Below are positions 1 through 53,719 of a stretch of 53,719 nt of DNA, piece by piece (the first letter of the stretch is position 1; every line of letters begins with the position of its first letter). A program made the position numbers and the translations under genes. The DNA comes from Candidatus Agathobaculum merdipullorum (GTDB lineage Bacteria; Bacillota; Clostridia; Oscillospirales; Butyricicoccaceae). Location: contig DXDZ01000055.1 of NCBI GenBank assembly GCA_019115185.1, forward strand, positions 1 to 53,719, in the 5' to 3' direction. The notes below the pieces were generated by a model. It had not been told where the DNA came from, made no database searches, and saw only the letters and a list, made by a program, of their open reading frames with translations.

Positions 1-504
1 GCTCTTGAGCTGCGCAGAGGCTACCGGCAGACGGTACTCAATGCCGTGCAGCTCGCTGGGGTACAGGGTCAGCGGGCAGTAGTTGTCGTTTTTGCCCTCG
101 ATGGATGCGCCCATCTCGCGCAGCGGCTTGATAACGCGGCCCATCGGGCGCTTCTGAATGGAAGCGTCGCCGTTTAAGGTTGCAGTGAACGGCTGTCCGG
201 CCAGAATGCCGCACAGCAGGCGGGTGGTCGTGCCGCTGTTGCCGGTGTAGAGCGTGTCCTCCGGCTCGCACAGGCCGTGCAGGCCCACACCCTCGACGAT
301 CACTTCTTTGTCGGTAATTTCGATTTCCACGCCCATCTTGCGGAAGCATTCGATGGTGGACAGGCAGTCCTCACCCATCAGAAAGCCGGTGATATGGGTC
401 GTGCCGTTTGCCAGCGCGCCCAGCATGACCGCGCGGTGCGAAATGGATTTGTCGCCCGGCACGGTGATTTCGCCGCGCAGCGGGCCGCAAGGTTGGATTT
501 GCAT
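1..504 (-). CDS. aroA: 3-phosphoshikimate 1-carboxyvinyltransferase (EPSP synthase), C-terminal part cut by window edge
   Basis: Transfers enolpyruvate from PEP to shikimate 3-phosphate, the sixth step of the shikimate pathway, in the cytoplasm. Only the first 168 codons are in the window; the reading frame is open to base 1, so the gene is partial. The N-terminus reads GPLRGEITVPGDKSISHRA, the PEP/shikimate-3-phosphate loop with the key Lys of GDKSISHR, and around residues 85-95 comes LYTGNSGTTTRLL, the classic EPSP synthase GNSGT motif. ATG at 504-502 follows a GGAGGAG ribosome binding site with a short spacer. It lies 4 nt after pheA and is the last visible gene of the T-box controlled aro operon. 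Identity is very secure; the missing two thirds cannot be judged. Confidence 0.96.
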   Translation of the reverse strand, partial: MQIQPCGPLRGEITVPGDKSISHRAVMLGALANGTTHITGFLMGEDCLSTIECFRKMGVEIEITDKEVIVEGVGLHGLCEPEDTLYTGNSGTTTRLLCGILAGQPFTATLNGDASIQKRPMGRVIKPLREMGASIEGKNDNYCPLTLYPSELHGIEYRLPVASAQLKS

Positions 505-508
505 TTGT

Positions 509-1648
509 TTACTCCTCCGTTGCATCGGAAACCGGATAGCTGCCGATGACTTTGATGTAGGGCAGCTCCTCATGGAGCTGATATAACAGCGACTGCACGG
601 CATGGTCTTGCATATTGCCGGTGAAGTCCACATAGAACACATAGCACCACGGGCTGTCCTTGACCGGACGGGAATAGATGCTGGTCATGTCGATGCCGTA
701 ATGGGTGAACACATCCAGCACGCGGCCGAGCGAACCGGCGACGTTCGGGATGCGGAAAGCGATTTCGATGCGGTTGTCCTCGGGGCGGCTGGTCAGCGTG
801 CGGCTGACCGCGATGAAGCGCGTCTCGTTGTGCTTGAGATCGTTGATGCCTTCGGCAAGGATGGTCAGACCGTACCGCTCGGCGGCTTCGCGCGAGCAGA
901 TTGCCGCCAGATGCGGGTCGCCCTTTTTCTGTACATTCTGCGCCGCAATCGCCGTGTTGGCAACTTCGATGGCCTCCAGTCCGTGCTCGGTGATGAACGC
1001 ATGGCACTGGGGCAGCGCGTGCGGATGCGAACAGACGCTTTGGATGTCGGATAACTGCGCGCCCGGCACAGCAGCCAGACAGTGTGAGATTTTTTTGATG
1101 TATGACTTGTTGATCGACAGATCATAGGCGAGCAGCAGGTCGTAAACCTCGCTGACGGTACCCGCGGTCGTGTTTTCGACCGGCACGACGCCCACATCCG
1201 CAATGCCGTCGCGCACGGACTGGAACACCTGCTCCCATGTCGGCACATGCTGTGGCTCGCAGTTCGGGAAGAGCGCCCGCGCAGCCAGCTCCTGATATGC
1301 GCCCGGTACACCTTGATAATAGACGGTTTTTGGGGCAAGTTCGTTCCCTGACGGATGCAGCGGAAACCGATCGGGCTTCTGGCGCAGCACCTCGCTGTAT
1401 TGATATTCACGGCTGGCGCGAATCATGCTCTGCAAAAGCGCGGTGTATTTGAGGCAAAGCTCCTCGCTCATGCCTGCGGTGCGCTTTTGAATGATTTCGG
1501 CTTCGCGGTCAGGCTTATAGATTTTGTCGTCGGTCTCGACCTTGGTCTGCGCCACCTGAAGCGCCAGATCCATGCGTTCGAGGAAGAGCGCGCGAATCTG
1601 CTCATCCACGCGGTTGATGTCCTGCCGGATTTCGGAAAGATCACGCAT
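509..1648 (-). CDS. pheA: Bifunctional chorismate mutase/prephenate dehydratase (P-protein)
   Basis: Converts chorismate to prephenate and then to phenylpyruvate, committing carbon to phenylalanine. The 379-residue product has three parts in order: an AroQ-type chorismate mutase (about 1-85, with IRQDINRVDEQI near the start), a prephenate dehydratase domain (about 108-290, with the catalytic TRF motif at 276-278) and an ACT regulatory domain (about 295-372, with PNVAGSLGRVLDVF and a YSRP at 325-328 where ESRP is usual), expected to bind Phe. The ATG at 1648 overlaps the aroC stop by 8 nt, indicating translational coupling; an upstream in-frame ATG at 1702 would sit deep inside aroC and was not used. 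Second-to-last visible gene of the aro operon. Confidence 0.95.
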   Translation of the reverse strand: MRDLSEIRQDINRVDEQIRALFLERMDLALQVAQTKVETDDKIYKPDREAEIIQKRTAGMSEELCLKYTALLQSMIRASREYQYSEVLRQKPDRFPLHPSGNELAPKTVYYQGVPGAYQELAARALFPNCEPQHVPTWEQVFQSVRDGIADVGVVPVENTTAGTVSEVYDLLLAYDLSINKSYIKKISHCLAAVPGAQLSDIQSVCSHPHALPQCHAFITEHGLEAIEVANTAIAAQNVQKKGDPHLAAICSREAAERYGLTILAEGINDLKHNETRFIAVSRTLTSRPEDNRIEIAFRIPNVAGSLGRVLDVFTHYGIDMTSIYSRPVKDSPWCYVFYVDFTGNMQDHAVQSLLYQLHEELPYIKVIGSYPVSDATEE

Positions 1649-2732
1649 AGCCGTTTGCCTCCCGTAACAGGTTGGCCAGCGCCACGGCGCAGGCCGCTTC
1701 AACCACCGGTGTGGCGCGTGTGACGATGCAGGGGTCGTGCCGCCCGTGGATGGAGAGCGGCTCGACCTTGCCGGTCTGGATGTTGAGGGTCTGCTGGGTG
1801 GTCGAGATGGACGGCGTGGGCTTGATGCACACCCGCACGATCAGCGGCATACCGTTGGTGATGCCGCCGTTGACGCCGCCGTTGTTGTTGGTTTCGGTTT
1901 TGATCGTGTCGCCGTCCTGATACAGGGTGTCATTTGCGTGCGAACCGCGCAAGGCGGCGAATGCAAAGCCTGCGCCGAATTCCACGCCCTTGACAGCGGG
2001 AACGGCAAACAGGATGGAGGACAGACGGCTTTCCACCGTGTCCATCATCGGGCTGCCGATGCCGGCGGGCAGGCCGACGGCCGCGCATTCGATCACGCCG
2101 CCGACCGAGTCCTGCGCTTCGCGCGCTTCTTCGATCGCCGCAAGCATCGCGTCCAGTGCGCGCGGATTGTTGACCGGATAGTCGGCCTCGCGCAGCGCAT
2201 CCAGCTGAGAAACCGGGATGTCCACATCGTCAAACGGCATATCCTGAATCTGGGCGATCGACTGAATGTGCGAGCCGACTGTGATCCCGAACGTTTTGAG
2301 CCACAGCTTGCACAGCGCGCCGGCAAACACCAGCGGCGCGGTCAGACGACCGGAAAAATGCCCGCCGCCGCGCGGGTCGTTGCAGCCGTGGTAGCGCACC
2401 ATGCCGGTGTAATCCGCATGGCCCGGACGGGGCTGCGCGGCCAGCGCAGCGTAGTCGCCCGAGCGCTGGTTGGTGTTCTGGATGACGGCGCAGATGGGCG
2501 CGCCGGTCGTCTGGCCGTTCAAAAGGCCGGATTGGATGACCGGTGTGTCGGCCTCCTTGCGCTGGGTGGACTGCTTGTTGCGTCCGGGTGCGCGGCGCTC
2601 CATTTCCCGCAGCACAAAGGCTTCATCGTACGGGACGCCCGCCGGAAAGCCGTCGATCACAACGCCGATGCCTGCGCCGTGCGACTCCCCGAAGATGGAT
2701 AGTTTAATGACACTGCCCCAGGTGGAACCCAT
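1641..2732 (-). CDS. aroC: Chorismate synthase
   Basis: Makes chorismate from EPSP using reduced FMN, the last step of the common aromatic pathway. The 363-residue length is normal. Family signatures are present: GESHG at residues 15-19, the RPGHADYTG loop, and GGHFSGR further on. The start is ATG 2732 because it has AAGGAGG about 8 nt upstream and begins exactly at the conserved N-terminus; a longer reading from 2822 would add 30 unsupported residues overlapping aroB. It is 13 nt behind aroB and its stop overlaps the pheA start, so it is inside one transcript. Confidence 0.97.
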   Translation of the reverse strand: MGSTWGSVIKLSIFGESHGAGIGVVIDGFPAGVPYDEAFVLREMERRAPGRNKQSTQRKEADTPVIQSGLLNGQTTGAPICAVIQNTNQRSGDYAALAAQPRPGHADYTGMVRYHGCNDPRGGGHFSGRLTAPLVFAGALCKLWLKTFGITVGSHIQSIAQIQDMPFDDVDIPVSQLDALREADYPVNNPRALDAMLAAIEEAREAQDSVGGVIECAAVGLPAGIGSPMMDTVESRLSSILFAVPAVKGVEFGAGFAFAALRGSHANDTLYQDGDTIKTETNNNGGVNGGITNGMPLIVRVCIKPTPSISTTQQTLNIQTGKVEPLSIHGRHDPCIVTRATPVVEAACAVALANLLREANGYA

Positions 2733-2745
2733 CAGACAAACCTCC

Positions 2746-3786
2746 TTACAGTTTGAGAATGTACTCGTGCAGCGTTTCCGATTCGATCGGCGTGATCTCC
2801 GCCCGGCCCGGTTCGCGCACAAGGATGAAGTTGACCGTGCTGCCGAATTTCTTTTTATCCGACAGCAGCGCGTGGAAAATCGCCTCGCGGTCGTGCGTCA
2901 GCTCAGTCGGCAAGCCAAGCTGCTGCAAAAGCGCAATGAGCGGCGCGGAAAGGTCGGCGTCGCCACGCAAAGCGGCCAGCCGCATTGCGGCAACCATGCC
3001 GATCGCTACCGCCTGCCCGTGCGTCAGCTCAGTGTAGTTTCCGAGCTTTTCCGCTGCGTGACCGATCGTGTGGCCGAAATTTAAGATCATGCGCAGGCCG
3101 GTGTCATGCTCGTCGATGGCGACCACGTCGCGTTTGATCTTGACGCACTCGTAAATCACCTCTCCGATGTGCGTTTTATAGTCCGGCTGCGACACCATAT
3201 CCAAAATCGCAGGGTTGGCGATGTAGCCATATTTGACGATCTCCGCCATGCCGTCGGCAAAGGTTGCGTCCGGCAGGGTTTGGAGCACCTCGGGGTCGAT
3301 CAGTACCAGCCGCGGCTGGTAGAATGCACCGACGAGGTTTTTGCCTTCGTCAAGGTCTACGCCGGTCTTGCCGCCAACCGAGGAATCCACCTGCGCGAGC
3401 AGGGTGGTCGGAATCTGGCACAGCGATACGCCGCGCAGAAAGGTCGCGGCGGCAAAGCCCGTGATGTCGCCCACCACGCCGCCGCCGAGGGCGATAATGA
3501 GGTCTTTGCGCGTCATGCCCGCGGCGAGCAGGTCGTGGTAAATGCCCTCGACCGTGGAGAGTCGCTTGTGTTCCTCGCCCGCAGGGATGACGGTCGAGCT
3601 GACCGGCAGGTCAAACTGCTGCGTCAGCTGCGCAAGATAGAGCGGCGCAACCGTCGAGTCGGTCACGATATGTACGCGGGAGGGGGAGAAAACATCGCCG
3701 ATCGCCTTGCCCGCGTGGCTGAGAAGATCGTTTTCAATGTAAATTTCGGACACGCCGTTCGCGCCCGTCAGGCTCAGCGTCTGCAC
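2746..3786 (-). CDS. aroB: 3-dehydroquinate synthase
   Basis: Cyclises DAHP to 3-dehydroquinate using NAD and a divalent metal, second step of the shikimate pathway. The 346-residue protein carries the NAD-binding GGGVVGDITGFAAATF stretch, the DSSVGGKTGVD segment and a GHTIGHAAE metal-ligand region. The start is GTG (3786-3784) about 10 nt after AGGAG, which is less ideal than its neighbours. It sits 85 nt after the DAHP synthase gene in the same orientation, so it probably shares the T-box transcript. Confidence 0.97.
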   Translation of the reverse strand: MQTLSLTGANGVSEIYIENDLLSHAGKAIGDVFSPSRVHIVTDSTVAPLYLAQLTQQFDLPVSSTVIPAGEEHKRLSTVEGIYHDLLAAGMTRKDLIIALGGGVVGDITGFAAATFLRGVSLCQIPTTLLAQVDSSVGGKTGVDLDEGKNLVGAFYQPRLVLIDPEVLQTLPDATFADGMAEIVKYGYIANPAILDMVSQPDYKTHIGEVIYECVKIKRDVVAIDEHDTGLRMILNFGHTIGHAAEKLGNYTELTHGQAVAIGMVAAMRLAALRGDADLSAPLIALLQQLGLPTELTHDREAIFHALLSDKKKFGSTVNFILVREPGRAEITPIESETLHEYILKL

Positions 3787-3871
3787 TGGGGAAACACTCC
3801 TTTACATCATGTATCGCGTATCGCGCCTTGGGGCGCGTGGGATTTCGCTTCAAAACGTGTTTGCAAGCAAA

Positions 3872-4888
3872 TTAAATTTCGCGGCCGACCGCCTGCGCTA
3901 CCGCGCGCAGGTTGTGCATGGTCTCGTGGAAGGAATAATAGGTCAGCGACTGCGCGCCGTCCGACAGCGCGTGCGCGGGGTCGTTGTGGACCTCGATCAT
4001 CAGGCCGTCCGCGCCCGCAGCAACCGCTGCCTTGGCCAGCGGCTCAACCATCCAGTAAATACCGCCTGCGTGGGACGGGTCAACAACAACCGGCAGATGG
4101 CTCATGCGCTTGAGCACCGGTACTGCCGAGATATCCAGCGTGTTGCGGGTGTATTTTTCATAGGTGCGGATGCCACGCTCGCACAGGATGACCTGTTCGT
4201 TGCCGCCCGCCATGATGTACTCGGCGCTCATCAGGAATTCTTCCATCGTGTTGGCAAAGCCGCGCTTGAGCAGGATCGGCTTGTCGGTCTGACCCAGCTC
4301 CTTGAGCAGCTCGAAGTTCTGCATGTTGCGCGCGCCGACCTGGAAGCAGTCGCACTTGTCCATGAACAGGTCGATGTGCGCAGGGTTGGTGATCTCGGTG
4401 ACGACCGGCAGACCGGTTTCCACATGCGCCTTGTGCAGCAGCTCGAGGCCCTCCGCCTTAAGACCCTGGAAGGAGTACGGGGAGGAACGCGGCTTCCACG
4501 CGCCGCCGCGCAGCACGGTTGCGCCGTCAGCCTGTACATGTTTGGCAACGTCGATGATCTGCTCTTCGCTCTCGACCGAGCAGGGACCGGCCATCACGAC
4601 CAGCTTTTTGCCGCCGACCACAACGCCCGGCGCGATGGTCACTTCGGTGTTGTCCGGATGGAACTTGCGGTTGGCCAGCTTGAACGGCTCCTGCACCTTG
4701 AGAATGTTTTCAACCTGCGGGTCGCGAAGCAGCGCGTCCTTATCGACCGCGCCCGTGTCGCCGACCAGACCGATGACGATAGTGCCTGCGCCGTAAATCG
4801 GGTTTGCCTTGACGTTCCAGCGCTCAATGTGGCGGGAAAGCTCTTCAACATGCTCGCGGGTCGTGCCCTGTTTCATAATGATAATCAT
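3872..4888 (-). CDS. aroF: 3-deoxy-7-phosphoheptulonate (DAHP) synthase, type I-beta
   Basis: Condenses PEP and erythrose 4-phosphate to DAHP, the entry step of aromatic biosynthesis. The 338-residue product starts with an about 70-residue ferredoxin-like regulatory extension as in the Thermotoga-type enzymes, followed by the catalytic barrel with [20 protein letters not shown] and DPSHAGG. ATG 4888 is chosen because it follows AAAGGAG and begins the regulatory domain; in-frame codons further upstream lie inside the T-box terminator. First gene of the operon, so it is the gene most directly controlled by the leader. The symbol aroF is a convention; aroG/aroA names are also used for this family. 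Confidence 0.95.
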
Positions 4889-4943
4889 AGTTTTGTCTCT
4901 CCTTTGGAATGATGTGGGATTTGTTTTGTTTGTCCGGCGGAAA

Positions 4944-4988
4944 AAAGCACAAAAAAAGCCTTTCATCCACAAAGAGGGACGAAAGACA
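4944..4988 (-). terminator. T-box regulated intrinsic terminator
   Basis: On the minus strand CTTTCGTCC pairs with GGATGAAAG (9 bp, one G-U) around a loop of about 9 nt, followed by GCTTTTTTT. It competes with the antiterminator formed by the T-box core just upstream and ends about 60 nt before the DAHP synthase start. Confidence 0.85.
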
Positions 4989-5220
4989 AACGGTTCCGCG
5001 GTACCACCCACATTCGGCATAACGCTATGCCGCACTTTTTTCGGATACGAAAATATCCTATCCCTATAACGGAGGAAATCCGTCGGCGCCTACTGGAAAC
5101 TGCTTTTCAGCGCCGCAGCTCAAGAGGGAACTTCATTGTGCCGGCGCCTGCGTCCGTTTCCAGTCATGCCGGACACTCCCTGAAAGCCGCACTTGGAACA
5201 ACTACTTTCCTCTGTCATCG
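4946..5220 (-). promoter_or_regulatory. T-box riboswitch leader of the aro operon
   Basis: Reads uncharged tRNA and controls read-through into the aro genes. Read on the minus strand, the T-box core GGGTGGTACCGCGG lies at 5009-4996. Upstream come stem I elements: GTAG near 5205, a GGGAGTG that resembles the AGAGAG motif, and a helix in which CCGGC (about 5172) pairs with GCCGG (about 5143). A GGCATA/TATGCC hairpin lies around 5030-5016. The candidate specifier TTC (Phe) is at 5130-5128, in the context AATGAAG-TTC-CCTCTTGAG; the reading frame of the specifier is not fully certain. The switch terminator follows directly. Confidence 0.9.
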
Positions 5221-5241
5221 CTTTGTGCAATATTTATACCT

Positions 5242-5270
5242 ATTATATTCCCAAAGGCGCGCCTTGTCAA
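5242..5270 (-). promoter_or_regulatory. Sigma-A promoter of the aro operon
   Basis: TTGACA at 5270-5265, 17-nt spacer, TATAAT at 5247-5242 on the minus strand: a perfect consensus. Transcription would start near 5235, just ahead of T-box stem I. A perfect promoter fits an operon whose control is by attenuation rather than initiation. Confidence 0.9.
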
Positions 5271-5298
5271 TGCCCGTTTTGTTACGGTTGTGTTGCAG

Positions 5299-5327
5299 TC
5301 ATATTCGGGACAGGCCGGGCATAGAGT
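5299..5327 (+). promoter_or_regulatory. Likely sigma-E promoter of the spoIIIA operon
   Basis: TCATATT at 5299-5305, a 14-nt spacer and CATAGAGT at 5320-5327 resemble the mother-cell sigma-E consensus (KMATATT, about 14 nt, CATACAHT). It lies just upstream of spoIIIAA, whose Bacillus orthologue is sigma-E dependent. No sigma-A element is seen here on this strand. Confidence 0.7.
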
Positions 5328-5338
5328 AGGGACAGGTG

Positions 5339-6250
5339 ATGCAAATGGAAGGAAAACAGGACCGGGCCTATATGCAGGCGATCGCCTGTCTGCCGCCGCC
5401 GCGCGCGGCAGAGCTGGCGCTCTTGGACGGGCAGCAGCAAATCGAGGAAGTGCGCCTGCGGGTCGGATGGCCGCCCTCTGTGCGCACGGCATCGGGCGAA
5501 CAGCAAACCGTGTTTGCGCCGGTCACGGCGCAGGAGTTGCGCGAAACGCTCAGCCGGGCGACACGGTATTCAGTACATAGCTATGCGGAAAGCCTGCGGC
5601 ACGGGTTCGTGACGCTCGGCGGGGGGCATCGGCTTGGGCTTTGCGGCACGGTGGCCGAGGAAAGCGGACAGGTGATCGGCGTGCGCGGGCTGTCGTCGGT
5701 CAATCTGCGCGTGGCACGGCAGATCACTGAGGTGGACGAGGTCATCCGGCCGTGGATCGGTGCGGGCGCGATGCAGAGTGTCCTTGTGCTGTCGCCGCCC
5801 GGCTTCGGCAAGACGACGCTGCTGCGCGAATGGGTGCGGCTGGTGTCGGAGGCGGGGCATCCGGTCGCGGTAGCGGACGAGCGCGGAGAGATCGCCGCCT
5901 TGCTGGACGGCGCACCGCAGTTTGCGCTCGGCAGATGCACGGATGTGCTGGAAAACTGCGCAAAAAAACAGGCGGCGTTTATGCTGCTCAAGACCATGTC
6001 GCCCGAACTGATCGCTTTTGACGAAATCACCGCGCCAGAGGATGTGGAGGCGGTTTCGCTGTGCGCCCACTGCGGCACGGCGGTACTGGCCAGCGCGCAT
6101 GCGGCGGATGTGGACGATCTGTGCCGAAGGCCGCTGTACCGCGCGCTGCTGGAGCTGCATGTGTTCGAGCGGGCGGTGGTCATCACACGGGAAAACGGAA
6201 AACGGTGTTACCGGATACAGGAATTGGAGGGAAAACCATGCTCAAACTGA
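5339..6250 (+). CDS. spoIIIAA: Stage III sporulation protein AA (ATPase)
   Basis: Cytosolic mother-cell ATPase thought to power the SpoIIIA-SpoIIQ feeding-tube complex that links mother cell and forespore after engulfment. The product of about 303 residues has a Walker A motif SPPGFGKT around residues 152-159 and a Walker B ELIAFDEI further on, typical of secretion/pilus-type ATPases. The start is ambiguous between GTG 5336, ATG 5339 and ATG 5345; 5339 has an AGGG about 7 nt upstream, while 5345 has AGGTGAT. The last codons overlap the spoIIIAB start, pointing to coupled translation. First gene of a complete eight-gene operon. Confidence 0.94.
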   Translation: MQMEGKQDRAYMQAIACLPPPRAAELALLDGQQQIEEVRLRVGWPPSVRTASGEQQTVFAPVTAQELRETLSRATRYSVHSYAESLRHGFVTLGGGHRLGLCGTVAEESGQVIGVRGLSSVNLRVARQITEVDEVIRPWIGAGAMQSVLVLSPPGFGKTTLLREWVRLVSEAGHPVAVADERGEIAALLDGAPQFALGRCTDVLENCAKKQAAFMLLKTMSPELIAFDEITAPEDVEAVSLCAHCGTAVLASAHAADVDDLCRRPLYRALLELHVFERAVVITRENGKRCYRIQELEGKPCSN

Positions 6251-6756
6251 TGGGATCGGTGATGATCTTCGGCGCGTGTGCTGCGCTTGGCCTGTCCGCG
6301 CGGCAGGGATTGCGGCGGCGCGTGGCCGCAGCGGATGCAATGCTGCTTGCGTTGCAGCTGATGAGCGGCGAAATCTCCGGCCGCCGCACGCCCGTACCTG
6401 AAATCGTCGGCCAGCTGGCCGAAAGCGAAAACGCGGCCATCCGCACGCTCTTTGGCCATCTGCGGCGGCGCTTGCGCGAGGAGAACGGGCTGTCGTTCGG
6501 GTATTTGTGGCGCGCGTCCCTGCGGGATTGCCGGGATCAGATCGGACTGGGGCAGCCGGAGTGCGAGATCCTGTCCGAAGCGGCGGCGTGGCTCGGCCGG
6601 TATGACGCTGCCGAGCAGGTCGCGGGGCTCGAGCAGATCGCGCGGCGGCTGGCAGCGGCGCGCGACACGGCGGCAGGGGAACTGCAAAACAAGGGCAATC
6701 TGTACCGCACCTGCGGCATTGCGCTGGGCATTCTGGTGGTGCTGGTGCTGATCTGA
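6238..6756 (+). CDS. spoIIIAB: Stage III sporulation protein AB
   Basis: A GspF-like membrane component of the SpoIIIA channel. At 172 residues it has the usual length, one hydrophobic segment at each end (MLKLMGSVMIFGACAALGL at the N-terminus, ALGILVVLVLI at the C-terminus) and an arginine-rich helical middle. ATG 6238 overlaps the end of spoIIIAA by 13 nt and has GGAGGG 5 nt upstream. Assigned by topology, length and operon order as well as sequence flavour. Confidence 0.92.
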   Translation: MLKLMGSVMIFGACAALGLSARQGLRRRVAAADAMLLALQLMSGEISGRRTPVPEIVGQLAESENAAIRTLFGHLRRRLREENGLSFGYLWRASLRDCRDQIGLGQPECEILSEAAAWLGRYDAAEQVAGLEQIARRLAAARDTAAGELQNKGNLYRTCGIALGILVVLVLI

Positions 6757-6770
6757 GGACGGAGGAACAT

Positions 6771-6965
6771 ATGGACGTTGATCTGATTTTCCGCATTGCG
6801 GCGGTCGGTATCCTGGTAGCGGTGCTCGGTCAGCTGCTGACGCGGTCGGGACGGGAGGAACAGGCGCTGATGACCACGCTGGCGGGGCTGATCGTCGTGC
6901 TGATGCTGATTGTGCAGGAGATCAGCCAGCTGTTTACGATGATGAAAAGCGTGTTCGGGTTTTGA
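6771..6965 (+). CDS. spoIIIAC: Stage III sporulation protein AC
   Basis: A 64-residue membrane protein with two transmembrane segments (about 6-23 and 33-52) and a short charged loop (SGREEQ) between them, the standard form of SpoIIIAC. ATG 6771 follows ACGGAGGAAC. Role: small integral membrane part of the SpoIIIA complex in the mother-cell side of the forespore envelope. Its stop overlaps the start of spoIIIAD. Confidence 0.92.
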   Translation: MDVDLIFRIAAVGILVAVLGQLLTRSGREEQALMTTLAGLIVVLMLIVQEISQLFTMMKSVFGF

Positions 6966-7351
6966 ACGGTCTGATTGCAGCCTGCGGGTTGGTGCTGCTG
7001 GTTCTGGTGCTGTCGATGACGCTCAAAAAGGATGTGCCTGCGATTGCGTTCCTGCTGACGCTGACGGCGGGTGTGCTCATCCTGCTGCGGGCCTTCGATC
7101 TCGTGGGTGGTACGATGCAGCGGTTTTCCGGTCTGCTTGCGCAGGGTGGCATCACGCAGAGCTTGTATCTGCCGGTGCTTAAAACGGTCGGCGTGGCGGT
7201 CGTAGTGCGCATCATAAGCGCGCTTTGCCGGGACAGCGGGCAGTCCGCACTCGCGGTAAAGCTGGAGATCGTGGGCGCGGTATTGGCGCTTTCCATGTGT
7301 CTGCCGCTGCTCGAGCAAGTGCTTGAGCTGGTGGCGGACTGGACGATATGA
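6962..7351 (+). CDS. spoIIIAD: Stage III sporulation protein AD
   Basis: A 129-residue, highly hydrophobic protein with about four membrane segments, related in form to SpoIIIAC and part of the same channel. Translation appears to start at TTG 6962, which overlaps the spoIIIAC stop (TGA 6963-6965); this rare start plus overlap implies strong coupling to spoIIIAC. Sequence features such as DVPAIAFLLTL and the terminal LPLLEQVLELV match the family. Confidence 0.9.
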   Translation: MNGLIAACGLVLLVLVLSMTLKKDVPAIAFLLTLTAGVLILLRAFDLVGGTMQRFSGLLAQGGITQSLYLPVLKTVGVAVVVRIISALCRDSGQSALAVKLEIVGAVLALSMCLPLLEQVLELVADWTI

Positions 7352-7364
7352 AAGGGAACGGACG

Positions 7365-8456
7365 ATGAAAAAGGTGTTTGCCGTGCTGCTGGTGCTGCTG
7401 GCATGCATGACCGCAGCGGCTGCGGCGGGAGAAGAGGCCGCGCAGGGGGACACGCTGCTCGGCGCGGTGTCGGGGGAGCAGCGCGCGTATCTGGACGGCA
7501 TTGACCCGGAAACGGCGGACGAGCTGGGGGCTTCGTTTGCCCGTCTGCTGGAAAATACAGCCGAGGACAGCCGCAGCGCGCTCAAAAGCGCGCTGGGCGG
7601 ACTGGTGCGGGTGGCGGTCGTGGTGGTGCTAACTGCCGCCGGGCGCGGGTTTTCCGCAGCGGCGGGCGGCGCGGCCGATGCGTGGATCGACATGGCGGGC
7701 GCGCTGGGCTGTGCGGCGGTGCTGCTCAAGGATTTTACCGGTGTGCTGGCGCTGTGCCGCGAAACCCTGTCCCAAATCAGCGTGTTTTCCGGCACGTTGC
7801 AGCCGGTGCTGGCGACCGTGCTTTCCGCGGGCGGGAATGCCGCGACCGCGACCGCCTTGCAGGTGGCGACGATGGTGGTGTTCGATCTGGTGATCCGGTT
7901 GGTGAATACGCTGCTGGTGCCTGCAGCGTGCGCATATCTCGCGGTGGTGGCGGTGGACGCGGCGACCGGCAATGGCATGCTGCACGGCATCGCGGACGGC
8001 ATCAAGGGGCTGACCTCAGGTGCCCTCAAGCTGATTCTGACCGTGTTCACCGCCTATCTGACCATTGCGGGCGGAGTATCGGGCAGCGTGGACCGCATGG
8101 CGCTCAAAACGGCCAAATTTGCGGTTTCGGGCGCGGTGCCGGTAGTCGGCGGCGTGATTTCGGATGCGACCGAGACCGTGCTTTCCGGTGCGGCGCTGCT
8201 GCGCAGTTCGATCGGCGTGTTCGGCATGCTGTGCGTGACGGCGATCTGCCTGATTCCGTTTTTGCGCGTGGGTATGAGCTATCTGTGCTATAAGGCGGGG
8301 GCAGCGGTGCTTTCACCGCTGTGTTCGAGCAGTCTGCGGCAGATGCTGGAAGGCATCAGCACGGGGTTCGGCCTGCTGCTCGGCATGCTGAGCACCTGCT
8401 GTCTGATTCTGTATTTGGAGCTGGTTTATGTGGTTGCGATGGTGAAGCCGATATGA
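7365..8456 (+). CDS. spoIIIAE: Stage III sporulation protein AE
   Basis: A multi-spanning membrane protein of the SpoIIIA complex, 363 residues. It begins with a signal peptide (KKVFAVLLVLLACMTAAAAA), has an extracytoplasmic acidic segment to about residue 70, then several hydrophobic helices with glycine-rich turns (SGAVPVVGGVISDATE). ATG 7365 was preferred over the in-frame GTG at 7323 because it starts the signal peptide and follows AAGGGAACGG. Its stop forms an ATGA overlap with spoIIIAF. Confidence 0.93.
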   Translation: MKKVFAVLLVLLACMTAAAAAGEEAAQGDTLLGAVSGEQRAYLDGIDPETADELGASFARLLENTAEDSRSALKSALGGLVRVAVVVVLTAAGRGFSAAAGGAADAWIDMAGALGCAAVLLKDFTGVLALCRETLSQISVFSGTLQPVLATVLSAGGNAATATALQVATMVVFDLVIRLVNTLLVPAACAYLAVVAVDAATGNGMLHGIADGIKGLTSGALKLILTVFTAYLTIAGGVSGSVDRMALKTAKFAVSGAVPVVGGVISDATETVLSGAALLRSSIGVFGMLCVTAICLIPFLRVGMSYLCYKAGAAVLSPLCSSSLRQMLEGISTGFGLLLGMLSTCCLILYLELVYVVAMVKPI

Positions 8457-8935
8457 GTGAACTGTTTCATACCATTCTGCTGCGCGTGACGCTGGCGGGC
8501 GTTGCGTCTGCGGTGGCGCTGCGCGTGGTTGAAGGCGGCGCGCTGCGCGAGATCGTCAAACTGGCGGCAGGGCTATTGATGCTGCTGGCACTGTTGCAGC
8601 CGCTGGCAGGCTTGCGCCTGACCGGCTGGGAAGGCATGCGGGATGGTGCGCTTGCGGGCGTAGACGTGGACGTGATACAGGAGCAAAACGCGCAGACGAC
8701 GATGAGCACGATTGCGGCCAGCATTGCGGATGCGCTCGAGAGCAGTGCGCGGGCGAAGGGATTTGACTGCACGATCCATGTGACGATGGAAAACGACGAA
8801 AACGGCATTTTACAGGTCGGGCAAGTGACTGTGTATTACCAAAGCACGGATGCGGCGCGGCTGGATGAGCTGAAAACGCTGGTGACCGAGGGCAGCGGCG
8901 TGGATGCGGACAGACAGGAGTGGGTGGCACAATGA
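8453..8935 (+). CDS. spoIIIAF: Stage III sporulation protein AF
   Basis: A 160-residue protein with two N-terminal membrane helices (about 8-26 and 33-52) and a soluble ring-building-like domain facing the intermembrane space (TIHVTMENDENGILQVGQV). In the SpoIIIA family this domain is thought to form rings like SpoIIIAG and AH. Start ATG 8453 lies in an ATGA overlap with spoIIIAE, and the stop overlaps the spoIIIAG start. Confidence 0.9.
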   Translation: MSELFHTILLRVTLAGVASAVALRVVEGGALREIVKLAAGLLMLLALLQPLAGLRLTGWEGMRDGALAGVDVDVIQEQNAQTTMSTIAASIADALESSARAKGFDCTIHVTMENDENGILQVGQVTVYYQSTDAARLDELKTLVTEGSGVDADRQEWVAQ

Positions 8936-9480
8936 AGGAACAATGGAAGGTGTGGCTGCGCGCGGCGCAGCAAAGGGTTGTGCCGCTGGCGGTCAAATAC
9001 CGCGCGGTGCTGATCGTGCTGCTGGCAGGTGTGCTGCTGCTGGCGTCGGGCGGACGCGGCGCAAAAACCGACACGGCCAGCGCGGCGGAAACCGAGGCGC
9101 AGCCTTCGTCGTTTGATCTTGCCGCGTTTGAGCAGACGCTGTGTGATAAGCTGGCGGCGGTGGACGGCGTGGGACGGGTTGAGCTGATGCTGTCGCTCGA
9201 GCAGAGCGGCGAGGCGGTTTACGCGGTCAACACCCGCCAGACGACCGGGATGGACAGCAGCGAGAGTTTTGAAAGCGATCTGACCATTCTCAGCGATGGC
9301 AGTTATGGGGAAAAGCCCGTCACGGTCAAAAATCTGCTGCCGACGTTTCGCGGCGCGGTCGTTTTGTGCGACGGTGCGGACAATGCGCAGGTGCGTCTGG
9401 CGGTGACGCAGGCGGTCAGCACGGTATGTGGGATCGGCGCGGACAAAGTTACGGTTCTGAAAATGTCCGATGCCTCATAA
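8932..9480 (+). CDS. spoIIIAG: Stage III sporulation protein AG
   Basis: Forms a large ring in the outer forespore membrane space in Bacillus, resembling secretion-system basal-body rings. The 182-residue product has one membrane anchor (about 20-38, VLIVLLAGVLLLASGG), a low-complexity linker, then the ring-building domain with VDGVGRVELMLSLE and a terminal VSTVCGIGADKVTVLKM. ATG 8932 overlaps the spoIIIAF stop; an in-frame ATG lies 12 nt earlier and is less well placed. Confidence 0.92.
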   Translation: MKEQWKVWLRAAQQRVVPLAVKYRAVLIVLLAGVLLLASGGRGAKTDTASAAETEAQPSSFDLAAFEQTLCDKLAAVDGVGRVELMLSLEQSGEAVYAVNTRQTTGMDSSESFESDLTILSDGSYGEKPVTVKNLLPTFRGAVVLCDGADNAQVRLAVTQAVSTVCGIGADKVTVLKMSDAS

Positions 9481-9511
9481 AACATAGTAACCAAATACAG
9501 GAGGGCGAGCA

Positions 9512-10036
9512 GTGATGAAAAAAATCAAGAAACGCGGCGCGGTATACGGTGTGATCGCGCTGTTGCTTTGTGCGGCAGTTTACTTAAACTGGAGCTATGT
9601 CGATGCGCCGGATGAGCTGCTGGTGGCTGGGCAGACCGACGCGGATGCGGCGGGGACGGATACTGCGGCGCAAAGCGAAGGAGAGGACTATTTTGCAACT
9701 TCCCGTCTGACACGTGAGCAGGCGCGGGATGAAGCGGTCAGCACGCTGCGCGAGCTGAGCGAGAGCGAGGACGCAGATCAGGCAGCCAAGGACGAGGCGG
9801 CCGCGCAGATCTCCGCGCTGGCGGATGATTCGGTTGCTGAGGCGAACATCGAAAGCCTGATCCGCGCTAAGGGCTATGCGGATGCGGTCGTGATGATCGG
9901 TGACAGCGGCGTGAACGTCGTGGTCGCGCCGCCGGACGGCGGCTTGCAGGCGACCGATGTGACGGTTATCAAGGATATCGTGGTCAGTGAGACCGGCATG
10001 ACCGCGGGCCAGGTCAAGATCGTGGAAGCGGAGTAA
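9512..10036 (+). CDS. spoIIIAH: Stage III sporulation protein AH
   Basis: Mother-cell partner of forespore SpoIIQ; its extracellular domain builds the channel ring. The protein of 173-174 residues has one N-terminal membrane segment (GVIALLLCAAVYLNWSYV), the YFATSRLTREQARDEAV segment typical of the family, an acidic linker and a ring-building domain ending DIVVSETGMTAGQVKIVE. GTG 9512 or ATG 9515 can start it; both follow AGGAGG. Last gene of the operon; a short GC-rich repeat GCGC-GCA-GCGC followed by TATTTTTG at 10038-10058 could be a weak terminator. Confidence 0.93.
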   Translation: MMKKIKKRGAVYGVIALLLCAAVYLNWSYVDAPDELLVAGQTDADAAGTDTAAQSEGEDYFATSRLTREQARDEAVSTLRELSESEDADQAAKDEAAAQISALADDSVAEANIESLIRAKGYADAVVMIGDSGVNVVVAPPDGGLQATDVTVIKDIVVSETGMTAGQVKIVEAE

Positions 10037-10059
10037 GGCGCGCAGCGCGTATTTTTGCT

Positions 10060-10087
10060 TTGCTTTTTGCCAAAACTGTGCTATAAT
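10060..10087 (+). promoter_or_regulatory. Sigma-A-like promoter upstream of the Asp23-family gene
   Basis: TTGCTT at 10060-10065, 16-nt spacer and TATAAT at 10082-10087, 23 nt before the start codon. The short leader suggests simple control. Confidence 0.7.
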
Positions 10088-10110
10088 CCGTGTAAAGGAG
10101 AGTGAGCACT

Positions 10111-10518
10111 ATGGCGGATCACAAGGAGTATTGGTCGACCGAGAGCGATCAGGGTTCCATCCGGATTTCCGAGGACGTTGTCGCATCCATTGCGGCGCTG
10201 GCCACTTCGGAAACCGCAGGCGTGAGCGGCCTGTATTCCACCCTGACAAGCGATATTGTCAGCTTTTTGAGCAAAAAGAACCTTTCTAAGGGTGTTCGCA
10301 TTGAAATCGGCGAGGACGGAACGGTCGAGATCGAGATCGGCTTCCTTGCGCTGTTCGGCCATAACATCTGCGAGGTGGCAAAGCAGGTGCAGGAGAATGT
10401 GCGTTCTTCGGTCGAGTCCATGACCGGCCTGAAGGTCACCGAGGTCAATGTGCATGTCGGCGGTGTGACATTCACACCCGCGCCGGCAGTCGAGGACCAG
10501 CCTGCGGAGCAGGAATAA
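10111..10518 (+). CDS. Asp23/Gls24 family envelope stress protein
   Basis: A 135-residue member of the Asp23/Gls24 (DUF322) family, small cytoplasmic or membrane-associated proteins linked to envelope and alkaline stress. The family core is seen as GSIRISEDVVASIAALAT near the N-terminus and EVAKQVQENVRSSVESMTG followed by VTEVNVHVGGV near the C-terminus. The C-terminal tail is acidic and Pro-rich. ATG 10111 follows AAAGGAG with a 10-nt spacer. Genes of this family often stand just upstream of nusB in Clostridia, as here. Exact biochemical role is unknown. Confidence 0.9.
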   Translation: MADHKEYWSTESDQGSIRISEDVVASIAALATSETAGVSGLYSTLTSDIVSFLSKKNLSKGVRIEIGEDGTVEIEIGFLALFGHNICEVAKQVQENVRSSVESMTGLKVTEVNVHVGGVTFTPAPAVEDQPAEQE

Positions 10519-10529
10519 AAACCGCATCG

Positions 10530-10564
10530 AAACGGCAAGGCGTATCGCCCTGCCGTTTTCTTTT
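10530..10564 (+). terminator. Intrinsic terminator after the Asp23-family gene
   Basis: AACGGCAAGGCG pairs with CGCCCTGCCGTT around a short loop, followed by TTCTTTTG. It separates this gene from the nusB promoter 30 nt later. Confidence 0.8.
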
Positions 10565-10594
10565 GTTCCGGCGCGCCTTTTCGGGAATATCACC

Positions 10595-10623
10595 TTGCAA
10601 CTTTGGCGAAAATAGGATAAAAT
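10595..10623 (+). promoter_or_regulatory. Sigma-A-like promoter of the nusB operon
   Basis: TTGCAA at 10595-10600, 17-nt spacer, TAAAAT at 10618-10623. It is the first promoter of the long nusB to recN cluster. Confidence 0.75.
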
Positions 10624-10657
10624 AAGGCGTAACCAAAAATGGGAGGAAGCTGCCGCC

Positions 10658-11164
10658 GTGAGTGTGATGAGCAGAACGAAAGCAAGAGAAATTGCGCTGC
10701 ACCTGATCTTTGAGATGGGGTTCCAGCAGTTTGAGGACGAGAATTTGGAAGAGCGGCTGGACGAGTCCATCATGGCCTCGATCAGCGGCGATATTGCGCT
10801 GTATGCGGGCAAGCTGTCCGAAGCGCAGACCGAGTACATCCGCGCGGTGGTCAAGGGTGTGGCCGCGCGCCAGCAGGAGCTGGACGAAACGATCGCGGCC
10901 TACTCCAAGGGCTGGAAGATCAGCCGTATGTCGCGCATGACTGTGGCGGTGCTGCGCCTTGCCATCTATGAGATGCGCTATGTGGAGGATGTGCCGGTTG
11001 GCGTTGCCATCAATGAGGCGGTCGAGCTGGCCAAGGTATACGATACGGACGAAGCCGCGGCGTTTATCAACGGCGTGCTGGGCTCGGTTGCGCGCGCGGC
11101 GAAGCCCGACGCGGCTCCGGCAGCCGATGCTGCCGCAGCGCCGGTGGAGAACACTGATGCCTGA
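10658..11164 (+). CDS. nusB: Transcription antitermination factor NusB
   Basis: RNA-binding all-helical protein that works with NusE (S10) in rRNA antitermination. The 168-residue product shows the family pattern SRTKAREIALHLIFEM at the N-terminus and the C-terminal VAINEAVELAKVYDTDEAAAFINGVLG signature in two halves. The last 20 residues are an Ala/Pro tail. The start is GTG 10658 (GGGAGGAA 9 nt upstream) with GTG 10664 and ATG 10667 as alternatives. The stop overlaps the next gene by 8 nt. Confidence 0.95.
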   Translation: MSVMSRTKAREIALHLIFEMGFQQFEDENLEERLDESIMASISGDIALYAGKLSEAQTEYIRAVVKGVAARQQELDETIAAYSKGWKISRMSRMTVAVLRLAIYEMRYVEDVPVGVAINEAVELAKVYDTDEAAAFINGVLGSVARAAKPDAAPAADAAAAPVENTDA

Positions 11165-12095
11165 GCGTTTTCTGGGGATCGACACCTCAAATTACCGCAC
11201 GTCGGCGGCGGTGTTTGATGCGGAAAACGGCGCGTGGCGCAACGAAGGCAGTCTGCTCTCCGTGCCGGAGGGTGCAATCGGCCTGCGTCAGTCGGACGCG
11301 CTGTTTCAGCATACCGTGCATCTGCATGAGAAAATTGAGGCCCTGCCGCAGGGTGAGGTGCGCGCCATCGGCGTAAGCACCCGCCCGCGCGCGGTCGAGG
11401 GTTCGTATATGCCGTGCTTTTTGGCGGGTCAGAGCGTCGCGCGCAGCGCGGCGCATTTGCTATCTGTGCCTCTTTTTAGCGTGTCGCACCAGCAGGGACA
11501 TATCGCGGCGGCGGCACTGAGCGCGGGGCGACTGCATCTGCTGGACGAGCTGTTCCTCGCATGGCATCTGTCGGGCGGGACAAGCGAGCTGCTGCATGTC
11601 ACGCCGGGCGCGGACGGCTTGCCGGACTGCACCTGCATTGGCGGCACGACCGATCTTGCAGCGGGACAGCTGATCGACCGCGCGGGCGCGCTGCTGGGGC
11701 TGCCGTTTCCGTCGGGCGCAGCGCTCGATGCACTGGCGATGGAAGCCGAGCCGGAAAAGGGCTACCGCCTCAAAGTGGCGGACTGCCGCTTTTCGCTCTC
11801 CGGCATGCAGAATCAGGTGGAAAGCAAGCACAAGACCGCCGATCCCGCGCAAATGGCACGCTTTACGCTCGAAACCGTGGCAAATGCGGTTGTCAAAGCG
11901 ACCGAACAGGCACTTCAGCAATACGATTGCCCGGTTTTGTGCGCGGGCGGCGTGATGGCAAGCCGCGTGCTGCGCGCGCGTATGCAGACGGCGTTCGGGG
12001 AGCGTGTCTCGTTTGCCGAGCCGGTGCTGTCAGGGGATAATGCGGTCGGCGTGGCGGTGCTCGCCGCGCGGCTTTATGAAAGGAACAAAACGTGA
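11157..12095 (+). CDS. TsaD/Kae1-like paralogue (peptidase M22 family) of unknown role
   Basis: A 312-residue protein of the ASKHA fold family that contains TsaD, the tRNA threonylcarbamoyl transferase. The metal-binding histidines of TsaD appear at His111 and His115 (SHQQGHIAAA), the glycine loop LSGGTSELLHV follows near 138-148, and the C-terminal metal ligand is probably Asp294 in SGDNAVGVA. It is shorter and more divergent than true TsaD, and in Clostridia such a second copy is commonly found in the nusB-xseA interval. So it may be a paralogue rather than the essential enzyme. Start ATG 11157 overlaps nusB; its stop overlaps the xseA start. Function is not established. Confidence 0.85.
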   Translation: MPERFLGIDTSNYRTSAAVFDAENGAWRNEGSLLSVPEGAIGLRQSDALFQHTVHLHEKIEALPQGEVRAIGVSTRPRAVEGSYMPCFLAGQSVARSAAHLLSVPLFSVSHQQGHIAAAALSAGRLHLLDELFLAWHLSGGTSELLHVTPGADGLPDCTCIGGTTDLAAGQLIDRAGALLGLPFPSGAALDALAMEAEPEKGYRLKVADCRFSLSGMQNQVESKHKTADPAQMARFTLETVANAVVKATEQALQQYDCPVLCAGGVMASRVLRARMQTAFGERVSFAEPVLSGDNAVGVAVLAARLYERNKT

Positions 12096-13387
12096 GTACG
12101 ATTTATTCGGTCACACAGCTCAATAACGAAATCAAGGAATTGCTCGGCACCGTGCCGGGGTATCGCAATCTGCTGGTGCAGGGCGAAATCTCTAACTACA
12201 AGGCGCACTCCTCGGGGCATCACTATATGAGCCTGAAGGACGAGGGTGCATCTATTAACGCGGTGATGTTCCGCTCGGACGCGATGCGTCTGAAATTCCG
12301 GCTGGAAAACGGCATGAAGGTCATCGTGCGGGCGCGCGTCAGCTCGTTCCCACGCACGGGACAGGTGCAGCTGTATATTTCCGAGGTAATCCCGGACGGC
12401 GCAGGCGCACTCAATCTCGCTTTCGAGCAGCTTAAGAAAAAATTACAGGCCGAGGGCCTGTTTGACCCGATGTATAAAAAGCCCATTCCGCGTATGCCGC
12501 GCAAGATTGCGCTCGTCACTTCACCGACCGGCGCGGCGGTGCGCGACATGATCCGCATTCTGGGCCGCCGCTGGCCGCTCGCGGCGGTGACGCTCTATCC
12601 GGCACAGGTGCAGGGACAGGGCGCGGCGGAAAGCATCGCGCGGGCGATTGACCTTGCCAATGCGATTGGCGAGGCGGACGTTATTCTGTGCGGACGCGGC
12701 GGCGGGTCGATGGAGGACCTGTGGGCGTTTAACGAGGAAGCAGTCGCGCGGGCGATTTTTGCGTCCGAAATTCCGGTGATTTCCGCAGTTGGCCATGAGC
12801 CGGATGTGACCATTGCGGATTTTGTTGCCGATCTGCGCGCGCCCACGCCATCGGGCGCGGCCGAGCTTGCCGTACCCGACCGTGCGGAATATACGCTCAG
12901 CTTGCGCACACTGGACACGCGGCTGCACGCGGCGGCGCATAAGCAAATACAGCAGCGGCAGCAACAGTTCCATGCTTTGCAGCAGCGGCTGGAAACGCGC
13001 AATCCAACGCGATATATCGCAGAAAAGCGCGTGCTGCTCGACCGGATGGCTGACCGTTTGCTTGCGGCATTCCCAGCCTATCTTGCGCGGGAGGAACAGA
13101 AGCTGACTTTGCTGCGCCGTCGTCTGCTGGCGGCAGGACGGGACGGCGTGCAGCGCCGCCGTCTGCGCTTTGCAAGAACGGTGGCGACGCTGGACGCAAT
13201 CAGTCCGCTGCGCGTGCTCGCGCGCGGCTACGCCGTGGCGAACAAAGGCGTGCGCGGCGCAGTTATCACGGATGCGTCCATGTTGAAAACCGGGGATATG
13301 CTGCATATCCGATTTGCCAAAGGCGCGGCAAACTGCCGTGTGACTGATATCGAGGAGGAACAGAACGATGGCGGAAAAGACATTTGA
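12092..13387 (+). CDS. xseA: Exodeoxyribonuclease VII large subunit
   Basis: Catalytic subunit of a single-strand specific DNA exonuclease that works on DNA ends in both directions. The 431-residue product has an N-terminal OB-fold (SVTQLNNEIKELL, VQGEISNYKAHSSGHHYMSL) and the family catalytic core with VTSPTGAAVRDMI, GRGGGSMEDLWAFNEE and GHEPDVTIADFVADLRAPTP, then a long coiled-coil for XseB binding. GTG 12092 overlaps the preceding stop. It overlaps xseB by 20 nt, in keeping with the subunits being made together. Confidence 0.97.
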   Translation: MSTIYSVTQLNNEIKELLGTVPGYRNLLVQGEISNYKAHSSGHHYMSLKDEGASINAVMFRSDAMRLKFRLENGMKVIVRARVSSFPRTGQVQLYISEVIPDGAGALNLAFEQLKKKLQAEGLFDPMYKKPIPRMPRKIALVTSPTGAAVRDMIRILGRRWPLAAVTLYPAQVQGQGAAESIARAIDLANAIGEADVILCGRGGGSMEDLWAFNEEAVARAIFASEIPVISAVGHEPDVTIADFVADLRAPTPSGAAELAVPDRAEYTLSLRTLDTRLHAAAHKQIQQRQQQFHALQQRLETRNPTRYIAEKRVLLDRMADRLLAAFPAYLAREEQKLTLLRRRLLAAGRDGVQRRRLRFARTVATLDAISPLRVLARGYAVANKGVRGAVITDASMLKTGDMLHIRFAKGAANCRVTDIEEEQNDGGKDI

Positions 13388-13604
13388 AAGCCAGATGGAG
13401 CGGCTCGAGGAAATCGTCCGCCTGCTGGAAAAGGGCGAAGCGCCGCTCGGCGACAGCATCAAGCTGTTCGAGGAAGGCACCAAGCTGTCCGCGGCGCTGG
13501 GCAAAATGCTGGATAAGGCCGAGCAGAAGGTAACAGTCATGCAGGAAAACATGCAGGGCGAGTTGACTGAGCAGCCGTTTGATGCGGAGGAGGCGGGCAA
13601 ATGA
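13368..13604 (+). CDS. xseB: Exodeoxyribonuclease VII small subunit
   Basis: Small helical partner of XseA, 78 residues, of which many copies bind the coiled-coil of each large subunit. The family pattern is clear: TFESQMERLEEIVRLLEKGE followed by PLGDSIKLFEEGTKL. The ATG at 13368 has GAGGAGG-like sequence upstream within xseA. Its end overlaps the ispA start by 4 nt. Confidence 0.96.
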   Translation: MAEKTFESQMERLEEIVRLLEKGEAPLGDSIKLFEEGTKLSAALGKMLDKAEQKVTVMQENMQGELTEQPFDAEEAGK

Positions 13605-14485
13605 CGTTTGCAGAGCAGCTTTCGGCAGATCTCGCGGTCATCGAGCCTGCGCTTGAGAAATACCTGTCCCGCGAGACCGGGGAAGGGTACGACCGCATTT
13701 TTGAAGCGGCAAAATATTCGGCGATGGCGGGCGGGAAGCGCCTGCGTCCGGTGATCGTTTTGGAATTCTGCCGCCTGTGCGGCGGGGATGTACAAAAGGC
13801 GCTGCCGTTCGCGTGCGCGCTTGAGATGATTCACACCTATTCGCTCATCCACGACGATCTGCCGTGCATGGACAACGACGATCTGCGCCGCGGCCGTCCG
13901 ACCTGCCACAAGGCGTTTGACGAGGCGACGGCGGTGCTCGCGGGCGACGGACTGCTGACTGCGGCGTTTGAGACTGCGGCGGCGGCCGAAGGCGTATCTG
14001 CGGAGACTGCCCTTGCCTGCATCCGCATCTTAGGACAGGCCGCGGGCATGAACGGCATGATCGGCGGGCAGGTGCTCGATATGGGCGCGGAACACCGCAA
14101 GATTTCGCTGGACGAGCTGCGCCTGCTGCAAAGCCTCAAGACTGGCTGTCTGTTGCGCGCGGCGTGCGAACTGGGCTGCACGGTCGCGGGCAAGACCGAC
14201 GCGCACACGCTTGACATGGCGCGCACCTACGGGGACAAGCTCGGCCTTGCGTTCCAGATCCGGGACGATATGCTGGATATTGATGGCGATACCGCGACGC
14301 TCGGCAAGACGGTCGGTAAGGACGAAAAGAGCGAAAAATCCACCTTCCCGTCGCTGCTGGGCATGGAGGAGTGCCGCCGTCTGGTGGCAAGCCTGACCGA
14401 CGAGGCCGTGCAGGCGGTATCCGGTCAGCCGGAGAGCGCATTTCTGGTGGAATTGGCGCGCAGTTTGACCAATCGCACGAATTAA
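13601..14485 (+). CDS. ispA: Polyprenyl (farnesyl/geranyl) diphosphate synthase
   Basis: Chain-elongating prenyltransferase that builds C10-C20 isoprenoid diphosphates. The 294-residue product has the first aspartate-rich motif DDLPCMDNDDLRRGRPT (about 84-100), the lysine of GGKRLRP, and the second motif QIRDDMLDIDGD (about 222-233). Start ATG 13601 overlaps the xseB stop (ATGA). It belongs to the same pathway as dxs, which lies 1.4 kb downstream with only the non-coding RNA and oapA between them. Confidence 0.95.
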   Translation: MTFAEQLSADLAVIEPALEKYLSRETGEGYDRIFEAAKYSAMAGGKRLRPVIVLEFCRLCGGDVQKALPFACALEMIHTYSLIHDDLPCMDNDDLRRGRPTCHKAFDEATAVLAGDGLLTAAFETAAAAEGVSAETALACIRILGQAAGMNGMIGGQVLDMGAEHRKISLDELRLLQSLKTGCLLRAACELGCTVAGKTDAHTLDMARTYGDKLGLAFQIRDDMLDIDGDTATLGKTVGKDEKSEKSTFPSLLGMEECRRLVASLTDEAVQAVSGQPESAFLVELARSLTNRTN

Positions 14486-14508
14486 ATGCTGTTTTTTGCG
14501 CGGTTTTC

Positions 14509-14537
14509 TTGAATCCGACGGATTCATGTGATAGAAT
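14509..14537 (+). promoter_or_regulatory. Candidate promoter of the OLE RNA
   Basis: TTGAAT at 14509-14514, 17-nt spacer, TAGAAT at 14532-14537. A start 7-8 nt downstream would fall at 14544-14545, the first base of the helix that closes the RNA. A small inverted repeat, GAATCC-GAC-GGATTC, at 14511-14525 overlaps the -35 side. Confidence 0.65.
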
Positions 14538-14544
14538 AAAAAAT

Positions 14545-15199
14545 AAGTGACGTAGTATCCTAGTCAGCGCATACGATTCCCAGGACGGGCCTAAAAATCC
14601 GTAGAAGGGCATATCGATGAAGTCTCTGGTGTTTGCTTCTTACGCCCAGTTTGGGGTGGATGCTGGAGGTTAAGGCTTGCGGGCGCGCTTCAATGGCATG
14701 AAGTACCGACCCTCTCGCCGTGGAGACCTGTATGCGTGGGGCACCTATAGCATCGTTTCGATTGATGGATGCCTTACGGTACAGGATGAAACCTGTATTG
14801 CGGTGCGGCGGGAACTGCGCGGCATACGCCGGCCATTGCGGTCGGAAGCCCGCGCGGCGCCCAAAACGCTGTGTGCAGTGTAGCCTGCCTTGCGTGGCCA
14901 TGGTGGATATCGTATCCGCCTGCGGTTTCCCGGCCAGGAACCCGCGGGAATTGACGGTTGAAACCATGTCTGCAAAAGAGGCTAAGAATCGTGTTGCCTG
15001 TAGTGGAAATCACCTAGGCTATTCAGCAATGAGGCAGGCAGAGGATTGCAGTGCGGACTCAGTGGCAATTCGGTCCCGGTGATGGTAACATCCCGGCACG
15101 GACTATAATGGGAAACCCCCACGACGGCGACGCGTGGCAGTCCGCGGGGAAAGCCAACCGAACCTCAAGCCGCAAGATTAACTCGGCCTGCCGTCACTT
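14545..15199 (+). ncRNA. ole: OLE (Ornate Large Extremophilic) RNA, about 655 nt
   Basis: A long, G+C-rich region between ispA and the oapA gene without a plausible protein in any frame. The ends match: AAGTGACG at 14545-14552 is the exact reverse complement of CGTCACTT at 15192-15199, so the transcript can close on itself. Internal structure is visible, for example a GATG-GTAA-CATC hairpin with a GNRA loop at 15081-15092, GGACT (15100-15104) pairing with AGTCC (15139-15143) around a CCACG/CGTGG stem, and a GGAC-rich 3' half. OLE RNA is known as a membrane-bound ribonucleoprotein RNA that sits between isoprenoid genes ispA and dxs and next to oapA; this is precisely that arrangement. In Bacillus halodurans it is linked to cold, short-chain alcohol and magnesium stress. 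I identify it from context, size and terminal pairing; I could not run a covariance search. Confidence 0.9.
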
Positions 15200-15214
15200 C
15201 TATTGAAAGGAAAC

Positions 15215-15230
15215 AACCGAAAGGTTTTTT
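15215..15230 (+). terminator. Weak hairpin with T-run after the OLE RNA
   Basis: AACC-GAAA-GGTT followed by TTTT. Only four base pairs, closed by a GNRA loop. It could end part of the OLE transcripts or mark a processing boundary; read-through into oapA is likely. Confidence 0.35.
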
Positions 15231-15248
15231 GAAATAAGGAGTATTTTT

Positions 15249-15839
15249 TTGGAAGCATCCGATAAACCGAGAAAAAAGAACCAGCCGCCGCAAAAGCCGC
15301 GGCTGATCAACACCAAATGGGTGGCAACCATCATGCCGATCAGCTTTGTGCTGTCGGTTGTGATGAGTTATATGTCGAATGAAGCGCTCAATAGCGCGGG
15401 CACGATTTTGTCCTTTGTGGTGCTGTTTTTCTTCATCGCATTGGGCATAGTATTTGATATGATCGGCATTGCCGCCGCCTCCGCGACCGAGAAGGAGTTC
15501 CACTCCATGGCGGCGCACCGCGTGCGCGGCGCAAAGGAAGCGGTGTGGATGACCCGCAACGCGGAAAAGGTGTCGAGCATCTGCAATGATGTGGTCGGTG
15601 ATATCTGCGGCATCATTTCCGGTGCAACAGGCGCGTTGATCGTCACCAACATCACGGTCGGGCTGAGCGGCGTGCAGGTGGTGCTGGTGTCGCTTTTGGT
15701 GACCGGCCTGATCTCCGCTATGACCATCGGCGGCAAGGCGGCTGGTAAAGGCGTGGCGATCGCGTTCAGCAGCCGGGTGCTGGCCATGTGTGGACGGGTG
15801 TTGTCCGTTCTGCCGTTTTCGCTGGACAGCAAGAAATAG
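15249..15839 (+). CDS. oapA: OLE-associated protein A (OapA), membrane protein
   Basis: Binds OLE RNA and holds it at the membrane. The 196-residue protein has a basic N-terminus rich in Lys/Arg/Pro (about 1-22), four hydrophobic segments (about 26-45, 52-75, 118-140 and 146-165) and a conserved central stretch, FDMIGIAAASATEKEFHSMA then RNAEKVSSICNDVVGDICG, that resembles the DUF21/CNNM magnesium-transporter core. The start is TTG 15249 with AAGGAG 7 nt upstream; no ATG fits. It lies 50 nt behind the OLE RNA and 28 nt before dxs. The identity rests on position and topology and matches published descriptions of OapA. Confidence 0.9.
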   Translation: MEASDKPRKKNQPPQKPRLINTKWVATIMPISFVLSVVMSYMSNEALNSAGTILSFVVLFFFIALGIVFDMIGIAAASATEKEFHSMAAHRVRGAKEAVWMTRNAEKVSSICNDVVGDICGIISGATGALIVTNITVGLSGVQVVLVSLLVTGLISAMTIGGKAAGKGVAIAFSSRVLAMCGRVLSVLPFSLDSKK

Positions 15840-15867
15840 AAAATGATTCCTTGGTGGGAATGAAGTT

Positions 15868-17739
15868 ATGAAGAGATACGGGATTTTGGACAATATCACA
15901 AGCCCCGCGGATCTGCGCGGATTATCGTACGACTCCTTAGGGGTGTTGTGCGCTTCGCTGCGCGAGTTTATCGTCGATTCAGTTTCGCATACAGGCGGCC
16001 ATCTGGCTTCCAATCTGGGTGTTGTGGAGTTGGCTGTCGCGCTCGAGCGGGAGTTTGATTCCTCGCGCGACCGCATCATCTATGATGTGGGCCACCAGAG
16101 CTATGTCCATAAAATTTTAACCGGCCGCCGTGACCGCTTTGATACATTGCGACAGTACGGCGGTCTTTCCGGTTTCATGAAGCCGGAGGAAAGCATCACC
16201 GACCCCTGCGTGACCGGACATGCTTCGGATTCGGTTTCGGTGGCGCTGGGTATGGCGCACGCGCGCACACTCAAAAACCAGAAATACCATGTGATTGCCG
16301 TCATTGGCGACGGCGCGCTGACCGGCGGCATGGCATATGAGGCACTCAGCAATGCGGGCACGTCAGGCGAGCCCCTTTTGGTCGTGCTCAACGACAATAA
16401 CATGTCGATTGCAAAGAATGTCGGCGGACTGAGCCGGCATTTGTCGCGTCTGCGCGTTAGCCCACGCTATCTGCACACCAAAGCACGGGTGAAAGAGCGC
16501 TTGGCGCGTATTCCCGGCGGCGGTACGGTATCGCGCGGTATTTCGCGCATGAAAGCGCGCATGAAAGGGCTGCTGCTGCCGACCTCTTTGTTTGAGCAGA
16601 TGGGCTTTATCTACCTCGGCCCGGTGGACGGACATGACCTCAAAAGCGTGTGCGAGCTGCTTTCCCAGGCAAAGAAGATCAAAAAGCCGGTTTTGCTGCA
16701 TGTGATGACGCAAAAGGGGCGCGGCTATGCGCCCAGCGAGCGCGAGCCGGAAAAATATCATGGCGTTTCGCCCTTTGACCCGCTGACCGGTGCGTTCAAG
16801 GCGGCAAAGAAAGAGGACTTTTCCGCCTGCTTTGGGCGTGAACTCTGCGCCTTTGCGGAAAAGGATGCGCGTATCTGTGCCATCACGGCGGCGATGCCGT
16901 CCGGCACGGGGCTGACGCGGTTTGCCTCCCGGTTTCCCGACCGTTTTTTTGATGTCGGAATCGCAGAAGAGCATGCGGTGGCGATGGCGGCGGGCATGGC
17001 GGCGCAGGGTTTGGTGCCGGTGGTGGCAATGTATTCCACGTTCTTGCAGCGCGCGTATGACCAGATGGTGCATGATGTGGCCATTGAAGGACTACATGTG
17101 GTGTTCTGCGTGGATCGCGCCGGTATTGTGGGCGCGGACGGCGCAACGCACAACGGCGTGCTGGATGTGGCGTTTTTGCGCTCGATTCCGGGCGTGAAGA
17201 TCTTCTGTCCGTCGGACTTTGCCGAACTGCGCAGCATGATGTCGCACGCGCTCTATCATGAGAGCGGCCCGGTGGCGATCCGCTATCCCCGCGGCGGCGA
17301 AGGCGCGTTCCGGGGAGACACGACTGCGGAAACGATCGCCTGTGTGCGAGAGACGGCAGGCTGCGAGGTAACGCTGCTGACCCACGGCGCACTCGTCAAT
17401 GAAGCAATTGCCGCTGCCGATCTTTTGGAAAAAAAGGGCGTGCACGCGCAGGTATATAAAGTCAATGAGATCAGCGATGCACTGGAGGACGCTTTCCGTG
17501 AGCGGGAAGCGGCGCTGTCCGGCTGGTGCGTGGTCGTCGAGGATGTCGTAGAAAACGGCAGTCTGGGCGAATGGGTGGCCGCCCATCGTGGCGGACGAGT
17601 GGACCGGCTGAACACCGGCAACCGCTTTGTGCCGCATGGCGGCGTGAGCGACCTGTACCGCCATTGCGGCATCGATGCGGAAGGCATTGCTTCGTTTGTC
17701 ATCAAAAACCGAAAGGGAAAGGAAAACGACCTTGGCTAA
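15868..17739 (+). CDS. dxs: 1-deoxy-D-xylulose-5-phosphate synthase
   Basis: Thiamine diphosphate enzyme that condenses pyruvate and glyceraldehyde 3-phosphate, the first step of the non-mevalonate isoprenoid pathway. The 623-residue product carries the TPP-binding motif from GDGALTGGM to LNDNNMS (about 150-178), the DVGHQSYVHKILTGR segment near the N-terminus, and the catalytic glutamate in FDVGIAEEHAVAMAAG (about 367). ATG 15868 follows a weak GGTGGG. Its last codons overlap the tlyA start. Confidence 0.97.
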   Translation: MKRYGILDNITSPADLRGLSYDSLGVLCASLREFIVDSVSHTGGHLASNLGVVELAVALEREFDSSRDRIIYDVGHQSYVHKILTGRRDRFDTLRQYGGLSGFMKPEESITDPCVTGHASDSVSVALGMAHARTLKNQKYHVIAVIGDGALTGGMAYEALSNAGTSGEPLLVVLNDNNMSIAKNVGGLSRHLSRLRVSPRYLHTKARVKERLARIPGGGTVSRGISRMKARMKGLLLPTSLFEQMGFIYLGPVDGHDLKSVCELLSQAKKIKKPVLLHVMTQKGRGYAPSEREPEKYHGVSPFDPLTGAFKAAKKEDFSACFGRELCAFAEKDARICAITAAMPSGTGLTRFASRFPDRFFDVGIAEEHAVAMAAGMAAQGLVPVVAMYSTFLQRAYDQMVHDVAIEGLHVVFCVDRAGIVGADGATHNGVLDVAFLRSIPGVKIFCPSDFAELRSMMSHALYHESGPVAIRYPRGGEGAFRGDTTAETIACVRETAGCEVTLLTHGALVNEAIAAADLLEKKGVHAQVYKVNEISDALEDAFREREAALSGWCVVVEDVVENGSLGEWVAAHRGGRVDRLNTGNRFVPHGGVSDLYRHCGIDAEGIASFVIKNRKGKENDLG

Positions 17740-18529
17740 AAAACGTTTGGATGTATTGCTGTTTGAAAAGGGACTGTGTCCCTCGCGTGAGCGTGCAAAA
17801 ACGGCGATTATGGAAGGCATCGTCTATATTGCGGGCCAGAAAGCGGGCAAAGCAGGCGATATGGTGGATGAAAACGCCGAGCTGGAAGTACGCGGCAACG
17901 AAAATGCCTTTGTCTCCCGCGGCGGCAAGAAGATAGAAAAAGCGCTGGATTATTTTGCGATCGACCCGTCCGGGCTGGTTGTGATGGATGTGGGCGCGTC
18001 CACGGGCGGGTTTACCGACTGCCTGCTGCGCCGCGGCGCGGTCAAGGTATATTCGATCGACGTTGGTTACGGGCAGCTTGCATGGAGTTTGCGGCAGGAC
18101 CCGCGCGTCAAGTGCATGGAGCGCACCAACATCCGCTATGTGACCCCGGACATGCTGGAGGAAACGCCGTCCCTGTGCGTGATCGATGTGTCGTTTATCT
18201 CGCTGCGGCTGGTGCTGCCGGTTGTTTCCGGCCTGCTGAGCGAGGACGGGCGTGTAGCCTGCCTGATTAAGCCGCAGTTTGAAGCAGGAAAAGGCAAGGT
18301 CGGCAAAAAAGGCGTGGTGCGCGAGCCGGAAATCCATCTGGAAGTATTGCAGCAGTTTGTGGAAAACGCGCACACAGCGGGCTTTGCGGTGCGCGATGTG
18401 ACGTTTTCGCCCATCAAGGGGCCGGAAGGGAATATCGAATTTCTGGGCTACTTATGGAAGCGGGGCGAGGACAACGTGCCCGACCTGAACGAGGTTGTGC
18501 GGCAGGCACATGAAGAATTGGACGGCTGA
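17732..18529 (+). CDS. tlyA: TlyA family 16S/23S rRNA (cytidine-2'-O)-methyltransferase
   Basis: SAM-dependent rRNA methyltransferase often annotated as hemolysin A. The 265-residue product has an N-terminal S4 RNA-binding domain (KRLDVLLFEKGLCPSRERAK, about 3-62) and an FtsJ-like Rossmann fold with the SAM loop VVMDVGASTGGFTDCLL and SIDVGYGQL. The start is TTG 17732, overlapping the dxs stop and preceded by AAAGGAAAAC; an earlier in-frame ATG at 17675 lies inside dxs and precedes no domain. It usually follows dxs in Firmicutes, as here. Confidence 0.94.
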   Translation: MAKKRLDVLLFEKGLCPSRERAKTAIMEGIVYIAGQKAGKAGDMVDENAELEVRGNENAFVSRGGKKIEKALDYFAIDPSGLVVMDVGASTGGFTDCLLRRGAVKVYSIDVGYGQLAWSLRQDPRVKCMERTNIRYVTPDMLEETPSLCVIDVSFISLRLVLPVVSGLLSEDGRVACLIKPQFEAGKGKVGKKGVVREPEIHLEVLQQFVENAHTAGFAVRDVTFSPIKGPEGNIEFLGYLWKRGEDNVPDLNEVVRQAHEELDG

Positions 18530-18536
18530 GACAGGC

Positions 18537-19385
18537 ATGAAGAACTTTTTTATCTATCCCAACATGCGCAAAGAGGGCGCATACGCCGTACTGCCGCCAG
18601 TGTGCGATCAGCTGCGGCGGGAGGGCGTCCGCCTGATGCTGCCCATGCAGCTGCGGTCGGCGGCGCTCGATCTCGAGGGCGTGGACTATATGGATACCGG
18701 TGCGGCGGTGCAGTTTGCCGATCTGGCGGTGGTGCTGGGCGGCGACGGTACGATGCTGCGTCTGGCCCGCGTGGCCGCGCAGCAGGAGCTGCCCATGCTG
18801 GGCATCAACGTCGGGCATGTCGGCTTTATGACCGAGATTGAGCCGGGCGAGCTGGGCGAGATGGAAAAGCTCTTCAGCGGCGACTATTCGATTGACAGCC
18901 GGATGATGCTACATGTGGCGGTGTACCGGCAGGGCCGGGTGGTATACGAAAACGACGCGCTCAACGATATTGTGCTGGCCAAGGGCACAGCGTTTCGTGT
19001 GGTGCGCGTGCGCATTTCGGCGGATGATGAGGATGTGACCCACTTTAACGGCGACGGCCTGATTGTCGCTACGCCGACCGGGTCAACCGCTTACGGCTTG
19101 TCCGCAGGCGGCCCGGTGATCGAGCCGAGCGCGGAAAATCTGGCCGTAATCCCGATTTGTGCGCATGCGCTGGCGGCAAAGGCGTTTGTTTTTGCCCCTG
19201 AGCGGCGCATCGCGCTTTCCGCCGCCTGCGAGGGCGGCAGCGAGGTATTCCTCTCGGCGGACGGCGGCCAAGGCTTTGCCATCCGTCCGGATGACCGGGT
19301 GGAGATCACACGCTCGCCGCTGCGCACCCGTCTGGTGCGGCTCAAAGGGATCAGCTTTTATAAAATATTGCAGAAAAAGCTCTGA
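18537..19385 (+). CDS. nadK: NAD kinase
   Basis: Phosphorylates NAD to NADP in the cytoplasm. The 282-residue protein has the GGDGTMLR motif at about 68-75, the NGDGLIVATPTGSTAY core and a SAGGPVIEP stretch, all diagnostic for this family. ATG 18537 lies 7 nt after the tlyA stop, with a weak GAGACAGG in front; an in-frame ATG at 18495 is inside tlyA. Confidence 0.96.
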   Translation: MKNFFIYPNMRKEGAYAVLPPVCDQLRREGVRLMLPMQLRSAALDLEGVDYMDTGAAVQFADLAVVLGGDGTMLRLARVAAQQELPMLGINVGHVGFMTEIEPGELGEMEKLFSGDYSIDSRMMLHVAVYRQGRVVYENDALNDIVLAKGTAFRVVRVRISADDEDVTHFNGDGLIVATPTGSTAYGLSAGGPVIEPSAENLAVIPICAHALAAKAFVFAPERRIALSAACEGGSEVFLSADGGQGFAIRPDDRVEITRSPLRTRLVRLKGISFYKILQKKL

Positions 19386-19399
19386 CAGGGGGAGAGGAT

Positions 19400-19855
19400 A
19401 TGAAATTTCAAAGACAGGCAAAAATCCTCGAACTGATCGACCGGTTTGAGATTGAGACGCAGGAGGAGCTGACCGATCATCTGCGCGCGTTCGGCTACAA
19501 TACAACACAGGCGACGGTCTCGCGCGATATCAAGGAGCTGCGGCTGATCAAGTCACTTTCTGCGGAGACCGGAAAGTATAAATATACGGTGGCGGCCGGC
19601 GGCACGGCGGACAGCTTTACCACCCGTCTGCGCAATATCTTCCGCGAGTGCGTCACCGAGATCAACGCCGCGCAGAACATGGTGGTTATCAAAACGCTGC
19701 CCGGATTGGGACAGGCGGCTGCCATGGCGATCGACGCGATGCGCGCCTCAGATGTGGTCGGCACGCTGGGCGGCGATGATACGGTGTTTGCCGTCATGCG
19801 CGACAACGAGAGCGCAGAGAGTTTCTGCCGACAGGCACACGACATTCTAAAGTAA
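19400..19855 (+). CDS. argR: Arginine repressor
   Basis: Hexameric arginine-dependent DNA-binding repressor/activator of arginine metabolism. The 151-residue length is standard. The N-terminal winged helix includes QEELTDHLRAFGYNTTQATV followed by SRDIKELRL, and the C-terminal arginine-binding part has VVGTLGGDDTVFAVMRD. ATG 19400 follows GGGGGAGAGG. The gene sits between nadK and recN, a very common Firmicutes arrangement; there is no arginine biosynthesis gene nearby. Confidence 0.96.
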   Translation: MKFQRQAKILELIDRFEIETQEELTDHLRAFGYNTTQATVSRDIKELRLIKSLSAETGKYKYTVAAGGTADSFTTRLRNIFRECVTEINAAQNMVVIKTLPGLGQAAAMAIDAMRASDVVGTLGGDDTVFAVMRDNESAESFCRQAHDILK

Positions 19856-19873
19856 GCAGGGGAGGAAGCGGCA

Positions 19874-21553
19874 GTGCTGCAATTACTCCATATTGAAAAT
19901 ATCGCGGTCATTGAACGGGCAGACATCGAGTTGGAGGACGGCTTGACCGTCCTGTCCGGTGAGACCGGCGCGGGCAAGTCGATCGTGATCGACTCGATCG
20001 GCGCCATTCTCGGCCGGCGCGTCAGCCGCGATCTGGTGCGTGCAGGCGCACAGAAGGGTTTTGTCAGCGCGGTGTTTACCGATCTTTCAGACGGGCTGAT
20101 TGCGCTGCTCGACGAGCTGGCTCTCATGGGCGACGAGCCGGATACGCTGCATTTGCAGCGGCAGATCACGGCGGACGGCAAAAGCACCTGCCGGGTGAAC
20201 ATGAAACCGGTGTCGGTTTCCGTGCTGCGGCAGCTTGCGCCCTATCTGATTGACATTCACGGCCAGAATGACGGCCAGAAGCTGCTGGACGAGCAGCATC
20301 ATATTGATTATCTGGATGGTTACGCGGGGCTGGACGATCTGCTTGCGCAGTACCGGCCCAAATATCAGGCGCTGCTCGCGCTGCGGCGCGAGATCACCGC
20401 ACTGGAAACCGGAGAGCAGGAGCGCTTGCAGCGGATCGACATGCTTTCTTTCCATAAGGAGGAGATCGAACAGGCGGCGCTTCAGCCGGAGGAGGATGAA
20501 ACGCTTGCCCAGCGCAAGGCGTATTTCGACCATGCGGGCAAGATCGCGGGCGCGCTGGAACAGGCGCGGCTGGCCCTGAACGGGGACGACGAGGTCGGCG
20601 GCGCGTGCGCGCTGCTCGATCAGGCGGCGGCGGCGCTGGCCGGGCTGCATGAGGTGTCCGAAGCGTTTGACGCAATGGCGGAACAGGCCGAGGAAGTGCG
20701 GCTGTTGGCTGCCGATCTGCGGGACAGCGTCACAAGCCGCAGCGAAAATCTGGATTTTTCGTCGGCGGAACGCGAATGGGTGGAGCAGCGGCTCGACCTG
20801 ATCTATCGGCTCAAGCAGAAGTACGGCGGTACACTCGAAGAAATTGCTGCCTATTACGAGCGCATCACAGCAGAGCTTGAAACGCTGGCCGACTCGGATA
20901 ACCGGCGCGAGGAATTGCGCGAACAGTACCGTGCGGAACTGGCCGAGGCCAAGCGGCTTGCCGGGCAGATTTCGGAAAAGCGGCGGAAAGCCGCAGCCCG
21001 ACTGGAAAAAGAAATCGTGCACGAACTGTCCGAACTGGATATGGACAAGGTGAAAATGCGCATCGCGGTACACACGGGGGCAAAACTTGCCTCGCACGGC
21101 TTTGACACCGTGACGTTTGAAATTTCGGTCAACCCAGGCGAGCCGGAAAAGCCGTTGTCCAAAGTGGCCTCCGGCGGTGAGCTGAGCCGCATCATGCTGG
21201 CGCTGAAAAACGTCTTGACGGCGGGCGAGGATGTTGGTATGCTGATTTTCGACGAGATCGATACCGGCGTTTCCGGCCATGCCGCCCAGCAGATCGCGCG
21301 CAAGCTATCCGCGATCGCAAAGAAAAAACAGACGCTGTGCGTCACGCATCTGCCGCAGATTGCGGCGATGGGCGACCATCATCTGCGCATTGCCAAATCC
21401 GTGCGCGAAGGGCGCAGCTATACCGACGTTCGCCCGATGGACCGTGCGCAGCGCATCGACGAGATCGCGCGCCTGCTGTCCGGCGAGCAGATTTCGGATG
21501 CGGCGCGCCGCAATGCCGAAGAGCTGCTGGAACGGGCAGGGCAGGAGGGCTGA
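19874..21553 (+). CDS. recN: DNA repair protein RecN
   Basis: SMC-like ATPase that helps assemble ends during double-strand break repair. The 559-residue protein has a Walker A motif SGETGAGKSIVIDS (about 29-42), a long coiled-coil middle rich in Glu/Arg/Ala, the ABC signature SKVASGGELSRIMLALK and Walker B GMLIFDEIDTGVSG near the C-terminus. GTG 19874 follows GGGGAGGAA. It appears to be the last gene of the cluster that begins at nusB. Confidence 0.97.
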   Translation: MLQLLHIENIAVIERADIELEDGLTVLSGETGAGKSIVIDSIGAILGRRVSRDLVRAGAQKGFVSAVFTDLSDGLIALLDELALMGDEPDTLHLQRQITADGKSTCRVNMKPVSVSVLRQLAPYLIDIHGQNDGQKLLDEQHHIDYLDGYAGLDDLLAQYRPKYQALLALRREITALETGEQERLQRIDMLSFHKEEIEQAALQPEEDETLAQRKAYFDHAGKIAGALEQARLALNGDDEVGGACALLDQAAAALAGLHEVSEAFDAMAEQAEEVRLLAADLRDSVTSRSENLDFSSAEREWVEQRLDLIYRLKQKYGGTLEEIAAYYERITAELETLADSDNRREELREQYRAELAEAKRLAGQISEKRRKAAARLEKEIVHELSELDMDKVKMRIAVHTGAKLASHGFDTVTFEISVNPGEPEKPLSKVASGGELSRIMLALKNVLTAGEDVGMLIFDEIDTGVSGHAAQQIARKLSAIAKKKQTLCVTHLPQIAAMGDHHLRIAKSVREGRSYTDVRPMDRAQRIDEIARLLSGEQISDAARRNAEELLERAGQEG

Positions 21554-21654
21554 CGCATGGTGATTATCGACGAGCGGTATAAGGAGCGCGCTCCGTGACA
21601 GGATGCGCGGCGTATACGGATGAAAAAAACGAAATAAATGCGGGAGAAAAACAG

Positions 21655-22878
21655 ATGACACTTTACGAAGAACTCAAAGCGCGCGGGCTGATCGCGCAGG
21701 TGACCAATGAGGAAGAAATCAGCGAAATGATCAACAACGGCAAGGCCACGTTTTACATTGGCTTTGACCCGACGGCGGACAGCCTGCATGTCGGTCACTT
21801 CATGGCGCTGTGCCTGATGAAGCGTCTGCAAATGGCGGGCAACAAGCCGATCGCGCTGATCGGCGGCGGCACGGGCATGGTGGGCGACCCCTCCGGCCGC
21901 ACGGATATGCGCTCGATGATGACGGTCGAGACGATCCAGCATAACTGCTACTGCTTTAAAAAGCAGATGGAGCGCTTTATCGACTTTGGCGAGGGCAAGG
22001 CGATCATGCTCAACAACGCCGAATGGCTGATGAAGCTCAACTATATCGAGCTGCTGCGTGAAGTTGGCGCTTGCTTCTCGGTCAATAACATGCTGCGCGC
22101 AGAGTGCTATAAGCAGCGTATGGAAAAAGGCTTGAGCTTCCTTGAGTTTAACTATATGATTATGCAGTCCTACGACTTCTATTACATGTTCCAGCATTAC
22201 GGCTGCAACATGCAGTTTGGCGGCAACGATCAGTGGTCGAACATGCTCGGCGGCACCGAGCTTATCCGCCGCAAGCTAGGCAAGGACGCACACGCTATGA
22301 CCATCACGCTGCTGCTCAACTCCGAGGGCAAGAAGATGGGCAAGACCGCGGCGGGCGCAGTATGGCTCGACCCGAACAAGACCTCGCCCTACGACTTCTT
22401 CCAGTACTGGCGCAACGTGGACGACGCGGACGTGCTCAAGTGCATCCGTATGTTGACCTTCCTGCCGCTCGAGCAGATCGAGGAGATGGACAAGTGGGAA
22501 GGCGCGCAGCTGAACAAGGCCAAGGAAATCCTCGCTTACGAGTTGACCGCGCTGGTGCACGGCAAGGAAGAGGCCGAAAAGGCGATGGAAGCGGCCAAGA
22601 GCATCTTTGTTGGTGGCGGCGCAAGTGAAAACATGCCGACGACAACGTTGACCGATGCGGACTTCGTGGATGACCAGATTGGCGTGCTGACGCTGCTGGT
22701 CAAGTGCGGCCTTGCCGCTTCGAACGGTGAGGCACGCAAGCTCGTACAGGGCGGCGGCGTGTCGATCGACGGTGAGAAGATCGCAGACTTTAAAAAAATG
22801 CTGGACAAGGACTTTTTCCAGCAGGAGCGCATGGTCAAAAAGGGCAAAAAGACCTTCCATAAGGTTGTGCTCGGATAA
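21655..22878 (+). CDS. tyrS: Tyrosyl-tRNA synthetase
   Basis: Charges tRNA-Tyr. The 407-residue product has the class I HIGH-like motif SLHVGHFM, the GGGTGMVGDPSGR binding loop, GGNDQWSNM and a KMGKT variant of KMSKS (about 227-231), then a C-terminal S4 domain (LAASNGEARKLVQGGGVSID). ATG 21655 has a GGGAG upstream; an earlier in-frame start at 21595 is less likely. Unlike many Firmicutes tyrS genes there is no T-box in the 100 nt between recN and this gene; that gap holds only a perfect 12-nt palindrome, GGAGCGCGCTCC, at 21582-21593. Confidence 0.96.
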   Translation: MTLYEELKARGLIAQVTNEEEISEMINNGKATFYIGFDPTADSLHVGHFMALCLMKRLQMAGNKPIALIGGGTGMVGDPSGRTDMRSMMTVETIQHNCYCFKKQMERFIDFGEGKAIMLNNAEWLMKLNYIELLREVGACFSVNNMLRAECYKQRMEKGLSFLEFNYMIMQSYDFYYMFQHYGCNMQFGGNDQWSNMLGGTELIRRKLGKDAHAMTITLLLNSEGKKMGKTAAGAVWLDPNKTSPYDFFQYWRNVDDADVLKCIRMLTFLPLEQIEEMDKWEGAQLNKAKEILAYELTALVHGKEEAEKAMEAAKSIFVGGGASENMPTTTLTDADFVDDQIGVLTLLVKCGLAASNGEARKLVQGGGVSIDGEKIADFKKMLDKDFFQQERMVKKGKKTFHKVVLG

Positions 22879-22892
22879 ACCGAACAAATGAG

Positions 22893-22936
22893 CAAGGACG
22901 CTGTGGCGATTTGGGCCGCAGCGTCCTTGTCATTCT
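22893..22936 (+). terminator. Intrinsic terminator after tyrS
   Basis: CAAGGACGCTG and CAGCGTCCTTG form an 11-bp stem around a GC-rich loop, followed by a poor T-rich tail (TCATTCTTG). Confidence 0.65.
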
Positions 22937-22978
22937 TGCGACGGGGAGAGCGAGAGAGAAAAGAGGATAAAGCCGACC

Positions 22979-23007
22979 TTGCGCATTTTTTCGCGGTGTA
23001 TTATAAT
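22979..23007 (+). promoter_or_regulatory. Sigma-A promoter of the apbE operon
   Basis: TTGCGC at 22979-22984, 17-nt spacer, TATAAT at 23002-23007; the apbE start codon is 33 nt downstream. Confidence 0.75.
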
Positions 23008-23039
23008 GGTACATGATTTTTTGTAATGAGGAGCAAGAT

Positions 23040-24074
23040 ATGAAGCGGATTCTTGCAGCATTTTTGCTGTTTTTGGGCTTGGCGGGCTGCGCAGGGCGTC
23101 AGGCAAGCTACACAACGGACTTTTTTGCGATGGACACCTTTATGTCGGTTTCTGTTTACGGAAGCGATAAGAACAGCGCACAGGAGGCCGCTGTGGCCTG
23201 CGAGCAGGAGGTCAATGCGCTCGAACCGGCGCTGTCCCGCACGCGGGAGGACAGCGATCTGTATCGCCTAAATCATGCAGGCGGTGCCGTGTGCGAGGTC
23301 AGTGAGGATACTTACGCAGCTATTGAAGCGGCGGTGCAGTATGCTGAGCTGACCGGCGGCGCGTTTGACCCGACCATGGCGCCGCTTACCGACCTATGGG
23401 GTATCAACACGGAAAACGCGCATGTGCCCGCGCAGGCGGAGATCGACGAAGCGCTCACCCATGTCGGCTACCAGAATATTCAGCTGCTTGGGAACAATCA
23501 GGTGCAGCTGCTGAACGGGGCGCAGATTGATCTGGGCGGCATTGGAAAGGGATATGCAACCGACACGGTGTTCGCGTTGTTGGCGCAGCAGCCGGAGGGC
23601 GCGGCTACCGGCGCGCTGGTGCAGCTGGGCGGCAACATTGGTGCGTTCGGGGAAAATCCGTCGCGCGACAGCGGAAGCTGGGTGGTCGGTGTTGCTGACC
23701 CGGACGATAATGCCGAGTTTTTGGCAACGGCTGAGGTGCGGGATGCTTCGGTCGTTACCTCGGGCGACTACGAGCGCTATTTTGAGCAGGACGGCAAGCG
23801 GTATCATCACATTTTCGACCCTAAGACCGGCTATCCGGCGGATACCGGCCTGCGCAGCGTGACCGTGATCGACCAAAACTCCACCCGTGCGGACGCGCTG
23901 ACGACCGCGCTGTTTGTCATGGGGCTGGACGACGGGATGAGATTCTGCGCGGAAAACAACATCGCGGCGGTGTTTATTACCTCGGACAAGCAGATTTATA
24001 CCACGGATGCGGTCGCTTCGGTCTGCACCTATACCTTCCTCGGAGAGGAAAAGGGGTATACGGATGCGCAGTAG
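23040..24074 (+). CDS. apbE: ApbE family FAD:protein FMN transferase, lipoprotein
   Basis: Attaches FMN covalently to Ser/Thr of partner redox proteins outside the membrane. The 344-residue product starts with a lipoprotein signal peptide with lipobox LAGC (about 15-18). The body shows MDTFMSVSVYG, AVQYAELTGGAFDPTMAPLT, the flavin/Mg region IDLGGIGKGYATD and HHIFDPKTGYPAD, all ApbE hallmarks. ATG 23040 follows GAGGAGC. It overlaps the next gene, and the cluster apbE/NusG-II/Gx transporter recurs in Clostridia. Its FMN-receiving target is not in this window. Confidence 0.95.
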   Translation: MKRILAAFLLFLGLAGCAGRQASYTTDFFAMDTFMSVSVYGSDKNSAQEAAVACEQEVNALEPALSRTREDSDLYRLNHAGGAVCEVSEDTYAAIEAAVQYAELTGGAFDPTMAPLTDLWGINTENAHVPAQAEIDEALTHVGYQNIQLLGNNQVQLLNGAQIDLGGIGKGYATDTVFALLAQQPEGAATGALVQLGGNIGAFGENPSRDSGSWVVGVADPDDNAEFLATAEVRDASVVTSGDYERYFEQDGKRYHHIFDPKTGYPADTGLRSVTVIDQNSTRADALTTALFVMGLDDGMRFCAENNIAAVFITSDKQIYTTDAVASVCTYTFLGEEKGYTDAQ

Positions 24075-24435
24075 GCTTAAATGGGGGGATGCGGTCATCA
24101 TCGCCGTGGTGCTAGTGCTGGCAGCGGCGCTGACCGCGGCGTTTGGCGCAGGCACGCAGGGCGACCGGCTCTATGCCGAGGTCTGGCAGGACAATCAGCT
24201 GGTTGAGCGTGTAGCGCTGAACGATGGGACCGACCGCACGATCGATCTGGACGGGCATAACGTGATTGTGCTGTCGGGCAAAAGCGCGCGTATGGCATCG
24301 GCGGATTGCCGCGATCAGGTGTGCGTGCGCACGGGTACGCTGACGCGGGCGGGACAGTTTGCGGTCTGTCTGCCCAATCGTGTGGTGCTGAAGATCGTGG
24401 GCGAGAGCGGCGAAATCGACGCGATCGTATCATAA
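24064..24435 (+). CDS. NusG domain II-containing membrane-anchored protein
   Basis: A 123-residue protein with one N-terminal membrane helix (about 10-29) and an outside domain of the NusG domain II type (AEVWQDNQLVERVAL, then DCRDQVCVRTGTLTRAGQ, then LPNRVVLKIVG). The two cysteines in DCRDQVC and another in VCLPN may be redox or metal related. It overlaps the apbE stop by 11 nt, so the two are translationally coupled. Function is unknown; family context suggests a link to extracytoplasmic flavin or electron transfer. Confidence 0.85.
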   Translation: MRSRLKWGDAVIIAVVLVLAAALTAAFGAGTQGDRLYAEVWQDNQLVERVALNDGTDRTIDLDGHNVIVLSGKSARMASADCRDQVCVRTGTLTRAGQFAVCLPNRVVLKIVGESGEIDAIVS

Positions 24436-24453
24436 CGGAGAGGACGTGAAAGC

Positions 24454-24966
24454 GTGAAAGCGAAAAGGCTGACGGTTTGCGGGATGCTGACCGCGCTCGC
24501 GGTTGTGCTGTCGCTCGTGGAGCGGTTGTTCCCGCTGGACGCGGTCGTGCCCGTGCCGGGTGTGAAACTTGGTCTGGCCAATGTGGTGACGCTGTTTGCG
24601 CTCACACGCCTGTCCGCACGGGATGCGCTGGCGGTACTGCTGTGCCGCGTGGCGCTGTCCAGCCTACTTATGGGCAGCGTGACCGCGTTTTTGTTCTCGC
24701 TGTTCGGCGGTTTGCTGTCGCTCGCGGTCATGTGGCTGCTGCTGCGCGTCGAAGGGCGGTTCTGCTCCCTCCTGGGGGTGAGCGTTGCGGGCGCGGCGGC
24801 GCACAACATCGGGCAGATCATCGCGGCGGTTATCTGGATGCAGACCGGGGCGGTGGTGGCGTATCTACCGTTTCTGCTGGTGATGAGCGTGCCGCTTGGT
24901 CTTGTGACCGGGCTGACCTGCTCAATTGTTTTATCGCATATGCAAAAAATTGATTTTAACGTATAA
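24454..24966 (+). CDS. Gx transporter family membrane protein (heptaprenyl diphosphate synthase component I-like)
   Basis: A 170-residue integral membrane protein with five or six hydrophobic segments, of the Hpre_diP_synt_I/Gx transporter family. Features include VPGVKLGLANVVTLFAL, AHNIGQIIAA and LVTGLTCSIVL. Despite the family name, no prenyltransferase aspartate motif is present; structurally it looks like a small ECF-type S component. GTG 24454 is used, with AACGGAGAGGA upstream; GTG 24446 is an alternative. It belongs to the apbE operon. The substrate is unknown. Confidence 0.82.
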   Translation: MKAKRLTVCGMLTALAVVLSLVERLFPLDAVVPVPGVKLGLANVVTLFALTRLSARDALAVLLCRVALSSLLMGSVTAFLFSLFGGLLSLAVMWLLLRVEGRFCSLLGVSVAGAAAHNIGQIIAAVIWMQTGAVVAYLPFLLVMSVPLGLVTGLTCSIVLSHMQKIDFNV

Positions 24967-25017
24967 AAAAGCGAAGTGCCTCCTATACTAACGGCAAATA
25001 TACAAGGAGGAAATGCA

Positions 25018-25359
25018 ATGAAAAGGCTGATCGCTTTGCTGGCCGCGCTGACCATGGTGTTTGCCTGCGGCTGCTCCAACACGGCGGACGAAAACAATCA
25101 GAACGGAACGGATAATAACGTGACCGAGGATCAGAACAATGACGGCGTGGTCGATAACGGCAACACCGTCGGCGACGACATCCAGAATGGCATGGACAAC
25201 ATGGGTGACGCTGTCGAGAACGGCATGGATAATGCCGGAAATGCCATCGATAACGGCATGGATAATGTGGGCGATGCGGTGACAGGCAACGACAATGGCA
25301 CCACAACCGGCACAGCGGATACCGGGGCGGACACCAATCCCAAAACGGTCAATCCGTAA
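25018..25359 (+). CDS. Small Asn/Asp-rich repeat lipoprotein, unknown function
   Basis: A 113-residue protein starting with a signal peptide and lipobox (VFAC at residue 17, with a second Cys at 19). The mature part is almost free of hydrophobic residues and rich in Asn, Asp and Gly. NGMDN occurs at residues 57, 68 and 79, an exact 11-residue period with the pattern NGMDN-x-G-D/N-A-V/I-x. The strong AAGGAGG ribosome binding site is 7 nt upstream of ATG 25018. It is probably surface anchored. I do not recognise a family beyond small clostridial lipoproteins. Confidence 0.85.
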   Translation: MKRLIALLAALTMVFACGCSNTADENNQNGTDNNVTEDQNNDGVVDNGNTVGDDIQNGMDNMGDAVENGMDNAGNAIDNGMDNVGDAVTGNDNGTTTGTADTGADTNPKTVNP

Positions 25360-25374
25360 AAAGCGAAGGCTGCA

Positions 25375-25416
25375 CAAAGCGGCATGGCGGGTCAGCCATG
25401 CCGCTTTGTCTTTTCA
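25375..25416 (+). terminator. Strong intrinsic terminator
   Basis: CAAAGCGGCATGGC pairs perfectly with GCCATGCCGCTTTG (14 bp) over a 6-nt loop, followed by TCTTTTC. It ends the apbE/lipoprotein transcript. Confidence 0.85.
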
Positions 25417-25468
25417 ACCATGCCAAAAACCAAGTGCGCGGAAGCCGTCGATTGATGCGCTTTGTGCC

Positions 25469-25497
25469 TTGCACCGTGCGAAGCACTGTGATAAAAT
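25469..25497 (+). promoter_or_regulatory. Sigma-A-like promoter of the gltX-glnS operon
   Basis: TTGCAC at 25469-25474, 17-nt spacer, TAAAAT at 25492-25497. The mRNA would start near 25505, with a leader of only about 40 nt, too short for a T-box. Confidence 0.75.
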
Positions 25498-25546
25498 ATT
25501 CCTATCATGGGCTAAAATGTCCATCAAGGAAGTTGGAGTGAACAAA

Positions 25547-27199
25547 ATGGATTATAACCGTTTGGCGGAACTGCTGTTCCCGCATATCAATACCACGCCT
25601 GAGGAAATTGAGGCGCGCTATCCCAAACGCACGCTGCCGGAGGGCGCAAAGGTGACCCGTATGGGACCGAGTCCAACGGGCTTTATGCATCTTGGCAACC
25701 TGTACGGCGCGCTGGTGTACGAGCGTCTGGCGCACCAGTCGGGCGGCGTGTTCTATCTGCGCATCGAGGATACCGATAAAAAGCGCGAGGTCGAGGGCGG
25801 TGTGCGCACCATCATCGAGGTGTTCCGCGCATTTGGCCTGAATTTTGACGAGGGCGCGACGCTCGACGGCGACAACGGCGCATACGGCCCGTACCGTCAG
25901 AGCCAGCGCGCAGAGATTTACCAGACCTTTGTCAAAAGTCTGGTGCAGCGCGGCATGGCTTATCCGTGCTTCTGCACCGAGGAAGAGCTTGCTGCGGCGC
26001 ACGCAAAGCAGGAGGCCAATAAGGAGAATTTCGGCTATTACGGCAAATACGCCGTCTGGCGCGACCGTCCGATGGAGGACATCGAGGCCGAGCTCAATAA
26101 AGGCACGCCCTATGTCGTGCGTTTCCGTTCAGAGGGCAGCATCGAGAACAAGATCCGCCATGAGGACCTTGTCAAGGGCAAGATGGAGGTCACCGAAAAC
26201 GATCAGGATATCGTCATCCTCAAGTCGGATGGCATCCCGACCTATCATTTCGCGCATGTGGTGGACGACCATCTGATGGGTACGACTGTGGTCGTGCGCG
26301 GCGAGGAATGGCTTGCCACCCTGCCGGTACATTTGCAGTTGTTCCGCGCGATGGGCTGGAAAGCGCCCAAGTATGCGCACACCGCGCAGCTGATGAAGAT
26401 TGACCCCGAGACCGGCGGCAAGCGCAAGCTGTCCAAGCGCAAAGACCCCGAGCTGGCGCTGACCTTCTATGAGCAGGAAGGCTATCCGGTGCCGGCGGTG
26501 CTTGAGTACCTGATGACGCTGCTCAACTCCAATTTTGAGGAGTGGCGGCGCGCCAATCCTGATCTGCCGATGAACGATTTCCCGTTCTCGACTAAGAAAA
26601 TGAGCGGTTCGGGTGCGCTGTTTGACATTGAAAAGCTGCACGACGTTTCCAAAAATGTGATTTCGCGCATGTCGGCCGATACGGTGTATGACTATATCGC
26701 AGCGTGGAGTGCGGAGAACGACAAGCCGTTCCACGATCTGCTCACGCGCGACCCGGCGTTCTCCAAGGCGTATCTCGCCATCGGCCGCGGTGGCAAGAAG
26801 CCGCGTAAGGATCTGGCGCTCTGGTCGGACGCGAAGGGCTATATGGACTTCATGTTCGATGAGCTGTTCCAGCCGGATTACACCATGCCGGAGCGCGTGT
26901 CCGCGGAGGATGCCAAGGCGATTCTCGCAGATTTTGCGAAGATATTTGATGAAAACGACACGCCGGACGGCTTCTTTGAAAAGATGAAGCAGATCGCGTC
27001 GGATCACGGCTATGCTGCGGATACCAAGGCATACAAGGCCGACCCGTCCGCTTATAAGGGCGCGGTGGGCGATGTGTCTATGGTGATTCGTGTTGCGGTT
27101 GCCGGACGGCAGAACGCGCCGGATTTGCAGACGGTTATGGGCATTCTGGGCCGCGAAAAAGTGCTTGACCGGTTTGAACGCTGCGCGAATGCGCTTTAA
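25547..27199 (+). CDS. gltX: Glutamyl-tRNA synthetase
   Basis: Charges glutamate onto tRNA. The catalytic Rossmann domain has TRMGPSPTGFMHLGNLYGA in place of HIGH, LRIEDTDKKREVEGG, and KLSKRKD for KMSKS. At 550 residues it is longer than the usual 480-490-residue bacterial GluRS; the extra length lies in the C-terminal anticodon-binding half (after about residue 300). ATG 25547 has GGAG 8 nt upstream; ATG 25517 and GTG 25539 are possible. The neighbour glnS, 27 nt downstream, suggests Glu and Gln charging are handled by separate enzymes. Confidence 0.95.
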   Translation: MDYNRLAELLFPHINTTPEEIEARYPKRTLPEGAKVTRMGPSPTGFMHLGNLYGALVYERLAHQSGGVFYLRIEDTDKKREVEGGVRTIIEVFRAFGLNFDEGATLDGDNGAYGPYRQSQRAEIYQTFVKSLVQRGMAYPCFCTEEELAAAHAKQEANKENFGYYGKYAVWRDRPMEDIEAELNKGTPYVVRFRSEGSIENKIRHEDLVKGKMEVTENDQDIVILKSDGIPTYHFAHVVDDHLMGTTVVVRGEEWLATLPVHLQLFRAMGWKAPKYAHTAQLMKIDPETGGKRKLSKRKDPELALTFYEQEGYPVPAVLEYLMTLLNSNFEEWRRANPDLPMNDFPFSTKKMSGSGALFDIEKLHDVSKNVISRMSADTVYDYIAAWSAENDKPFHDLLTRDPAFSKAYLAIGRGGKKPRKDLALWSDAKGYMDFMFDELFQPDYTMPERVSAEDAKAILADFAKIFDENDTPDGFFEKMKQIASDHGYAADTKAYKADPSAYKGAVGDVSMVIRVAVAGRQNAPDLQTVMGILGREKVLDRFERCANAL

Positions 27200-27226
27200 T
27201 TTCGCTTTTGGGGGAAGAAAAACGCT

Positions 27227-28888
27227 ATGATGGAAAATGTAAACAACTTTCTGACCGAAATCATTGATGAAGATATCGCTGCGGGTCTGAATGAGCGCAT
27301 CCACACCCGTTTTCCGCCCGAGCCGAACGGTTATCTGCACATCGGCTCGGCTAAGGCGATCTTTATCAACTGGTCGATCGGCAAAAAATATAACGGTCTG
27401 TTCAACCTGCGTTATGATGATACCAACCCGGTCAAGGAGGACACCGAATACGTTGACTCGATCTGGGAGGATATTAAATGGCTGACCGGCGAGGAGCCGT
27501 CGGGCGGTGTATTCTACGGCTCGGACTATTTTGAGACCTGCTACGATTGCGCAGTCGCGCTCATTAAGGACGGCAAGGCCTATGTGGACGACCTGACGCA
27601 GGAGGAAATGCGCGCCTATCGTGGTACGCTGACCGAACCGGGCAAGGAAAGCCCGTACCGCAACCGTTCGGTGGAGGAGAATTTGCAGCTGTTCGCGGAC
27701 ATGCGCGCGGGCAAGTTCGAGGACGGTTCCAAGACCCTGCGCGCCAAGATCGACATGGCAAGCCCGAACATGAACCTGCGTGACCCTGCGATTTACCGCA
27801 TTGTGCGCGCACATCACCATCGACAGGGCGACAAGTGGTGCATCTATCCGCTTTACGACTTTGCGCATCCGATTCAGGACGCGATCGAGGGCATTACGCA
27901 CTCGCTGTGCTCGATCGAGTTTGAAAACCACCGTCCGCTGTATGAGTGGGTCGTGGACAACTGCCCGCTGCCGCACCACCCCAAGCAGCGCGAGTTCGCG
28001 CGTCTGAATGTGACGCATACGGTCATGAGCAAGCGTTATCTGCGTCAGCTGGTGTTTGAGAACCACGTGGAGGGCTGGGACGACCCGCGTATGCCTACGC
28101 TGTGCGCGCTACGCCGCCGCGGTTATACGCCGAGCGCGATTCTGGACTTTGTGCAGCGTGCAGGCGTTGCCAAGGCGGATTCGCTGGTGGATATCAAGCT
28201 ACTTGAGCACTGCATCCGCGAGGAGCTCAATGAGACCGCGCTGCGCCGCATGGCGGTCACCGAGCCGGTCAAGCTGGTTATCACCAATTACCCGGAGGAT
28301 AAGTGCGAGGAGTTCGAGGTGCCGAACAATCCGCGCGATGAAGCCGCCGGCACGCGCAAGGTGCCGTTTACGCGCGAGCTGTATATCGAAAAGAGCGACT
28401 TTGCCGAGGTACCGCCTCCGAAGTTCCAGCGTCTCAAGCCGGACGGAGAAGTGCGTCTGATGGGCGCGTATATCGTCCGCTGCAATGAAGTCGTTAAGGA
28501 CGAGAATGGTGAGATCGTCGAGATTCGCTGCACGGCTGATCTGGAGACCGGAAACGGCATGCCAGTGGACGGCCGCAAGGTCAAGGGTACGATTCACTGG
28601 GTATCTGCCGCGCATGCGCTCGATGCCGACCTCTACCTGTATGACAACCTGTTCACGCTCGAAAACGTAAACGACGTGCCGGAAGGCACGGATTATCTGG
28701 ACTACCTCAACCCGGATTCGCTCAAAAAGCTGACCGGTTGCAAGCTCGAGCCGTCGCTCGCGGAGGCCAAGGAAGGGGATCGCTTCCAGTTCGTCCGCAT
28801 GGGCTACTATGTTAAGGACAGGGAAGAGGGCCGCTTTAACCGTATCGTTACCCTCAAGGACAGCTTTGCCAAGACGCTGCAAAAGTAA
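27227..28888 (+). CDS. glnS: Glutaminyl-tRNA synthetase
   Basis: Charges glutamine directly onto tRNA-Gln. The 553-residue product shows the GlnRS form of the HIGH motif, [18 protein letters not shown], then [36 protein letters not shown], and [11 protein letters not shown] for KMSKS. A C-terminal beta-barrel anticodon domain follows. ATG 27227 follows GGGGGAAG; the next codon is also ATG. Most Firmicutes make Gln-tRNA through GatCAB and lack this gene, which is best known from eukaryotes, gammaproteobacteria and some gut Clostridia, consistent with ancient horizontal transfer. Confidence 0.96.
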
Positions 28889-28907
28889 TATAGTCCCGAA
28901 ATAGGAT

Positions 28908-28946
28908 AAAGCCGCAGATCGTAAAATCTGCGGCTTTTTGTTATTG
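28908..28946 (+). terminator. Strong intrinsic terminator after glnS
   Basis: AAAGCCGCAGAT and ATCTGCGGCTTT form a 12-bp stem over CGTAAA, followed by TTGTTATTGTTTTG. Confidence 0.88.
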
Positions 28947-28980
28947 TTTTGCTGTATGTAGGGGGCATGGCTGCGGTGGA

Positions 28981-29508
28981 CTATTTCTCATCTGTGAGCA
29001 GAAAGCCCTTCTCTTTCAGACCCTGTATCACCCGGTCGAGCGTTGCTTCGTCCGGTGCGCGCAGCGTGTGTAAATGGATGCCACCCGTGAGATCGCAGAG
29101 CGGGCGAGCAGCGGGGCTTTTCAGCTTCTGGCAGAACATATCGGCATCATAACGGGAAAAGATATGCAGCGGGGCGCAGATTTGGCCGTAAACCGAATGC
29201 TCGACCGTTACATCAATCAGCGCACCGCCCAGATCGACGACCGTGTACAGTTCCTCCATCAAGCGGTCATCGCTGTGGTAGCATACGACACGCCGTTCCG
29301 TGTGGATGGGGGTAGAGGAGGCGTTCTCTAAAATGTAGCCGCGTGGCGTGGCCAGTACGGACAGCCCGCCTGCGCGGAGCAGTGCGACATCCCCGACGAT
29401 GATCTGTCGGCTCACGCCGCATTGTGCAGCCAATGCGGTAGCCGACAGCGGCTTCTGTGTTTGCATGAGCAGATGGGTGATTTTGATGCGCCGTTCAGCA
29501 GCGTTCAT
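28981..29508 (-). CDS. niaR: NiaR/YrxA-type niacin-responsive repressor (HTH and 3H domains)
   Basis: Represses NAD biosynthesis or niacin uptake genes when niacin is sensed. The 175-residue protein has an N-terminal winged helix of HTH_11 type (KPLSATALAAQCGVSRQIIV) and a C-terminal 3H domain with the expected histidines in VVCYHSDDRLMEELYTVVD, TVEHSVYGQ and GGIHLHTL. ATG 29508 follows AAGGAG with a 10-nt spacer; an upstream extension to 29562 runs through the promoter and was rejected. No nad or nia gene is near, so its targets are elsewhere. The symbol is by family resemblance. Confidence 0.88.
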   Translation of the reverse strand: MNAAERRIKITHLLMQTQKPLSATALAAQCGVSRQIIVGDVALLRAGGLSVLATPRGYILENASSTPIHTERRVVCYHSDDRLMEELYTVVDLGGALIDVTVEHSVYGQICAPLHIFSRYDADMFCQKLKSPAARPLCDLTGGIHLHTLRAPDEATLDRVIQGLKEKGFLLTDEK

Positions 29509-29533
29509 GATGCAGTCACTCCTTAGTATTCCT

Positions 29534-29562
29534 ATCATAGCAAAAGAAAAAGGACTATGCAA
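29534..29562 (-). promoter_or_regulatory. Promoter of niaR nested in the upstream gene's terminator
   Basis: On the minus strand TTGCAT (29562-29557), 17-nt spacer, TATGAT (29539-29534). The -35 element is part of the terminator stem-loop of the 3D-domain gene. Confidence 0.65.
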
Positions 29563-29573
29563 GCATAGTCCCT
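29544..29573 (-). terminator. Terminator of the 3D-domain protein gene
   Basis: GGACTATGC-TT-GCATAGTCC is a perfect 9-bp stem, followed on the minus strand by TTTTTCTTTTG. It lies 15 nt behind the stop codon at 29588. Confidence 0.85.
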
Positions 29574-29587
29574 AAAATCTGTTTGTA

Positions 29588-30265
29588 TCAGCCCAGCAGA
29601 TAGATGTTTGCGTACTGCACGCCAAGCTCATAAGCACGATCGTGAGAAGAAACGAAAACGTCGATTTTGTTATCCTTGATCGCTCCGCCGGTATCCTCTG
29701 CAATGAACACGCCGTAGCCTTCGATATAAACGCGGCTGCCCAGCGGGATCACGGAGGAATCTACCGCAATCGTGCGGCCCTCAGTGGGCGTCGTGCCGGA
29801 AGCGGTCTTTGCACCGGCAACACCGTTGCAGAGCTCGCAGGGGCAATAGAAAGTCAATTTGTAGTTGCCCAGCGCCGTCGAACTGTTTTTGATGGCGTCG
29901 GTTGCCAGAAGAGAAGAGGAATAAGCAACCGTTTTGGCGGACACCGGATCAGTCACCAGATTGCTGCTCGAGGACTGCTGCGTGGAAGTGGTCGTGCTTG
30001 CAGCGGACTGCTGTGCAGCCTCTGTCTTGGCTGCTTCCGCCTCTGCCTTAGCCTTGGCTTCCGCTTCTGCCTTGGCCTTGGAAAGCGCCTGCTCAGCGGT
30101 GCTGATCTGGTCGGAGGTGAGAACCGTGCCGACAGATGCATTCAGGTTGGAAGAGAGGGTTGCAACTGGCTGATCGAGTGCCGCAGCACTGATGGAAGCC
30201 ATCGTGCCGATTGCCAGCGTTGCAGCAATCAGTTTGGATGCATGCTTTCGCATAGAAAAGAACAT
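29588..30265 (-). CDS. Secreted 3D-domain protein (YabE/RpfB-like cell-wall hydrolase family)
   Basis: A 225-residue exported protein. It has a signal peptide (about 5-29, ending SISAAALDQ), an Ala/Lys/Glu-rich coiled-coil stretch (about 57-85, KAKAEAEA repeats), a Ser/Thr/Gln linker and a C-terminal 3D domain. The domain's name-giving aspartates fit Asp169, Asp191 and Asp202 (EDTGGAIKDNKIDVFV), and LTFYCPCELCNG carries the usual YCPC segment. Such domains are lytic-transglycosylase-like and act on peptidoglycan. ATG 30265 follows GTAGGAG. There is no G5 or LysM domain here. Confidence 0.9.
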   Translation of the reverse strand: MFFSMRKHASKLIAATLAIGTMASISAAALDQPVATLSSNLNASVGTVLTSDQISTAEQALSKAKAEAEAKAKAEAEAAKTEAAQQSAASTTTSTQQSSSSNLVTDPVSAKTVAYSSSLLATDAIKNSSTALGNYKLTFYCPCELCNGVAGAKTASGTTPTEGRTIAVDSSVIPLGSRVYIEGYGVFIAEDTGGAIKDNKIDVFVSSHDRAYELGVQYANIYLLG

Positions 30266-30321
30266 GTGTTACACTCCTACATTGTTGTGAAAACCCGCGA
30301 ATACGCGGCATCGGTTGTTAC

Positions 30322-30373
30322 CGATCTGTTTTCTGGTTGTTACTGGTTTGTTGTCGATCTGTTTCCGATCTGT
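30322..30373 (-). repeat. Three copies of ACAGATCG in the leader of the 3D-domain gene
   Basis: CGATCTGT on the plus strand occurs at 30322-30329, 30355-30362 and 30366-30373, all inside the 5' untranslated region between the promoter and the start codon. A CGGT-TAACA-ACCG hairpin overlaps the first copy. No known riboswitch was recognised. Confidence 0.6.
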
Positions 30374-30378
30374 AACCT

Positions 30379-30407
30379 ATGATACTGTACAATTGCTCAT
30401 TTGTCAA
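30379..30407 (-). promoter_or_regulatory. Sigma-A promoter of the 3D-domain gene
   Basis: Minus strand TTGACA (30407-30402), 17-nt spacer, TATCAT (30384-30379). The predicted leader is about 105 nt. Confidence 0.85.
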
Positions 30408-30728
30408 ATACTTTTTCGAACTTTTGTTCAATTTGTATAATTGTTTCTGTGTATAAGCAGCATATCTGTATAGACGTATGAAAAAAACGGTCGTATTTTT
30501 TGCCTCTGAACCAGTTTGTGCACAAGGAACGGTTACAAAATGACATTTTTCGATAGCAGGTGGGGAAGGCTGAAAGGGATGGGATAATGCAGACGGGGGG
30601 AGTGGGGAACAGCTCCCAGATATGGATAAACGTATACATGCGTGAGTATACTATTATATATAAGAATGTAGAAACGGCGCGGAAACAATCAGATGGAATA
30701 CTGAGCTTTTCGGGGCTCGCAAAAAAAC
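30408..30728. other. Intergenic stretch with no recognised gene
   Basis: This A+T-rich stretch lies between the divergent promoters of the 3D-domain gene and RNase J. I see no credible coding sequence. It contains a GGGAG/CTCCC hairpin at about 30597-30618 and two GTATAC sites (30632-30637, 30646-30651) spaced 14 nt apart, followed by an A/T run. These could be operator-like, but nothing proves it. Confidence 0.5.
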
Positions 30729-30757
30729 TTTACACCGCAAGAGGAATGTGGTATCAT
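30729..30757 (+). promoter_or_regulatory. Sigma-A-like promoter of RNase J
   Basis: TTTACA at 30729-30734, 17-nt spacer, TATCAT at 30752-30757. It gives a leader of about 190 nt. Confidence 0.8.
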
Positions 30758-30764
30758 AAAAAAT

Positions 30765-30956
30765 AAGTGTTTGCAGCCCGTGCGGGGATGCGCCGCTGAC
30801 ATACGGCGGAACCGGGCTGCAGCGCAGAGATAAAATCGTGCATAAAGGCGGACGAACGGGATGCAGGTCTGTCTTTGTAACAAACGCGGGTAGATGTGCC
30901 GGGTTGTTGTTTACGGGTATTAAAACGAATGTATAAAGGAAAGTGATAAAGCTGTT
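30765..30956 (+). promoter_or_regulatory. Long structured 5' leader of RNase J
   Basis: TGCAGCCCG (30772-30780) pairs perfectly with CGGGCTGCA (30813-30821), enclosing a second hairpin CGCCG (30791-30795)/CGGCG (30804-30808). The remaining 130 nt are less structured. The ribosome binding site is poor: AAAGGA lies 16 nt before the ATG. Such a leader could serve control by RNase J of its own mRNA; no known riboswitch family is recognised. Confidence 0.55.
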
Positions 30957-32615
30957 ATGAAAGAAAAATTGAAGATTATACCGCTCGGTGGCCTCAATGA
31001 GATCGGTAAGAACATGACCGTCATTGAATATGGCAACGATATTCTGGTAATCGACTGCGGTGTGGCGTTCCCGAACGACGATATGCTGGGCGTGGATCTG
31101 GTTATCCCGGATACCACTTACCTCAAGCGTAACATCAATAAGCTGCGCGGCTATGTGATTACGCACGGCCACGAGGACCACATCGGCGCGATTCCGTATG
31201 TGCTGCGAGAGTGCAATGCACCGATCTATGCTACGCGCCTGACATGCGGCATCATCGAAACCAAGCTCAGTGAGCACAAGATGCCGCAGAAGGTCAAGCT
31301 CAACCGTGTGCGCGCGGGCGATACGATCAAGCTGGGCTGCTTTAGGGTGGAATTCATCCACACCAACCATTCGATCGCGGATTCGGTTGCGCTGGCCATC
31401 ACCACACCGCTGGGTACCATTCTGCACACCGGCGACTTCAAGATCGACCTGACGCCGGTTTCGGGCGAGATGATCGATCTGGTGCGCATTGGTGAGTTGG
31501 GCAAAAAGGGCCTGCTTGCCTTGATGAGCGATTCGACCAATGTTGAGCGTCCGGGCTATACGCCGAGTGAAAAGATCGTGGGAAAGTCGCTGGAGAAGTT
31601 CATCATGGAGAGCGACCAGCGTATCATTATCGCCACGTTTGCATCCAACGTGTCGCGTTTGCAGCAGATTCTGGATATTGCTGCCAAGGCAGGACGCAAG
31701 GTTGCGGTGTGCGGCCGCAGCATGGAGAAGATCTCCAAGGTGGCGGGCGAGCTTGGGTATCTGAAGGATACCGGCAAGGTGATGATCGATATTTCCGAGA
31801 TCAAGCGGTATGCACGCAGTCAGCTGATTATCGTCTCCACCGGTTCGCAGGGCGAGACCATGTCCGCGCTGTACCGCATGGCCTATGGCAGCCACAAGCA
31901 GGTTGAGGTCAATGCGGGCGATCGTATTTTGATTGCTGCTTCTGCTATCCCTGGTAACGAGAAGTCGATCAACAACATGGTCAATGAGCTGTATAAGCAG
32001 GGCGCAGAGGTTATTTACGACCGCTCTGCTGCGATCCATGTATCCGGTCACGCTTGTCAGGAGGACCTCAAGCTGATGCTGGGCCTGTGCAAGCCGAAGT
32101 ACTTTATTCCGGTGCATGGCGAATACCGTATGCTGATGCAGCATGCAGGTCTGGCGCGTGAGATGGGCGTGAACCCGAAAAATGTGCTGATTACGGAAAT
32201 CGGCCGCCCGGTTGAAATCAGCGAAAACTCCGCTCGTTTGGGTAATCCCGTGCCGTCGGGCCGTTTGCTGGTTGATGGTCTGGGTATCGGTGATGTCGGT
32301 ACGGCGGTGCTGCGCGACCGTAAGCACCTGTCTGAGGACGGACTGCTGGTTGTCGTTGTCACGGTGGACGCGACGACGGGCGTGGTCATTGCCGGCCCGG
32401 ATATCGTTTCCCGCGGCTTTGTATATGTCAAGGAAGCCGAGGCGCTGATGGAAGAGCTGCGAAACATCTCGCAGATGGCGCTTGACCGCTGCGCCGTGGA
32501 AAACCTGCGCGACTGGAACAGTCTCAAGTCGGCCATCAAGGGCGATGTGAGCGATTATCTGTTCAAAAAGACCAAGCGCAGCCCAATGGTGCTGCCCATC
32601 ATTATGGAAATCTAA
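30957..32615 (+). CDS. rnj: Ribonuclease J
   Basis: Metallo-beta-lactamase/beta-CASP ribonuclease with 5'-exo and endo activity, central to mRNA decay and rRNA maturation in Firmicutes. In the 552-residue protein the zinc site HGHEDH is at 70-75 (His70, His72, Asp74, His75), preceded by PLGGLNEIGKNM. Later motifs include LHTGDFKID, MSDSTNVERPGYTPSE, the beta-CASP ATFASNVSR, and VHVSGHA-like IHVSGHACQEDLKLML. The family C-terminal dimer domain is present. ATG 30957 is the only start at the conserved N-terminus. It stands alone between its own promoter and terminator. Confidence 0.96.
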   Translation: MKEKLKIIPLGGLNEIGKNMTVIEYGNDILVIDCGVAFPNDDMLGVDLVIPDTTYLKRNINKLRGYVITHGHEDHIGAIPYVLRECNAPIYATRLTCGIIETKLSEHKMPQKVKLNRVRAGDTIKLGCFRVEFIHTNHSIADSVALAITTPLGTILHTGDFKIDLTPVSGEMIDLVRIGELGKKGLLALMSDSTNVERPGYTPSEKIVGKSLEKFIMESDQRIIIATFASNVSRLQQILDIAAKAGRKVAVCGRSMEKISKVAGELGYLKDTGKVMIDISEIKRYARSQLIIVSTGSQGETMSALYRMAYGSHKQVEVNAGDRILIAASAIPGNEKSINNMVNELYKQGAEVIYDRSAAIHVSGHACQEDLKLMLGLCKPKYFIPVHGEYRMLMQHAGLAREMGVNPKNVLITEIGRPVEISENSARLGNPVPSGRLLVDGLGIGDVGTAVLRDRKHLSEDGLLVVVVTVDATTGVVIAGPDIVSRGFVYVKEAEALMEELRNISQMALDRCAVENLRDWNSLKSAIKGDVSDYLFKKTKRSPMVLPIIMEI

Positions 32616-32625
32616 ACGCAAGAAA

Positions 32626-32652
32626 ACAGCCGCAAACGCGGCTGTTTTTTTG
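32626..32652 (+). terminator. Intrinsic terminator after RNase J
   Basis: ACAGCCGC-AAAC-GCGGCTGT followed by a run of seven T. Confidence 0.92.
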
Positions 32653-32673
32653 TGCCTTGCGCGGTGTATCCTT

Positions 32674-32702
32674 TTGACGGCGACCGGTGCATCTGTTATA
32701 CT
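32674..32702 (+). promoter_or_regulatory. Sigma-A promoter of the flavodoxin-ferredoxin gene
   Basis: TTGACG at 32674-32679, 17-nt spacer, TATACT at 32697-32702; 30 nt to the start codon. Confidence 0.8.
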
Positions 32703-32732
32703 AACCTTATACGGACAAGGGAGGCGCGGCGT

Positions 32733-33554
32733 ATGCAGGCAAAACGGGTATGGGCAATGTACTGGAGTGCAACAGGGACAACCAAACGAGTGGTAACGAC
32801 GATTGCGGCACGAGCGGCGCAGGTGTTGGGCGTGCCGCTGAAAGAATATGATTTTACCTTACCGGCCGCGCGGCAGGGAGCGCCGGACTTCGCACCGGAA
32901 GATCTGGTGATTTTCGGCACGCCGACCTATGCAGGGCGTGTGCCGAATGTGCTGCTGAAGTATCTGGCGACCGTCGAGGGACGCGGCGCGGCGGCGGTGC
33001 CGGTGGTCACGTTCGGCAACCGCGCGTTTGATGATTCCCTGATCGAGCTGCGTGACATTCTCGCAGAGCATGGCTTTGTTCCGTTTGCTGCGGCGGCTTT
33101 TGTGGGTGAGCACTCGTTCTCCACTACGCTTGCCGCGGGGCGGCCGGACGCGGACGATCTGGCGCAAGCGGTGGAGTTTGCCGCGCAGGTGGCTGCGCGT
33201 GTCCAAGCGGTGGATGCGAATACGTCCCTGATTGCTGTACTCGGACGGGCGCGGGAGGAGCGGACGTACTACCAGCCGCGCGACCGCGCAGGCAATCCGG
33301 TGGATATCCGTAAAGTGAAGCCCGAAACGAGCCAAGAGTGCGACGATTGCGGCCTGTGCGCAACACTCTGTCCGATGGGTTCGATCAATCCGGAGAATGT
33401 GCGGGAGTTTACCGGCATTTGCATCAAATGTGGGGCATGCGTCAAGAAATGCCCGAAAGGCGCGAAATACTATGATGACCCCGGCTACTTATATCACAAA
33501 ACCGAACTCGAGGAAGGCTATCGCCGTCGCGCGGCGGTGAGCATCTTCCTGTGA
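32733..33554 (+). CDS. EFR1-type flavodoxin/ferredoxin fusion protein
   Basis: A 273-residue redox protein made of an N-terminal flavodoxin-like domain (YWSATGTTKRVV as the FMN phosphate loop at about 10-21; FGTPTYAGRVPN) and a C-terminal pair of [4Fe-4S] centres. The clusters use Cys203, 206, 209, 213 and Cys230, 233, 236, 240, each closing with CP. This architecture is the EFR1 ferrodoxin family common in Clostridia. ATG 32733 follows AAGGGAGG. It is monocistronic and its redox partner is unknown. Confidence 0.92.
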   Translation: MQAKRVWAMYWSATGTTKRVVTTIAARAAQVLGVPLKEYDFTLPAARQGAPDFAPEDLVIFGTPTYAGRVPNVLLKYLATVEGRGAAAVPVVTFGNRAFDDSLIELRDILAEHGFVPFAAAAFVGEHSFSTTLAAGRPDADDLAQAVEFAAQVAARVQAVDANTSLIAVLGRAREERTYYQPRDRAGNPVDIRKVKPETSQECDDCGLCATLCPMGSINPENVREFTGICIKCGACVKKCPKGAKYYDDPGYLYHKTELEEGYRRRAAVSIFL

Positions 33555-33562
33555 GCAAAGCA

Positions 33563-33590
33563 AAAGGCTGACGCAATCGCGTCAGCCTTT
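33563..33590. terminator. Bidirectional terminator between convergent genes
   Basis: AAAGGCTGACGC-AATC-GCGTCAGCCTTT, a 12-bp perfect stem with A/T flanks on both sides. It serves the flavodoxin-ferredoxin gene and overlaps the last codons of the minus-strand gene ending at 33582. Confidence 0.8.
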
Positions 33591-34118
33591 ATACATGCCG
33601 ATTTTTTTCAGGTCGGTGATCATGTCCGGCACAGTCATGCCTGCAATCTCCAGCCGTTGCGCTTCGCCTGGATGGGCTTCGGAAAAGGTGTCCCATGCAG
33701 TGACGATGGCATCCGTGCGCGGTACTTCAAAGCGTGCAAGCAGCTTTTCGATACGGCTGATCTGCGGGCTGTATATGGACAGCACTTTGTATTTCTGCAC
33801 AAACAGCTCTTCTTCGGTAGCAAGCGAGCCGATGGCGAATGCAGACAGGCCGTCTTGCAGCAGCAGCTCACCGTAACCATCGAGAATCATGGTCAGCTGC
33901 TTTTTGGTCATGCCGTCCAGATACCAGACCTCTTCCTGCTCCGCATCCGGATGAATGGCGAGGAACAGCGGTTCGGTCAGGGAGGCATAAAAGGCGTGGA
34001 TGAAGTCAGACAGCTTTTCAAAGCTCAGATTGCAGATAACGGTGTCTCCGTCCAGCTGGTACTGCTCACGCAGTTTGTCCGGAAAAGGAACGGTGACGCC
34101 TGCGGCGGTTTGAAACAT
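33582..34118 (-). CDS. Hypothetical protein, acidic, 178 residues
   Basis: I do not recognise this protein. It is soluble, acidic and without signal peptide or membrane helix. It starts MFQTAAGVTVPFPDKLREQ and contains a central EEVWYLDGMTKKQLTMILDGYG and a C-terminal VPDMITDLKKIGMY. ATG 34118 follows AAGGAG with a 9-nt spacer, and the gene is 42 nt behind birA on the same strand, so both are probably co-transcribed. Codon usage and the good ribosome binding site support a real gene. A role beside biotin ligase cannot be inferred from sequence. Confidence 0.85.
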   Translation of the reverse strand: MFQTAAGVTVPFPDKLREQYQLDGDTVICNLSFEKLSDFIHAFYASLTEPLFLAIHPDAEQEEVWYLDGMTKKQLTMILDGYGELLLQDGLSAFAIGSLATEEELFVQKYKVLSIYSPQISRIEKLLARFEVPRTDAIVTAWDTFSEAHPGEAQRLEIAGMTVPDMITDLKKIGMYKG

Positions 34119-34160
34119 AGGGGATACTCCTTACATTATATAATATGGTGTCGTACATGG

Positions 34161-35135
34161 TCAGAAACGGATGCTGATTTCTCCGCTGGAGAGCGTGCGG
34201 GTCTGTCCGGTCTCGTCGCGCACCAGCAAAAAGCCGTTGCCATCCAAACCGATGCAATCGGCCTGATAGGTTTCAGCGGGGCCGATCACTTTGATCGACT
34301 TGCCAAGGCAGCACAGACGGCTGCGGTATTGGTCGAGCAGTTTATCCGCGCGATCCTGCTCGAGCAGGGAATAAGCGCGCTCAAAATGCGTCAGCACAGC
34401 TGCCGCCAACTCAGCACGGCGCGGTGTGCGGCCGAATTCGCTCAGCGCGCCCGCAACGGCGCGCACATCCTCCGGCCACGCCGGATTGGACCGCAGGTTG
34501 ACGCCAATCCCGACCAGCAGCGAGCTGACTGTGCCGCTTTCGCCCTCGATGGATGCTTCGGTCAGAATGCCGCTGAGCTTGCGCCCTTCATATAATACAT
34601 CGTTGACCCATTTGATTTCTGGGGAGAAACCGGCGGTCTGCGTGACCGCTTCGGCCACGGCGACAGCGGCGGCAATGGTGGCAAGCTGGATATGCCCGAC
34701 GGGCAGGGTGGGGTGCAGCAGAATGGTCTGGTAGACGCCGGTTTCCGCGGGGGAGACAAACGTACGTCCCAGACGGCCACGGCCGCCGGTTTGCTCCTCA
34801 GCCAGCAGGACAAAGCCGTGCGGACGGTCGAGGTACCGCTCTTTGATAACAGTGTTGGTCGAGCTCAAACTGGGCAGAACCACCATTTCTCGTCCGACAA
34901 AACGGGTATCGAGCAGCGCCTGAACCCCGGCGGCAGTCAGACTGTCGTCCTCCGGCGCGAGCCGGTAGCCCTCACCTGGTACGCCGTCGATCGCCATACC
35001 GCTGCTGCGCAGCGCGTCGATTGCTTTGTGCACTGCGGCGCGTGATACGCCAAGCTGCTGTGCCAGCTGTCCGCCGGACAACCGTTTTCCGCGTGCCTGT
35101 TCAAGCGCCTGCAATACTGCATCTTTAACCGCCAT
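34161..35135 (-). CDS. birA: Bifunctional biotin-[acetyl-CoA-carboxylase] ligase/biotin repressor BirA
   Basis: Attaches biotin to carrier proteins via biotinyl-AMP and, with its DNA-binding domain, represses biotin genes. The 324-residue protein has an N-terminal winged helix (SGGQLAQQLGVSRAAVHKAI, about 18-37), then the ligase core with SSTNTV, the biotin/ATP loop EEQTGGRGRLGRTF (residues about 112-125), KWVNDVLYEGRKLSGIL and a C-terminal SH3-like domain. ATG 35135 follows AAGGAGG. As the HTH domain is intact it should be a regulator too; no biotin genes are near. Confidence 0.95.
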   Translation of the reverse strand: MAVKDAVLQALEQARGKRLSGGQLAQQLGVSRAAVHKAIDALRSSGMAIDGVPGEGYRLAPEDDSLTAAGVQALLDTRFVGREMVVLPSLSSTNTVIKERYLDRPHGFVLLAEEQTGGRGRLGRTFVSPAETGVYQTILLHPTLPVGHIQLATIAAAVAVAEAVTQTAGFSPEIKWVNDVLYEGRKLSGILTEASIEGESGTVSSLLVGIGVNLRSNPAWPEDVRAVAGALSEFGRTPRRAELAAAVLTHFERAYSLLEQDRADKLLDQYRSRLCCLGKSIKVIGPAETYQADCIGLDGNGFLLVRDETGQTRTLSSGEISIRF

Positions 35136-35166
35136 GCTTTGTGCCTCCTTGGTGAACAATAATTCT

Positions 35167-35195
35167 ATTGTAAACGAAAGTGAGAAATAGTACAA
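35167..35195 (-). promoter_or_regulatory. Promoter of birA (face to face with ylmH promoter)
   Basis: Minus strand TTGTAC (35195-35190), 17-nt spacer, TACAAT (35172-35167). It shares its bases with the divergent promoter on the other strand. Confidence 0.7.
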
Positions 35196-35196
35196 T
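35168..35196 (+). promoter_or_regulatory. Promoter of the YlmH-like gene
   Basis: TTGTAA (35168-35173), 17-nt spacer, TACAAT (35191-35196). The two halves are the inverted repeat CTATTGTA and TACAATAG (35165-35172 and 35191-35198). Confidence 0.7.
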
Positions 35197-35237
35197 AGTT
35201 TTGGGAAAAACTGCGGCTATGAGCGGAGGAAAAACGG

Positions 35238-36035
35238 TTGAAAAGCAAAAATGAGATTTTAAACGCGCTGGGTGGAACGGGAGAAGAACGGCTGCTGTTG
35301 GCAGGGCTTTTGGACAAGGAGCAAACCTGCATGACGCGCGGTTACCTGACGCACACCAAATTCCTCAGCATGAGCGAACGGGCGCTGTGTGCAGATGCGG
35401 TGCGCCTTTGCGGCGCGACAGGACATGCGTTGTTTTGGGGCGGATACGAGGATGCCGAACGCGGTATTTATCTGTTTTATCCGGATTATCTGGATGCGGA
35501 GAGCGCAAAACAGGCAGCGCCCCTTGCATTGCTGCGCGCGCACAAGCGAAAAGAGGATACGCTCACTCACCGTGACTATCTGGGTGCATTGATGGGATTG
35601 CAGATTGATCGTTCGGTAGTGGGGGATATTCTGGTGCATGAGGAAGGCGCAGATATTCTGGTTTTGGAGGATATGGCGGAATTCATTCTGCTGCACTTTG
35701 CCAAGGCGGGGCGCAAACAGATTTCCCTGACGCGCGAGCCGCTGGAAATGCTGCGCTGCAAACCTGCGCAGGAAATATCGGGCAGTGGATCGGTGGCCTC
35801 GCCACGGCTGGACAGTGTGGTGGCGCTGGTGTTTGGCATCTCGCGCAAGAGTGCACAGGAGCGCATTGAAAAAGGGCTGGTTTTTGTCAATCATGCGCCG
35901 TGTCTGAAACCTGAACGGTTGATCGGAGAAGGGGACAAGTTGACGGTGCGTGGCATTGGTCGTGCGCGGGTCGTTGCCTTCGGCGGCACAAGCAGAAAAG
36001 GACGTTTGTTTTTGGAATTTGTCAAAAACGTATGA
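35238..36035 (+). CDS. ylmH: YlmH-like S4 domain RNA-binding protein
   Basis: A 265-residue protein of the YlmH/photosystem II S4 family. The C-terminal S4 RNA-binding domain (about 190-255) is seen in SPRLDSVVALVFGISRKSAQ and IEKGLVFVNHAPCL; the N-terminal part has FLSMSERALC and FWGGYEDAERGIYLFYPDYL. In Bacillus YlmH is linked to ribosome quality control and to the cell division cluster; here it is a stand-alone gene. The start is TTG 35238 with GCGGAGGA in front; no ATG starts the conserved N-terminus. Confidence 0.9.
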   Translation: MKSKNEILNALGGTGEERLLLAGLLDKEQTCMTRGYLTHTKFLSMSERALCADAVRLCGATGHALFWGGYEDAERGIYLFYPDYLDAESAKQAAPLALLRAHKRKEDTLTHRDYLGALMGLQIDRSVVGDILVHEEGADILVLEDMAEFILLHFAKAGRKQISLTREPLEMLRCKPAQEISGSGSVASPRLDSVVALVFGISRKSAQERIEKGLVFVNHAPCLKPERLIGEGDKLTVRGIGRARVVAFGGTSRKGRLFLEFVKNV

Positions 36036-36047
36036 AAAGAATGGTGG

Positions 36048-36076
36048 TTGTCAAGATCAATTGTATATGGTATACT
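36048..36076 (+). promoter_or_regulatory. Sigma-A promoter of the SLH protein gene
   Basis: TTGTCA at 36048-36053, 17-nt spacer, TATACT at 36071-36076; start codon 32 nt downstream. Confidence 0.8.
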
Positions 36077-36107
36077 ATTGACAGCATCAATAAGGGGTTG
36101 TAAGGAT

Positions 36108-38192
36108 ATGAAAAAACGTCTGCTATCTGTTTTGCTATGTATGGCTATGCTGACAGCAATGCTTCCGCTGGCTTCGGCTGCATCTGATTTGGATGGGCAT
36201 TGGGCAAAAACTTATATTGAATATCTCGATCAGGAAGGGGTAATCAATCCGAGCCAGACGGAGGGCACCTATGAGCCAGATCGAGATGTAACGCGGGCCG
36301 AATTCATGCGTTACATCAACCGTGCGTTCCATTTTACCGAAACCACTTCCATCTCCTATTCCGATGTGCAGGCCAGTGCATGGTATTATGAAACCATTCA
36401 GATCGCTGAGAAATATGGCTATATCAATGGCGTGGGCAACAACAAGATGGACCCGGTGGGCAAGGTGACGCGCGAACAGGCGGCAGTCATTATCGGCCGT
36501 TTGTTTAAAGCAGATCCGGGCAACATTTCTCCCTCGGATCTGACGTTCACCGACAGCGATAAGATATCCAGCTGGAGTGCGGGCTATATCAAGGCAGCAG
36601 CGGATAAAGGCTTTTTGGCGGGTTATTCGGATGGGTCTTTCCAGCCAAATCGTATCGTAACACGCGGTGAGGTGGCAAAAATCCTGTACTATTATATGGG
36701 AACTGCATTGTCTGTTCCGGGCAAAGCGTATACGGGGGCCGATCTGAAAACCGACACTACTAACGTTACCATTTCGGAAAGCTGCTCGCTGTCCGATGCG
36801 ACGATCCAAGGTGATCTGTACATCACCGAGGGCCTCGGTTCTGATGCAGTAACGCTGAACAATGTTACGGTCAAGGGGTCTGTTATCGTGTCCGGCGGTA
36901 CGATTACAATGATGAATACGTCGAGCGATCATATGATTGTTTCGTCACCGATGGGGCGCCTGCTGCAGGTAACTGCAACGGGCGCTGCTCGCATCAGCAA
37001 GACAGAAGTGCAGTCGGCGGCGACACTGTATGAAAAATCCCTGTCCCCGGCGCAGGATGCCGGGTTTTCGGAGGTTGTCGTAAACGGTGAGGATCGGGTT
37101 TCGTTGACGCTGGATGCCAATGTAGAGGAGCTGAATCTTACAGGAGAGTCCACGGTCAGCACGACGGCCGGCACGCAGATTTATCAAATGACGGTGGAAA
37201 AGGCAGCGTCGGTGACCGGTTACGGATCGGTCTATCAGGCCAATATCCACACCGACGGCGTGAGCTTTGCCAGCAGCGTGACCGTATCTGGTTATACAAT
37301 GGCAGACGACGTTTCGGCAACCATTGGTGGAAAATCGGTGAGCGGTTCCAGCACGGCAGGGGTCGTGCCGAAAAGCATTTCGGTGGATTTGGCCAACCCG
37401 TCTGCGTCTGTAACCGATGTGAGGGTCAACGTGCCGAATGGTGTGACGGTATCGAGCGTTTATTGCAATGGCATGGGATTAACAGAGTCCTTGGATTACA
37501 CGAAGATCGATTCCGGTATCATCATTTCAGCCTCGTATTTGACATCGCTTGCCAAAGGCAACTACACATTGTCGCTCACGCTCTCTAATGGAACACGGGA
37601 AAGCATTGCGCTTTCTGTCGCCAATTCGGAAGAAGATACGCCGGTTCAAACGGTTACCTTTGACCGGTACTATCGTGCACCCGGTTTTCAGGATGTGCGC
37701 GTAAAGCTGAGCAGTATCGTATCGGAAAGCGACATGCTCAATGTGGTTTTGGGCTTTTCCGGGATTGACTATGAGTTTGACAGCATAAATCGTTCGCTGG
37801 TGCTGCGCCGCGGTGTGTTAGCGCAGCTGCGGACAGGCACCTATACGGTTTCGGCAGACCTGAAAAACGGTGGCGTGAGCACATTTAATCTGACCGTGAC
37901 TGATTCGACCCCGTCCGGCATGCACGCCTATGTTGCGGAGTATAATACATATGCGCCGACCGAGCCGAGCTTTACGCTTCCGCTGAGCACTCTGACTGTG
38001 CGCAGCGTTACGGCAATGCGAGACGGAGCGGCATCGGAATTGGTGGCAAATACGGATTATACAACATCAGACCATACGCTGACCCTGACACAAACATGCT
38101 TGGAGCAATTCCGGCAGACAGGCGCTCTGGTCGAGTTTACTGTGACGATGAGTGATGACTCGGTTTACACGCTGGTGATTGATTATATCTAA
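36108..38192 (+). CDS. Secreted S-layer homology (SLH) domain surface protein
   Basis: A 694-residue exported protein attached to the cell wall by SLH repeats. It has a signal peptide (about 1-25, ending LASAASD), three SLH domains at about 27-85, 86-150 and 152-215 (YEPDRDVTRAEFMRYINRAF, GKVTREQAAVIIGRLF, RIVTRGEVAKILYYY), then a Ser/Thr/Val-rich region that reads like a beta-helix (LNNVTVKGSVIVSGGTI), and three X2/Ig-like modules of about 85 residues towards the C-terminus (each with a Y-x-I/L-D-S...L...L..G.Y.L pattern). Codon usage is less G+C-rich than in its neighbours. Start is ATG 36108 with TAAGGA. Function: surface structure or adhesin; no enzyme domain is seen. Confidence 0.9.
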   Translation: MKKRLLSVLLCMAMLTAMLPLASAASDLDGHWAKTYIEYLDQEGVINPSQTEGTYEPDRDVTRAEFMRYINRAFHFTETTSISYSDVQASAWYYETIQIAEKYGYINGVGNNKMDPVGKVTREQAAVIIGRLFKADPGNISPSDLTFTDSDKISSWSAGYIKAAADKGFLAGYSDGSFQPNRIVTRGEVAKILYYYMGTALSVPGKAYTGADLKTDTTNVTISESCSLSDATIQGDLYITEGLGSDAVTLNNVTVKGSVIVSGGTITMMNTSSDHMIVSSPMGRLLQVTATGAARISKTEVQSAATLYEKSLSPAQDAGFSEVVVNGEDRVSLTLDANVEELNLTGESTVSTTAGTQIYQMTVEKAASVTGYGSVYQANIHTDGVSFASSVTVSGYTMADDVSATIGGKSVSGSSTAGVVPKSISVDLANPSASVTDVRVNVPNGVTVSSVYCNGMGLTESLDYTKIDSGIIISASYLTSLAKGNYTLSLTLSNGTRESIALSVANSEEDTPVQTVTFDRYYRAPGFQDVRVKLSSIVSESDMLNVVLGFSGIDYEFDSINRSLVLRRGVLAQLRTGTYTVSADLKNGGVSTFNLTVTDSTPSGMHAYVAEYNTYAPTEPSFTLPLSTLTVRSVTAMRDGAASELVANTDYTTSDHTLTLTQTCLEQFRQTGALVEFTVTMSDDSVYTLVIDYI

Positions 38193-38204
38193 CCGAATAG
38201 AGCC

Positions 38205-38236
38205 AAAAAGACGGCGCTTGCAAGCGCCGTCTTTTT
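38205..38236. terminator. Bidirectional palindromic terminator
   Basis: AAAAAGACGGCGCTTG followed directly by CAAGCGCCGTCTTTTT, a 16-bp perfect palindrome with poly-T on both strands. It ends the SLH gene and the convergent GH13 gene. Confidence 0.92.
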
Positions 38237-38248
38237 TGGTATTCTATT

Positions 38249-39559
38249 TTACCGTTCGCACTTCCAGAAGAAAGCGGAGTAGGGAGGCAGCTCGCTGCCG
38301 CCGCCGAAGTCATGCAGTTTGCCGGAAATCAGGTCAACCGCCTGCCCGCATTTCGCATCGAAATGCGCGACGTAAGGCTGATCGTCAATGTTGACCGCAA
38401 TCAGAACACGCTCGCCCTCTGCAATACGCTCCCAAATGCACTGCTTGTTGGTCAGCACAACCTGCTTGAAGTCGCCGTAGCACAGCGCCTTGCTTTCTCG
38501 GTGCGCCTTGGCCAGCGCGGCAATCCAGTCGGTCAGATCGTTCCACAACGGTTTTTCAAAGGAGGGACGCAGCGCATCGTCGCCCTGATGCTTTTCGCCC
38601 ATCGCGCCCCATTCACTGCCGTAGTACACGCAGGGGATGCCGGGCATACCGAATTGCAGCGCATAAACGAGCGGCAGATGCTTGGGGTTTTGCAAAATGG
38701 ATGCGATGCGGGTCACATCGTGGTTGTCCACAAAGTCCAGCAGGTGCTTACCGCGATACAGCGTCCAGTTTTCCGGGCCGAACTGACGCAGCAGGGAATG
38801 GGTAATCTCGAACAGGTTCAGGCTGTTCATCGAAGAATACAGGCCCTTGTAGCACTCGTAGTTCGTGCAGGAGTGCAGCATCTGGTCGCCGACGAATTGG
38901 TTGTAATCACCGTGCAGCAGCTCGCCGACGAGGAAGAAATCACGGTCAAAGCTGTCGCAGAATGCACGCAGCTGGCGGATGAAATCCTTATCCAGACAGT
39001 AGGCGACATCCAGACGCAGGCCGTCAATGTCGAATTCCTCTACCCACAGACGGATGCAGTCAAAAATGTGCTGCACAACCGCAGGATTCTTCAGGTTGAG
39101 CTTGACCAGCTCGTAGTGGCCTTCCCAGCCTTCGTACCAGAAACCGTCGTTATAGTTGGAGTTACCGTCAAAGGAGATGTGGAACCAGTCTTTGTAAGGC
39201 GAATCCCATTTCTTTTCCTGCACGTCGCGGAACGCCCAGAAGCCGCGGCCGACATGGTTGAACACGCCGTCCAGCACGACCTTGATGCCGTTTTCGTGCA
39301 GCGTTTCGCAGACAGCGGCAAAATCCTTGTTGGTGCCGAGGCGGCAGTCGATCTTGCGGAAGTCGCGGGTATCATAGCCGTGGCTGTCGGATTCAAAAAT
39401 CGGGGAGAAATAGACAGCGTTGCAGCCGAGCTTTGCAATGTGCTCAGCCCAATCCGCCACCTTGCGGATGCGTGGGACGGTGATGCCGTCGTTGACGCGC
39501 GGCGCATCGCAGAACCCGATCGGATAGATTTGATAAAATACGCTTTCGTAAGCCCACAT
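38249..39559 (-). CDS. Glycoside hydrolase family 13 (alpha-amylase/neopullulanase-like), cytoplasmic
   Basis: A 436-residue GH13 enzyme acting on alpha-glucans or maltodextrins. The four family regions are present: DGVFNH (97-102), DGLRLD with nucleophile Asp184, FLVGELLHG with acid/base Glu213, and FVDNHD with Asp281. There is no signal peptide, so it acts inside the cell, and the N-terminal beta domain of cyclomaltodextrinases is absent. ATG 39559 follows AAAGGAG. It stands alone between its own promoter and a shared terminator, with no sugar transporter near, so the exact substrate is open. Confidence 0.94.
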   Translation of the reverse strand: MWAYESVFYQIYPIGFCDAPRVNDGITVPRIRKVADWAEHIAKLGCNAVYFSPIFESDSHGYDTRDFRKIDCRLGTNKDFAAVCETLHENGIKVVLDGVFNHVGRGFWAFRDVQEKKWDSPYKDWFHISFDGNSNYNDGFWYEGWEGHYELVKLNLKNPAVVQHIFDCIRLWVEEFDIDGLRLDVAYCLDKDFIRQLRAFCDSFDRDFFLVGELLHGDYNQFVGDQMLHSCTNYECYKGLYSSMNSLNLFEITHSLLRQFGPENWTLYRGKHLLDFVDNHDVTRIASILQNPKHLPLVYALQFGMPGIPCVYYGSEWGAMGEKHQGDDALRPSFEKPLWNDLTDWIAALAKAHRESKALCYGDFKQVVLTNKQCIWERIAEGERVLIAVNIDDQPYVAHFDAKCGQAVDLISGKLHDFGGGSELPPYSAFFWKCER

Positions 39560-39592
39560 GAAAATTGCTCCTTTACAAATAGAGTCACTACC

Positions 39593-39620
39593 AGTATACT
39601 ATGATTTGCCAAAAAAACAA
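39593..39620 (-). promoter_or_regulatory. Candidate promoter of the GH13 gene
   Basis: Minus strand TTGTTT (39620-39615), 16-nt spacer, TATACT (39598-39593). Confidence 0.6.
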
Positions 39621-39659
39621 GCGAAAGTGAAAATATTGGTTTTTGTGCAGAAAAAACTC

Positions 39660-39688
39660 TTGCAAAGCGCAAGGGATTGTGGTATTAT
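39660..39688 (+). promoter_or_regulatory. Sigma-A promoter of rplS
   Basis: TTGCAA at 39660-39665, 17-nt spacer, TATTAT at 39683-39688. It gives a leader of about 75 nt. Confidence 0.8.
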
Positions 39689-39702
39689 ATTTCGGTAACA
39701 CG

Positions 39703-39746
39703 GGCATTCCTCTGCTTATTTGTAGGGAAAATAGGGCAAGAATGTC
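39703..39746 (+). promoter_or_regulatory. Possible L19 leader hairpin
   Basis: GGCATTC (39703-39709) pairs with GAATGTC (39740-39746, one G-U) and closes a loop of 30 nt just before the rplS ribosome binding site. Leaders that bind the ribosomal protein L19 are known in Firmicutes; whether this is one of them is uncertain. Confidence 0.4.
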
Positions 39747-39769
39747 TAAGACGAAAGGATGACAGAAAG

Positions 39770-40111
39770 ATGGATCTGGTCAAAGTATTGTCCGAGCAGC
39801 AGCTCAAGAGCGATCTGCCGGAACTCAAGATCGGTGATACCGTAAAGGTTCACGCGAAGATCAAGGAAGGCAACCGCGAGCGTATTCAGATTTTCGAGGG
39901 CATCATTATTGCCAAGAAGCATGCCGGCGTTAACCAGACGGTTACCGTTCGCCGTATTTCCTACGGTGTAGGCGTAGAAAAGACGTTCCCGGTACACTCC
40001 CCGAACGTAGCAAAGTTCGAGGTTGTGCGCAGCGGTAAGGTCCGCCGTGCGAAGCTGTACTATCTGCGCGGCCGCGTAGGTAAGGCTGCCAAGGTTGCCG
40101 AGAAGGTTTGA
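39770..40111 (+). CDS. rplS: 50S ribosomal protein L19
   Basis: Large-subunit protein at the 30S-50S interface. The 113-residue product matches the family throughout: [56 protein letters not shown] and the C-terminal [21 protein letters not shown] 39770 follows AAAGGATGA with a short spacer. In this genome it is the front of a gene group with lepB, rbgA and rnhB, a common Firmicutes order, though a terminator separates it from lepB. Confidence 0.98.
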
Positions 40112-40136
40112 TTTTTTAACAACCGAACAACAAAAG

Positions 40137-40161
40137 CGGGGAGCGTTAGCTCCCCGTTTTT
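40137..40161 (+). terminator. Intrinsic terminator after rplS
   Basis: CGGGGAGC-GTTA-GCTCCCCG followed by TTTTTG. Confidence 0.92.
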
Positions 40162-40182
40162 GTCTATCAGGCGTTTTTGGTC

Positions 40183-40211
40183 TTGCGCGGATGGAAATAT
40201 GCCGCTATAAT
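40183..40211 (+). promoter_or_regulatory. Sigma-A promoter of lepB and following genes
   Basis: TTGCGC at 40183-40188, 17-nt spacer, TATAAT at 40206-40211, 34 nt before the start codon. Confidence 0.8.
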
Positions 40212-40245
40212 AAAATGGTATGTTTATCTTTTTGGAGGAATCATC

Positions 40246-40821
40246 ATGCAGCAGGCGCAGACCGAAGAGAAAAAGAAGGCCGAAGGGCGTTTCACCAGCG
40301 AACTGTTCAGCTGGGGAGAATCCCTGATGGCGGTGCTGATATTTTTTGTTGTGGTATTCACATTCTTTGTGCGTTTGATTGGCGTGGACGGTACATCCAT
40401 GTATCCGACCTTGCAGGATCACAGTGTCATGCTGGTCAGCAATCTGGGATACACGCCGAAAAAGGGCGATATCGTTGTGCTGAACAAAAAAGGCTTCTGG
40501 AATAACCAGCCGATCGTCAAGCGTGTGATTGCAACCGGCGGCGATACGGTGGACATTGATCCGGTAACGGGCGATGTGATCGTCAACGGAGAGGTGCTCG
40601 ACGAGCCGTACATTTTTGAAAAAATCAATACACTCGAGCGCATGGGTGACCTCACCTATCCGCAGACTGTGCCGGAGGGCTGTATCTATGTGCTGGGCGA
40701 TAATCGCAACGGCTCGACTGACAGCCGGTGGTCCAGCCTCGGCATGGTGGATGAACGTTATGTCCTGGGACATGTGCTCAGCGTGGTATTCCCGTTCAAT
40801 GATTTTGGATCGGTAGCGTGA
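40246..40821 (+). CDS. lepB: Signal peptidase I
   Basis: Membrane serine protease that removes signal peptides. The 191-residue product has a single N-terminal membrane helix (about 25-45) and the Ser-Lys dyad: Ser51 in GTSMYPTL and Lys92 in [10 protein letters not shown], plus the [11 protein letters not shown] box near the C-terminus. Length and topology are those of Gram-positive SipS-type enzymes. ATG 40246 follows TTGGAGGAA. It precedes rbgA by 4 nt. Confidence 0.97.
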
Positions 40822-40825
40822 TAAG

Positions 40826-41692
40826 ATGAATATTCAATGGTATCCCGGCCATATGACAAAAACCCGCCGGCAGATGGCGGAATATATCAAACAGGTGGAC
40901 GCGGTATGTGAGGTTGTGGATGCGCGCATCCCGCAGGTGTCGCGCAATCCGGATATGGACAACATCGCCGCGGGCAAGCCACGATTGATGATCCTCAACC
41001 GGATCGATCTGGCCGACCCGGAAAAAACCGCAGCGTGGGCCAAGCACTTTCGGGCGCAGGGCATGGCGGTCATCGAGACCGACAGCCGCAAGGGGCAGGG
41101 CACACAGGCGTTTGCAAACGCGGTGCGCACGCTGCTTGCGGATAAGATCGCCCAGTGGAACGAGAAAGGGCTGGTCGGTAAGGCGGTGCGCGTGATGGTC
41201 GTCGGCATTCCAAACGTGGGCAAATCGACCTTTATCAACCGCATTCTCGGGCGAAAATCCGCAAAGGCGGCAGATAAGCCGGGCGTGACGCGCGGCAGCC
41301 AGTGGTTCCGCGTGGAGGGCGGTATCGACCTACTCGATACACCGGGCATCCTGTGGCCCAAATTCGATGACGAGCGCGTGGGCATCCTGCTGGCATGCAC
41401 GGGTGCAATCCGCGACGATATTCTGGATGTGGAGACGCTTGGCTGCAAGCTGATGGAACTGCTTGCGGTGCAGGCGCCGCAGGCGATTGCCGAGCGGTAC
41501 GGCGTAACACCGCCGGAAGAGAGCGATTTTCCGGGCTATGAGATGCTCGAACAGGCCGGACGGCGGCGCGGTTTTCTGCTGCGCGGCGGCGAGATCGACA
41601 CCGAACGCATGGCGCGCATCCTGCTCGACGAATTCCGCGGCGGTGTGCTGGGACGCATCACGCTGGAAACGCCGGAGGATTACGTGCAATGA
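40826..41692 (+). CDS. rbgA: Ribosome biogenesis GTPase RbgA (YlqF)
   Basis: Circularly permuted GTPase needed for late 50S assembly. The 288-residue product carries its motifs in permuted order: G4-like LNRIDLAD comes first (about 57-64), then G1 [14 protein letters not shown] (about 128-141), G2/G3 DTPGILWP, and a C-terminal ANTAR-like helical domain. N-terminal [15 protein letters not shown] is diagnostic. It overlaps rnhB by 4 nt (ATGA). Confidence 0.97.
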
Positions 41693-42306
41693 CTTGGGAA
41701 TTTGAAGAGAAGGCTTGGAAAGCCGGCTATTCTGCCGTATGCGGCGTGGATGAAGCCGGACGCGGTCCGATTGCCGGGCCGGTGTGCGCGGCGGCGGTTA
41801 TTTTGCCTGCCGGTATTGTCATTGAGGGGCTAAACGACTCCAAAAAGCTCAGCGAGAAAAAGCGCGAGACGCTGTTTGCTGTGATTACCGAGAACGCGAT
41901 CGCGTGGTCGGTGTCGCTGGTGGATGAAAAGACGATCGACGAAATCAACATCTTGCAAGCGACCTACCGCGCTATGCGGCAGGCGGTCGAGGGATTGCCG
42001 CATCCGGCGGATTTTGCCTATGTGGACGGGAACCGTTTGGAGGGGCTGTCTTTGCCGCATGAATGCGTGGTGTCGGGTGACGCGCGCATTCCGAGTGTTG
42101 CGGCGGCGTCCATTGTCGCCAAAGTGACGCGAGACCGGCTGATGCGGAATTTTGCCGAACGGTATCCGGTTTATGGATTTGAAAAACATAAGGGTTACGA
42201 GACACGCGCCCACGATGCGGCGCTGCTCGAACACGGGCCGTGTGCCATTCATCGGCACACGTTTCTCAAGAAGTTCTACGAAAAGCATCCCGAGGCGCCG
42301 CGATGA
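41689..42306 (+). CDS. rnhB: Ribonuclease HII
   Basis: Degrades RNA in RNA-DNA hybrids and removes misinserted ribonucleotides. The 205-residue product has the catalytic [12 protein letters not shown] motif (Asp21, Glu22), FAYVDGNRL with the third carboxylate and [16 protein letters not shown]. The C-terminal [15 protein letters not shown] block is typical. ATG 41689 overlaps the rbgA stop; its end overlaps the yraN start. Confidence 0.97.
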
Positions 42307-42653
42307 AAGGCGCATGGGGCGAGCACACAGCGCGCGCCTATCTGGAGCGCGCGGGCTATCGCACGGTGGAAACCAATTTCCGCACCCGATTTGGGGAAAT
42401 CGACATCATTGCCGAGCGTGGGGAATATATTGTGTTCGTCGAGGTCAAGACGCGCAAAAGCGATCGCTTTGCGGCGGCGCGCGAATATGTCACATCCGCA
42501 AAGCAGCGGCGCATCATAGCGACAGCCGAACTGTGGCTGCGGCAGCATCCCACCGCTTTGCAGCCGCGCTTTGATGTAGTGGAGGTGTACGGCGGCGAGG
42601 GAACCACCGATGCGCTGCGCATCAACCATCTGGAAAATGCGTTTGGAGGGTGA
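42303..42653 (+). CDS. yraN: YraN family (UPF0102) putative endonuclease
   Basis: A 116-residue protein with a restriction-endonuclease-like fold. The expected acidic/basic motif is visible as RFGEIDIIAERGEYIVFVEVK (Glu, Asp and Glu-x-Lys). Biochemical role is not settled; the gene nearly always follows rnhB, as here with an ATGA overlap. ATG 42303 is used since the earlier in-frame ATG at 42240 lies in rnhB. Confidence 0.93.
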   Translation: MKGAWGEHTARAYLERAGYRTVETNFRTRFGEIDIIAERGEYIVFVEVKTRKSDRFAAAREYVTSAKQRRIIATAELWLRQHPTALQPRFDVVEVYGGEGTTDALRINHLENAFGG

Positions 42654-42655
42654 GA

Positions 42656-43624
42656 ATGAAGCTGTTTGATCTGCACTGCGACACCCTATATGAATGCTGC
42701 GAGACCGGCAAGCGCCTGCGGGAACACGATCTGCATGTGAACTTTGCAGCGGCGCAGCGTTATACGCACTATGCACAGTTTTTTGCACTGTTTTGTGGCG
42801 CGTATGCGCCGAGTGACGTACAGGCGCACGGACGGGACTGCCTGCTGGATACGCCTGCGGAGGATCGTCTGAACCGTATGCTGCATACGGCAGAACGCGA
42901 GTTTGCCGATAACGCCGACTGGCTGATGTTCTGCCGCTCGGCGGCCGACCTGCAAGCGGCGGCGGACGCGGGCAAGGCGGCGGCGTTTCTGTCCATCGAA
43001 GGGGCGGAACTGCTGCCCGACCGGTCGGATGCGCTCGACTTGGCATATGATGCCGGGGTGCGCCTAATCACCCTCACCTGGAATTATCGCAGCCGCTTCG
43101 GCTGTTCCTCTGCAATCGATCAGCAGGAGGGCTTGACAGACAAAGGCAAACAGCTGGTGCGCGACTGCGCAGAAAAGGGCATCATCGTGGATGTATCCCA
43201 TCTGTCCGAGCGTGGCTTCTGGGATGTGTGCGAGACGATCGATGGGCCGTTTGTCGCGTCGCACAGCGACAGTCGTGCGCTGTGCCGCCATCCACGCAAC
43301 CTGACCGACCGGCAGTTTACCGAGATTGCGCGACGGGGTGGTTTGGTGGGCATCAATCTGTATACGCCTTTTCTGGTGCGGCAGAGTGATTCGGTGATTG
43401 ATGATGCGATCCGACACATCGAGCATTTTCTCGCCATGGGCGGGGAGAAAACCATCGCACTTGGCTGCGACTTTGACGGCTGCGACCAGCTGCCGGCGGG
43501 TATTGACGGACTCAAGGACCTTTATCTGCTGGCCGACCGAATGCTGGCACTCGGATATCATCAGGACGTGATCGACGGCCTGTTTTATAACAATGCATAT
43601 GCGTTTATACAAAAAATGCTGTAA
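42656..43624 (+). CDS. Membrane dipeptidase (peptidase family M19)
   Basis: Zinc dipeptidase that splits dipeptides, possibly including D-residue peptides. The 322-residue product has the metal ligands in order: LHCDTL (HxD) near the start, SIEGAE (Glu), VDVSHLSERG (His) and ASHSDSRAL (His). There is no signal peptide, so it is cytoplasmic despite the family name. ATG 42656 follows GGAGGG; a GTG at 42650 is in frame but poorer. It lies 2 nt behind yraN. Confidence 0.93.
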   Translation: MKLFDLHCDTLYECCETGKRLREHDLHVNFAAAQRYTHYAQFFALFCGAYAPSDVQAHGRDCLLDTPAEDRLNRMLHTAEREFADNADWLMFCRSAADLQAAADAGKAAAFLSIEGAELLPDRSDALDLAYDAGVRLITLTWNYRSRFGCSSAIDQQEGLTDKGKQLVRDCAEKGIIVDVSHLSERGFWDVCETIDGPFVASHSDSRALCRHPRNLTDRQFTEIARRGGLVGINLYTPFLVRQSDSVIDDAIRHIEHFLAMGGEKTIALGCDFDGCDQLPAGIDGLKDLYLLADRMLALGYHQDVIDGLFYNNAYAFIQKML

Positions 43625-43653
43625 TATACCAACAACGGCGGAGGTTTGAATCA

Positions 43654-45147
43654 ATGGAATATGTAAGCACAAGAGACAAAACGCGCAAGGTCTCCGCGGC
43701 CTATGCGATTGCGAACGGCATCGCGCCGGACGGCGGTCTGTATTGTCCGACGGAATTTCCCGCGCTGACGGCGGAAGATTGGCACGCGCTGGCCAATCTG
43801 GACTACAAGGGCCGTTCGGCACGCATTCTCGGCAAATTCCTGACCGATTTTTCGGGCGAGGAGCTGGCACAGTATGCGGCCAAGGCCTATGCGGACCAGA
43901 AATTCGGCGGCAAGGATACGGCACCGGTGGTGGCGCTTGCAGACGGCAAATACATGCTTGAGCTTTGGCACGGCCCGACCTGTGCGTTCAAGGACATGGC
44001 GCTGCAAATGCTGCCGCACCTGCTGACCGCTTCGCTGCGCAAGACCGGCGAGACGCGCACGGCCTGCATTCTGGTGGCGACCTCGGGTGACACCGGCAAG
44101 GCAGCGCTTGACGGCTTTCACGATGTGGAAGGCACCAAGATCATGGTGTATTATCCGGTCGATGGCGTTTCGCCCATGCAGAAACTGCAAATGGTCACGC
44201 AGGAGGGCGCAAACGTCGAGGTCGTTGCCATCCATGGCAACTTTGACGATGCGCAAAGCGCGGTCAAGCGCATCTTTACCGACGAGGAGACCCGCGCAAA
44301 GCTCGACCGTGACGGCATGATGCTGTCCTCGGCCAACTCGATCAACTGGGGCCGTCTTGCACCGCAGATCGCCTATTACGTTTCGGCCTACTGTGACATG
44401 GTGAAGTCCGGCGCGGTTAAGATGGGCGAGAAAATCAACATCTGTGTGCCGACCGGCAACTTCGGCAACATCCTTGCGGCTTACATCGCAAAGCGTATGG
44501 GCCTGCCGGTGAACAAGTTTATCTGCGCGTCCAACCGCAATAACGTTTTGACCGACTTTTTCAAGAACAACGGCACATACGATAAAAACCGCGATTTCTA
44601 TACCACCACTTCTCCCTCAATGGATATCCTGATTTCGTCCAATCTGGAGCGTCTGCTGTTTTTTGCGTCCGACTTTAACGACAAGATGGTCGCGGAGCTG
44701 ATGCAGCGCCTGACGACGGACGGCAGCTATCAGGCGCCGGAGATGGTGTTTGCGAAGATCGCCGCGGACTTTGACGCGGGCTGCTGCGACGATAAGCAGA
44801 CTGCGGAAACCATCCGTGCGCTGTGGGAGAACGAGCATTACCTGTCCGACACGCATACCGCGGTTGCGGTGCGCGTTTACGAAGACTACCGCGCACGCAC
44901 GGGCGACCAGACGCCGACCGTCATTGCGTCTACGGCTTCGCCGTTCAAGTTCTGCCGCTCGGTGATCGAGGCGCTCGGCGGTACGCTGGAGAAGGACGAC
45001 GTAACCCAGCTTGCTGTACTGACCGACCTGACCGGCGTTCCGGCGCCGGCGCCGCTTGCCGCGCTGGCGGACAAGCAGCCACGCTTTGACCGCGTGGTGG
45101 ACAAGTCGGAGATTCTGTCCACGGTTGATCTGCTGAAGGACCTGTAA
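43654..45147 (+). CDS. thrC: Threonine synthase
   Basis: PLP enzyme that turns O-phosphohomoserine into threonine. The 497-residue product has the N-terminal YVSTRDKTRKVS, the PLP-lysine site LWHGPTCAFKDMALQ (Lys in FKD), the phosphate loop LVATSGDTGKAALDG and SSANSINWGRLAPQ. Its length is that of the longer (class II-like) threonine synthases. ATG 43654 follows GGCGGAGG. No thrB or hom lies next to it. Confidence 0.96.
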   Translation: MEYVSTRDKTRKVSAAYAIANGIAPDGGLYCPTEFPALTAEDWHALANLDYKGRSARILGKFLTDFSGEELAQYAAKAYADQKFGGKDTAPVVALADGKYMLELWHGPTCAFKDMALQMLPHLLTASLRKTGETRTACILVATSGDTGKAALDGFHDVEGTKIMVYYPVDGVSPMQKLQMVTQEGANVEVVAIHGNFDDAQSAVKRIFTDEETRAKLDRDGMMLSSANSINWGRLAPQIAYYVSAYCDMVKSGAVKMGEKINICVPTGNFGNILAAYIAKRMGLPVNKFICASNRNNVLTDFFKNNGTYDKNRDFYTTTSPSMDILISSNLERLLFFASDFNDKMVAELMQRLTTDGSYQAPEMVFAKIAADFDAGCCDDKQTAETIRALWENEHYLSDTHTAVAVRVYEDYRARTGDQTPTVIASTASPFKFCRSVIEALGGTLEKDDVTQLAVLTDLTGVPAPAPLAALADKQPRFDRVVDKSEILSTVDLLKDL

Positions 45148-45148
45148 G

Positions 45149-45850
45149 ATGGCACTGTATACGCTGGCCGACCTGCATTTGGCGACGGGCGTGCAAAAGC
45201 CGATGGATATTTTCGGCGGACGATGGCAGGGATATACGGAAAAAATCATCAAAAACTGGAACGCATTGATCAGCCCGGAGGATACGGTCGTACTGGGCGG
45301 AGATATCTCGTGGGGCATCAGCCTTGCCGAAGCACAGGGCGATTTTGCACTGATCGAGTCTCTGCCCGGGCGCAAGCTCATTCTCAAGGGTAATCATGAT
45401 CTGTGGTGGGAGACGGCGACGAAAATGCATCGTTTTTTTGAGGAAAACGGCTTCCATTCCATGGATTTTCTGCACAATAACTGTTTTTTCTACGGAAAGA
45501 CCGCGTTGTGCGGTACGCGCGGCTGGCCGTTTGAAGAGGATTTCTCCGACCCGCACAACGAGAAGATCTTCCGGCGCGAACTGATGCGTCTGGAAGCGTC
45601 CCTCAAGCTGGGTGCGGCGCAGCAGCCGGAGGAAATCATCTGTTTTCTGCATTATCCGCCGCTTTATGCGAATTTTCGCTGTGGGCCGATGATCGAGCTG
45701 ATGCAGCGGTACGGTGTTTCCCGCTGTATTTACGGGCATCTGCATTCCGACAGCCTGCGCTTTGCGGTCGAAGGGATGCGGGACGGCATCGAGTGGCGAC
45801 TGGTTTCGGGCGATCATGTGGATTTTACCCCGGTTTTTTTGAAAAAGTAG
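45149..45850 (+). CDS. Metallophosphoesterase
   Basis: A 233-residue calcineurin-like phosphoesterase. The binuclear metal motifs are complete: LADLHL (DxH), VVLGGDISWG, LKGNHDLWW, FLHYPP and CIYGHLHSDSL. No signal peptide is seen. The start codon lies 1 nt behind the thrC stop, so it is co-translated with thrC. Substrate unknown. Confidence 0.92.
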   Translation: MALYTLADLHLATGVQKPMDIFGGRWQGYTEKIIKNWNALISPEDTVVLGGDISWGISLAEAQGDFALIESLPGRKLILKGNHDLWWETATKMHRFFEENGFHSMDFLHNNCFFYGKTALCGTRGWPFEEDFSDPHNEKIFRRELMRLEASLKLGAAQQPEEIICFLHYPPLYANFRCGPMIELMQRYGVSRCIYGHLHSDSLRFAVEGMRDGIEWRLVSGDHVDFTPVFLKK

Positions 45851-45859
45851 AAAAAAGTA

Positions 45860-45888
45860 TGGAAATCTACCAAATAATCTGGTAAAAT
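45860..45888 (+). promoter_or_regulatory. Weak candidate promoter of tig
   Basis: TGGAAA (45860-45865), 17-nt spacer, TAAAAT (45883-45888). An inverted repeat TACCA-N7-TGGTA at 45868-45884 overlaps the spacer and the first bases of the -10. The -35 is poor, so the call is tentative. Confidence 0.4.
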
Positions 45889-45931
45889 GATTTAGATACA
45901 ATAGAAGTATTCAAGTAAGGAGTTTGGCAAC

Positions 45932-47266
45932 ATGGAACTGAAAAACACGGAAAAGCAGGAGCACAGCGTCGTTGCGCTGACCATCGAGATCACCAAGGCG
46001 GAGTTTGAGGCTGCCAAGGACAAGGCATTCAAGAAGTCCGGTAAGAAGATTACCGTTCCGGGCTTCCGCAAGGGCCATGCCCCCCGCAAGATGATCGAAA
46101 AGCTGTATGGCGAAGGCGTGTTCTTTGAAGAGGCTTTCAATATCATATATCCTGAGGCTATGGAAATGGCCGTTGAGAAGTCCGGCATCAAGCCGGTTGG
46201 CCGTGCGGACGTCGATCTGGGCGATCCGGCGGAAGAGGGCGGCCTGACCATCATCGCCAAGGTTCCGGTTGAGCCGGAAGTTGAGCTGGGCGAGTACAAG
46301 GGCATCGAGGTCGAGAAGGAGACCGTCAAGGTGCTGGCGGCGGACGTTAAGGCGGAACTCAACCGTCTGGCGCAGCGCAACGCACGCACCGAGACTGTTG
46401 ACCGCAAGGCGAAGAAGAACGATACCGTTGATATCGACTTCGAGGGCTTTGTGGACGGCGTAGCCTTTGAGGGCGGCAAGGCAGAGCATCATGCGCTGAC
46501 GCTGGGGTCCGGTTCGTTCATCCCGGGCTTTGAGGATCAGCTGATCGGCTGCAAGGCGGGCGACGAGAAGGACGTTGTTGTCACGTTCCCGGAGGATTAC
46601 CATGCCAAGGAGCTGGCCGGCAAGGAAGCCGTGTTCAAGTGCAAGGTACACAAGGTAGAGGAGACCATCTTGCCCGAGATGGACGACGAGTTTGCAAAGG
46701 ACGTTTCCGAGACCTGCGAGACGCTGGATGACCTGAAGAAGGAGATTTCCGACCGTCTGAAGAAGGAGCGTCAGGAAGAAGCAGATCACGCCTTTGAGGA
46801 AAAGGTGCTTGACGCGATCATCGAAAACATGAAGGCGGACATTCCGCAGGCCATGATCGAGGGCCAGATCGACACCATCGTTCAGGATTTCCGTTACCGT
46901 GTGCAGATGCAGGGCATGACGCTCGAGCAGTACCTGACCATGACCGGCACTGAGATGGGCGCGTTCCGCGCGATGTTCCAGGCGCAGGCAGAGCGTCAGG
47001 TCAAGATTCGTCTGGCGCTGGAGAAGGTTGCAGAACTGGAGAATATCGCAGTTTCCGACAAGGAAATGGAAGACGAATATGCTAAGATGGCGGAGCAGTA
47101 CAAGATGGATGTGGAAAAGGTCAAGGCCATCGTTTCTACTGAGGCGCTGAGCGACGATCTGAAGATTTCCAATGCGTTGGAGTTCGTGAAGAAGCACGCC
47201 AAGGCAAAGAAGGCAACCGCCAAGAAGAAGGCAGAGAGCGAATCTGCTGAGGAGACCGCAGAGTAA
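45932..47266 (+). CDS. tig: Trigger factor
   Basis: Ribosome-bound chaperone and peptidyl-prolyl isomerase that meets new chains at the exit tunnel. The 444-residue product has the N-terminal ribosome-binding domain with GFRKGHAPRKMIEK (the usual motif has Lys where His stands here), a middle FKBP domain (DTVDIDFEGFVDGVAFEGG, about 170-180 on) and a long helical C-terminal arm ending in a Lys/Glu tail. ATG 45932 follows AAGGAG. It is followed by clpP and clpX, the classical order. Confidence 0.97.
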   Translation: MELKNTEKQEHSVVALTIEITKAEFEAAKDKAFKKSGKKITVPGFRKGHAPRKMIEKLYGEGVFFEEAFNIIYPEAMEMAVEKSGIKPVGRADVDLGDPAEEGGLTIIAKVPVEPEVELGEYKGIEVEKETVKVLAADVKAELNRLAQRNARTETVDRKAKKNDTVDIDFEGFVDGVAFEGGKAEHHALTLGSGSFIPGFEDQLIGCKAGDEKDVVVTFPEDYHAKELAGKEAVFKCKVHKVEETILPEMDDEFAKDVSETCETLDDLKKEISDRLKKERQEEADHAFEEKVLDAIIENMKADIPQAMIEGQIDTIVQDFRYRVQMQGMTLEQYLTMTGTEMGAFRAMFQAQAERQVKIRLALEKVAELENIAVSDKEMEDEYAKMAEQYKMDVEKVKAIVSTEALSDDLKISNALEFVKKHAKAKKATAKKKAESESAEETAE

Positions 47267-47297
47267 TCTGTTCTCCGGCGCAAAGCGCAGTAAAACA

Positions 47298-47360
47298 GAA
47301 GCCAGCTGTCTTGCAGCTGGCTTCATAAAAAGCGCGAGCTTTGCCCGCGCTTTTTGTGCA
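47298..47360 (+). terminator. Tandem hairpins after tig
   Basis: Hairpin one is GAAGCCAGCTG/CAGCTGGCTTC (47298-47324). Hairpin two is AAAAAGCGCG/CGCGCTTTTT (47327-47355), with a T-run in its 3' arm, the better terminator. Confidence 0.75.
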
Positions 47361-47366
47361 AGGGCC

Positions 47367-47400
47367 AAAGCCGGTTTTGATCGGAATTGGAACCGGCTTT
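47367..47400 (+). promoter_or_regulatory. Third hairpin ahead of clpP
   Basis: AAAGCCGGTT (47367-47376) pairs perfectly with AACCGGCTTT (47391-47400). It lies 90 nt ahead of clpP, without a T-run. It may be part of a clpP leader; no CtsR heptad repeat (GGTCAAA-type) was noticed. Confidence 0.4.
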
Positions 47401-47490
47401 GTGCGCAATAGCCTTTCCGGCTGCTGCTGGAAAAGGCCTCGCTCGATGAAAACGGTGGTTTTCGTCGAATTCTCGAAAGGAGTTTTCCAA

Positions 47491-48072
47491 GTGAGTTTAG
47501 TCCCAATGGTCATCGAACAGACCGGTCGCGGCGAGCGCTCGTTCGATATTTATTCCCGTCTGCTCAACGACCGCATTGTGATGCTGTGCGAGGAGGTCAA
47601 CGACACGACCGCTTCGCTGGTTGTGGCGCAGCTGTTGTATCTGGAAGCGCAGGACCCCGATAAGGATATTTCCCTGTATATCAACAGCCCGGGCGGTTCG
47701 GTCACGGCAGGTATGGCGATTTACGATACGATGAATTATATCAAGTGCGACGTATCGACCATCTGCATCGGTATGGCGGCATCGATGGGCGCGTTTTTGC
47801 TGTCCTCGGGCGCAAAGGGAAAGCGCTATGCGCTGCCTAATGCAGAGATCATGATTCATCAGCCGTCTGCCGGTACGCAGGGACAGATTACCGATATGGC
47901 CATTCATCTCAAGCGCCTTGAAACCATCAAGAAGCGCATGAACAAGATTTTATCCGAGAATACCGGCAAGCCGATCGATGTCGTCACCGCGGACTGCGAG
48001 CGTGATAACTTCATGACCGCAGAAGAAGCGCTGGAATACGGCCTGATCGACAAGGTATTCGATAAGCATTGA
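47491..48072 (+). CDS. clpP: ATP-dependent Clp protease proteolytic subunit
   Basis: Self-compartmentalising serine peptidase that works with ClpX/ClpC. The 193-residue product has the full triad at canonical positions: Ser98 (AASMGAF), His123 (MIHQP) and Asp172 (ERDNF). The [19 protein letters not shown] block is conserved. The start is GTG 47491, 8 nt behind GAAAGGAG; ATG 47506 is alternative but would cut the N-terminal loop. It precedes clpX by 24 nt. Confidence 0.97.
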
Positions 48073-48096
48073 TGAAGTGTAGGGTAGAGGTGCCAA

Positions 48097-49413
<1,317 letters not shown>

Positions 49414-49422
49414 AACAATGCA

Positions 49423-49460
49423 AAAACGTGGGGGAACCGCTGGTTTCACCCGCGTTTTTT
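49423..49460 (+). terminator. Intrinsic terminator after clpX
   Basis: AAAACGTGGG/CCCGCGTTTT with an inner GGAACC/GGTTTC stem, followed by TT. It separates clpX from the lon promoter. Confidence 0.75.
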
Positions 49461-49482
49461 GTCATTTGGCGCACGCGGACGC

Positions 49483-49511
49483 TTTACAAACCGCGAAAAA
49501 TATACTATACT
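49483..49511 (+). promoter_or_regulatory. Sigma-A promoter of lon
   Basis: TTTACA at 49483-49488, 17-nt spacer, TATACT at 49506-49511. A second overlapping TATACT starts at 49501 but with too short a spacer. Confidence 0.75.
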
Positions 49512-49551
49512 GACTCTATCTAATTATTTTTCCGCGTGTGAGGAGAGAACT

Positions 49552-51969
49552 ATGATTGAAACAAACGGGGTGGAGATCAAGCGGCTGCCGGTACTGCCGC
49601 TGCGCGGCTTGACCGCCTTTCCCCATATGATTATCCATTTTGACGTTGGGCGCTTGATGTCGATTCGTGCGCTGGAAGCGTCGATGAAAAGCGGCCAGAT
49701 GATTTTTCTGACCGCGCAGCGTGAGCTGAAAACCGATAACCCTTCGCCGGCAGATCTGTATCAAATCGGTACGGTATGCGTCGTGCGGCAGATTTTGCGT
49801 CTGCCGGGCGATAACATTCGGGTGCTGGTCGAGGGTCGTACCCGTGCGCTGGCGCATCAGTTTACCGCGCCGGAGAAGGAAGACGACTGCATTTTTGCCG
49901 AGATCGAGGAGCTGAGCGATTACGTCATCGGTGTGACCGAGCGGCGTGCGCAAGCACTCGTCCGCACCGCGCAGGAGCGCTTTACGGAGTATGCGCAGAA
50001 CGCCGGCCGCGTTTCGCAGGATGTGGAGATGACGGTCACGGAGGGCGGCGAGCCGGGGTGGCTGGCGGACTATATCGCGCAGAATCTGTCGGTCGAGGTC
50101 GAAGCGAAGCAGGAAATTCTGGAGGAACTGAACGTCACACGCCGTTTGGCGATGGTGATTCGGCTTCTGGGCGAGGAAACCGAGATCCTCAAGATTGAGA
50201 ACGAAATTCAGGATGAACTGAAAACCCAGATCGACAAAAATCAGCGGGAATATTATCTGCGTGAGCAGATCAAGGTGATTCAGAGCGAGCTGGGTGAACA
50301 GGATGTTGCGGCGGAGGCGGAAGCCTATCGAAAGCGCGTGCTGGACATGCACTTGCCGCAGGAATGTGAGGACAAGCTCATCCACGAGGTAGATCGTTTC
50401 GCTAAGCTGAGCGGTTCCAGCGCGGAGCAGGGCGTGGTGCGCACCTATCTGGATACCGTGCTGGATTTGCCATGGAACAAGAAGAGCGAGGAGCGACTGG
50501 ATTTGGCCGAGGCGCAGGCGATTCTGGACCGCGACCATTACGGCTTGAAGAAGGTTAAGGAGCGCATCATGGAGTTTCTGGCGGTCAAGACGCTTGCGCC
50601 TGAGCTGCGTGGACAGGTGCTGTGTCTGGTCGGCCCGCCGGGCGTGGGCAAAACCTCGATCGCAAAATCCATCGCAGAGGCGATGGGGCGTAACTATGCC
50701 CGCATGAGTTTGGGCGGCGTGCGGGACGAAGCGGATATCCGTGGTCATCGCAAGACGTATATCGGCGCGATGCCGGGACGCATCATGGATGCACTGCGCC
50801 GCGCGGGCACATCCAATCCTCTGCTTCTGCTCGATGAGATTGACAAAATGGGCAACGATTTCCGGGGCGACCCGGCGGCGGCGATGCTGGAGGTGTTGGA
50901 CACCGAGCAGAATGTTGCGTTCCGCGATCATTATATCGAGTTGCCGTTCGATCTGTCGGATGTGCTGTTCCTGACCACGGCGAACGATTTGTCCACCGTG
51001 CCGCGTCCGCTGCTGGACCGTATGGAAGTCATCGAGCTGTCCTCCTACACCGAGGAGGAAAAGCGGCAGATCGCGTTGCATCATCTGCTGCCTAAGCAGA
51101 TGGAAAAGCATGGTCTGCACAAGGGTCAGCTTGTGATCTCTGAGAAAATGCTGGGACTGGTAATTTCGCGGTACACGCGCGAAGCCGGTGTGCGTCGTTT
51201 GGAGCAGGTGTTGGCGAAGATTTGCCGGAAAGCGGCCAAACACATTGCAGATGGCGGACGTCGTCTGACGGTATCTGAGAAAAATCTGGAAGAACTGCTC
51301 GGCGTTGCGCGATACAAGGACGATGTGGTCACGAAAAAGGACGAGGTCGGTATCGTCAACGGTCTTGCATGGACCAGTGTGGGCGGAGAGATGCTGGAGG
51401 TTGAGGTCGCCGTGGTACCCGGTACGGGAAAGATCGAGGTGACCGGCAATCTGGGCACGGTGATGCAGGAGAGCGCCAAGGCTGCGGTGACTTTTGTTCG
51501 TTCAAAGGCCAATGAGCTTTCCATCGATCCGATGTTCTACAAGGACAACGATCTGCACATCCATTTCCCGGAGGCGGCAATCCCCAAGGATGGCCCTTCG
51601 GCGGGCGTGACCATTACGACGGCATTGGTGTCTGCGCTGACCGAAGCGCCGGTGCGCCATGATGTGGCGATGACCGGCGAGGTGACGCTGCGCGGACGTG
51701 TGCTGCCAATCGGCGGCCTGCGGGAAAAGACGATGGCGGCCTATCGTGCAGGCATTCGCACCGTCGTGATTCCCAAGGATAACGAGTCGGATTTGCAGGA
51801 TATTGAGCCGATTGTACGCGAAAAATTACAGTTCGTTACGGCTGCACACATGGATACCGTGATGGAGACAGCGATCGACTTTACCCGTCGGCCGCACAAG
51901 CGAAAAAAAGCGCCGCATAATCCGGTTGCGCTGCAAACCGATACGGCTACAACGGCGGTGATGCAGTGA
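49552..51969 (+). CDS. lon: ATP-dependent protease Lon (LonA)
   Basis: Soluble AAA+ serine protease for damaged and regulatory proteins. The 805-residue product has an N-terminal LON substrate domain ([20 protein letters not shown]), a helical linker, Walker A GPPGVGKT near residues 361-368 with Walker [11 protein letters not shown], and a C-terminal protease with Ser683 (KDGPSAG) and Lys726 ([10 protein letters not shown]). The ATG at 49552 follows GAGGAGAGA. It ends in a short Ala/Thr-rich tail. It overlaps engB by one codon's worth of bases, so the two genes are coupled. Confidence 0.97.
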
Positions 51970-52586
51970 TGGAGAAGCAAAAACCAGCGGTTAACCTGCA
52001 CAACGTGGAGTTTCTGCGCTCTGCGGTCAAGGAAAGCGATTTTCCGAAGGATGCACTGCCGCAAATCGTCTTTGCAGGCAAATCCAATGTCGGAAAGAGC
52101 TCGGTCATCAATAAGCTGCTCAACCGCAAAAACTTTGCGCGTGTCAGCGCCCAGCCCGGCAAGACCATACACATTAACTATTTTCTGATTGACCGGAAAA
52201 TGTATCTGGTCGATCTGCCAGGCTATGGTTATGCACGTGTATCCAAAGCAGAACAGCAGCGTTGGGGCGCACTGATGGAAGCCTATTTTGCGATGGATCT
52301 GCTGACGCTCGGCGTACAGATCGTGGATATCCGGCATAAACCAACGCGGGATGATATGACCATGGCGGAATGGTTTCGCGCATCTGGAAAACCGTGGGTT
52401 GTGATTGCGAACAAGCTCGATAAAATCAAAAAGAGCCAGTTAGAGGGCAATCTGGCAGAGATTCGGCAGACGCTTTTGCTGCCGGAAGAGGTGCCGGTGA
52501 TTCCGTTCTCGGCCGAAAAGGGAAATGGACGGGATGAAGTGCTTGCAATCATGTTTGACCATGTTGGAAAGGGAGACGTCGAGTGA
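51969..52586 (+). CDS. engB: Ribosome biogenesis GTP-binding protein EngB (YsxC/YihA)
   Basis: Essential GTPase for 50S assembly. The 205-residue product has G1 AGKSNVGKSSVINKLL, G2/G3 DLPGYGYARVSK and G4 NKLDKIK. It usually follows lon, as here, with ATG 51969 overlapping the lon stop; GTG 51966 is an in-frame alternative. Its stop overlaps the next gene. Confidence 0.96.
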   Translation: MEKQKPAVNLHNVEFLRSAVKESDFPKDALPQIVFAGKSNVGKSSVINKLLNRKNFARVSAQPGKTIHINYFLIDRKMYLVDLPGYGYARVSKAEQQRWGALMEAYFAMDLLTLGVQIVDIRHKPTRDDMTMAEWFRASGKPWVVIANKLDKIKKSQLEGNLAEIRQTLLLPEEVPVIPFSAEKGNGRDEVLAIMFDHVGKGDVE

Positions 52587-52978
52587 TGGATTTTTTGCGC
52601 CGGCTTATGGCTGGACGGTACGGCAGCGATCAGCTCAATAATGCGTTGCTGCTGCTCAGCTTGCTGTTGATGGTAATCGAGTGGATCACTAGGTGGAGAT
52701 GGATGGGCTTTTTCGTCCTCGCATTGCTGATTCTGTGCTATTTTCGGATGTTCTCGCGCAACATTCAGGCGCGCTATGCAGAGAATCAATGGTTTCTCCG
52801 CAAATGGTGGCCGATATCTAATCGTTTGAAAAATGCGGGGCTGCGTTTTCGGGATCGCAAGACCCATCGGTATTTTAAATGTCCGCAATGCAAGCAGCGG
52901 CTGCGTGTGCCGCGCGGTAGAGGAAAAATCAATATCACCTGTCCGCACTGTCATCATCAGTTCATCCGCAAAAGTTGA
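52586..52978 (+). CDS. Small membrane protein with C-terminal zinc ribbon, unknown function
   Basis: A 130-residue protein with two adjacent membrane helices (about 18-34 and 40-56) followed by a basic stretch and a zinc ribbon with CPQC and CPHC at about 98-101 and 119-122. The last part is Lys/Arg/His-rich and may bind nucleic acid. The start overlaps the engB stop (ATG 52586 with GTG 52583 as alternative), so it is co-translated with a ribosome assembly factor. I do not recognise a named family; similar small proteins occur in Clostridia. Confidence 0.85.
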   Translation: MDFLRRLMAGRYGSDQLNNALLLLSLLLMVIEWITRWRWMGFFVLALLILCYFRMFSRNIQARYAENQWFLRKWWPISNRLKNAGLRFRDRKTHRYFKCPQCKQRLRVPRGRGKINITCPHCHHQFIRKS

Positions 52979-53025
52979 GTTCGTAAATATTTACAGATTT
53001 TAGCTGATAAAGTATTAGAAGATAC

Positions 53026-53053
53026 TTGCTTTTTTTCAAAAAAAAAGTATAAT
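53026..53053 (+). promoter_or_regulatory. Sigma-A-like promoter of the SCP2-domain gene
   Basis: TTGCTT at 53026-53031, 16-nt spacer with long A/T runs, TATAAT at 53048-53053. Confidence 0.75.
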
Positions 53054-53085
53054 AGAATTACAAATACGAGCAGGGGGCGATTCCA

Positions 53086-53412
53086 ATGACCGTAGATCAG
53101 TTAATTGGTAAGATCTATAACAAGCTTAGTAAAGCGGATATTGCTGGAACAGAAGGAAAAGTCGCGGTTCAGTTTAATCTGACCGGTAAGGTTACAGGCG
53201 TATTTTACATCGAGATTCTCAACGGTGTTCTGTCTGTAATGCCTTATGAGTACATCGACCGTGATGCCTGTGTTTCCGGCTCGCTGACGAATTTGGAGAA
53301 GATCCTCAATGGCAAGCTGGTTCCTCAGGTTGCTGTGGCAGAGGGAAAAATCACCGTAGAAGGAAACGTGGATAAGGTAATGCTGCTTGCTGAGCTGATG
53401 AAGCAGGCATAA
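53086..53412 (+). CDS. SCP2 sterol-binding domain protein
   Basis: A 108-residue protein that consists of only an SCP2-like domain (GKVAVQFNLTGKVTGVFYIE, DACVSGSLTNLEKILNGKL, GKITVEGNVDKVMLLAEL). Such stand-alone domains form a lipid-binding pocket; the ligand in bacteria is unknown. ATG 53086 follows GGGGGCGA. Codon usage is more A+T-rich than that of the neighbouring genes. It is monocistronic between its own promoter and terminator. Confidence 0.9.
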   Translation: MTVDQLIGKIYNKLSKADIAGTEGKVAVQFNLTGKVTGVFYIEILNGVLSVMPYEYIDRDACVSGSLTNLEKILNGKLVPQVAVAEGKITVEGNVDKVMLLAELMKQA

Positions 53413-53435
53413 GTGGAATCGACCAAAGACATACA

Positions 53436-53478
53436 AAGGCCGTCTGTTTGCTGAGAACAGACGGCCTTGATTTTATTT
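53436..53478 (+). terminator. Intrinsic terminator after the SCP2-domain gene
   Basis: AAGGCCGTCTGTT pairs with AACAGACGGCCTT (13 bp), followed by GATTTTATTT. Confidence 0.85.
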
Positions 53479-53509
53479 GAAATAAAACCATCTTTTTTGC
53501 AAAAATATG

Positions 53510-53538
53510 TTGACAAAAGTCGGTAGGGGTAGTATATT
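53510..53538 (+). promoter_or_regulatory. First of tandem strong promoters (rRNA-operon type)
   Basis: TTGACA at 53510-53515, 17-nt spacer, TATATT at 53533-53538. It is followed at 53545-53554 by GCTGCTTCGG. Confidence 0.8.
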
Positions 53539-53544
53539 AATTAA

Positions 53545-53719
53545 GCTGCTTCGGTGAGAGGCCGCCAAATCGGAAAGAATTTGAAAGAAATTTGAAAGAA
53601 ATGAAAAAACTTCTTGACAAACGTTTCTCGGTTTGATATAATAAATAGGCTGCTTCGGAAAGAAGCGGCGCGGGTCGAAAAAAGTTTGAAAAACTTGAAA
53701 AAAAGTTCTTGACAAACTG
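53545..53719 (+). repeat. Promoter-unit repeats at the right edge
   Basis: Direct repeat units each hold a GCTGCTTCGG, then an A-rich stretch with GAAAGAA/TTTGAAA motifs, then CTTGACAAAC. Units begin at 53545 and 53649; a third TTCTTGACAAAC begins at 53707. No gene is present from 53479 to the end. Confidence 0.75.
53614..53642 (+). promoter_or_regulatory. Second of tandem strong promoters
   Basis: TTGACA at 53614-53619, 17-nt spacer, TATAAT at 53637-53642, followed by the same GCTGCTTCGG at 53649-53658, exactly 104 nt after the first copy. A third TTGACA (53709-53714) starts at the window edge. Confidence 0.85.

Follow-up and report, generated by a model that had tools for sequence, protein, structure and literature searches.

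OLE is a large, poorly understood bacterial RNA. Its roles under stress and the contacts through which it dimerises have been described in a series of reports (PMC11332333; PMC12286853; PMC12265935; PMC12054373): 2,822 OLE hits are reported from Bacillota, with the uncultured gut clades TANB77 and RF39 among the carriers (PMC11332333), the RNA-only cryo-EM structure is that of the Clostridium acetobutylicum OLE RNA (PMC12286853), and in Halalkalibacterium halodurans OLE is carried on a single polycistronic transcript (PMC12265935). The original prediction for the locus treated here held that a host of mesophilic, gut-associated appearance widens the ecology of OLE and that fermentation acids or alcohols might be the selecting stress; because gut clades are already reported in PMC11332333, gut ecology was ruled out as a new finding. 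A search of the open-licence literature found no paper on OLE RNA together with Butyricicoccus or with Agathobaculum. The OLE class, its neighbourhood and its occurrence in the gut are already known, and the additions made here are modest ones, concerning the P8 stem, signs of transcription, genomes in which the ole and oapA genes are separated, and ispA-dxs intervals from which both are missing.

The window analysed is a stretch of 53,719 nucleotides. A cmscan search of the whole window, the check that had been proposed, returned an RF01071 match at 14531-15213 on the plus strand, complete over model positions 1-616, with 453.4 bits and E=5.8e-130, the gathering score of this model being 50. 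The interval is a genuine and complete OLE RNA gene followed by oapA, a known class in a known neighbourhood, and the predicted placement holds in that ispA, OLE, a 196-codon membrane-protein gene and dxs follow one another in this order. The extent proposed earlier, 14545-15199, falls 14 nt short of the covariance match at each end, but 14545 is a sensible estimate of where the transcript starts. The match is 683 nt long against 616 model positions, which fits the class length of about 600 nt, and most of its insertions relative to the model fall in P8 and P7. A covariance search of the whole host assembly (G000; 1.70 Mb, 86 contigs, 90.48% complete) found a single OLE copy, at the same site as in the window. 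The interval had been said to hold no credible protein, and its two longest open reading frames (135 aa on the minus strand and 120 aa on the plus strand) indeed have no Pfam match at E<=0.1; a tRNA scan of the whole window found none. The region had also been called G+C-rich, which it is not in this setting: the window as a whole has a G+C fraction of 0.574 and 14545-15199 one of 0.573, a value equalled or exceeded by 141 of the 266 stretches of 655 nt in a sliding scan, so that G+C is no distinguishing mark of the OLE interval. The features surrounding the RNA are as follows.

13601..14485, plus strand: ispA, farnesyl diphosphate synthase family (NF045485, E=4.5e-99)
14509..14537, plus strand: OLE promoter-like site, TTGAAT-17 nt-TAGAAT with TG before the second hexamer, sigma-70-like
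15249..15839, plus strand: oapA, TTG start after AGGAG, 196 aa, DxxxD at D114-D118
15868..17739, plus strand: dxs (TIGR00204, E=1.6e-205)

The order ispA-ole-oapA-dxs is seen in many related loci. The closest named OapA genes, in a list of relatives that may omit records of the window's own genome, are those of Candidatus Agathobaculum merdigallinarum (83%) and an uncultured Agathobaculum, followed by Butyricicoccus, including B. pullicaecorum DSM 23266; by this one protein and by the genus and family grouping, the host looks like an Agathobaculum-like member of the Butyricicoccaceae. The predicted gut-associated clostridium agrees with these nearest named relatives, MAGs and strains of Agathobaculum and Butyricicoccus, whose gut origin is taken partly from record titles and partly from the general biology of this lineage of gut butyrate producers. 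Elsewhere in the window, a T-box leader (4972-5227, minus strand, 111.4 bits) lies before an ORF at 3872-5035 that resembles DAHP synthase by eye, and the frames after this ORF resemble aroB, aroC and pheA on inspection of their translations. Frames at about 5336-10036 on the plus strand, upstream of xseA-xseB-ispA, resemble by eye parts of the spoIIIA cluster. In the published survey, sporulation proteins correlate with OLE (PMC11332333).

The gene that follows OLE is assigned as OapA on its position, its DxxxD motif and its weak similarity to CNNM proteins. D114 and D118 are invariant in all 32 aligned OapA proteins, and among 80 named OapA loci, the best of 573 found, OLE lies upstream in 76, at 1.4 and 1.8 kb in two of them, in keeping with the partnership proposed at the outset; of the remaining four, L074 and L078 have less than 700 nt of upstream sequence available, and L076 and L102 do not show OLE. 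Viewed from the RNA, 28 of 30 OLE loci of the order have oapA downstream within the locus; the two others are L018, for which oapA sits on a different contig of G288, and L029, at a contig end, with the oapA of G124 on another contig. The predicted CNNM-like core is backed by a weak sequence similarity, with 22 of the 32 proteins matching Pfam CNNM at E<=0.01, but the window protein itself (E=0.0026, 17.9 bits) lies below the cut-off of 28.4; it also matches DUF1761 (E=0.00089, 20 bits) below the cut-off of 31, and is the only one of the aligned proteins to do so. A simple 19-residue hydropathy scan gives five peaks in four hydrophobic segments. The basic tail of the original prediction does exist as a basic stretch, but it sits mainly at the N-terminus, where residues 1-24 hold 7 K/R and 2 D/E, against 3 K/R and 1 D/E in residues 180-196. 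Neither NCBIfam (threshold 0.001) nor PHROGs (threshold 0.1) gave a match for the protein, and one PDB match at E=1 was taken as chance.

For the fold, the window OLE and 27 others from its order (28 of 30 loci, L009 and L029 being excluded) were aligned by MAFFT without structure, and the Rfam structure together with a P3 helix placed by eye was projected onto the alignment. Standard pairs form at 138 of the 156 model pairs of the window OLE, the other 18 being non-standard. Over the whole alignment, standard pairs fill 87.7% of cells, two-sided changes occur at 112 of 167 pairs and the covariation score is 0.444; with the partners slid, the maxima were 45.1% paired, 58 two-sided pairs and a score of 0.118, a control that somewhat favours structure because the structure comes from the family model and from the window itself. 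Shuffles gave a mean of 80.5 two-sided pairs, and none of 500 reached the observed values. Both a significant covariance match and a conserved secondary structure were thus found, and the identification as OLE RNA stands on the two together. The segments of the RNA are located as follows.

14567..14579, plus strand: P3/P3.1 5' strand, pairing with 14986-14997, placed by eye, the name P3 being mapped from PMC12265935
14584..14603, plus strand: P4 hairpin with A-rich loop, loop A63-A67 invariant in 28/28
14613..14622, plus strand: J4a/5 ATCGATGAAG, 5' part of the kink turn, nine positions ATCGATGAA invariant in 28/28
14623..14669, plus strand: P5 hairpin, from the cmscan structure line; covariation helix 3
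14674..14719, plus strand: P6 stem (helix 4), pairs 165-197 and 166-196 being G-C in 28/28
14720..14726, plus strand: J6/7 GTGGAGA, 3' part of the kink turn, GAG invariant in 28/28
14727..14785, plus strand: P7 stem-loop, from cmscan; covariation helix 6
14793..14878, plus strand: P8 stem, lengthened, with a distal 61-nt arm at 14806-14866
14887..14982, plus strand: P9 stem with GGCC kissing loop at 14932-14935 (GGCC402-405), invariant in 28/28
14986..14997, plus strand: P3/P3.1 3' strand, helix 1 of the covariation analysis
14991..15192, plus strand: 3' domain (most of domain 2), from cmscan; helices 13-21, with hairpin loops GGUAAC and GGCGAC

In P3/P3.1, which has been proposed as a bilayer-crossing helix (PMC12265935), 10 of 11 pairs show two-sided changes and 79.6% of cells are paired across the 28 sequences; pairing is weakest in the outermost pairs of this helix and in parts of P9 (helix 10, 64.1% paired). 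The sequences of two published dimer contacts, the A-rich loop of P4 and the GGCC loop of P9 (PMC12286853; PMC12265935), are kept in 28/28, at the level of sequence. The J4a/5 kink turn is bound by OapC in H. halodurans (PMC9723947), and J6/7 forms the 3' part of this kink turn in the cryo-EM model (PMC12286853). P6 is the region of the bS21 site in H. halodurans, where the pairs G151-C183 and G152-C182 were tested (PMC12054373); in our own mapping, the pairs 165-197 and 166-196 may be equated with these two, which are needed for bS21 binding. On inspection, the CCUCC mimic of P6 is missing from the window OLE, which has CCCUCUC there instead. The GGUAAC and GGCGAC loops are provisionally assigned to the P12-P13 region, again by a mapping of our own. 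With P7, P8, P9 and the 3' hairpins all present, the window OLE is classed as the full-length type, a class judged here independently of the published consensus figure.

In the window, P8 carries 61 nt in place of four RF01071 model positions. Measured between AACCTG and a point just beyond the CAG block, a pattern found in 92 of 114 loci, it is 90 nt long. After removal of repeats (L147 and L148 repeat the family loci L003 and L002), 86 distinct loci remained, in which the median P8 length is 86 nt (40-106) in 22 Butyricicoccaceae loci against 47 nt (31-65) in 64 others. For Agathobaculum, Butyricicoccus and the genera g1-g3 (n=18) the median is 87.5 nt, and 17 of the 18 reach at least 73 nt, the exception being L011, from the same genus as the window, with only 51 nt; four loci from other Butyricicoccaceae genera have a short P8 (40-53 nt). 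When 24 stems were folded as single sequences and read by eye, the added length of the window, as of most relatives with a long P8, fell in a hairpin at the distal end, beyond an A-rich internal loop. This arm is probably a tolerated peripheral expansion, which fits the published model in that neither P7 nor P8 figures as a dimer contact (PMC12265935). A lengthened P8 in most Agathobaculum and Butyricicoccus OLE RNAs would be a modest addition, the comparison being with the Rfam model and the loci collected here and not with the published consensus figure. Butyricicoccus pullicaecorum DSM 23266 (L073, 454.4 bits), a named species with OLE, offers a place to study the expanded P8.

In our view it is highly probable that OLE and oapA provide a trans-acting membrane ribonucleoprotein on which OapB, OapC and bS21 dock, with roles carried over from H. 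halodurans and from the cryo-EM structures. Beginning from what was observed (the identity of the RNA, its covarying fold, the adjoining oapA, close relatives with OapB and OapC, and a bS21 in the window's own genome) and drawing for the rest on published systems, the working model would run as follows. OLE RNA would accumulate as a stable and abundant transcript, its start near 14545 probably set by a promoter of its own, and would dimerise through the A-rich loop of P4, the P5 and P6 loops and the GGCC loop of P9. OapA, as a CNNM-related four-helix protein, would hold the RNA at the membrane, OapB, OapC and bS21 would dock on it, and the particle would adjust Mg2+ handling and growth under stress such as alcohol, cold or a poor carbon source, acting in trans and not as a leader of oapA.

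bS21 is present in all seven genomes of the genus, including that of the window. For OapB, the reference was a KOW protein of G172 encoded between map and infA (names by eye), which matches the PDB OapB structure 7k9b at E=5.1e-7; a similar protein was found in 30 of 40 genomes searched and in five of the seven of the genus. For OapC, G172 has a YbxF-type L7Ae gene between rpoC and rpsL (names by eye), whose best match is to YbxF structures (E=7e-10) and which lies under the NCBIfam cut-off (65.3 vs 113 bits); a second L7Ae match occurs at the same place in G161, G221, G231 and G259, where about 3 kb around it is present. Genome searches of the window's own bin, G000, and of G193 found no OapB match and only one L7Ae-family gene, which might suggest that the ribonucleoprotein of the window lineage works without OapB and OapC, as in TANB77 and RF39. 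However, L24 is also missing from these two genomes, as is the 3-kb stretch that bears OapC (rpoC-ybxF-rpsL-rpsG in G172, names by eye), and contig C29 of G000 ends inside an rpoA-like frame (by eye), at the border of what in G172 is the OapB-bearing operon; loss of both genes in the window's species was therefore rejected in favour of an assembly gap. Moreover, the other five genomes of the genus have both genes, and the window OLE keeps P7, P8, P9 and the 3' hairpins, which the published variants shorten or lose, so that a particle lacking both proteins is very unlikely here. The proposed look for OapB and OapC in the rest of the genome thus came back empty for the window's bin but positive for five of the seven genomes of its genus.

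Two further observations concern partner proteins. In genus g7 (G288, G183, G241) there is no OapB match, though G288 has OLE, as well as a KOW match whose size is that of L24; an OLE particle without OapB is possibly at work there, a weak indication given that the query was a single protein from another genus. G000 encodes one MpfA-type CNNM protein (420 aa), and strong MpfA-type matches number 14 in 20 OLE-positive against 10 in 7 OLE-negative family genomes, single cases overlapping widely; this trend has the same direction as the published one (PMC11332333).

A membrane ribonucleoprotein acting in trans can be set against a reading in which OLE is a cis-acting leader of oapA, such as a riboswitch or attenuator, and in which hairpins between the two genes are regulatory terminators. 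That oapA follows OLE in most loci would fit such a leader, as would the terminator-like hairpin that stands between them in 18 of 24 Butyricicoccaceae loci against 0.35 expected, and in 12 of 77 others against 1.3 (mononucleotide shuffles; the sets contain repeats, for example L026/L073 and L014/L077). The window, however, has no terminator at threshold in the OLE-oapA gap, where only a 4-pair AACC-GAAA-GGTT followed by T's occurs at 15215-15230, and published work describes a membrane ribonucleoprotein. On the upstream side, the promoter-like site predicts a transcript start at about 14544-14545, 8 nt past its end. About one consensus match is expected by chance in the 2.6-kb region scanned, so the weight of this site is comparative: the best upstream site reaches p<0.05 in 18 of 30 OLE upstream regions, the window included, and is not significant in 12, and its -10 hexamer ends 6-10 nt before the conserved GTG in 20 of 30, these statistics resting on mononucleotide shuffles and on regions related to each other. 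OLE probably starts near 14545 from its own promoter. Signs that OLE in the Butyricicoccaceae has its own promoter-like site and often a terminator before oapA, the latter not clearly in the window, are a modest addition.

Separation of the two genes in a sister genus within the Butyricicoccaceae, that of G288, bears on the same question. OLE occurs in 8 of its 12 genomes; G295, G298 and G296 have the order ispA-OLE-oapA-dxs, and in G297 the contig ends 85 nt past OLE. The sequence that follows OLE in G300 (L165) and G303 (L167), about 6.5 and 7 kb long, holds no oapA, and in G301 (L159) the 1.5 kb on either side of OLE show neither ispA nor oapA; in G288, OLE faces ispA on a 3.2-kb contig (L018, C250) and oapA is on a separate contig (L047, C214). 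In these four genomes OLE scores 458-469 bits without oapA as a neighbour in the available stretch, and this speaks against OLE acting in cis on oapA. In addition, oapA is found without OLE directly upstream in L076, L102 and G183, L078 being cut by a contig end; L076, L078 and L102 would belong to the sister genus by their 77-90% OapA identity. Only G288 is shown to have both genes apart, and misassembly is possible in single bins. Separation of ole and oapA in several genomes of this genus, one of them shown to keep both, would again be a modest addition and would give genomic support to action in trans, and we consider a leader of oapA very unlikely.

Turning to distribution, under stricter filters 91 of the 295 order genomes carry OLE, as do 20 of 27 in the family and all seven in the genus (window genome included), and the seven OLE-negative family genomes still gave no match in a laxer search. 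Four of these seven (G097, L152; G251, L153; G150, L155; G281, L156) have an ispA-dxs interval that holds neither OLE nor OapA, and genome searches found no OapA elsewhere in them, so the OLE system is dispensable in the family. G267 has neither, its ispA contig breaking off, and G241 has neither, its ispA not being found; in G183 (L046) OapA was found but OLE and ispA were not. Six of the seven OLE-negative members therefore have no OapA match, and G183, the exception, may be an apparent OapA orphan through an assembly gap, because ispA is missing from the assembly too. A degenerate OLE, sought in L046 and L152-L156 with an nhmmer profile of 30 OLE RNAs, was not found. In the ispA-dxs gap of G097 and G251 there is an ORF that, by eye, resembles a divergent PAP2-family protein. 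Within single genera, an OLE-bearing and an OLE-free genome stand side by side in the pairs G274/G097 and G294/G251. Even with those four intervals devoid of both genes and the 18 non-standard model pairs of the window, a decayed or non-functional copy that persists through its linkage with ispA and dxs is very unlikely in view of the full-length match, the intact invariant blocks, an intact 196-aa OapA, the retained promoter-like site and OLE in every genome of the genus examined.

The trans-acting membrane particle thus being preferred, the window adds a well-preserved OLE member from a gut clostridium lineage. A bolder proposal, which we put forward tentatively and regard as somewhat doubtful, is that Butyricicoccaceae OLE is a distinct lineage variant, with an expanded P8 arm as a possible docking site specific to the lineage, with promoter and terminator making it an independent unit, and with the linkage lost in one genus. 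If this were so, the RNA and its membrane anchor would be made and balanced separately. The family offers natural contrasts, in congeners with and without the ole-oapA pair and in genomes with ole and oapA apart, which may be of use for such questions.

Overall, the OLE of the window is similar to the full-length RF01071 type represented by C. acetobutylicum and H. halodurans in its full model coverage, conserved blocks, P3-P9 and 3' domain, in the oapA downstream and in the neighbouring isoprenoid genes, but it differs in its 61-nt extra P8 arm, its own promoter-like site and its length of 683 nt against 616. With OLE variants 1 and 2 of TANB77 and RF39 (PMC11332333), it shares occurrence in gut-associated Bacillota. 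However, variant 1 has shortened P7-P9 and often no P13 OapB site, and variant 2 is without P7 and P8 (PMC11332333), whereas here P7 is present and P8 is lengthened (90 nt); those clades are also largely without OapB and OapC (PMC11332333), both of which are kept by same-genus relatives of the window. Its OapA resembles known OapA in its position after ole, its four hydrophobic segments, its basic N-terminus and its DxxxD motif, and appears to differ only by sequence divergence, a comparison to which the H. halodurans OapA sequence stood outside. Finally, OapA bears a weak sequence similarity to CNNM transporters of the MpfA/CorB type in its membrane core, but it carries DxxxD and, at 196 aa, has no room for the CBS and CorC domains described for MpfA (PMC11332333).
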